Origin: Isoptericola halalbus | GTDB lineage: Bacteria; Actinomycetota; Actinomycetes; Actinomycetales; Cellulomonadaceae | DNA: 32,095 nucleotides | NCBI GenBank assembly: GCA_009663185.1 | Contig: VJZX01000003.1 | Span: 198,329 to 230,423, forward strand | Reading direction: 5' to 3' | In this document: piece after piece, positions 1 through 32,095 of the stretch | How positions within the stretch are numbered: the stretch's first letter is position 1 | Layout of the letters: every line of letters starts with the position of its first letter | Made by a program: the position numbers and the translations under genes | Notes under the pieces: generated by a model | What the model was told of the DNA's origin: nothing | The model's database searches: none | Seen by the model: the letters and a program-made list of their open reading frames with translations, nothing else

Positions 1-97
1 ACCGGCGGCCGCCCCAAGCCCGAGCGAAGGCGTGGGAGCGGTTGTACGCTCGACGGCGGACTCACGGCCGTGGACCCGGCCGGACCGAGGAGGAGCG

Positions 98-136
98 ATG
101 ATCGAGCGTCGGAGTGCAGGGACGGTGGTGCCGTGA
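98..136 (+). other. possible 12-codon leader ORF
   Basis: An ATG at 98 is preceded by a strong Shine-Dalgarno stretch (GAGGAGG at about 88-94). It opens a 12-codon frame that ends with TGA at 134-136. The stop overlaps, as GTGA, the GTG at 133 that is a good start for the ATPase gene. This looks like a translationally coupled leader. It is too short to support by coding statistics, and the Shine-Dalgarno match could be chance. Confidence 0.3.
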
Positions 137-591
137 CCTGCACCGAAGCTCCGCCACGCGTCGGAACCATGACCGTGGTGGGCACGTGGACGGTGCGCTC
201 GGTCGAGGAGGTCTCGGCCGTCCGGGCGGCCCTGGCGTCCCAGCTCCCGTGCGACTGTGCTGCGGCTCACTCCGGCGCGACGGACGACACCCTGAGCGGC
301 ATCCAGCGCATCATCCTCGTCGCGAGCGAGCTCGTGTCGAACGCGCTGCTGCACGCCGGTGGACCCGCGACCGTGCGGCTGCTGTGCGACGGGCGGTCCG
401 CGCTGCTCGACGTCGTCGACCGCAGCCCTGACATGCCGCCCGTCGTCGCCACCGACCGTGCGCTCGGGCAGGGCGGGTTCGGCCTGCACCTGGCACGACG
501 CGCGGCGCACACGGTGGGCTGGTACAGCACGTCGAGCGGCGAGAAGCACGTGTGGGCGCGGTTTACCGCCCCGGCCCTCGCGCCGAGGTAG
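133..591 (+). CDS. RsbW-like ATP-binding protein (HATPase_c_2, anti-sigma/serine kinase type)
   Basis: Small single-domain protein of the GHKL ATPase superfamily, as in bacterial anti-sigma-factor kinases. Visible motifs are the N-box (ELVSNALLHAGG), a DVVDRSP segment in the place of the G1 box, and the glycine-rich GQGGFGLHLARRAA (G2 box). Such proteins typically bind a sigma factor or phosphorylate an anti-anti-sigma factor, but no partner gene is present, so the target is unknown. I prefer GTG 133, which has AGGGA nine bases upstream and overlaps a short leader ORF. GTG 70 and ATG 169 are alternatives, and the frame is open to the window edge. The stop codon TAG lies inside the first copy of the 20-bp repeat, and the last 29 bases overlap the 3' end of rhaB on the other strand. 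It is probably unrelated in function to the sugar genes that follow. Confidence 0.8.
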   Translation: MTCTEAPPRVGTMTVVGTWTVRSVEEVSAVRAALASQLPCDCAAAHSGATDDTLSGIQRIILVASELVSNALLHAGGPATVRLLCDGRSALLDVVDRSPDMPPVVATDRALGQGGFGLHLARRAAHTVGWYSTSSGEKHVWARFTAPALAPR

Positions 592-2263
592 AACCGCGCT
601 CGCCGAGGTAGAACGGGATTCGGCGAGGTAGAACGTCTCCGCGTTCTACCTCGCCGGTTCTGGGGCTACCTGACCGAGCGCGGTTCTCCCTCGGCGGGTA
701 GGTCACCAGCTCGGTGCTCGCGACGACGACGTCGCGCAACGCGTCGAGACCACCCTCCAGCGCACCCACCGCCCGCGCCTGGACCAGGACGTTCCCGAGC
801 GCGGCGGCCTCGACCGGCCCCGCGACGACGGGCAGCCCGGTCGCCTCGGCCGTGAGCCGGCACAGCAGCTCGTTGCGCACCCCACCCCCGGCCACGTGCA
901 CCGCGGTCACCTCGACCCCCGCCAGCTCGCCCGCCTGGGACACGACGCGCGCGTATGCCGCCGCGAGGCTGTCGAGAACCGCCCGGGCCAACGCGGGGCG
1001 GGTGACCGGCACCTCCTGCCCCGCCGCCTCGGCCGCCGCGCAGAACCGGCGCGGCATGTCCCCCGGCGCGAGGAACGCGTCGTCGTCCAGGTCGATGACG
1101 CACCGCCCTCCCGACTCGTCGGCCGCGGCGGTGAGCAGCGCGACGATGTCCTCGGGATCGCCCGCACGCTCCCACTCGCGCAGGCACTCGTCGAGCACCC
1201 ACAGCCCCATGACGTTGCGCAGGTACCGCACGGTCCCGTCGAGCCCGAGCTCGTTCGTGAAGTTCGCCCCGCGGCTCGCCTCGCTGAGCACGGGCGCGTC
1301 GAGCTCTAGACCGACGAGCGACCACGTGCCGCTCGACACGTACGCCGCGACGCCGTCGGGCACGCGCTCGCCCGCAGGCCGCGCCCCGAGCGGGATCGCG
1401 GCGACGGCGGAGGCAGTGTCGTGCGACGCGACCGCGACGACGGGGACGTCACCGAGCCCGGTCTCGTCGGCCAGCGCAGGCAGCAGCGGCCCGACGACGG
1501 TGCCCGGCTCGACGAGGTCGGCCAGGACGTCCTTGAGCCCGGCCAGGGCCGGGTGCTCGGAACCGAGCCGGCCGAGCAGCTCGCTCGACCAGCCCCGGGC
1601 CCTCACGTCAAGCAGCCCGGTCGTGGACGCGTTCGTCACCTCGGCCACCCGCCGCCCGGTGAGCCAGCACGTGATCAGGTCGGGGATGAGCAGCAGCCCG
1701 CGCGCCGACGCCCACGCGGCCTCGCCCGAGCCCGCAACGAGCTGGAACTCCGTGGTGAACGGCAGGTGCTGCAGCCCGTTGACGGCATAGTGCTCGCGAG
1801 GGGAGACCCGCTCGTAGACACGCTCGGCCGCCCCGCGGATGCGCGGGTCGCGGTAGCTGCGGGGCGCTCCCAGGAGCACGCCGTCGGCGTCGAGCAGCCC
1901 ATAGTCCACGGCCCACGAGTCGACGCCGATCCCCGCGATGCGGGCTCCGCGACGCTCGGCCTCGCGGCCGGCCTCGCGCAGCCCGGCGACGATCCCGCGC
2001 CACAGCCCCAGGACGTCCCACCGCAGGTCGACGACGTCCCCGCCAGCACGCGGGACCGTGATCGGGCCGTTCGGGAACCGCCCGGTCTCGACAAGCTCGA
2101 CGCGCGGCGCCGTCGCCCCGCCCAGGGCGGCGACGCCGTCGTCGTGTACGCCGTCGTGCAGCACCCCGAGCATGACGCGGCCGCTCGTGGCGCCGAGGTC
2201 GACCGCGACGAACGCGGAGAGGACCTCGGCGCCGCGGGCATGGGGCACAGCCGACGCGCTCAT
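563..2263 (-). CDS. rhaB: L-rhamnulokinase (FGGY family), C-terminally extended
   Basis: Phosphorylates L-rhamnulose to L-rhamnulose 1-phosphate in the cytoplasm. FGGY-kinase features are the N-terminal phosphate loop VDLGATSGR (about residues 21-29), the substrate segment GIGVDSWAVDYGLL, the NGLQHLPFTTEFQL segment, VASHDTASA, YVSSGTWSLVG and the C-terminal ATP-site segment HVAGGGVRNELLCR. The ATG at 2263 overlaps the rhaEW stop as ATGA, so the two are translationally coupled at the end of the rhamnose operon. The kinase fold ends near VTYPPR at residue 525. The codon after it (688-686) is GAG in a repeat copy where the same position is TAG elsewhere. The frame therefore continues for 41 low-complexity residues encoded by the palindrome and stops at TAA 565-563, inside the convergent ATPase gene. 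The tail is probably a neutral read-through rather than a functional domain. Confidence 0.93.
   Translation of the reverse strand: MSASAVPHARGAEVLSAFVAVDLGATSGRVMLGVLHDGVHDDGVAALGGATAPRVELVETGRFPNGPITVPRAGGDVVDLRWDVLGLWRGIVAGLREAGREAERRGARIAGIGVDSWAVDYGLLDADGVLLGAPRSYRDPRIRGAAERVYERVSPREHYAVNGLQHLPFTTEFQLVAGSGEAAWASARGLLLIPDLITCWLTGRRVAEVTNASTTGLLDVRARGWSSELLGRLGSEHPALAGLKDVLADLVEPGTVVGPLLPALADETGLGDVPVVAVASHDTASAVAAIPLGARPAGERVPDGVAAYVSSGTWSLVGLELDAPVLSEASRGANFTNELGLDGTVRYLRNVMGLWVLDECLREWERAGDPEDIVALLTAAADESGGRCVIDLDDDAFLAPGDMPRRFCAAAEAAGQEVPVTRPALARAVLDSLAAAYARVVSQAGELAGVEVTAVHVAGGGVRNELLCRLTAEATGLPVVAGPVEAAALGNVLVQARAVGALEGGLDALRDVVVASTELVTYPPRENRARSGSPRTGEVERGDVLPRRIPFYLGERGSTSARGPGR
581..696. 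repeat. 116-bp palindrome of six repeat copies at 20-bp spacing
   Basis: Three forward copies of CGCCGAGGTAGAAC start at 581, 601 and 621 (the third reads CGGCGAGGTAGAAC). Three inverted copies start at 643, 663 (degenerate, about 10/14) and 683. Each forward copy pairs with an inverted copy around one centre at 638.5, so the whole segment is one long imperfect palindrome. The outer arms 581-602 and 675-696 match at 21 of 22 positions. The element sits between convergent genes and supplies the stop codon of the ATPase. It resembles a REP/BIME-type extragenic element rather than a CRISPR array, since it has no spacers and its orientation is symmetrical. Confidence 0.85.
621..656. terminator. 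core hairpin of the palindrome, likely bidirectional terminator
   Basis: Bases 621-635 and 642-656 form a perfect 15-bp stem with the 6-base loop TCTCCG. The hairpin lies between two convergent genes, where a bidirectional terminator is expected. Neither side has a clear T-tract, so termination efficiency is uncertain. On the minus strand the hairpin lies inside the extended rhaB reading frame. Confidence 0.55.
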
Positions 2264-4323
2264 CGCAGGAAGGCCTGCGCGACGCCGGCGTCGACGGGGA
2301 CGTGCAGGCCGGTCGTGTGCGAGAAGTCGGACGTGCACAGCGCGTAGACCGCGTTCGCGACGTGCTCGGGGAGCACCTCGCGCTTGAGCAGCGTGCGCTG
2401 GGCGTAGAACGAGCCCAGCTCCTCCTCGGGGATGCCGTAGGTCTTGGCGCGGTTGGCGCCCCAGCCCGAGGCGAAGATGCCCGAGCCGCGCACGACGCCG
2501 TCGGGGTTGATGCCGTTGACCTTGACGCCGTGCTCGCCGAGCTCGGCCGCGAGCAGCCGCACCTGGTGCGCCTGGTCGGCCTTGGTCGCCGAGTAGGCGA
2601 TGTTGTTGGGGCCGGCGAACACCGAGTTCTTCGAGGAGATGTAGACGATGTCGCCGCCGAGCTTCTGGTCGACGAGGATCCGCGCGGCGTTCTTGGACAC
2701 GAGGAACGAGCCCTTGGCCATGACGTCGTGCTGCAGGTCCCAGTCGGCCTCGGTCGTGTCGAAGAGCGACTTGCTCAGCGACAGCCCTGCGTTGTTGACG
2801 ACGATGTCGACCCCGCCGAACGCGAGGACGGCCTCGCGCAGTGCCGCCTGGACAGCGGCCTCGTCGGCGACGTTCGCCGCGAGGCCGATCGCGACGTCGG
2901 CGCTGCCGATCTCGGCCGCTACGGCCGACGCCTTCTCGGCGTCGAGGTCGGCGACGACCACGCACGCGCCCTCGGAGGCCAGGCGCTCGGCGATGGCCCT
3001 GCCGATGCCCGACGCCGCGCCCGTGACGAACGCGATGCGCGTCGCGAGCGGCTTGGGCTTGGGCCGGCGCTGGAGCTTGGCCTCCTCGAGCGCCCAGTAC
3101 TCGATGCGGAACTTCTCCGACTCGTCGATCGGCTGGTACCGCGACAGCGCCTCGGCGCCCCGCATGACGTTGATCGCGTTGACGTAGAACTCGCCCGCGA
3201 CGCGCGCGGTCTGCTTGTCGGTGCCGTAGGAGAACATGCCGACGCCCGGCACGAGGACGATCGCCGGGTCGGCGCCGCGGATGGCCGGCGGCTCCTCGCC
3301 CTTCGCGCGGGCCGCGGCGGCGCCCCGCTCGTAATAGGCGGTGTAGTCGGCGCGGTACTCCTCGTGCAGGCGCGGCAGGCGCTCGACGATCTCCTCGACG
3401 CTCGCGGTGGCCGGCAGGTCGACGACGAGCGGCTTGACCTTGGTCCGCAGGAAGTGGTCGGGGCACGAGGTGCCGAGCTCGGCCAGGCGCGGGTGCGCCT
3501 CGCGCGAGACGAACTCGAGCACGACGTCGGAGTCCGTGAAGTGGCCGACCTGCGGGTTGTCGTAGGACGCGATCGCGCGCAGGTGCGGCGCCAGGGCGGC
3601 GGCCTTCGCACGCCGCTCGTCCTCGGGCAGCGGCTCGTATCCCTCGAGGACCGGACCGAAGGGCTCGGCAGCCCCGTTGGCCTCGATGTACGCGGCGGCG
3701 GTCTCGATCATCCACAACGAGTTGCGCTCGGCCTCCTCGGACGTGTCACCCCAGGCGGTGACGCCGTGGCCGCCGAGGACCGTCCCGATCGCCTCGGGGT
3801 GCTGGGCCTTGATCGCCGCGATGTCGAGCCCGAGCTGGAAGCCCGGCCGGCGCCACGGGACCCACACGACCTTGCCGCCGAAGATCGTGGCGGTCAGCTC
3901 GGGACCGTCGACGGCCGTGGCGACGGCGATCCCGGCGTCGGGGTGGAGGTGGTCGACGTGCGCGGCGTCGACCAGGCCGTGCATGGCGGTGTCGATGCTC
4001 GGCGCGGCGCCACCCTTGCCGTGCAGGCAGTAGTCGAACGCGGCGACCATCTCGTCCTCGCGGTCGACGCCCGGGTAGACGTCCTGCAGGGCGCGCAGAC
4101 GGTCGAGCCGCAGCACCGCCAGGCCCTTCTCGGACAGCGTGCCGAGGTCGCCGCCAGAGCCCTTGACCCAGAGCAGCTCGACGTCATGCCCCGTGACCGG
4201 ATCCTTCTCGACGCCCTTGGCCGAGGTGTTGCCGCCGGCGTAGTTCGTGTTCCGCGGGTCCGCGCCCAGGCGGTTCGACCGGGCGACGAGCGCCTCCACG
4301 GCCGGGTTGGTCTGCGTGGTCAT
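2260..4323 (-). CDS. rhaEW: bifunctional L-rhamnulose-1-phosphate aldolase / L-lactaldehyde dehydrogenase
   Basis: A 687-residue fusion. The N-terminal class II aldolase domain carries NYAGGNTSAK (28-36 region) and zinc ligands in AHVDHLHPDAG (H125, H127) and GGHGVTAW (H186). It splits L-rhamnulose 1-phosphate into dihydroxyacetone phosphate and L-lactaldehyde. The C-terminal short-chain dehydrogenase domain has TGAASGIG (434-441), NNAG (510-513) and the catalytic YSATK (577-581). In the RhaEW family this domain oxidises lactaldehyde to lactate with NAD, which matches the arrangement described in Chloroflexus and Bacillus. The ATG at 4323 is preceded by GGGAGC and overlaps the esterase stop as ATGA. 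A longer in-frame opening upstream is arginine-rich and unlikely to be translated. Full-length and without visible defects. Confidence 0.94.
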   Translation of the reverse strand: MTTQTNPAVEALVARSNRLGADPRNTNYAGGNTSAKGVEKDPVTGHDVELLWVKGSGGDLGTLSEKGLAVLRLDRLRALQDVYPGVDREDEMVAAFDYCLHGKGGAAPSIDTAMHGLVDAAHVDHLHPDAGIAVATAVDGPELTATIFGGKVVWVPWRRPGFQLGLDIAAIKAQHPEAIGTVLGGHGVTAWGDTSEEAERNSLWMIETAAAYIEANGAAEPFGPVLEGYEPLPEDERRAKAAALAPHLRAIASYDNPQVGHFTDSDVVLEFVSREAHPRLAELGTSCPDHFLRTKVKPLVVDLPATASVEEIVERLPRLHEEYRADYTAYYERGAAAARAKGEEPPAIRGADPAIVLVPGVGMFSYGTDKQTARVAGEFYVNAINVMRGAEALSRYQPIDESEKFRIEYWALEEAKLQRRPKPKPLATRIAFVTGAASGIGRAIAERLASEGACVVVADLDAEKASAVAAEIGSADVAIGLAANVADEAAVQAALREAVLAFGGVDIVVNNAGLSLSKSLFDTTEADWDLQHDVMAKGSFLVSKNAARILVDQKLGGDIVYISSKNSVFAGPNNIAYSATKADQAHQVRLLAAELGEHGVKVNGINPDGVVRGSGIFASGWGANRAKTYGIPEEELGSFYAQRTLLKREVLPEHVANAVYALCTSDFSHTTGLHVPVDAGVAQAFLR

Positions 4324-5267
4324 CGTGCTGCTGCTCCCTCGGTGTGGTGCGGGGCTTCGTACGGAGGTTCGTGCGCGGTCCCGACGAGCGCGTCGACGGC
4401 GAGCCACGCGATGATCCGCGCGATGCTGCGCGCGGCGCCCGCAGTGTCGGGCTGGTTGAGATGGCCGTGCCTGGTCCCGTTCTCGCGGACGAGCAGGACG
4501 TCGACCCCCGCAGCGGCGAGCTCGGAGGCGTACGCCTCACCCGACGACCGCAGCCCGTCGCTGTCCGACGTGACGACGAAAGTCGGCGCCACGCCTCGGA
4601 GGTCCTGCCCGCCGGGAAACGCGTAGGGCGAGTCCGGGCCGTCGGTGTGGCCGAGGTAGTTGTCGTTCATCGCCCTGACGTTCGCGGGCGGGAAGCTGCC
4701 GCCGGGGATCGCGGCCACCTTGGCGGCGAGCTCGCCGGGGTGCGGGGGCAGCTCGTAGTGCGCCACCGGGTAGGCGAGGACGACGCTGCGCGGGTGCCGC
4801 CCGGCATCGCGCAGGCGCAGGGACGCCCCGGCGGCGAGGTTTCCGCCGGCGCTCGCGCCGCCGATCGACCACCGGTCGGGCGCGACGCCGAGCCCGGAGT
4901 CCTCGACCGCCCAGGCGAAGGCGAAGGCGAGCTCCTCGGAGGGCACCGGGAACCGGACGCCGCCCGAGGTCAGGGCTTCGCCCTCGCGCGCCGGGACGAG
5001 GCGGTAGTCGACGCTCACGACGGCGACCCCGGCCTCGGCGAGGCGCCGAGCGACCCAGTCGGCCTCCGCCATGTCGAGGTCGCCGTGCACGAACCCGCCG
5101 CCGTGCGCCCAGACGAGTCCCGCGACCTGCTCGACGCCGGCCGCCGGCTCGTACACGCGCACGCGCAGGTCGCCGTGCGGGCCGTGGAGCACGTGCTCGA
5201 CGGTCGCCACTGTTTCGGCGGAACCTTCCGACGCGGGGCCGCGCACCGCCGTCGTGCCGCTCGTCAC
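4320..5267 (-). CDS. alpha/beta-hydrolase, HSL-type esterase, in the rhamnose operon
   Basis: A 315-residue cytoplasmic carboxylesterase of the hormone-sensitive-lipase type; no signal peptide is seen. Motifs are the oxyanion HGGG (55-58), nucleophile GASAG (S139), acidic residue in SDSDGLR (D235 or D237) and histidine in RHGHLNQ (H267 or H269). The GTG at 5267 overlaps the rhaI stop as GTGA, and its stop overlaps the rhaEW ATG, so it is locked into the rhamnose operon between isomerase and aldolase. It has no role in the standard pathway. Because pectic rhamnogalacturonan I is O-acetylated, a reasonable inference is removal of acetyl groups from imported rhamnose or its oligosaccharides. Lactone or unrelated ester substrates cannot be excluded. 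Confidence 0.85.
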   Translation of the reverse strand: MTSGTTAVRGPASEGSAETVATVEHVLHGPHGDLRVRVYEPAAGVEQVAGLVWAHGGGFVHGDLDMAEADWVARRLAEAGVAVVSVDYRLVPAREGEALTSGGVRFPVPSEELAFAFAWAVEDSGLGVAPDRWSIGGASAGGNLAAGASLRLRDAGRHPRSVVLAYPVAHYELPPHPGELAAKVAAIPGGSFPPANVRAMNDNYLGHTDGPDSPYAFPGGQDLRGVAPTFVVTSDSDGLRSSGEAYASELAAAGVDVLLVRENGTRHGHLNQPDTAGAARSIARIIAWLAVDALVGTAHEPPYEAPHHTEGAAAR

Positions 5268-6430
5268 GCGCCCCACCCGGCCTGCTGGCCGCCGACGCGC
5301 TCGACGGCGATCCTCGCCTGGTAGCCCGACTCGGCGTACGCGGCCATGGGGTCGGCCGGCAGGCCGCGCTTCTCGCGGTACTCCGCCAGCAGCGGCCGCA
5401 CGTCGGTGTAGAACGCGTCCATGTAGATCGCGTTGGCGGTGAGCACGTCGCCCGCCTGCTGCGCCGCGGTCAGGGCGTCGCGGTCGAGCAGCAGGGCGCG
5501 GGCGGTCATCTCCTGGACGTTGAGCACCGAGCGGATCTGACCTGGCACCTTGTCCTCGATGTTGTGGCACTGGTCGAGCATGAGCGCGACGCCCGAGCCC
5601 TCGTCGAGGCCGCCGCCACGGACGACCTCGACCAGGATCCGGAAGAGCTGGAACGGGTCGGCCGCGCCCACGATGAGGTCGTCGTCGGCGTAGAAGCGCG
5701 AGTTGAAGTCGAACGAGCCGAGCTTCCCGAGCCGCAGCAGCTGCGCCACGATGAACTCGATGTTGGTCCCGGGCGCGTGGTGACCCGTGTCGAGGCAGAC
5801 GAAAGCCTTGTCACCGAGCGCGGCCACGTGCGCGTACGACGTGCCCCAGTCCGGCACGTCGGTGTGGTAGAACGCCGGCTCGAAGAACTTGTACTCGAGC
5901 ACCATGCGCTGGTCCGTCGACAGCTGGGCGTAGATCTCGGTCAGCGCCTCGTGCAGCAGGTCCTGGCGCGTGCGGATGTCGCTCTGGCCCGGGTAGTTGC
6001 TGCCGTCCGCGAGCCAGACCTTGAGGTCGCGCGATCCGGTCGCCCCCATGATCTCGATGCACTCGAGGTGGTGGTCGATGGCCTGGCGGCGAACGGCAGG
6101 GTCGGAGTGCGTGAGCGAGCCGAGCTTGTAGACGTCGTCCTGGAACGTGTTGGAGTTGATGGTCCCCAGGTCGACGCCGAGGTCGTTGGCGTAGCGCCGG
6201 AGCGCGGCGTAGTCGTCGACCTTGTCCCACGGGATGTGCAGCGCCACGGTGGGGGCGAGGCCCGTGAGCTCGTGCACCTTCGCGGCGTCGGCGATCTTCT
6301 CCTCGGGGTTGCGCGGCGTCCCCGGCGTGGCGAAGACCTTGAACCGGGTGCCCGAGTTGCCGTACGCCCAGGAGGGCACCTCGATGGCGAGCCGGTCCAG
6401 GACCGGGGTGATGTCGTCGAACGTGGGCAT
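5264..6430 (-). CDS. rhaI: L-rhamnose isomerase, RhaI type
   Basis: Interconverts L-rhamnose and L-rhamnulose; a metal-dependent xylose-isomerase-like TIM barrel. At 388 residues it belongs to the Pseudomonas stutzeri/Bacillus RhaI group rather than the E. coli RhaA group. Metal-site segments are visible: MVLEYKFFEPAFYH, VCLDTGHHAPGTN, GSFDFNSRFY and LMLDQCHNIEDK. The start at 6430 has GGAAGGA at good spacing, whereas an upstream in-frame ATG at 6475 would run into rhaM and lacks support. It follows rhaM by 13 bases, and its stop overlaps the esterase start. Intact. Confidence 0.95.
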   Translation of the reverse strand: MPTFDDITPVLDRLAIEVPSWAYGNSGTRFKVFATPGTPRNPEEKIADAAKVHELTGLAPTVALHIPWDKVDDYAALRRYANDLGVDLGTINSNTFQDDVYKLGSLTHSDPAVRRQAIDHHLECIEIMGATGSRDLKVWLADGSNYPGQSDIRTRQDLLHEALTEIYAQLSTDQRMVLEYKFFEPAFYHTDVPDWGTSYAHVAALGDKAFVCLDTGHHAPGTNIEFIVAQLLRLGKLGSFDFNSRFYADDDLIVGAADPFQLFRILVEVVRGGGLDEGSGVALMLDQCHNIEDKVPGQIRSVLNVQEMTARALLLDRDALTAAQQAGDVLTANAIYMDAFYTDVRPLLAEYREKRGLPADPMAAYAESGYQARIAVERVGGQQAGWGA

Positions 6431-6443
6431 GGTGCGTCCTTCC

Positions 6444-6806
6444 TCAGTCCTGGTCCTGGTGCCCGACGGCGGCACGGGCGTCGACCGCCTCCGCGGCGGC
6501 GAGCTGGGTCTCGAGGTGGAAGACCTCGGTGAGCTGGTCCATCTCGGCGTCGGGGCCGGCGCCGTCGAAGAACTCGGCCATCTCGGCCTGCCAGCGCGCG
6601 TTGACCTCGCGCAGCGCCATGCCGGCCTGCGCGGCGTCGAGATCCTTCGTCTCGAAGTAGCCGACGACGAGCCCGTCCGGGCGCGTGAAGAGCGAGTAGT
6701 TCTCCCAGCCCGTCTCGTGGAGCGCGCGCAGCATGTCGGGCCACACCGCGGCGTGGCGGCGCGCGTACTCGTCGAGCCGGTCGGGCCGGACCCGGAACTG
6801 GAACAT
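6444..6806 (-). CDS. rhaM: L-rhamnose mutarotase
   Basis: Interconverts alpha and beta anomers of L-rhamnose, supplying the form used by the isomerase. The family pattern is clear: a first beta strand followed by RPDRLDEYARRHAAVWPDM with the catalytic histidine, then ENYSLFTRPDGLVVGYFE and a C-terminal TEVFHLE. The ATG at 6806 gives 120 residues. Family members usually have a few residues before the first strand, so a start at GTG 6851 (or GTG 6863) is possible. Those candidates lie closer to the predicted transcription start near 6903. First gene of the rhamnose operon, divergent from the LacI regulator. Confidence 0.9.
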   Translation of the reverse strand: MFQFRVRPDRLDEYARRHAAVWPDMLRALHETGWENYSLFTRPDGLVVGYFETKDLDAAQAGMALREVNARWQAEMAEFFDGAGPDAEMDQLTEVFHLETQLAAAEAVDARAAVGHQDQD

Positions 6807-6889
6807 GACCCGTCGCCTGTCCGCGCCGGCTGGAGCTATCTGAGGAGCCACCGTCGGTCTCACTTCCCGCGTCTCCCTCGACGCGTCGA

Positions 6890-6938
6890 TGAAACGATTC
6901 AATAACCCGACGTTACACGGCTGGTGCGCGGTGTGCAA
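6890..6938 (-). promoter_or_regulatory. predicted rhamnose operon promoter with LacI-type operator
   Basis: Read on the minus strand, a -35 TTGCAC (6938-6933) and a -10 TAACGT (6915-6910) are separated by 17 bases. Directly downstream, at about +1 to +13, lies TTGAATCGTTTCA (6902-6890). This is an imperfect palindrome centred on CG, as is typical of LacI-family operators. The position would block initiation or early elongation. The same motif recurs at 6993 and 22861. Confidence 0.6.
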
Positions 6939-6992
6939 GACACCCGCCGCACCCGGGGAACGGCAGGCGCGACGGTCCGCCGCGAGCGTCTG

Positions 6993-7006
6993 TGAAACGT
7001 TACAAT
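6993..7006 (+). promoter_or_regulatory. operator overlapping the lacI -10 box
   Basis: TGAAACGTTACAAT contains a LacI-type palindrome (TGAAACGTTACA) and ends in a good -10 hexamer, TACAAT (7001-7006), 83 bases before the lacI ATG. No convincing -35 is seen. It differs from the site at 22862-22875 at a single base. Autoregulation of the regulator is the simplest reading. Confidence 0.6.
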
Positions 7007-7088
7007 CGGTACTGTGGAGCGCGTCCGGGAGAATGAACCGGCACAGCTCTTGGACCCACCGGGAACCTGTCGACGAGGAAGGGACCCC

Positions 7089-8102
7089 ATGCCCAGCACC
7101 ACGGCTCGACGCCGCGCCTCCATCTCCGACGTGGCGCGCCTCGCCGGCGTGAGCGTCGGCACCGTGTCCAACGTGCTCAACCGGCCCGACCGGGTCTCGG
7201 ACGCGACGCGCGAGCGCGTCGAGTCGGCCATCGCACAGCTCTCGTTCGTCCCCAACGGCTCGGCCCGCCACCTGCGCGTCGGCACGATCACGACCGTCGG
7301 CGCCATCGTCCTCGACATCGCGAACCCGTTCTTCACCGACCTGGCACGCGGCATCGAGGCGCGCCTCGACGAGGACGACTACACGCTCATGATCGCCAGC
7401 TCCGACGAGGACCCCGAGCGCGAGGCGCGCTACCTGCGCCTGTACGAGCAGCACGGTGTGCAGGGCATCATGGTCGTCCCGGCGACCGACGACGTCGACC
7501 ACCTCGTCACGCTCGCCGAGCGTGGCGTCAGGATCGTCCTGCTCGACCGCCCCTCCCCCGTCGAGTCGCTCTCCTCGGTCGCCGTCGACGACGTCCACGG
7601 CGGCGCGCTCGCCGTGCGGCACCTGCTCGGGCAGGGCCACGAGCGCATCGCCTTCCTCAACGGCCCGCACACGATCCGCCAGTGCGCCGACCGCTGGGCC
7701 GGCGCCGTGCAGGCGGTCGAGGCCGCAGGGCTCGACCCGGCCGTCACGCTCGAGGAGACCACGGTCAGCCTCAACGCCGACGGGGGCGACGCCGGGACGC
7801 GCAGCCTCGTCGACCGCACCGACCGGCCGACGTCGGTCTTCTGCGTGAACGACCTCGTTGCGCTCGGCTCGCTGCGCACCCTGCGCCGCGCGGGCCTGTC
7901 CGTGCCCGACGACGTCGCGGTGGTCGGGTACGACGACGTCACGTTCGCGGCCGAGCTCGCGACCCCGCTGACCTCGGTCCGGCAGCCGACGCACGAGCTC
8001 GGCGTGCGGGCGGCCGACCTCCTGCTGCGCGGGGACGACGGCGAGCCCGAGCACGTCGTCTTCCAGCCGACGCTCGTCGTCCGCGAGTCATCCGCGAGGT
8101 AG
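7089..8102 (+). CDS. LacI-family transcriptional regulator of the rhamnose/RG-I genes
   Basis: A 337-residue regulator. An N-terminal LacI helix-turn-helix (ISDVARLAGVSVGTVSNVLN, about residues 12-31) is followed by a periplasmic-binding-protein-like effector domain (VGAIVLDIANPFFTDLARGIE through VVGYDDVTFAAELATPLTSVRQP). The ATG at 7089 has GAGGAAGGGA upstream; a GTG at 7014 opens the frame earlier but is unlikely. It is divergent from rhaM, with two operator-like palindromes between them, so it probably represses the rhamnose operon and itself. The same palindrome at the RG-I operon promoter suggests a wider regulon. The inducer is unknown; rhamnose or a rhamnose-containing disaccharide is likely. 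Its stop TAG is part of the 20-bp repeat found at the rhaB end. Confidence 0.93.
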   Translation: MPSTTARRRASISDVARLAGVSVGTVSNVLNRPDRVSDATRERVESAIAQLSFVPNGSARHLRVGTITTVGAIVLDIANPFFTDLARGIEARLDEDDYTLMIASSDEDPEREARYLRLYEQHGVQGIMVVPATDDVDHLVTLAERGVRIVLLDRPSPVESLSSVAVDDVHGGALAVRHLLGQGHERIAFLNGPHTIRQCADRWAGAVQAVEAAGLDPAVTLEETTVSLNADGGDAGTRSLVDRTDRPTSVFCVNDLVALGSLRTLRRAGLSVPDDVAVVGYDDVTFAAELATPLTSVRQPTHELGVRAADLLLRGDDGEPEHVVFQPTLVVRESSAR

Positions 8103-8125
8103 AAACGCGCCCGCCGAGGCAGAAC
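8092..8125 (+). repeat. two more copies of the 20-bp-spaced AGGTAGAAC repeat
   Basis: CGCGAGGTAGAAAC at about 8093 and CGCCGAGGCAGAAC at 8112-8125 match the family at 581-696, with GAGG cores 20 bases apart (8096 and 8116). The first copy supplies the TAG stop of the lacI gene in the same frame as in the 591 gene. The second copy carries CAG instead of TAG. No inverted partner is present here. Confidence 0.7.
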
Positions 8126-8141
8126 CGATCTCGGCCCACTC

Positions 8142-8157
8142 TTGAACCGATTTATGC
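8142..8157 (+). promoter_or_regulatory. weak operator/-10 region of the GH42 gene
   Basis: TTGAACCGATTTA (8142-8154) matches the rhamnose operator TTGAATCGTTTCA at 10 of 13 positions. It overlaps a -10-like TTATGC (8152-8157). Transcription would begin a few bases before the ATG at 8170, which has no Shine-Dalgarno sequence, so a leaderless or nearly leaderless mRNA is possible. No good -35 is visible. Confidence 0.35.
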
Positions 8158-8169
8158 CACACTCTTCGC

Positions 8170-10248
8170 ATGCGCCGACGCACCGCACCCGACTCCTTCG
8201 ACCCTGCCGCCGTCCGACCCTGGAACGACCGCATCAGCGGCCTCGGGTTCGGCGGCGACTACAACCCTGAGCAGTGGCCGGAGCGCGTCCGCCTCGAGGA
8301 CCTCGAGCTCATGCGCGAGGCGGGCGTGAACCTGCTCAGCGTCGCGATCTTCGCCTGGGCCACGATCGAGCCGCGCGAGGGCGAGCTCGAGTGGGGCTGG
8401 CTCGACGACACCATGGATCGCCTGCACGACGCCGGCATCCGGGTCGCGCTCGCCACGGCCACCGCCTCGCCGCCGCCGTGGCTGACGCGCAAGCACCCCG
8501 AGATCCTCCCGCGCATGGCCGACGGCACCGTCATGCACCAGGGCGGCCGCCAGTCGTACGCCGTCACGCACCCCGTGCACCGCGAGTACGCGCTGCGCAT
8601 GGCCACGCGCATGGCCGAGCGGTACAAGAGCCATCCAGCGCTCGCGCTGTGGCACGTCGACAACGAGATCGGCTGCCACGTCCCGCGCGACTACTCCGAC
8701 GCGGCTGCCGCGGCGTTCCGCGAGTGGCTGCGCGCACGCTACGGCACGGTGGAGAACCTCAACGAGGCGTGGGGCACCGCGTTCTGGTCGCAGCGCTACG
8801 GCTCGTTCGACGACGTTCTGCCGCCGCTCGTGGCGCCGACGTTCGCCAACCCGACGCAGCAGCTCGACTTCGACCGCTTCTCCTCGGACGCGCTGCTCGA
8901 CTACTACCGCGACCTGCGCGACGCGCTGCGCGCCATCACGCCGCACGTGCCGACCACGACCAACCTCATGGCGTCGAGCCACACCAAGGGCATGGACTAC
9001 TTCACGTGGGCGCCCGAGCTCGACGTCGTCGCGAACGACCACTACACGGTCGCCGCGAACCCCGACCGGCACGTCGAGCTCGCGTTCTCCGCCGACCTGT
9101 CACGCGGCATCGCCGGCGGCGACCCGTGGATCCTGATGGAGCACTCGACGTCGGCGGTCAACTGGCAGCCGCGCAACCGCTCCAAGCTCCCGGGTGAGCT
9201 GCTGCGCAACTCGCTGCAGCACGTGGCGCGCGGCGCGGACTCCGTCATGTTCTTCCAGTGGCGCGCGTCCGCGGCCGGCGCCGAGAAGTACCACTCGGCG
9301 ATGGTCCCGCACGCCGGCACGGACACCGACGTGTGGCGCGACGTCGTGAACCTGGGCCGCGCGCTGCGCGCGCTCGGCGAGGTGCGCGGCTCGCGCGTGC
9401 GCTCCCGGGCCGCGATGGTCGTCGACTGGCCGTCCTGGTGGGGCGCGGAGCTCGACGCGCACCCCACGCAGGCGCTGCGCTACATGGACCAGGTCCAGGC
9501 CTGGTACGCCGCGCTGTGGCGGCTCGGCGTCACGGTGGACCTCGTGCCGCCGGGGGCGGACCTCGACGGCTACGGCCTCGTCGTCCTGCCGACGACCTAC
9601 CTCGTCACCGACGCCGACGCCGCGAACGTCGCCGCGGCGGCCGAGCGGGGCGCGACCGTGGCGATCACGTACTTCTCCGGCGTCGTCGACTCCCGCGACC
9701 ATGTGCGCCTCGGCGGCTATCCGGGCGCGTTCCGCGACCTGCTCGGCGCCCGCACCGAGGAGTTCTTCCCGCTCCTCCAGGGCGAGACCGTCCGGGTCGA
9801 GGGCAAGGTCGTGGGCGGCACGGCCACCGCAGACCTGTGGACGGAGAAGACGCACGTCGCGGACGGCACCGAGGTGGTCGCCACGTACGACGACGGCGCC
9901 CTGCGCGGGTGGCCGGCGATCACCCGGCGGCCGGTCGGCGCGCACGGGTCCGCCTGGTACGCCGCGACCCGCCTCGACGAGGCCGGCCTCGTCGCCCTCG
10001 CCGCGCACCTCGTCGACGAGGCCGGCGTCGGGCCCGACGTCGCCGCCCCGCCCGGTGTCGAGGTCGTTCGCCGCTGGTCCGACGACGGCACGACGTCGTG
10101 GCTGTTCGCGATCAACCACACCGAGTCCGAGGCGATGCTCGGCAGCGGCGACGCGCCCGTGCAGGGCACCGAGCTGCTCACGGACACCGGCGTCGCGGGC
10201 ACCCTGCGAGTCCCCGCGGGCGCGGTCCGCGTGGTGCGGACCGGATGA
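8170..10248 (+). CDS. GH42 beta-galactosidase
   Basis: A 692-residue intracellular glycoside hydrolase (no signal peptide) that removes terminal beta-galactose, probably from galactan or arabinogalactan side chains of pectin. The N-terminal TIM barrel starts with GFGGDYNPEQWPE. The acid/base glutamate is in WHVDNEIG (E166) and the nucleophile in ILMEHST (E324). The trimerisation domain and C-terminal beta domain follow at normal family length. No ribosome-binding site is seen before the ATG, which suits a near-leaderless transcript. The stop overlaps the next gene as ATGA, so the two glycosidases are made together. Confidence 0.93.
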   Translation: MRRRTAPDSFDPAAVRPWNDRISGLGFGGDYNPEQWPERVRLEDLELMREAGVNLLSVAIFAWATIEPREGELEWGWLDDTMDRLHDAGIRVALATATASPPPWLTRKHPEILPRMADGTVMHQGGRQSYAVTHPVHREYALRMATRMAERYKSHPALALWHVDNEIGCHVPRDYSDAAAAAFREWLRARYGTVENLNEAWGTAFWSQRYGSFDDVLPPLVAPTFANPTQQLDFDRFSSDALLDYYRDLRDALRAITPHVPTTTNLMASSHTKGMDYFTWAPELDVVANDHYTVAANPDRHVELAFSADLSRGIAGGDPWILMEHSTSAVNWQPRNRSKLPGELLRNSLQHVARGADSVMFFQWRASAAGAEKYHSAMVPHAGTDTDVWRDVVNLGRALRALGEVRGSRVRSRAAMVVDWPSWWGAELDAHPTQALRYMDQVQAWYAALWRLGVTVDLVPPGADLDGYGLVVLPTTYLVTDADAANVAAAAERGATVAITYFSGVVDSRDHVRLGGYPGAFRDLLGARTEEFFPLLQGETVRVEGKVVGGTATADLWTEKTHVADGTEVVATYDDGALRGWPAITRRPVGAHGSAWYAATRLDEAGLVALAAHLVDEAGVGPDVAAPPGVEVVRRWSDDGTTSWLFAINHTESEAMLGSGDAPVQGTELLTDTGVAGTLRVPAGAVRVVRTG

Positions 10249-12605
10249 TGAACGCGCGTCCGGCCGGCCCGGCCGTCCCCGCCGGACCGACCGGCCCCTA
10301 CGCGTTCGTGTTCTGGAACGACGACCTCGACGACGCCGGAGTGCTCGCGCAGCTCGGCGACATCGCCGCAGCAGGCTTCCGCGGCGTGACGCTCAGCGCG
10401 CGCATCGGGCTGAGCCGGCGCGTCGGCTACCTCACCGACGAGCACCTGCGGCTCGTGCGGGTCGCGGTCGACGAGTGCGCCCGCCTCGGGCTCGCGGTCA
10501 TGCTCTACGACGAGGCGTCGTACCCGTCGGGGTCGGCGAACGGCGCGGTCGTCGCTCGTGACCCCGCGTTCGCGGCACGCTGCCTCGTGCCGGTGGTGCG
10601 CGACGTCGTCGGCCCGGTCGACGAGTACTGGCGTCCCGCGTTCGGGCGCGACCTGGACGCGCGGCTGCTCGCCGTCGTCGTGCGACGGGTCGTGGACGGC
10701 CGCCCCGTCCCCGACTCAGCCGCACTGCTCCCGGTGCGCACGCCCGGCCTGGTGCGCCTCGACCTGCCCGACGGCGCGTGGCAGGTCTGCGCGGTGTTCG
10801 ACACCGCGAGCGGGGGCACGATCCGCGGCGCGTTCGCCGAGCAGGACGACGGGTCGGCGCTCGCACCACCCGCCGCCGACCTGCTGAACCCTGCCGCGGT
10901 CGGCGCGTTCCTCGAGCTGACGCACGACACCTACGCCCGCGCGCTGGGCGACCACCTGGGCGGCACGGTCGTCGCGATGTTCACCGACGAGCCGTTCCTG
11001 CTGGGCCGCGACCACCGGCCGGACGCCCGCCCGTACACGCCCGGCCTCGAGAAGGACGCCGCGGCCGCGCTGGGCTGCGACGTCGACGACGTCCTGCGCC
11101 GCCTGCCCGAGCTGTGGGACGCGGGCACCAGCATGCGCCCGGGCGGCACCGACCCGTCGGTGACCGGCTTCGCCCGCGCGTGGGGCGACGTCGTGCGCGC
11201 CCGACTCGACGAGGTGTTCTACGGCGCGCAGGCGGACTGGTGCGCGGCGCACGGCATCGCGCTCACCGGGCACCCGGCGGAGCCCGACGACCTCGCCGCG
11301 ACGTCCCGCCTGCACTGGCCCGGCCAGGACACCGTGTGGCGGTGGGTCCTGCCGGACGACGGTGGCGGGCTCGACGGCCCCGAGAGCACAGCTCCCAAGG
11401 TCGCGGCGAGCGCCGCGCGGCTGCGCGGCGGCACGACCGCGCTGACCGAGGTCCTCGGCGCCTACGGCTGGCAGCTGTCGCTCGACGAGGCGCGGTGGCT
11501 GCTCGACTGGTACCTGAGCCGCGGCGTCACCACGCTCGTGCTGCACGCGTTCTTCGCATCGGTCCGCGGCGGCCGGGCGTTCGAGAGCGAGCCGGACCTG
11601 GGCCCGCACAACTCGTGGTGGCCGCACCTGCCGCCGCTCGTCGCGTACGCGCGGCGGGTGTCCGACCTGCTCACCGTGTCCCCGCCGGTCTGGCCCGTCG
11701 GCGTGCTGGCAAGATCCGATGCCGTGCCGTCGGGCCGGATCGTGCACGCGCTGCTCGAGAACCAGGTCGACTTCGGCTACGTCGACCGCGAGCACGCGTC
11801 CGACGGCGGGTACGCCGTCCTGGTCGACGCCCACGACGGCGTCCCCGACGCCGCGCGGATCAAGGACGAGCTGCGGTCGCGCGGCCTGCCCGTGGTCGAC
11901 CTCGAACCCGCGGCACCGGACGTGCGTGCCGTGGTGCTCGGCGGCGCCTCCGGGTACGTGTTCTTCCACGAGGGCGACGAGGCCGTGCGCACCACGGTGC
12001 ACGTTCAGGGGCTGCCGGACGACGCGTGCTGGTACGACCCGTTCACCGGCACCCGGCACCCCGTACGCCGCACCGACGACGGCGGGGTGGTGCTCGAGCT
12101 CGAGCGCCGCCGGACGCTCGTGCTCGCCTCGGCGGCGGGTGCCGCCGTCGGGCACGAGCCGGAGCTCGCGCGCGGCGAGCGGCTGGAGGTCACCGGCTGG
12201 ACCGGGACGCTCGAACGGGCGGTGTGCGACCTGGCGTCGATCCAGGACGGTCCCGTCGATGGTCCGGTCGAGGCCCCGGTGCTCGGCCTCGGCGACTGGA
12301 ACCGGAACCCGCTGCTGCGTCGGTTCGCCGGCTCGTACCGGTACACGGCCGAGGTCGAGCTGCCGGATGGCGTGCGCGACGCCGCGCTCGACCTGGGCGA
12401 CGTCGGCGAGGCCGCGAGCGTGCGGGTCAACGGCGTGGACGTGGGCCACGCGCTGTGGTCGCCGTACGTCGTGACCGTCCCGGCCGGTCTCCTCCGACCG
12501 GGCGCCAACCGTCTCGAGGTGCTCGTGAGCAACAGCGCCGCGACCTACTACGAGGGCGTTCCGGCGCCGTCCGGCCTGATCGGCCCCGTCACGCTCGAGC
12601 TCTGA
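10245..12605 (+). CDS. GH106-like glycoside hydrolase, putative alpha-L-rhamnosidase
   Basis: A 786-residue protein without a signal peptide. The N-terminal barrel contains LYDEASYPSG (88-96 region) and MFTDEP (245-250). A middle segment reads LTEVLGAYGWQLSLDEA and then DWYLSRGVTTLVLHAF, which is the layout of the GH106 alpha-L-rhamnosidase superfamily. A C-terminal galactose-binding-like beta-sandwich (about 690-786) contains FAGSYRYTAEVELP and VRVNGVDVG. Its start overlaps the GH42 stop; ATG 10245 and ATG 10248 are both possible. In this setting, cleavage of rhamnose from imported RG-I fragments is plausible. The match is distant, and a related family with another substrate is possible. Confidence 0.72.
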   Translation: MMNARPAGPAVPAGPTGPYAFVFWNDDLDDAGVLAQLGDIAAAGFRGVTLSARIGLSRRVGYLTDEHLRLVRVAVDECARLGLAVMLYDEASYPSGSANGAVVARDPAFAARCLVPVVRDVVGPVDEYWRPAFGRDLDARLLAVVVRRVVDGRPVPDSAALLPVRTPGLVRLDLPDGAWQVCAVFDTASGGTIRGAFAEQDDGSALAPPAADLLNPAAVGAFLELTHDTYARALGDHLGGTVVAMFTDEPFLLGRDHRPDARPYTPGLEKDAAAALGCDVDDVLRRLPELWDAGTSMRPGGTDPSVTGFARAWGDVVRARLDEVFYGAQADWCAAHGIALTGHPAEPDDLAATSRLHWPGQDTVWRWVLPDDGGGLDGPESTAPKVAASAARLRGGTTALTEVLGAYGWQLSLDEARWLLDWYLSRGVTTLVLHAFFASVRGGRAFESEPDLGPHNSWWPHLPPLVAYARRVSDLLTVSPPVWPVGVLARSDAVPSGRIVHALLENQVDFGYVDREHASDGGYAVLVDAHDGVPDAARIKDELRSRGLPVVDLEPAAPDVRAVVLGGASGYVFFHEGDEAVRTTVHVQGLPDDACWYDPFTGTRHPVRRTDDGGVVLELERRRTLVLASAAGAAVGHEPELARGERLEVTGWTGTLERAVCDLASIQDGPVDGPVEAPVLGLGDWNRNPLLRRFAGSYRYTAEVELPDGVRDAALDLGDVGEAASVRVNGVDVGHALWSPYVVTVPAGLLRPGANRLEVLVSNSAATYYEGVPAPSGLIGPVTLEL

Positions 12606-12648
12606 CGTGACGCCACTGCGAGACTGCCTGGAAATCGCCTGCTGCCTA

Positions 12649-12694
12649 GAGTTGAGATGCGAGACTGTCAAGAAGTGGGTTGCGAGCTTGTCAA
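12649..12694. repeat. two adjacent 23-bp direct repeats, insertion-sequence-end-like
   Basis: Units 12649-12671 and 12672-12694 are directly adjacent and agree at 17 of 23 positions, sharing TGCGAG followed by TGTCAA. A further partial copy (TGCGAGACTG) begins at 12617, just after the GH106-like stop. On the minus strand each full unit begins with TTGACA. Tandem roughly 20-bp repeats near a terminus are known for IS21-family elements, so this may be a relic end. No transposase is present. Confidence 0.4.
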
Positions 12695-12914
12695 AGCGCT
12701 CGCGGCCGGACTGCTCGGTGTCGGCCCGGAACGTCTGGTCCGCGGTGACGGGCAGAAGGACCCCCACCTGGACGCCCGCGATGGACGCCTCAACGGGCTG
12801 CATGACCAGATGGGCGACGACCTGGTCGAGCGAGTCGTGATCACGACGGGTCCCCGTGCCTACCGTCGGCCCGACGGCGTCGCGGTCGTCCCTCTGGCCC
12901 TCCTTGGGCCGTGA
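12657..12914 (+). pseudogene. 3' remnant of a DUF4143 AAA-type ATPase gene
   Basis: The frame ends in MGDDLVERVVITTGPRAYRR, a following proline-valine segment and a TGA at 12912-12914. This matches the C-terminal end of DUF4143 ATP-binding proteins, which typically finish with a 'VVLxTG...ALPxSALW'-like strand. Only about 40-50 residues are recognisable and everything upstream (P-loop, ATPase core) is absent. The frame's first codons lie inside the tandem repeat, so the gene was probably cut by a mobile element and then eroded. With the repeat, this fills the 312-base gap between convergent genes. Confidence 0.5.
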
Positions 12915-12917
12915 TCC

Positions 12918-13913
12918 TCAAGCGGCGCGCGTCTCGTCGAGCACACGGCGGCCGAGCGCCGCGAGCGCCGCGGCCCGCGCTCCGTCGGACGCACCGTCGG
13001 CCACGACCACCGCGTAGTCGAACGCGAGGGTCTGTCCTGGCGCGAACGGCACCTCCTGGCTGAAGAACGGGGCAGGGCAGACGCACGCGAAGGGCACGGA
13101 CCGCACGAACCACTGCGGGGTCCCGCCCGGGTTCGTCCCCGGGTCCACCATGAGCACGGTCGAGGCGCGGGAGCCGCCCTCGGGACCAGGCGCCTCCCCG
13201 TCGTGATGCCCCACGAACCCGAGCCACTCGGCGCGCAGCCCGCGAGCCTCCTCGGCGTCCGCGTCCACGCCGACGCCGTCCGCGCCGGGCATCAGCACCT
13301 GGCCCTCGGTGAAGGACCGCGGCCCGCGCCAGAACAGCCCGCCGTAGCCGGCGTTCTCGCGACCGTTCGTCGTCGGGCTTCCGATGTCGAGCGCGCCGTC
13401 GGAGACGTTGGTCATCTCCGACCGGAACGTCAGCACCCATGCTCGTCCGACCGCCGGCTCGCCGCCGTCGGGCACGTGCACGCCGAGCGTGCGGCGCTCG
13501 CGCACGACGACGTCACCGGGCGTCACGTCCCCGTCCTCCGACGCGCGCGGCGGCGTGCGCCACGCGAGCTCCTCGACGAGGCGCGAGGCCCCCACCGTCT
13601 CGAAGCCCTCGTGGTCCATCGACCCGTCGTTCCCGAGATCGACGTAGGTGCCCAGCTCGCGCACGTAGTTGCCGCCGCCCCAGAAGTTCCACGCGCCCAC
13701 GTGGGGCAGGGACCAGGCGATGCCCTTGTGCCACACGTGGTCCCACGGGCGGTACGCCGACACGAGGTCGCCGTCGAGTGTGCGCAGCGGATGCAGGTAC
13801 GGGCGCGGGCTCTCGTACGGGACGTCCGTCGGGCGGTACACATACCGGAACAACTCGACGTCGTCACGGCGTGCAGCGAGCGCGGCTCCGTCGTCGTGCA
13901 GGGCGATGCTCAT
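12918..13913 (-). CDS. DUF6807 (PmoA-like) protein
   Basis: A 331-residue soluble protein of the DUF6807 group, often mislabelled 'methane oxygenase PmoA'. Characteristic segments are RPYLHPLRTLDG, RPWDHVWHKGIAWSLP, NFWGGGNYVRELG, DHEGFE, GYGGLFWRGPRSFTEG, LMVDPGTNPGGTPQWFVRS and FACVCPAPFFSQE. Several conserved histidines could bind a metal or sugar. The biochemical function is not established as far as I know. The ATG at 13913 overlaps the stop of the Gfo/Idh gene as ATGA, so the two are co-translated. It is the last gene of the RG-I operon, and a joint role with the dehydrogenase in handling imported oligosaccharides is inferred. Confidence 0.82.
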   Translation of the reverse strand: MSIALHDDGAALAARRDDVELFRYVYRPTDVPYESPRPYLHPLRTLDGDLVSAYRPWDHVWHKGIAWSLPHVGAWNFWGGGNYVRELGTYVDLGNDGSMDHEGFETVGASRLVEELAWRTPPRASEDGDVTPGDVVVRERRTLGVHVPDGGEPAVGRAWVLTFRSEMTNVSDGALDIGSPTTNGRENAGYGGLFWRGPRSFTEGQVLMPGADGVGVDADAEEARGLRAEWLGFVGHHDGEAPGPEGGSRASTVLMVDPGTNPGGTPQWFVRSVPFACVCPAPFFSQEVPFAPGQTLAFDYAVVVADGASDGARAAALAALGRRVLDETRAA

Positions 13914-15049
13914 CGGGCGACCTCCACGGCGGGGACCTGCTTGACCGGCGGCCAGGGCGCCCCGCCACCCCCCATGCTCACGTAGAACGGGTCGCCGGGG
14001 GTGATGTCGCCGGCCGCGACGGGCGCGCCGGAGAACGCGGACTTGTAGATCGCCGCGGCGAGCTCGAGCGTGCCGCGCGCGTCGCCGACCGTGACCGGGG
14101 GCGTCTGGCCCGCGGCCAGCGCCCGGTAGGTGGGCACGAGCTGGGCGAGGTGACCACTGGGCCCGCCGTCGCGCACACCGGCGGCCTCGGCCGCCCATCG
14201 CTCGGCGACGTCCTCGCGGCCCCGGGCCGGCGTCACGGTCCAGGACGAGTCGTCGTACCCGTACAGGTGCTCGAGCTCGACCGTCGCGCCCTCGGTGTCG
14301 AACCGCAGGACCGACGTCTCGCGCGGCGACAGCAGCGAGTTCGTGATCGACGCCATGGCGCCGCTCGCGAACCGCACGATCGCCATCGACACGTCCTCGG
14401 TGTCGACCTCGCGGGCCAGCCGTCCCGCCATGGCCCGCACCTCGACCCAGGGCCCGAGGACCGAGCACAGCAGGTCGAACTGGTGGATGCCGTGCCCCAT
14501 CGTCGGGCCGCCGCCCTCGGTGTCGAACCGGCCGCGCCACGGCACCTCGAAGTACTGCGGCGTCCGGAACCAGAGGGTGTCGCACGTGGCGACGAGCGGG
14601 CGTCCGAGCGTGCCGTCGGCGAGCAGCCGGCGCAGCCGCAGCGCGCCCGCACCGAACCGGTGCTGGACGACCTGCGTGAACCGCGCCCCGGCCGCGGCCT
14701 CCTGCTCGGCCGCGGCCAGGGCGTCGACCTCCGCCAGCGACAGCACCGCCGGCTTCTCGACGACGACGTGCACCCCGGCCCGCAGGGCCGCAGTGGCCTG
14801 GGCCAGGTGCAGCGACGGCGGCGTGCACACGTGCAGCACGTCCGCGGCGCCGTCGTCGAGCAGCTCCCGCAGGTCTGTCCCGTGGTGCGGCACTGAGTAC
14901 CGGGCGGCGAGCTCCGCCGCCCGGTCGGCGTCGATGTCGACGACGTGCGTCAGCTCGACGTCCTCGAGCCCCTCGTGCCGGGCCAGGCCCTGGATCGCCT
15001 GCGCGTGAGCGTGCGCGATGGCGCCCGCGCCCAGGATGGTCACCCTCAT
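13910..15049 (-). CDS. Gfo/Idh/MocA-family NAD(P)-dependent sugar oxidoreductase
   Basis: A 379-residue protein. The N-terminal Rossmann fold has ILGAGAIAHAHA (5-16) and VVDIDADRAAELA, and the canonical EKP motif (98-100) provides the catalytic lysine. The C-terminal alpha/beta domain contains GGGPTMGHGIHQFDLL, where His189 is at the usual catalytic position and His186 replaces the frequent aspartate. Such enzymes oxidise or reduce sugar hydroxyls. The substrate here is probably an RG-I-derived sugar or glycoside. The ATG at 15049 has GAGAGGC upstream. It follows the second solute-binding protein by 28 bases and overlaps the DUF6807 gene. Confidence 0.87.
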   Translation of the reverse strand: MRVTILGAGAIAHAHAQAIQGLARHEGLEDVELTHVVDIDADRAAELAARYSVPHHGTDLRELLDDGAADVLHVCTPPSLHLAQATAALRAGVHVVVEKPAVLSLAEVDALAAAEQEAAAGARFTQVVQHRFGAGALRLRRLLADGTLGRPLVATCDTLWFRTPQYFEVPWRGRFDTEGGGPTMGHGIHQFDLLCSVLGPWVEVRAMAGRLAREVDTEDVSMAIVRFASGAMASITNSLLSPRETSVLRFDTEGATVELEHLYGYDDSSWTVTPARGREDVAERWAAEAAGVRDGGPSGHLAQLVPTYRALAAGQTPPVTVGDARGTLELAAAIYKSAFSGAPVAAGDITPGDPFYVSMGGGGAPWPPVKQVPAVEVAR

Positions 15050-15077
15050 GGGTACGCCTCTCTCGTAGGGAGCTCGA

Positions 15078-16394
15078 TCAGCCGCCGAGCTGCGACTCCG
15101 CCATCGCGAACCACTGCTCGACGAACTCGTCCACGGTGATGTTCTCGTACTGCAGCTCTTCGCCGAGCCGCTTGTACTCGGCCTCGAGCGCGCCGAAGCC
15201 CTCGACGGGGATCGGCGCCGGCTCGGTGATCTGGTCCGCCATAAGCTCCTCGTACTCCACGACCCGCGCGTCGACCGACCCGGGCTCGAGCTCCATGGCG
15301 TCACGCTGCGACTGCGTCGCCGGGACACCCTTGGACGTGCCGAAGATCCGGCCGACCTCCGGCTCGTTGACGAAGAAGTCGAGCAGCGCTGCGACGGCCG
15401 CGGGGTGCTCGGTGCTGGCCGAGGCCGCCATCTGGAACGTCCGCGCGAACAGGTGCTTCTGGCCGTCCGGCCCGGACGGCACGGGAAGCATGGTGATGTC
15501 GTCGACGCCGGTGCCGGCCACGTAGCCGGCGAGGAAGTTGTCCCAGCTCATCTCGAGGGCCTGCTCGTTGACCGTGAACCCGCTCTCGGGCAGGAGCTGC
15601 TGCGCACGCTGCACCGGGAAGAACGCCCCGGTGGCGCGCAGCTCGTCGCCCGAGGAGAGCCACTCGGTCATGTGCTCGGGGGTGAAGCCCAGCTGGCCGT
15701 CGTCGGTGAACGGGGTCACGCCCTGCTGGACGAGGTGCTGGAGGAAGGCCCAGAAGATGCCGGTGTAGTCGTTCGACCCGTACAGCGCCGGGTCCTCGCC
15801 GGCGCCGGCCGCGCTGGCCTCGGCGACCCAGGTGGCGAGGTCGTCCCAGGTGAAGTCGTCTGCGGGCGGCTCCAGGCCGAGCTGCTCGACCAGCCCGGGG
15901 TCGTAGAACGTCGCCAACGTGTTGGTGGCGGTCGGCACCGCGTAGACGGCGTCGTCGATCCGGCCGGAGTCGATGAGCTCGTCGGCGAGCTCGGACGTGT
16001 CGATCTCCTCGCCCAGGAACGGGCTCACGTCCAGGAGCTGTCCCGTGCTCGCGTACTCGCGCAGGAACGACGAGTCGAATTGCATGACGTCGGGCAGGGA
16101 GCTGCCCGCCGCCTCGGTGGCACGCGCCGTCCAGTAGTCGTCGAACGCCACGAACGACGGCTGGATCGTGATGTTGGGGTACTTCTCCTCGAACAGCTCG
16201 AGCGCCTCGGTGTAGCGGGCCGCGCGGTCGTCGTCGCCCCACCAGGCCACCCGGAGGGTGATCTCCTCGTCGGGATCGAGCGACGCGGCGACGTCAGGGT
16301 CGGCACCCGCCGACGAGCACGCGGCCAGGACGAGAGCGGCGGCCACTGCGGAGGCTCCGGCGGCGGACGGGCGGCGCGGGATGGAACGGAACAT
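15078..16394 (-). CDS. CUT1 ABC-transporter solute-binding lipoprotein (second copy)
   Basis: A 438-residue extracellular sugar-binding lipoprotein (family 1). The signal sequence ends in the lipobox LVLAAC with Cys26 as the lipid anchor. The mature protein has VAWWGDDDRAARY, IQPSFVAFDDYW, the hinge region TNTLATFYDPGLVEQLGLE and a C-terminal VEGFGALEAEYKRLGEELQY. It is a clear paralogue of the 21485-22795 protein, aligning along its whole length. There is no second permease pair, so both probably feed the same transporter. The start at 16394 has GGGAG upstream. A 14-bp hairpin separates it from the PL11 gene. It probably binds a different oligosaccharide from its paralogue. Confidence 0.92.
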   Translation of the reverse strand: MFRSIPRRPSAAGASAVAAALVLAACSSAGADPDVAASLDPDEEITLRVAWWGDDDRAARYTEALELFEEKYPNITIQPSFVAFDDYWTARATEAAGSSLPDVMQFDSSFLREYASTGQLLDVSPFLGEEIDTSELADELIDSGRIDDAVYAVPTATNTLATFYDPGLVEQLGLEPPADDFTWDDLATWVAEASAAGAGEDPALYGSNDYTGIFWAFLQHLVQQGVTPFTDDGQLGFTPEHMTEWLSSGDELRATGAFFPVQRAQQLLPESGFTVNEQALEMSWDNFLAGYVAGTGVDDITMLPVPSGPDGQKHLFARTFQMAASASTEHPAAVAALLDFFVNEPEVGRIFGTSKGVPATQSQRDAMELEPGSVDARVVEYEELMADQITEPAPIPVEGFGALEAEYKRLGEELQYENITVDEFVEQWFAMAESQLGG

Positions 16395-16436
16395 CGAGAA
16401 CTCCCATCGATCGAGCGGTCGTAGACGAGCGGAGCT

Positions 16437-16476
16437 GTCAGGCTCACGCCCGGGCATACCCTGGCGTGAGCCTGAC
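16437..16476 (-). terminator. intercistronic 14-bp perfect hairpin
   Basis: Bases 16437-16450 and 16463-16476 are perfectly complementary (GTCAGGCTCACGCC) around a 12-base loop. The hairpin lies between the PL11 stop at 16488 and the next start at 16394. No T-tract follows in the minus direction. It may therefore act as a partial terminator or as a 3'-end stabiliser that lowers expression of the downstream genes. Confidence 0.55.
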
Positions 16477-16487
16477 GACGCGGCAGG

Positions 16488-18788
16488 TCAGGGAATGGGC
16501 ACCTGCGACCAGTCGGTGTCCGACGCCAGGTAGAAGCCCGGGTAGGACGGCTGGTTGTAGGTGGTCTGCTGCCGCGCGACCTCGGCCCGGTACTGCGGGT
16601 CGTGCATGAGGGTGTAGAGCTTGATGTCCGTGATCTCGGTGGACAGGTACAGCCGCAGCGCCGACGAGTCCGTCGTGCGCACGAGTACCTCCTCGCGCCA
16701 GTCGCCGAAGACGTCGGCGACGAGCGACGGGTTGCCCTTGGTGTGGTTGTTCGTCAGGGTGCCGTCGAGGGTCAGGACCGTGCCGTCCCAGTCGACGATC
16801 CGCGGCGTCTGGTCGATCGACCCGTCGATGACCTGGGTCGACCCGTCCGCGGCCCAGCGCACGGACTGGTTGGTGCCGAGCGTGCGCGTCGAGAGCTGCT
16901 CGCCCGTGGCGCTCAGCGTCCCTGAGGCGTCCGTGCCGCCGGGCATCGAGGCCCAGACCTCGATTCCCGGGACGTCCGGCAGGACGTCGCCGATCATCGC
17001 CCGCCCGGTGTCGCGTCCGGAGTAGGCGCCGAACAGCACCTCGCCCGTGGCGGCGTCGCGCATCGCCGAGCCGTACGGCGCCCAGGCCCCGCCCTCGTGA
17101 CACGTCCAGATCTCCAGGCCCGGCCGCGACGGGTCGATATCGGTGACGTGCATCGCGTCGCCGTGGCCCAGCCCGGCGTAGGCACCGGGGTTCGCGCTGC
17201 CCTCGGGCAGGTGGTCGAACGACGAGTACAGCAGCGAGCCGTCGTGGTCGATCGTGGCCGAGCCGTAGACGATCTCGTGCCTGCCGTCGCCGTCGACGTC
17301 GGCCGCCGACAGCGAGTGGAAGCCCTGCGTCGTGATCGACCCGAACTCGGGGTCGGTGCCGGGTACGCCGTGCGGGCCGTCGTTGAACGGGTTGGTCATG
17401 GGCGTCCAGCCCGAGTCGACGAACCACCGCTCGGACAGGCTGTTGCCGTCCCAGTCGTAGGCGACGAGCGTCGTGCGCGTGTAGTAGCCGCGGGCGAAGA
17501 CCGCCGACGGGCGCTCGCCGTCGAGGTACGCGACGCCGGACAGGAACCGGTCGACCCGGTTGCCCGGCTCGATGCGCGACATCGCGTAGTCGCCCCACCG
17601 CAGCCCGTCGTCGTGCCGCCCGGGCTTGTAGTCGACGGTCTGCATCGGGCGGCCCGTGCGCCCGTCGAACACCGTGAGGTACTCGGGCCCGGAGATCACG
17701 AAGCCCTCGAACGTTCGCAGGTCGTTGCGTGCCGAGCGACTCGGCGCGTAGACGTCCATGAAGTAGTCCGCGAGCTCGCGTGCGTCGGTGTCGGACAGCG
17801 GGTAGTCGTACCGGGGCTCGACGCCGAACGCCTCCTCGAGGGTGGTGGGCCACTGCCCGCTCGTCACCTCGGGGTGGCTCGACCAGTCGCGGAACATCTG
17901 AACGACGTGCTCGTAGTAGTCGTCCGCGCTGTACCGGTAGTCGTCGGTGTGCTTGACGCCGGCCTTGCGGTCCCGCGCGGGGATCTGGACGTACTGCTCG
18001 CCGGCGGGCTCGCCGTTCTCGTACTTGACGACCTTCGTCCCCGGCGCGGTCTTGACCATGAGCTCGGCCTGGCCGTCGCCGTCGAAGTCGTACACCGGGA
18101 ACTGCGTGTAGTGGGCGCCCGAGCGGATGTTCACGCCCAGGTCGATGCGCCAGAGCTGCGTCCCGTCGAGCTCGTACGCGTCGAGGTACTGGTTGCCCGT
18201 GTACCCCTTCTGGGAGACGTCCTTGGAGTTGGACGGGTCCCACTTGAGGACGAGCTCGTACTCGCCGTCGCCGTCGAGGTCCGCGACGGACGCGTCGTTG
18301 GCCCGGTACGTGTAGCTCTCGCCGACGGGCGTGACACCGTCGGCCGGCTTGTTCAGCGGGATGTCGAGGTAGCCCGCGTCCCACGCCGTCACAGGCGCGC
18401 TGCGCTCGCCCTCGACGCCGTCCGTGACGGGGGCGACGGCGTACTCGGCCGAGCCCGTCCCGTCGCGGTCGACGTAGTTCGTCGAGTCGGTGACCGTCGC
18501 GATCGCCTCACCGTCGCGGTAGACGACGAAGTCGGCACCGGCCATACCGTCCTGGGTGTGGCCCGTGACCTCGGTGCCCAGCAGGCGCCAGGACAGGAAG
18601 ACACCTTCGCTGGTATGGGCGGCGACCAGCCCGCGGTCGAGCCGCTCGAGCTGGACGCCGCTCGTCGGGGCAGGCCCGCCGGGGGTCCCCCCGGGGGCGG
18701 CGACCGCCGTCGCGCCCGTGACCGCGAGCACTCCCGCGGTCGTCGCAGCGACGGCGCACGCCGTCGCTCTCGTGCTTCGTGTTCTCAT
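16488..18788 (-). CDS. secreted rhamnogalacturonan lyase, PL11
   Basis: A 766-residue extracellular enzyme that cleaves the alternating rhamnose-galacturonate backbone of pectin RG-I by beta-elimination, leaving unsaturated galacturonosyl ends. A classic signal peptide (arginine-rich start, hydrophobic core, cleavage near ATAVA/APGG) is present. The mature protein is an eight-bladed propeller with several acidic calcium-loop repeats (DLDGDGEYELVLKWDPSNSK, DFDGDGQAELMVKTAPGT, DVDGDGRHEIVYGS, DIDPSRPGLEIW) and VDSGWTPMTNPFNDGP. Length and ending (YPGFYLASDTDWSQVP) match the catalytic module alone, as in B. subtilis YesW/YesX, so there is no carbohydrate-binding module. The ATG at 18788 has GGGGAGAGAG upstream. 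Lies 104 bases after the DUF624-like gene in the same operon. Confidence 0.95.
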   Translation of the reverse strand: MRTRSTRATACAVAATTAGVLAVTGATAVAAPGGTPGGPAPTSGVQLERLDRGLVAAHTSEGVFLSWRLLGTEVTGHTQDGMAGADFVVYRDGEAIATVTDSTNYVDRDGTGSAEYAVAPVTDGVEGERSAPVTAWDAGYLDIPLNKPADGVTPVGESYTYRANDASVADLDGDGEYELVLKWDPSNSKDVSQKGYTGNQYLDAYELDGTQLWRIDLGVNIRSGAHYTQFPVYDFDGDGQAELMVKTAPGTKVVKYENGEPAGEQYVQIPARDRKAGVKHTDDYRYSADDYYEHVVQMFRDWSSHPEVTSGQWPTTLEEAFGVEPRYDYPLSDTDARELADYFMDVYAPSRSARNDLRTFEGFVISGPEYLTVFDGRTGRPMQTVDYKPGRHDDGLRWGDYAMSRIEPGNRVDRFLSGVAYLDGERPSAVFARGYYTRTTLVAYDWDGNSLSERWFVDSGWTPMTNPFNDGPHGVPGTDPEFGSITTQGFHSLSAADVDGDGRHEIVYGSATIDHDGSLLYSSFDHLPEGSANPGAYAGLGHGDAMHVTDIDPSRPGLEIWTCHEGGAWAPYGSAMRDAATGEVLFGAYSGRDTGRAMIGDVLPDVPGIEVWASMPGGTDASGTLSATGEQLSTRTLGTNQSVRWAADGSTQVIDGSIDQTPRIVDWDGTVLTLDGTLTNNHTKGNPSLVADVFGDWREEVLVRTTDSSALRLYLSTEITDIKLYTLMHDPQYRAEVARQQTTYNQPSYPGFYLASDTDWSQVPIP

Positions 18789-18865
18789 CTCGCTCTCTCC
18801 CCTGCATCGTTGCCGTGGTGTGTCGCGAGACCCGCCCGCACACGTCGCGGGCAGGTCGTGCCAGG

Positions 18866-18882
18866 CCGGCGGGCTCCGCCGG
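18866..18882 (-). terminator. short GC hairpin upstream of the PL11 gene
   Basis: CCGGCGG (18866-18872) pairs with CCGCCGG (18876-18882) around a 3-base loop. It lies in the 104-base gap between the membrane-protein gene and the PL11 gene. There is no T-tract. It could be a weak attenuator or an mRNA-stabilising stem. I see no clear promoter in this gap. Confidence 0.35.
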
Positions 18883-18892
18883 TCCGGACGTC

Positions 18893-19543
18893 TTAGTTGT
18901 CGCTGCGCTCCTCGTGCGCCGCCTCCATCCCGCGGCGCCGCACCTCCACGCCCGTGACGGCGAGCGCGAGCAGACCGCCCACGAGAACCGCGAGCGGCGG
19001 GAGCATCCACACGAAGGTCCAGCAGAGCCCTACCCCGACGAGGAGCAGGGCGGATCCGACGAGGTCGTCGCGGGCGCGCTGCGCACCGGTGACGAGCGCG
19101 GCCCGGGCGCCCGCACCCTGCGGCGAACCCTCGTCGTCGGACCAGGTGCCGGCGGCACGCAACAGCACGACGACGGCGATCGCGGCCGCGATCGCGACCA
19201 CCGCGGCGACCACCTCACCGCCGGGAAGGAAGCCTGAGCGGGCGAGCTGCAGGTCGAACGTCAGCAGGAGCGCGATCCCGACGGCGAGCAGCCCGAGCTG
19301 CCACAGGGCGCGCACGGCGGCCCACCACTCGCGGGCGAACCGGCCGACGCCGACGTCGCACCCGGAGACCTGGCGCCGCACGTGCGCGACCGCCGCGGCC
19401 AACGACGGCACCGCGGTGACCACGAGCAGGCTGCCCACGGTCACCAGGACTCCGGCGAGGAGGACCTCGCCGAGCAGGCCCAGCGCGGCCGCGGTCCGGG
19501 TCTCCCCCCCGGTACCGCCCCCTGCCTGCCGTGTTGGTCGCAT
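18893..19543 (-). CDS. YesL/DUF624-like integral membrane protein
   Basis: A 216-residue protein with about five hydrophobic segments (roughly 20-45, 80-98, 108-130, 160-180 and 181-200). The pattern GSLLVVTAVPSLAAAVAHVRR followed by a basic loop and FAREWWAAVRALWQLG fits the DUF624 family. B. subtilis YesL, encoded in the rhamnogalacturonan cluster, belongs to that family. The role is unknown; association with sugar ABC importers is the only consistent clue. The ATG at 19543 is two bases after the permease stop (TGAGGATG). Sequence identity to named members cannot be judged here, so the family call rests on topology, motif and context. Confidence 0.65.
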   Translation of the reverse strand: MRPTRQAGGGTGGETRTAAALGLLGEVLLAGVLVTVGSLLVVTAVPSLAAAVAHVRRQVSGCDVGVGRFAREWWAAVRALWQLGLLAVGIALLLTFDLQLARSGFLPGGEVVAAVVAIAAAIAVVVLLRAAGTWSDDEGSPQGAGARAALVTGAQRARDDLVGSALLLVGVGLCWTFVWMLPPLAVLVGGLLALAVTGVEVRRRGMEAAHEERSDN

Positions 19544-19545
19544 CC

Positions 19546-20502
19546 TCAGCCTTTGAGTCCCTGGGTGGCGACGCCGTCGACGATGTAGCGCTGGAAGAGG
19601 ATGAAGAACAGCATGACGGGCAGCAGGGCCAGGACGGCCATGGCCATCTGGGCGCCGTAGTCGGACACGGAGGTCTGGTCGACGTACAGCCGCAGCGCGA
19701 TGGGCAGCGGGTACAGATCGGGCCTCTTGAGGTAGAGCAGCGGGCCGAGGAAGTCGTTCCAGGACCAGATGAACGCGAAGATCGAGCTGGTGATGACGGC
19801 CGGGCGCATCAGCGGCAGCATGATCGAACGGAAGATGCGCAGGTGCCCGCAGCCGTCGATGCGGGCGGCCTCGTCGAGCTCGCGGGGCAGGTTGCGCATG
19901 AACTGGACCATGAGGAAGACGAAGAACGCCTCGGCAGCCAGGAACTTGCCGATCAGCAGCGGCACGAAGGTGTTCACCAGGCCGAAGGTGTTGAACATGA
20001 TGTACTGCGGGATGATCACCACGTGGAACGGCAGCAGCAGGGTGCCGATCATGATGGCGAAGAACAGCCCGCGGCCGGGGAACTCGATCCGGGCGAACGC
20101 GTAGGCGGACACCGCCGCCGAGGCCACCACCCCGATCACGGACATCACGGCCAGGAACGTGGAGTTGGCGAAGAAGGTCCAGAACGACACCCCGCCGATG
20201 CCGGACATCGCGGTTGCGAAGTTGTCCAGGCTCAGCCGGTCCGACCACAGGGTGACGTTGCCGATGATCTCCGACGACGGCTTGAGCGAGCTCATCGCCA
20301 TCCACGCCGCGGGGTAGAGCACCACCACGGTCAGCGCGGCCAGCAGCAGGTGGAACCCGACCGAACGGACCCCACGACGGCGCCGCGCGGCGGCGCGCCG
20401 CCGGTGCGCGTCGGCCCGCCGGCCACCGGTCTGCTCCTCCAGCAGCATCGTGGTGCCCGCAGCCTGGGCGGGCAGGTTCGGGGTGACGGCGTGATCGGTC
20501 AT
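19546..20502 (-). CDS. ABC sugar transporter permease, MalG type
   Basis: A 318-residue inner-membrane permease of a CUT1 importer with six predicted helices after a basic N-terminus. The cytoplasmic EAA loop (ELDEAARIDGCGHLRIFRSI) that contacts the ATPase is intact. The C-terminal segment (FQRYIVDGVATQGLKG) is typical of MalG-like subunits. Its ATG overlaps the MalF-type stop as ATGA. No ATP-binding subunit is encoded in the window. Gram-positive CUT1 systems commonly share one multipurpose ATPase (MsiK/MsmX type), so this is not a sign of decay. Confidence 0.95.
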   Translation of the reverse strand: MTDHAVTPNLPAQAAGTTMLLEEQTGGRRADAHRRRAAARRRRGVRSVGFHLLLAALTVVVLYPAAWMAMSSLKPSSEIIGNVTLWSDRLSLDNFATAMSGIGGVSFWTFFANSTFLAVMSVIGVVASAAVSAYAFARIEFPGRGLFFAIMIGTLLLPFHVVIIPQYIMFNTFGLVNTFVPLLIGKFLAAEAFFVFLMVQFMRNLPRELDEAARIDGCGHLRIFRSIMLPLMRPAVITSSIFAFIWSWNDFLGPLLYLKRPDLYPLPIALRLYVDQTSVSDYGAQMAMAVLALLPVMLFFILFQRYIVDGVATQGLKG

Positions 20503-21476
20503 CGGGAGTCTCCGGAGTAGTGGACCCAGCCCTTGGACGTGCGGAACAGCACCGCGGTGATCAGCCCCACCACGACGACCAGCACCCAGGCCATGGCCGA
20601 GGCGTAACCCATGTCGAACTGGGTGAAGCCCTTGACGTACAGGTAGAGGGTGTAGAACAGCGTCGAGTCCGCCGGCCCGCCCGTGCCCCCGGAGATGATG
20701 AACGCGCTGGAGAACACCTGGAACGCGTTGATCGTCTCCAGCAGCAGGTTGAAGAACAGCACCGGCGAGAGCATCGGCAGCGTGATCCGCAGGAACTTGC
20801 GCACCGGCCCTGCCCCGTCCACGCTCGCCGCCTCGTACAGCTCGGCCGGGACCTGCTTGAGCCCGGCCAGGAAGATCACCATCGGCGCGCCGAACGTCCA
20901 CACCGCCAGCAGGATCATCATCGGCATCGTGCGGTCCGGGTCACCCACCCAACCCCCGGGCTCCATCCCGAAGAACTGCTGGATGCGGTCCACGATCCCG
21001 TCGTCGATGAACATCGCCTTCCACACGATCGCCACCGAGACGCTCGCACCGATCAGCGACGGGGCGTAGAACACCGACCGGTACCCGCCCTGACCGCGGT
21101 GCTTCATGTTGAGCAGCATCGCCACGGCCAACGCTGCCGCGAGCTTGATCGGCGTCCCCACGAGCACGTACACCGCGGTCACGCGCGCCGAGGTCAGGAA
21201 CCGGCGATCGGCGAAGAGTGCCTGGAAGTTCTCCCACCCCACCCACTGCGGCGGCCGGAACAGGTCGTAGTCGGTGAACGCCAGGTACAACGACGCCAGC
21301 ATCGGGAACGCCGTCAACAGCAGGAAGCCCAGCAACCAGGGCGACAAGAACGCATAGCCCGCACCTGTGTCACGGACGAGGGACGCGTTCTTGCGGCGCC
21401 GCCCCCGCGCGGGGGACGGAACATCCGTCCCCCGCGCGGTGTCGAGCTCGATCTCGTTCGAATCCAGAGCGGACAT
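20499..21476 (-). CDS. ABC sugar transporter permease, MalF type
   Basis: A 325-residue partner permease with GYAFLSPWLLGFLLLTAFPM as the first helix and the EAA loop ELYEAASVDGAGPVRKFLRI. The start at 21476 lies eight bases after the stop of the first solute-binding protein. Codons 13-24 contain a perfect 16-bp inverted repeat (21405-21439) that would form a very stable mRNA hairpin soon after the start. This may reduce permease synthesis relative to the binding protein. The protein otherwise looks complete. Confidence 0.95.
   Translation of the reverse strand: MSALDSNEIELDTARGTDVPSPARGRRRKNASLVRDTGAGYAFLSPWLLGFLLLTAFPMLASLYLAFTDYDLFRPPQWVGWENFQALFADRRFLTSARVTAVYVLVGTPIKLAAALAVAMLLNMKHRGQGGYRSVFYAPSLIGASVSVAIVWKAMFIDDGIVDRIQQFFGMEPGGWVGDPDRTMPMMILLAVWTFGAPMVIFLAGLKQVPAELYEAASVDGAGPVRKFLRITLPMLSPVLFFNLLLETINAFQVFSSAFIISGGTGGPADSTLFYTLYLYVKGFTQFDMGYASAMAWVLVVVVGLITAVLFRTSKGWVHYSGDSR
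21405..21439 (-). other. perfect 16-bp inverted repeat inside the MalF-type coding sequence
   Basis: Bases 21405-21420 (CCGCGCGGGGGACGGA) are the exact reverse complement of 21424-21439, with a 3-base loop (ACA). In mRNA this forms a GC-rich stem within codons 13-24 of the permease gene, about 50-80 bases after the binding-protein stop. Placement between a highly needed binding protein and its permeases suggests an attenuator or an RNase/exonuclease barrier. Confidence 0.6.
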
Positions 21477-21484
21477 GACGATCC

Positions 21485-22795
21485 TCAGCCGACGTTGCTG
21501 CTCGCGAAGGCGAACCAGTCGGAGACGAACTGCTCGACGTCGATGTTGCCGTATTGAAGCTCCTCGCTGAGGCGCTTGTACTCGGCCTCGACCGCGCCGA
21601 AGCCCTCGACCGGGACGGGCGCCGGCTCGGTCACGGCGTCGGCCACGGACTCCTCGTACGCCACGACCTGCTCGTCGATCGAACCCGGCTCGACGTCCAT
21701 GGCGTCACGCTGCGCGGCGATCGCCGGGACACCCTTCGAGGTGCCGAAGATCCGGCCGACCTCCGGGTCGTTGACGAGGAAGTCGATGAGCGCTGCCGCC
21801 GCGGCGGGCTGCTCGGTCTTGCTCGACGCCGAGAGCAGCATCGACGGCTTCCAGAACTGCTGCGGACCACCGTCGCCCGACGGCATCGGCATCATCTGGA
21901 TGTTCTGCTCGGTCTCGGCGACGTAGCCGGCGAGGAAGTTGTCCCAGCTCGCCTCCGAGGCCGCCTCGCTGACGGTGAACCCGCCGAGCGGCTCGATCTG
22001 CTTCGTCTTGGCGATCGGGTAGAGGACGCCCTCGTCGCGCAGCGGCTGCGCCCGCTCGAGCCACTCGGTCATGTGGCTCTCGTCGAAGCCGAGCTGGCCG
22101 TCGGCCGTGAAGGGCTCGACGCCCTGCTGGATCAGCCACTGCAGGAAGAACCAGAAGGTACCGGAGTAGTCAGCGCTGCCGTAGATCACCGGGTCCTTGC
22201 CGGCGCCGGCCTTCGAGGCCTCCTTGAGCCAGGCGTCGTAGTCGTCCCAGGTGTAGCCCTCGGCTGGCGGCTCGATGCCGAGCTCGTCGAGCAGGTCGGC
22301 GTTGTAGAAGAGCGCGAGCGTGTTGGTGCTCGTCGGGATGCCGTACTGGGCGCCTTCGATCGAGCCCGCCTCGAGGAGCGCCTCGTCGAAGCCGCCGGTG
22401 TCCAGGTTGACGTCGATCTGCTCGTTCAGGTCGAGCAGCTGGCCCGTGCCGCCGTACTGGCGCAGGTAGGACAGGTCCATCTGGATGACGTCGGGCAGGG
22501 CGCCGCCGGCGGCCTCGGTCGCCCGGGCCGCCCAGTAGTCGTCCCAGGACTGGAACTGGGTCTGGACCGTGATGTTCGGGTTGGCCTCCTCGAAGAGGTC
22601 GATCGCCTCCTCGTACAGGGCCGCGCGGGTGTCGTCACCCCACCATGCCATGCTGATGGTGGCCTGCGCCTCGGTGTCGAGCTCCTCGCCCGACCCGGGC
22701 TCGGCCGTGCCCCCGCCACCACCGCACGCGGACAGGACGAGTGCGACCGAGGCGGTCGCCGCGGCCGTACCGACGGCCTTGCGTGTAATCCTCAT
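21485..22795 (-). CDS. CUT1 ABC-transporter solute-binding lipoprotein (first gene of the RG-I operon)
   Basis: A 436-residue sugar-binding lipoprotein with lipobox LVLSAC (Cys24) and a glycine-rich linker (CGGGGG) after the anchor. Core segments are SMAWWGDDTRAALYEEAIDL, FQSWDDYWAARATEAAGG, TNTLALFYNADLLDELGIEP and FGTSKGVPA. It delivers an oligosaccharide, probably an RG-I fragment, to the MalF/MalG-type permeases that follow. The ATG at 22795 has AAGGAGG at ideal spacing. The 5' leader of about 70 bases holds a small hairpin. Expression is probably controlled by the LacI-type operator at the promoter. Confidence 0.95.
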   Translation of the reverse strand: MRITRKAVGTAAATASVALVLSACGGGGGTAEPGSGEELDTEAQATISMAWWGDDTRAALYEEAIDLFEEANPNITVQTQFQSWDDYWAARATEAAGGALPDVIQMDLSYLRQYGGTGQLLDLNEQIDVNLDTGGFDEALLEAGSIEGAQYGIPTSTNTLALFYNADLLDELGIEPPAEGYTWDDYDAWLKEASKAGAGKDPVIYGSADYSGTFWFFLQWLIQQGVEPFTADGQLGFDESHMTEWLERAQPLRDEGVLYPIAKTKQIEPLGGFTVSEAASEASWDNFLAGYVAETEQNIQMMPMPSGDGGPQQFWKPSMLLSASSKTEQPAAAAALIDFLVNDPEVGRIFGTSKGVPAIAAQRDAMDVEPGSIDEQVVAYEESVADAVTEPAPVPVEGFGAVEAEYKRLSEELQYGNIDVEQFVSDWFAFASSNVG

Positions 22796-22832
22796 GAGAG
22801 CCTCCTTGCTCGTCGCTCATCGACGTCGGCGG

Positions 22833-22849
22833 GGCTGTGGGACACAGCC
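22833..22849 (-). other. 5' leader hairpin of the RG-I operon mRNA
   Basis: GGCTGTG (22833-22839) and CACAGCC (22843-22849) form a 7-bp stem with a 3-base loop. It lies in the predicted untranslated leader, upstream of the Shine-Dalgarno sequence of the first solute-binding gene. It may stabilise the 5' end. No riboswitch fold is evident. Confidence 0.35.
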
Positions 22850-22860
22850 ACTCGGACGAC

Positions 22861-22898
22861 TTGAATCGTTACAATACAGATCCCAGAGCAAATGTCCA
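22861..22898 (-). promoter_or_regulatory. predicted RG-I operon promoter with rhamnose-type LacI operator
   Basis: On the minus strand, -35 TGGACA (22898-22893) and -10 TATTGT (22876-22871) are 16 bases apart. TTGAATCGTTACAAT (22861-22875) overlaps the -10 and the start point. It differs from the lacI operator at 6993-7006 at one base and from the rhamnose operon site (TTGAATCGTTTCA) at one base of thirteen. This ties the two loci into one regulon. Confidence 0.65.
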
Positions 22899-22907
22899 GA
22901 GGCGCGG

Positions 22908-22919
22908 GAAAGCGCTTCA
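22908..22919. promoter_or_regulatory. second palindrome upstream of the RG-I promoter
   Basis: GAAAGCGCTTCA has a perfect AAGCGCTT core centred on CG, as in LacI-family operators, and lies just upstream of the -35 box. It differs from the rhamnose-type operator, so it may bind another LacI-family protein. The rest of the 252-base gap up to 23047 shows no other gene or clear signal. Confidence 0.35.
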
Positions 22920-23047
22920 TCACGATCCTGCAACGACCACCCTGCGCGCCGGGACGCGACGCCTGCATGGGCTCCGCGGAATTCCGAGCGTGGTATCGCT
23001 GCCAGCTCCGCGGGCGAGGCAACCCCGACGCCGGTTGACTGGACGGC

Positions 23048-24073
23048 ATGCTCACCGTCGGGTTCCACGCGTCCCACGAGCAGATCGCGCCCGGGCCGTT
23101 GCTCGCCGCCGCGCACCGCGCGCAGGAGGCCGGCTTCGACGCCGCGATGTGCTCCGACCACCTCGCGCCCTGGAGCGCCCGCCAGGGCGAGTCAGGCTAC
23201 GCCTGGTCCTGGCTCGGCGCCGCGCTCGCGACGACGAAGCTGCCCTTCGGCGTCGTCACGGCGCCCGGCCAGCGCTACCACCCGGTGATCGTCGCCCAGG
23301 CGATCGCGACGCTCGGGTCGATGTTCCCGGGCCGGTTCTGGGCTGCGCTGGGCTCGGGCGAGGCGATGAACGAGCACGTCACGGGTGATCCGTGGCCCAC
23401 CAAGGCCGAGCGCGACGAGCGCCTGCGCGAGTGCGTCGAGGTCATCCGCGCATTGCTCGACGGCGAGGAGGTCACCCACCACGGCCGCGTCACGGTCGAC
23501 CGGGCACGCGTCTGGTCGCTGCCCGACGTGCAGCCTCTGCTCGTGGGCGCCGCGGTGACCCCGACGACGGCACGACGGCACGCCGGCTGGGCCGACGGCC
23601 TCGTCACGGTCAACCAGCCCGTCGAGGTGCTGCGCGCGGTGGTCGGCGAGTACCGCGACGCGGGAGGCCGCGGGCCGCTCGCTCTTCAGGTGCACCTCGC
23701 GTGGGGTGACGACGACGAGGCGGCGTTCGGCGTCGCGCACGACCAGTGGCGCTCGAACCTCCTGCCGCCGTCGGTCTGCTGGGACCTCGAGACCCCCGAG
23801 CAGTTCGACGCGGTCGGCGAGCTCGCCCGGCCCGAGGGGGTGCGCGAGGCGGTCCTCGTCGACCACGACGCGGAGCGGCTCGCCGACCGCGTCGCGGAGC
23901 GCGTCGGGTGCGGGTTCGACCAGGTGTACCTGCACCACGTCGGCAAGGAACAGGACGCGTTCCTCGAGGTGGCGGCCTCGACGCTGCTGCCGCGCCTGCA
24001 CGAGGCCGACGACGCGGCGCCGCGCGCGACGGCGGAGGCCACGACAGCGACCGGGACCGAGGGTGTCGCATGA
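23048..24073 (+). CDS. LLM-class flavin oxidoreductase
   Basis: A 341-residue luciferase-like TIM-barrel protein. N-terminal VGFHASHEQIAPGPLLAAAH and AGFDAAMCSDHLAPW, the mid-domain GVVTAPGQRYHPVIVAQAIATL, and FWAALGSGEAMNEHVTG place it in the group usually annotated as F420-dependent or 'probable non-F420' flavin oxidoreductases (TIGR03885-like). The cofactor (FMN or F420) cannot be decided from sequence. The last ~30 residues are low-complexity. The stop overlaps the GH13 start as ATGA, so the two are co-translated, which suggests a joint but unexplained role. Only a weak GGA precedes the ATG. Confidence 0.85.
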   Translation: MLTVGFHASHEQIAPGPLLAAAHRAQEAGFDAAMCSDHLAPWSARQGESGYAWSWLGAALATTKLPFGVVTAPGQRYHPVIVAQAIATLGSMFPGRFWAALGSGEAMNEHVTGDPWPTKAERDERLRECVEVIRALLDGEEVTHHGRVTVDRARVWSLPDVQPLLVGAAVTPTTARRHAGWADGLVTVNQPVEVLRAVVGEYRDAGGRGPLALQVHLAWGDDDEAAFGVAHDQWRSNLLPPSVCWDLETPEQFDAVGELARPEGVREAVLVDHDAERLADRVAERVGCGFDQVYLHHVGKEQDAFLEVAASTLLPRLHEADDAAPRATAEATTATGTEGVA

Positions 24074-25782
24074 GGATCCGCGACACCGCCGACCTGTGGT
24101 GGAAGAACGCCGTGGTCTACTGCCTCGACGTCGAGACGTACATGGACTGGAACGACGACGGCATCGGCGACTTCCCGGGGCTGGTGCAGCGGATCGACCA
24201 TCTCGCCGACCTCGGCGTGACCTGCCTGTGGCTCATGCCCTTCTACCCCACGGCCGACCTCGACGACGGCTACGACGTCAAGGACTTCCTCGGCGTCGAC
24301 GAGCGGCTCGGTGACCTGGGCGACGTCGTCGAGCTCGTCCGGACCGCGCGCGACCGCGGGATGCGGGTCATCGTCGACCTCATCGTCAACCACACCTCCG
24401 ACCAGCACCCGTGGTTCCGCTCGGCGCGCAGGTCGAAGGACAGCCCGTTCCGCGACTTCTACGTGTGGCGCGCCGACGAGCCGCCGCCCACGAAGGACCA
24501 GGTGGTCTTCCCCGACCAGGAGGACGCGATCTGGACGCTCGAAGAGCAGACGGGCGAGTGGTACCGGCACCGCTTCTACCACCACCAGCCGGACCTCAAC
24601 ACGGCCAACCCGAAGGTGCGCGACGTCCTCGCCAAGACCATCGGGTTCTGGCTCGAGCTCGGGATCTCGGGGTTCCGGGTCGACGCCGTCCCGTTCGCGA
24701 TCGCCGACGCCGCGTCGACGCCCGGCGACGAGGTCGACGACCCGCACGAGTTCCTCCGGATGCTGTCCGCGTTCGTCGGGCGCCGCTCGGGCGACGCAGT
24801 ACTCATGGGCGAGGTCAACCTCCCGTACCCTGACCAGGCGCGGTTCTTCGGCGTGCCCGACCCGTCGGACGGCAGCGACCAGGCCGACGGCGGCACGGAC
24901 ATCACCGAGCTCACGCTGCAGTTCGACTTCAACGCGATGCAGGCGATGTACCTGTCGCTCGCGCGCGAGGACGCCGGACCGCTCGCCGGAGCGCTGTCCG
25001 CGCGCCCGCCCATCCCGCACGACGCCCAGTGGGCCACGTTCGTGCGCAACCACGACGAGCTCACGCTCGACAAGCTCACCGAGGACGAGCGCCAGGAGGT
25101 GTTCGCCGCGTTCGGGCCCCAGAAGGACATGCAGCTCTACGGGCGCGGGCTGCGGCGGCGGCTCCCGCCGATGCTGGGCGGCGACCCGCGCCGCGTCCGA
25201 CTGGCATACTCGCTGCTGTTCTCGCTGCCCGGCACGCCGGTGCTCTACTACGGCGAGGAGATCGGCATGGGCGAGAATCTCGCCGCGCCGGGCCGCCTCG
25301 CGGTGCGCACGCCCATGCACTGGTCGTCGGCGCAGAACGGCGGCTTCTCGCGTGCGGCGAAGCGCCGCCTGGCGGGTCCCTTGCCGACCGACGGCTACGC
25401 CCCCGAGCACGTCAACGTGGCCGACCAGCGCCGCGACCCCGACTCGCTGCTGTCGTTCGTCCGCAAACTCACCCACCGGTACCGCGAGTGCCCCGAGCTC
25501 GGTTGGGGTGACTGGGAGGTCCTCGACCAGCCGCACGACGCCGTGCTCGCGCTTCGCATGACGTGGGGCGACGCCTCGATGCTCACCGTGCACAACATCT
25601 CGCCCAACCCGGCGGTGGTACCGCTGAAGCTCGGCGAGCTCGAGGAGGGCACGCGGCTCGTCGACCTGCTCGAGGACCAAGACTGCGAGCCGGAGCCCGA
25701 CGGCACCGCCGAGGTGCGCCTCGACGGCTACGGCTACCGCTGGCTGCGTGTCGGCGCGCCGGGCTTACGCCGGCTGCTCTGA
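24070..25782 (+). CDS. GH13 alpha-amylase-family enzyme, trehalose-synthase-like
   Basis: A 570-residue cytoplasmic GH13 enzyme. The catalytic triad is visible: nucleophile D205 in GFRVDAVPF, acid/base E248 in LMGEVNLP, and D329 in VRNHDEL. An earlier conserved region is VDLIVNHTSDQHPWF. The start (WWKNAVVYCLDVETYMDWN) and sections such as YYGEEIGMGENL resemble trehalose synthase/maltose-transforming GH13 members, but the subfamily is uncertain. The start at 24070 overlaps the LLM stop. The end overlaps uxuB tail to tail by 18 bases. There is no obvious link to rhamnose use. Confidence 0.9.
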   Translation: MRIRDTADLWWKNAVVYCLDVETYMDWNDDGIGDFPGLVQRIDHLADLGVTCLWLMPFYPTADLDDGYDVKDFLGVDERLGDLGDVVELVRTARDRGMRVIVDLIVNHTSDQHPWFRSARRSKDSPFRDFYVWRADEPPPTKDQVVFPDQEDAIWTLEEQTGEWYRHRFYHHQPDLNTANPKVRDVLAKTIGFWLELGISGFRVDAVPFAIADAASTPGDEVDDPHEFLRMLSAFVGRRSGDAVLMGEVNLPYPDQARFFGVPDPSDGSDQADGGTDITELTLQFDFNAMQAMYLSLAREDAGPLAGALSARPPIPHDAQWATFVRNHDELTLDKLTEDERQEVFAAFGPQKDMQLYGRGLRRRLPPMLGGDPRRVRLAYSLLFSLPGTPVLYYGEEIGMGENLAAPGRLAVRTPMHWSSAQNGGFSRAAKRRLAGPLPTDGYAPEHVNVADQRRDPDSLLSFVRKLTHRYRECPELGWGDWEVLDQPHDAVLALRMTWGDASMLTVHNISPNPAVVPLKLGELEEGTRLVDLLEDQDCEPEPDGTAEVRLDGYGYRWLRVGAPGLRRLL

Positions 25783-27300
25783 GCGTGCGGCCGGCCGATC
25801 GGTCAGCTGCTCCACCTCGGCCACGACGACGTCGACGAGCCGCGCGTCCGTGCCCGCGCCGTCGGGCAGCAACCCGGGCAGGGCGAGCAGGGCACGCGCG
25901 ACGGCGGCCGGGTCGGCCGCCGCGGCGTCCCCGCCCCCGGCCTCGGTCACGACCGCACGGAGCTCGGCGGCCCGGGGGTCGTCGACGGCGCGCCCGGCTA
26001 CCGCCTCGCGGCGCACCACCTCGGACCAGCCCGCGAGCGCGAACGCGGCCCCGCGCGGCACGGCGCCCGCGGCGAGCCGGTCGGCGATGGTGCCGCCCCA
26101 GCGGATCGGGATCTTCTGGGTGCCGTCCATCGACACCTGGAGCGTCGTGTGCCCCGTCGCCGGGTTGGCGAACCGTTCGAGCAGCGACTCGCCGTACGCG
26201 CGCAGGTCCGAGCCGTCGGGCGGTGTGAGCGTGGGCACCGCGTCGTCGAACAGCAGCTCACGGGCACGCGCCGTGATCGCGGGGTCGGCCGTGGCCTCGG
26301 CCATCGTCGTGTGACCGGCGAGCCGGCCCGCGTAGGCGAGCAGCGAGTGCGTGCCGTTGAGCAGCCGCAGCTTGGCCCGCTCCCACGGCGCGACGTCGGT
26401 GGTCAGCGTCGCACCGGCCGCCTCCCAGGCGGGACGCGGACCGGCGAACCGGTCCTCGATGACCCACTGGAGGTAGGGCTCACCGACGACGAGTCCCTCG
26501 TCGCGCACGCCGAGCTCGCGCTCGACGGCGTCGCGCTGCTCGGGCGTGGTGGCCGGGACGATCCGGTCGACCATCGAGCACGGGAACGCCACCTGCTCGG
26601 CGAGCCACGCGCGCAGCGCGTCGCCCGCGTTGCCCGGCAGGGCGGCGTCGACGGCCTCACGCACGAGACGCTCGAGCACACGGCCGTTGTCGACCATGTT
26701 GTCGCAGGTCAGCACGGTGACCGGTCGGCCATCGCCCGCGCCTGCCGCAGCCCGGTGCCGGGCGGCGAGCCCGCGCACGAGCAGGCCGATCGCGGTGGTC
26801 GACGGCGCGGCGTCGGCGGGCACGTCGGCCTGGCCGAGCGCCTCCTCGGCGGCGAGCGCCTCGAGGTCGGCGCGCACGCGCTCGACGTCGAGACCGCCGT
26901 CGGCGGCCCGGCAGTAGCCCTTCTCCGTCACGGTGAGCGTGACCAGGTGGGTCGTCGGCGCGGCGATCGTGGCGAGCACGCGCGGCGTCTCCTCGGCCGG
27001 CCACGCGACGTCGAGCACCGCTCCGACGACGTCGAGCGACGTGCCGTCCGTGCCGGCGGTGAGGACGGAGTAGACGCCGCCCTGCGGGCGCAGCTGGTCG
27101 CGGACCGAGGCCGAGCGCTGCGTGACCCCGAGGATCCCCCATCGCGTGTCGCCCGTCGCACGGGCGGCGAGCTCGGTGAACACGGCCTGGTGCGCGCGGT
27201 GGAACGCGCCGATGCCGAGGTGCACGATCCCGACCTCGGCGGGGGTGACGGGCGGGGCGAGGTGGGCGGGCAGCGCGGCCCGGTGAAGTCGGTCGGTCAC
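25765..27300 (-). CDS. uxuB: mannitol dehydrogenase-family protein, probable fructuronate reductase
   Basis: A 511-residue long-chain polyol dehydrogenase. The Rossmann segment VGIVHLGIGAFHRAHQAVFTEL comes first, and the catalytic helix KLRLLNGTHSLLAYAG and LVVGEPYLQWVIED are present. It would reduce D-fructuronate to D-mannonate with NADH; the substrate is inferred from the divergent uxaC gene, and mannitol or another polyol is the alternative. The GTG at 27300 has GGAGG five bases upstream. It follows the LacI gene by 63 bases in the same direction. The C-terminal part is alanine-rich. No mannonate dehydratase is in the window. Confidence 0.87.
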   Translation of the reverse strand: MTDRLHRAALPAHLAPPVTPAEVGIVHLGIGAFHRAHQAVFTELAARATGDTRWGILGVTQRSASVRDQLRPQGGVYSVLTAGTDGTSLDVVGAVLDVAWPAEETPRVLATIAAPTTHLVTLTVTEKGYCRAADGGLDVERVRADLEALAAEEALGQADVPADAAPSTTAIGLLVRGLAARHRAAAGAGDGRPVTVLTCDNMVDNGRVLERLVREAVDAALPGNAGDALRAWLAEQVAFPCSMVDRIVPATTPEQRDAVERELGVRDEGLVVGEPYLQWVIEDRFAGPRPAWEAAGATLTTDVAPWERAKLRLLNGTHSLLAYAGRLAGHTTMAEATADPAITARARELLFDDAVPTLTPPDGSDLRAYGESLLERFANPATGHTTLQVSMDGTQKIPIRWGGTIADRLAAGAVPRGAAFALAGWSEVVRREAVAGRAVDDPRAAELRAVVTEAGGGDAAAADPAAVARALLALPGLLPDGAGTDARLVDVVVAEVEQLTDRPAARSEQPA

Positions 27301-27363
27301 AGGTCCTCCGTCGGTGCTCTCTGTGCGGTACGTGGGTGGGGACGGCTGGGTCGGTGCGCCTCG

Positions 27364-28350
27364 TCAGCGCGCGGGTGGCAGGGCGGTCGACGCGCGGACG
27401 ACGAGCTCGACGTCGAGGGGCGGCACCTCCGCGAGCGTGTCGCGGCCGGGCCCGGCGACTGCCGCGAGGTGGTCGACGGCGCGACGGCCGACGTCCCGCA
27501 GGTCGGCGCGCAGGGTGGTGAGCGCCGGGTCGACGAGCGAGGCGACGTACGAGTCGTCGCAGCCGACGACCGACAGGTCGCGAGGCACCCGCAGACCGCG
27601 GGCGCGGAGCCGGTCGACCAGACCGATCGCGACGAGGTCGTTGAAGGTTACGACAGCGGTCGCCCCGGAGGCGACGACGAGGTCGGCCGCCGCCTGTCCG
27701 CCGGCGACCTGGGGACGGAAGTCGCCGAGCTCGACCAGCTCGACGTCGTCGAACAGCTCGACGGCCTCCCGCAGCCCCTCGCGGCGCCGGCGGTCGGACC
27801 ACGAGCTGCGCGGCCCGCCCACGTACGCGACGCGGCGGTGGCCGAGAGCGCGCAGGTGCTCGACCGCGCGCAGCATGCCGCCGGCCTGGTCGGTCACGAC
27901 GGAGGGGAGCCCGTCTGCGTTCTGGTTGACGAGGACGACCGGCCGGCCCTCGAGCGCGGCCACGGCGCTGCCGACCGCGCGCGGCGAGCACAGCAGGATG
28001 CCGTCGGTCTGCGGGGCGAGATGCGCGATGGCCTCGGCCTCGAGCTCCGGGTCCTCGTCGGTGTCGACCACGAACAGCCCGAGCCCACGCTGGCGTGCGC
28101 GGGCCTGGGCGCCCTTGGCCACGGTCGCGAAGAAGGGGTTCGCGAGGTCCGGCACGACGAGGCCGAACGCTCCGCTGCGGCCCGCGCGCAGCACGCTCGC
28201 GGCGCGGTTGGGACGGTAGCCGAGCTCGCGCGCGGCGGCCGTGACGCGGTCGCGCGTCGGCGCCGCGACCCGGTCGGGGGTGGCGAGCGCGCGGGACACC
28301 GTGGAGATCGACACGCCGGCCGCCCTCGCGACGTCGTGCACCGTGACCAT
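27364..28350 (-). CDS. LacI-family regulator of the uronate genes
   Basis: A 328-residue regulator with a standard LacI helix-turn-helix (VHDVARAAGVSISTVSRALA, residues 4-23) and a sugar-binding effector domain (FGLVVPDLANPFFATVAKGA through VVGCDDSYVASLVDPALTTL). Its recognition helix differs from that of the 7089 regulator, in line with a different operator. It is divergent from uxaC and cotranscribed with uxuB. Two near-identical palindromes between the start codons are its likely binding sites. A uronate or aldobiouronate inducer is inferred. Confidence 0.92.
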   Translation of the reverse strand: MVTVHDVARAAGVSISTVSRALATPDRVAAPTRDRVTAAARELGYRPNRAASVLRAGRSGAFGLVVPDLANPFFATVAKGAQARARQRGLGLFVVDTDEDPELEAEAIAHLAPQTDGILLCSPRAVGSAVAALEGRPVVLVNQNADGLPSVVTDQAGGMLRAVEHLRALGHRRVAYVGGPRSSWSDRRRREGLREAVELFDDVELVELGDFRPQVAGGQAAADLVVASGATAVVTFNDLVAIGLVDRLRARGLRVPRDLSVVGCDDSYVASLVDPALTTLRADLRDVGRRAVDHLAAVAGPGRDTLAEVPPLDVELVVRASTALPPAR

Positions 28351-28363
28351 GACTCACCTCCCG

Positions 28364-28377
28364 TGCGAACGTTGTCA
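28364..28377. promoter_or_regulatory. operator 1 of the uronate LacI regulator
   Basis: TGCGAACGTTGTCA, with an AACGTT palindromic core, lies 14 bases before the lacI start codon. It matches the site at 28455-28468 at 13 of 14 positions. The location suggests autoregulation. Confidence 0.6.
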
Positions 28378-28454
28378 GATACGATCCTGGCGCCCACAGT
28401 AGCGCGCAATGTCAAGCCGGTGGCTTGCGGCGCGGGGGCACTATGACGTTAGGA

Positions 28455-28468
28455 TGCAAACGTTGTCA
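28455..28468. promoter_or_regulatory. operator 2, upstream of uxaC
   Basis: TGCAAACGTTGTCA lies 22 bases before the uxaC GTG. It directly follows a possible -10 (TAGGAT, 28450-28455), so it would overlap the transcription start. The pair is 91 bases apart and could support looping. Confidence 0.6.
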
Positions 28469-28490
28469 CTCACTCGACGAGGAGGCGGAC

Positions 28491-29909
28491 GTGAGCGAGC
28501 CGTGGACCCTGCACCCCGATCGGGCACTGCCCGCCGACCCGACGACGCGGGACCTGGCCCGCGAGGTCTACCAGGCGACGAAGGACCTGCCGCTGGTGTC
28601 GATGCACGGGCACGTGCCGGTCGAGTGGTTCGCGGAGGACACGTCGTTCGGTGACCCCGCACAGCTCGTCGTCGTCCCGGACCACTACCTCACCCGGATG
28701 CTCGTGTCGCAGGGCGAGACGCTGCCGCGCCTCGGCGTCGGCTCGACGGCGAGCGAGGCGGCCGAGACGGACCCGCGCGAGATCTGGCGCCGGTTCTGCG
28801 CCGGCTGGAAGCACTTCCGGGGCACGCCGACGCGCTACTGGCTCGAGCACGTGCTCGTCGAGATCCTCGGCGTCACGCAGCGCCCCTCGGCCCAGACCGC
28901 GGACGCGATCTACGACCAGGTCGCCGCGCGCATCGCCGAGCCGGACTTCCGGCCCCGGGCCCTGCTCGACCGCTTCGGCATCGACGTCATCGCCACGACC
29001 GACCCGGCGTGGGCCCCGCTCGACGAGCACGGCAAGCTCGCCGCGGACGGCTACGGCGACCGGGTGCTGCCGACCTTCCGCCCCGACCCGCTGCTCCACC
29101 TCGACCGTCCCGCGTGGCGCGACGACGTCGCGCGGCTGTCCGCGGCGTCGGGCACCGAGGTGACGTCGTACGCGTCCTACCTGGACGCGCTGCGCATCCA
29201 GCGCGAGCGGTTCGCCGCCGCCGGCGCCCGGGCGACCGACCACGGCCACCTGGACGCCGACACGACGCCGCTCGACGACGCCGAGGCGCGACGCATCGTC
29301 GACGCGGCGCTCTCCGGGACGGTCACCGCCGACGAGGCCCGGGCGTTCAGCGGCCACATGCTGTTCCAGATGGCCGCGATGTCGACCGAGGACGGTCTGG
29401 TCATGCAGCTGCACCCCGGCGTGCTGCGCGACCACGCGAGCGGGCCGTCCGCGGCGTTCGGGCCCGACAAGGGCTACGACATCCCCGTGGTCACCGAGTT
29501 CACGCGCTCGCTGCGCCCCGTGCTCGACGCGTTCGGCCACCACCCGCGCTTCCGCCTGATCGCGTTCACCGTGGACGAGGACACCTACTCGCGCGAGCTC
29601 GCACCGCTCGCGGGCGTCTACCCGGCGCTGCGCCTCGGCGCGCCCTGGTGGTTCCTCGACGCTCCCGACGCGATGCGGCGCTTCCGCGAGGCCGCGACGG
29701 AGACGGCCGGCTTCTCGAACCTCAGCGGCTTCGTCGACGACACGCGCGCGTTCTGCTCGATCCCGGCACGCCACGACCTGGCGCGCCGGGTCGACGCGGG
29801 CTACCTCGCGCGCCTCGTGGCCGAGCATCGGCTCGACCTCGACGAGGCGGTGGACACCGCCCTCGACCTCGCCTACCGGCTGCCTCTGGCGGCATACGAA
29901 CGTCTCTGA
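28491..29909 (+). CDS. uxaC: glucuronate (uronate) isomerase
   Basis: A 472-residue isomerase converting D-glucuronate to D-fructuronate (and galacturonate to tagaturonate). The N-terminal metal site MHGHVPVEWF replaces the common DxHCHL form but keeps the paired histidines. Further segments are WKHFRGTPTRYWLEHVL, FGIDVIATTDPAWAPL and LRLGAPWWFLDAP. I chose GTG 28491 because GAGGAGG lies at good spacing and the operator and promoter lie just upstream; an earlier in-frame opening would include them. It is followed seven bases later by the GH67 remnant. It supplies the substrate for the divergent reductase. Confidence 0.93.
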   Translation: MSEPWTLHPDRALPADPTTRDLAREVYQATKDLPLVSMHGHVPVEWFAEDTSFGDPAQLVVVPDHYLTRMLVSQGETLPRLGVGSTASEAAETDPREIWRRFCAGWKHFRGTPTRYWLEHVLVEILGVTQRPSAQTADAIYDQVAARIAEPDFRPRALLDRFGIDVIATTDPAWAPLDEHGKLAADGYGDRVLPTFRPDPLLHLDRPAWRDDVARLSAASGTEVTSYASYLDALRIQRERFAAAGARATDHGHLDADTTPLDDAEARRIVDAALSGTVTADEARAFSGHMLFQMAAMSTEDGLVMQLHPGVLRDHASGPSAAFGPDKGYDIPVVTEFTRSLRPVLDAFGHHPRFRLIAFTVDEDTYSRELAPLAGVYPALRLGAPWWFLDAPDAMRRFREAATETAGFSNLSGFVDDTRAFCSIPARHDLARRVDAGYLARLVAEHRLDLDEAVDTALDLAYRLPLAAYERL

Positions 29910-29916
29910 GGTCCTC

Positions 29917-31852
29917 ATGGCCACCGCGTCCGCCGAGGTTCACCCCGCCTGGCTCCCCGATGCCGCGTTCGCAGCCGTGGCGCGGCGCGGTGTCGCGCTC
30001 GTGCTGCCCGACGGCGGCGCTCGCCCGGGTCACGACGTCGCGGGCGAGGAGGTGCTCGCGACCCTGCGCCGCGAGGTCGAGGCGCTGGGTCCGCACGACG
30101 ACCCGCGGCTCGTCCTGAAGCTGTGCTGCTCTACGGCTTCTTCCACGTGTCCGGCTCGGCGATGCGGCGTTCACCGGGAAGGACACCGACGAGACGCACG
30201 CCCCCGCCACCGCGCTGCGCATGCTCGACCACTGGGACAACGTCGACGTCCACCCCGTCATGGGCCAGGTCGAGCGCGGCTACGCGGGCGGCTCGATCTT
30301 CTACTCCGGCGGCAGCGTGCGCGAGGACCTGAGCCGCGTGCGCCAGTACGCCCGGCTGCTCGCCGCCGTCGGGATCGACCGCGTCGCGATCAACAACGTC
30401 AACGTCCACGAGCGCGAGGCGCGGCTCCTCACCGACGGCCTGGACGACGTCGCACGCATCGCCGCCGAACTTCGCCCGTACGGGATCCGCGTCCATCTCT
30501 CGGTGAGCTTCGCTGCACCGATGACCCTCGGAGGGCTGCCGACGTCGGACCCCCTCGACGACGACGTGCGGGCCTGGTGGCGCGCCGCGGTCGACCGCGC
30601 CTGGGCGGCGATCGGCGACTTCGGGGGCTTCGTCGTCAAGGCCGACTCCGAGGGCGAGCCCGATCCGTTCGCCTACGGGCGCGACCACGCCGACGGCGCC
30701 AACATGCTCGCCGAGGCCGTCGCGCCGCACGGCGGGCTCGTCCACTGGCGCGCGTTCGTCGACAACCACACGCAGGACTGGCGCGACCGGTCGACCGACC
30801 GTGCCCGTGCGGCGCACGACCACTTCGCACCCCTCGACGGTCGGTTCGCCGGCAACGTGATCGTGCAGGTCAAGCACGGCCCGCTCGACTTCCAGGTGCG
30901 CGAGCCCGTCTCCCCCGTGCTCGCCGCGATGCCGCGCACGCGCCTCGCGCTCGAGCTGCAGGCCACGCAGGAGTACACGGGCCAGCAGCAGCACGCGGTC
31001 TACCTGGGCACGGCGTGGAGCGAGATCCTGCGCTGGCGTCCGTGGGGCGACGAGCCCGGGCCCGACGGCGGTGCCCCGGTTACGGTCGCGGACGTCGCGT
31101 CCGGCCGCGCCGCCGGACGCGCTGGCGGGTTCGCCGCTGTCTCGAACGTCGGCGACGACCGGTTCTGGACCGGGCACCCGTTCGCGCAGGCGAACCTCTA
31201 CGCGTACGGGCGGCTCGCATGGGACCCGAGCCTGGACCCGATCGACGTCCTCGACGAGTGGATCTCGCTCACCTTCCCGGGGGCGCCCGACGTGCTGCGG
31301 GCGGGCCTGCACCTCATCCTCGACGACTCCTGGCACACCTACGAGCTGTACTCCGCGCCGCTCGGCGTCGGCTTCATGGTCCGCCCGGGCCACCACTACG
31401 GGCCCGACGTCGACGGCTACGAGTACACCCCGTGGGGCACGTACCACTTCGCCGACCGCGACGGCGTCGGCGTCGACCGCACGCGCGCGACCGGCACGGG
31501 CTACACGGGGCAGTACCCCAAGCCGTGGCGCGACGTCTACGAGTCGCTCGAGACCTGCCCCGACGAACTGCTGCTCTTCTTCCACCACGTGCCGTACACG
31601 CACGTGCTGCAGGGCGGCAGCACGGTGATCCAGCACATCTACGACACCCACTTCGACGGCGTCGAGCGGGTCGAGCGCATGGTGAGCACCTGGGAGTCCG
31701 TGGCGGACCTGGCGAGCGACGACGTCGCACGCCGGGTCCGCGAGCGGCTCGCCGAGCAGCTGCGGTCGGCCGTCGAGTGGCGCGACCAGGTCAACACGTA
31801 CTTCCTGCGGAAGTCGGGGATCGTCGACGAGAAGAGCCGGACGATCTACTGA
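29917..31852 (+). pseudogene. GH67 alpha-glucuronidase, disrupted by a deletion and frameshift
   Basis: GH67 enzymes remove (4-O-methyl-)glucuronic acid from xylo-oligosaccharides. The barrel and C-terminal domain (frame from about 30152 to 31852) are well preserved: GFVVKADSEGEPDPFAYGRD with the acid glutamate, VKHGPLDFQVREP, ELQATQEYTGQQ and GHPFAQANLYAYGRLAWDP. The N-terminal domain begins at ATG 29917 (HPAWLPDAAF) but runs only about 69 residues. The frame then changes near 30112-30125 to read LLYGFFHV, and again near 30149-30152 before RLGDAAFTGKDTDE. About 50 residues of the usual N-terminal domain appear missing. Either the gene is a pseudogene or the sequence has errors. Placement after uxaC fits glucuronoxylan use. 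Confidence 0.82.
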
Positions 31853-31902
31853 GCTGCGCCCTGTGCTCACCGCGCTCCTGGAGCAGAGCGTCGTCGCGCG
31901 CG

Positions 31903-31928
31903 GGCGGGCCCGAGGCGACGGGCCCGCC
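31903..31928. terminator. GC-rich hairpin between convergent genes
   Basis: GGCGGGCCC (31903-31911) pairs exactly with GGGCCCGCC (31920-31928) around an 8-base loop. It lies between the GH67 stop at 31852 and the 3' end of a minus-strand frame. It is a likely bidirectional terminator, without a clear T-tract. Confidence 0.6.
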
Positions 31929-31936
31929 GCGTGCGC

Positions 31937-32095
31937 CTATGCGGCCAGGTCGAAGAGGTACACGAAGTGGCGGACCCGGAGCAGACGGAAGAGACCGCGG
32001 ACGATGCTCGGCAAGAGGAGGAGACCTTCACGCTGTCCCAGGAGCTGCGCGCTCTCGTACCGGTCGGTTCGGCCGCGCCGCTTGACCTCCACAGC
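31937..32095 (-). CDS. 3' end of an unrecognised gene
   Basis: A frame open to the window edge on the minus strand ends at TAG 31939-31937. The 52 visible residues end in RGLFRLLRVRHFVYLFDLAA. Third positions are GC-rich, as in neighbouring genes, and the frame lies just beyond a terminator-like hairpin, both of which favour a real gene end. I do not recognise the family. Confidence 0.5.
   Translation of the reverse strand, partial: AVEVKRRGRTDRYESAQLLGQREGLLLLPSIVRGLFRLLRVRHFVYLFDLAA

Follow-up and report, generated by a model that had tools for sequence, protein, structure and literature searches.

The palindromic repeat at positions 581–696 of the window, by which we mean the whole stretch of 32,095 nucleotides from Isoptericola halalbus that was analyzed, is a local case of a wider phenomenon. 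Arrays of short, phased repeats stand mostly behind genes, point in the direction of transcription, keep their core and a pitch near 20 bp, and use different cores or core extensions in different genomes; in one pair of genomes, arrays with one core occupy the places that arrays with another core hold at homologous gene ends. Tentatively, we read these arrays as phased sites for a putative factor at the ends of transcription units, which they would most likely mark and insulate.

Two arrays in the window

Sequence reading and a repeat search both resolved 581–696 into three direct and three inverted copies at a 20-bp pitch, symmetric about 638.5 (Table 1). The preliminary description, which had reported six copies at this spacing, was right about pitch and register, while the exact 11-bp core CGAGGTAGAAC is present at only four of the six register positions, the units at 663 and 683 having decayed. 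The direct copies at 581 and 601 are exactly CGCCGAGGTAGAAC, and that at 621 is CGGCGAGGTAGAAC, which agrees with CGCCGAGGTAGAAC at 13 of 14 bases. The inverted copies at 643 and 683 each match GTTCTACCTCGGCG at 13 of 14 bases, the latter with its minus-strand TAG changed to GAG, and the copy at 663 is badly decayed (9/14 against GTTCTACCTCGGCG), with a CTACCTG that is still in register and retains six of the seven core bases. The common center and the perfect 15-bp stem of the earlier account were borne out, as was the return of the 20-bp spacing near 8093–8125, where one-mismatch copies are located at 8095 and 8115. In total, the window holds seven matches with at most one mismatch compared to 0.32 expected, a number that was reached in none of 100 shuffles.

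Table 1. Coordinates of the arrays and adjoining genes in the window
Feature	Position	Strand	Details
Forward arm	581–634	+	Three 20-bp units; cores CGAGGTAGAAC at 584, 604, 624
TAG in first core	589–591	+	Stop of HATPase-domain gene (start 70 or 169)
Inverted arm	643–696	-	Cores 643–653 (exact), 666–672 (CTACCTG, decayed), 683–693 (one mismatch)
Perfect 15-bp stem	621–656	.	621–635 with 642–656; 6-nt center (636–641)
FGGY sugar-kinase gene	563–2248	-	Frame crosses array, ends at 563
Second array	8092–8125	+	Two one-mismatch units 20 bp apart
TAG of first unit, second array	8100–8102	+	Stop of LacI-family gene ending 8102

The palindrome consists of two polar arms that face each other, each at the end of one of two convergent genes. 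This account of one arm per convergent gene is incomplete, since both arms also occur at single gene ends: in the genome G004, the opposite arm is also present in seven of the ten sense-array gaps between co-directional genes that span 100 bp or more. The FGGY kinase frame, presumably that of a rhamnulokinase, reaches the TAG position (686–688) of the outermost inverted unit, meets GAG there, and continues to 563. A blastn search of positions 560–720 against plasmid and phage collections returned no match at E 0.01, and a plasmid or phage origin was rejected on that ground. The three-copy pattern matched three viral contigs, two of which carry GAGGTAG repeats at 10 bp; in the third (L342, 47% G+C), the copies are 21 bp apart and, judged by eye, probably coding.

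Placement, pitch, and core conservation at gene ends

In the genome of the window (G000; 4.10 Mb in 110 contigs), where the preliminary description had proposed a search for further copies, there are 117 exact copies of CGAGGTAGAAC (59 and 58 by strand), against none on either strand for the reversed pattern. Among the places listed, the copies lie mostly at gene ends and follow a spacing rule, excluding both an absence of other copies and a scatter inside genes with no fixed spacing.

Genes were called with our own codon-likelihood script rather than a standard gene finder, and those of G017 with a model trained on G001. Of 264 gaps that were convergent, or co-directional and at least 100 bp long, 36 had an array; of 416 that were divergent, or co-directional and shorter, 5 did (G001, G004, and G017, with the G004 stretches picked around known arrays; Fisher p = 3e-11). 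TAG was the stop codon of 21 of the 40 genes that end in an array and of 75 of the 619 that do not, and most gene ends had no array. For G000, 49 loci and the window supplied an anatomy set of 69 entries, each an array arm or a single copy; 47 lay behind the end of a same-strand gene, nine opposite to co-directional genes (some being the second arm of a facing pair), three between divergent genes, and ten in called genes. The ten comprise the window's own two entries, where array and kinase frame overlap, six single copies, and the multi-copy loci L069 and L072. In G004, 29 of 178 copies were inside called genes, which we attribute at least partly to called frames that run into arrays. Among the 47 G000 arrays behind a gene end, the first core sits at −8, its TAG being the stop codon, in 15 and at +3/+4 in another 15; that arrays start at stop codons had gone unmentioned in the preliminary description.

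Two sets of G000 loci are described here in their own right. At L005, L024, and L068, sense arrays lie between divergent genes, 14–19 nt upstream of a called start codon. At L069 (contig C27, 38681–38796), six copies (three exact and three one-mismatch cores) with a 21-bp pitch lie within a same-strand called gene; translated in a frame free of TAG, this array could give a repeat of seven residues.

Neighboring arms of opposite orientation faced each other in 37 cases and stood back to back in none (G000, G004, and G001), while the small samples of GTCAG arrays described below gave three facing and two back to back (G013, G010, and G002). The pitch was 20 bp in 89 of 107 cases in G000 (21 in 14 more) and in 99 of 104 in G004, and was 19 or 21 in other genera. 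Center gaps of 12–14 nt were seen in 6 of 17 facing pairs in G000 and 8 of 17 in G004, so that the distance from core to core stays near 20 across the center.

Core conservation was scored in units with an exact core on either side, the two cores being 40 bp from each other, which avoids selecting units by their own core. The 7-bp core was perfect in 50 of 52 such units in G004, 21 of 22 in G001, 20 of 24 in G017, 12 of 13 in G013, and 14 of 21 in G000, and the rest had one mismatch. Agreement of spacers with their neighbors was 0.31–0.58 at ten of eleven positions in G004 (0.77 at the other) and 0.26–0.67 over most of the spacer in G000; spacers were much less diverged in G001 (0.64–0.82) and G017 (0.58–0.75, with one position at 0.81), and recent duplication is likely in these two genomes. 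In G013, the outer units resembled each other more closely than they did the middle unit, and alternating spacers in G017 arrays form a 40-bp higher-order repeat.

Divergent spacers with hardly any change in length imply that core and pitch are under selection, or else that a copying process writes the two anew. For G000 and G004, the sequence comparison suggests selection. The main rival, which is a serious one and which we consider possible if somewhat doubtful, is a satellite under molecular drive: tandem duplication together with an unspecified copying process would fill permissive 3′ space up to the stop codon, with no service to the host, and the different cores would be successive waves. 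Runs of identical units and the low spacer divergence in G017 and G001 fit this rival, whereas the core and pitch maintained amid widely differing spacers in G004 and G000 speak against it, as does the strict polarity in the GAGGTAG genomes.

Dialects, spread, and homologous gene ends

Each of the other 17 genomes of the genus holds two to nine exact copies of CGAGGTAGAAC, and those relatives that bear arrays have other extensions or other cores instead. The three bases 3′ of GAGGTAG are AAC in G000, T(T/C/G)(C/G) in G004, CGC in G001, GCA in G016 and G017, GAC in G119, and AGC plus AAC in G199. A genome-specific extension is a tendency and not a rule, because extensions are mixed in G008 and G012 and a minority of G000 arrays carry CGC or TGC.

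A motif-free scan of the distances between repeated intergenic 8-mers gave sharp peaks at 20, 40, and 60 bp with GAGGTAG in G001 and G004, peaks at 20 and 40 with AGTCAGCG in G013 and with G[AG]GTCAG in G002, and weaker peaks with GCGAGTCAGCGC in G010 (62 and 44 pairs, and 42 at 12 bp). Pairs of GNGTCAG numbered 300 in G013, 246 in G010, and 143 in G002, compared to 0–4 in the other 15 genomes of the genus. Numbers elsewhere in the family were lower, the highest seen being 24 (G220), and in one family member (G126) matches to the reversed pattern outnumbered the true ones. Separately, TCATGCCCACAA and overlapping 12-mers at L304–L308 of G002 are the most repeated 12-mers of the intergenic DNA sampled, and this group is possibly a second repeat family in that genome.

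Two GAGGTAG motifs at 19–22 bp were found in 104 of 221 genomes of the family, with at least 20 pairs in 33 (by our count), a maximum of 298 in G001, and at most two per strand in the reversed-pattern control. In a sample of 396 genomes from the order, searched at a pitch of 19–21, 60 had a match. Clear cases outside the family were G361 (28), G087 (6), and G427 (6), the arrays of which are compact palindromes, mostly with two units per arm, and several of which have decayed cores. Loci L360–L368 of G361, from another family of the order, are near-identical compact palindromes with a 19-bp pitch that resemble a dispersed element.

Presence is patchy within the genus, where 11 of the 18 genomes have GAGGTAG arrays (at least 17 pairs), three have GTCAG arrays, and four have neither. 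De novo scans of 100 kb each of G009 and G005 revealed no 20-bp arrays; a scan of 200 kb of G014 gave a weak result, its listing being swamped by N runs, and 100 kb of G003 yielded a 20-bp signal (94 pairs) whose leading 8-mers recur at intervals of 10 bp and seem unrelated.

A FastTree reconstruction from three protein fragments in 17 genomes, some fragments being missing, placed G002 as sister of G017 (support 1.000), followed by G016 (1.000). Both G016 and G017 carry GAGGTAG-GCA arrays, and G002 carries GTCAG arrays. We aligned 145 kb of G017 and G002 at 85.2% identity, a region that includes eight of ten G017 arms. For six of these eight, from four gene-end regions, an arm of the same orientation lies at the homologous place in G002, with GAGGTAG cores in G017 and G[ACG]GTCAG cores in G002. 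One of the remaining two has visibly decayed GTCAG-like units in G002 and the other no counterpart, and one of seven G002 arms has no counterpart in G017. The G017 stretch contains no GTCAG array and the G002 stretch no GGTAG array. At one of these gene ends, the adjacent hairpin is recognizably the same and the repeat alone differs.

We further compared the ends of genes that, from reading the sequences, we take to be pspA, livF, pgi, and ddl. Inspected by eye, the livF end has arrays placed after the stop codon and before a hairpin in 13 of the 17 genomes. The hairpin is present with no array in G003, G005 (where its sequence is different), and G009, an array without such a hairpin is present in G007, and some genomes have further units beyond the hairpin. 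At the pspA end, 8 of 17 genomes have units, and hairpins were recognized by eye at the other nine; at L232, L242, and L245 (G001, G012, and G009), a different long inverted repeat, with CGCTGTGGG or TGCTGTGGG at one end, lies where other species have arrays. At the pgi-like end (L327–L333), GAGATAGAGA units form near-perfect stems with paired differences in G005, G006, and G011, and G003 has GAGGCAG-type units, so that G003 and G005 do carry related variants there. At the ddl end, GAGGTAG pairs were confined to the nearest Isoptericola MAG among 80 named loci, as was the array among the 23 ends inspected.

Several of these patterns fit the satellite rival, namely the patchy presence within one genus, core changes between close relatives, the near-identical copies in G361, and livF arrays that lie between stop and hairpin and are absent in some relatives. 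It stays a serious rival by virtue of this patchiness together with recent duplication and fast replacement. On the other side, no Y1 transposase was matched in any of the 18 genus genomes, and positions 560–720 of the window lacked a blastn match in the plasmid and phage collections.

Hairpins, a candidate factor, and known systems

Single units are non-palindromic. Their minimum free energies, compared with the mean of 20 mononucleotide shuffles each, were −4.60 versus −3.89 in G000 (116 units), −4.16 versus −4.02 in G004 (117), −5.56 versus −5.69 in G001 (31), −5.11 versus −4.33 in G017 (31), and −2.17 versus −2.56 in G361 (15). The preliminary description had offered a small mobile palindrome as one origin of the phasing. 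As the unit this is not supported, given such folding, the frequent single-orientation arrays of G000, and the lack of a match to the transposase usual for such repeats. Spacers matched between opposite arms at 0.61 versus 0.59 between loci in G000 (10 pairs), 0.60 versus 0.56 in G004 (22), and 0.58 versus 0.56 in G017 (5). In G361 the arms matched at 0.97 (3 pairs), which says little because spacers of different loci also match there at 0.86.

Evidence that the arrays stand in for terminator hairpins is mixed. A separate hairpin was found at 5 of 22 convergent ends with arrays and 24 of 38 without in G004 (regions counted from both sides), at 5 of 9 co-directional ends with arrays and 40 of 97 without in the same genome, and at 4 of 8 convergent ends with arrays and 10 of 19 without in G001; folding minima at ends with and without arrays differed in G004 and not in G001, in small samples. 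The idea that arrays replace terminator hairpins, which came from the pspA end, is weakened by the livF ends and by these counts. Ordinary selection for hairpins is likewise weakened as the whole story, since spacers hardly co-vary in G000 and G004, and we regard the stem chiefly as a by-product of cores that face each other, perfectible in some lineages.

The arrays might instead act in RNA, either as 3′ UTR sites that are transcribed and bound by an RNA-binding protein or through inverted arms that form long terminator or processing hairpins, a reading we consider rather improbable. As single-stranded RNA, 581–696 folds at −94.7 kcal/mol (z = −11.0), and the livF arrays between stop codon and hairpin, the stem-keeping paired differences between G006 and G011 at the pgi-like end, and the co-directional G004 ends with both arms also fit an RNA role. 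Set against this are the many single-arm arrays of G000, opposite-arm spacers hardly more alike than those of different loci (G000, G004, and G017), units whose folding hardly exceeds that of shuffles, if at all, and a near-exact two-turn pitch that is easier to explain on DNA. Within the window, there was no Rfam match at the gathering score.

A sequence-specific factor that reads stacked sites is the best explanation for polarity, abutment to stop codons, the two-turn pitch, the preserved cores, and the dialects, and our preferred reading is consistent with the protein-binding array that the preliminary description had considered. We infer that the factor is a protein and that its target is DNA rather than RNA. 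Each 20-bp unit would be one predicted site, CGAGGTAG with a short 3′ extension, for a sequence-specific protein, and sites would be stacked at a pitch of two DNA turns, often straight after stop codons and oriented with transcription. The arrays would point to the center of the 3′ intergenic region, often the site of a terminator-like hairpin or of a facing arm, and the bound array would mark and insulate the end of the transcription unit by helping RNA polymerase to stop or by blocking read-through. The recognized core would differ between genomes as dialects, with homologous arrays following the dialect of their own genome. We propose the role in termination or insulation mainly because of location. 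Points against this preferred reading are the patchy presence in the genus, the lack of arrays at most gene ends, the low spacer divergence in G001 and G017, the mixed hairpin counts, the livF hairpin that occurs with and without arrays, the three G000 arrays between divergent genes, the 3:2 polarity of GTCAG arrays, and the paired-difference stems at the pgi-like end. The fuller scenario, in which a candidate factor stacks on stop-codon arrays and stops or insulates transcription, and in which a change in the core that it recognizes would be followed, soon in evolutionary terms, by replacement of arrays at homologous gene ends throughout the genome with arrays of the new dialect, seems unlikely.

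Were the function confirmed, these actinobacteria would have a factor-recognized marking of gene ends unlike Rho-dependent or intrinsic termination, and the switch of core between G017 and G002 would offer a natural experiment on a protein co-evolving with many of its own sites. Were the arrays a satellite, they would be a bacterial repeat that is strongly targeted by position and quickly replaced. Under either reading, annotation of gene ends is affected in these genomes, because stop codons come from arrays and a frame that continues through an array can acquire a false C-terminus.

Among the papers listed in literature searches by sequence and by topic, none describes these arrays in its title or abstract. 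Like intrinsic terminators, the arrays lie at the 3′ ends of transcription units and have facing arms that can fold; unlike them, they include many single arms, may co-exist with separate hairpins, and have a genome-wide core. Pairing of GAGGU with the anti-Shine-Dalgarno sequence was rejected by reasoning, since the GTCAG dialects are without GAGGU.

As described in the available part of PMC3733652, the GTAG-tagged, RAYT-associated REP/BIME elements share with the arrays many extragenic copies mostly 3′ of genes and pairs of opposite orientation. The GTAG string that tags REP elements there (PMC3733652) is also inside the GAGGTAG core and is absent from the GTCAG dialects of G002, G010, and G013; the word ‘Actinobacteria’ does not occur in that part of the source. 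The arrays differ in being non-palindromic direct repeats with a 19–21 bp pitch that abut stop codons. In agreement with the preliminary description, which could not assign the repeat to a known REP family, they fit no REP definition tested. They do lie mainly downstream of genes in convergent or unidirectional settings (36/264 versus 5/416 gaps), and their units are not the 20–40 bp palindromes of REPs, folding little or no better than shuffles. The Y1 (IS200-like) REP-associated transposase PF01797 was found in 0 of 18 genus genomes and in 5 of 14 control genomes, and we rejected a RAYT/REP origin based on this result and the non-palindromic units.

DNA uptake sequences are dispersed single copies, many of them in coding regions, whereas the arrays are phased tandem copies, mostly 3′ intergenic and tied to gene ends and to the direction of transcription. 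In the Neisseriaceae, uptake sequences have a conserved core with lineage variants, one dialect dominating most genomes, according to the part of PMC3630211 available, and the arrays resemble them in combining a conserved core with species dialects and in the dominance of one dialect in most genomes. Uptake-sequence dialects are the nearest evolutionary analogy. This likeness of dialects around a conserved core (PMC3630211, in part) favors a further alternative, that the arrays are a signal for DNA uptake or chromosome organization, in the form of uptake-type dialects or nucleoid-protein binding arrays, parked in 3′ regions. We regard that alternative as very unlikely, the copies being tandem and gene-polar rather than dispersed, with an orientation that follows the gene.

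The eukaryotic rDNA Sal box/TTF-I and Reb1 systems are polar roadblock terminator arrays, in which repeated protein sites lie downstream of genes. The arrays are similar to these roadblock terminators in being polar repeats 3′ of genes, and are unlike them in standing at many genes and in a bacterium.
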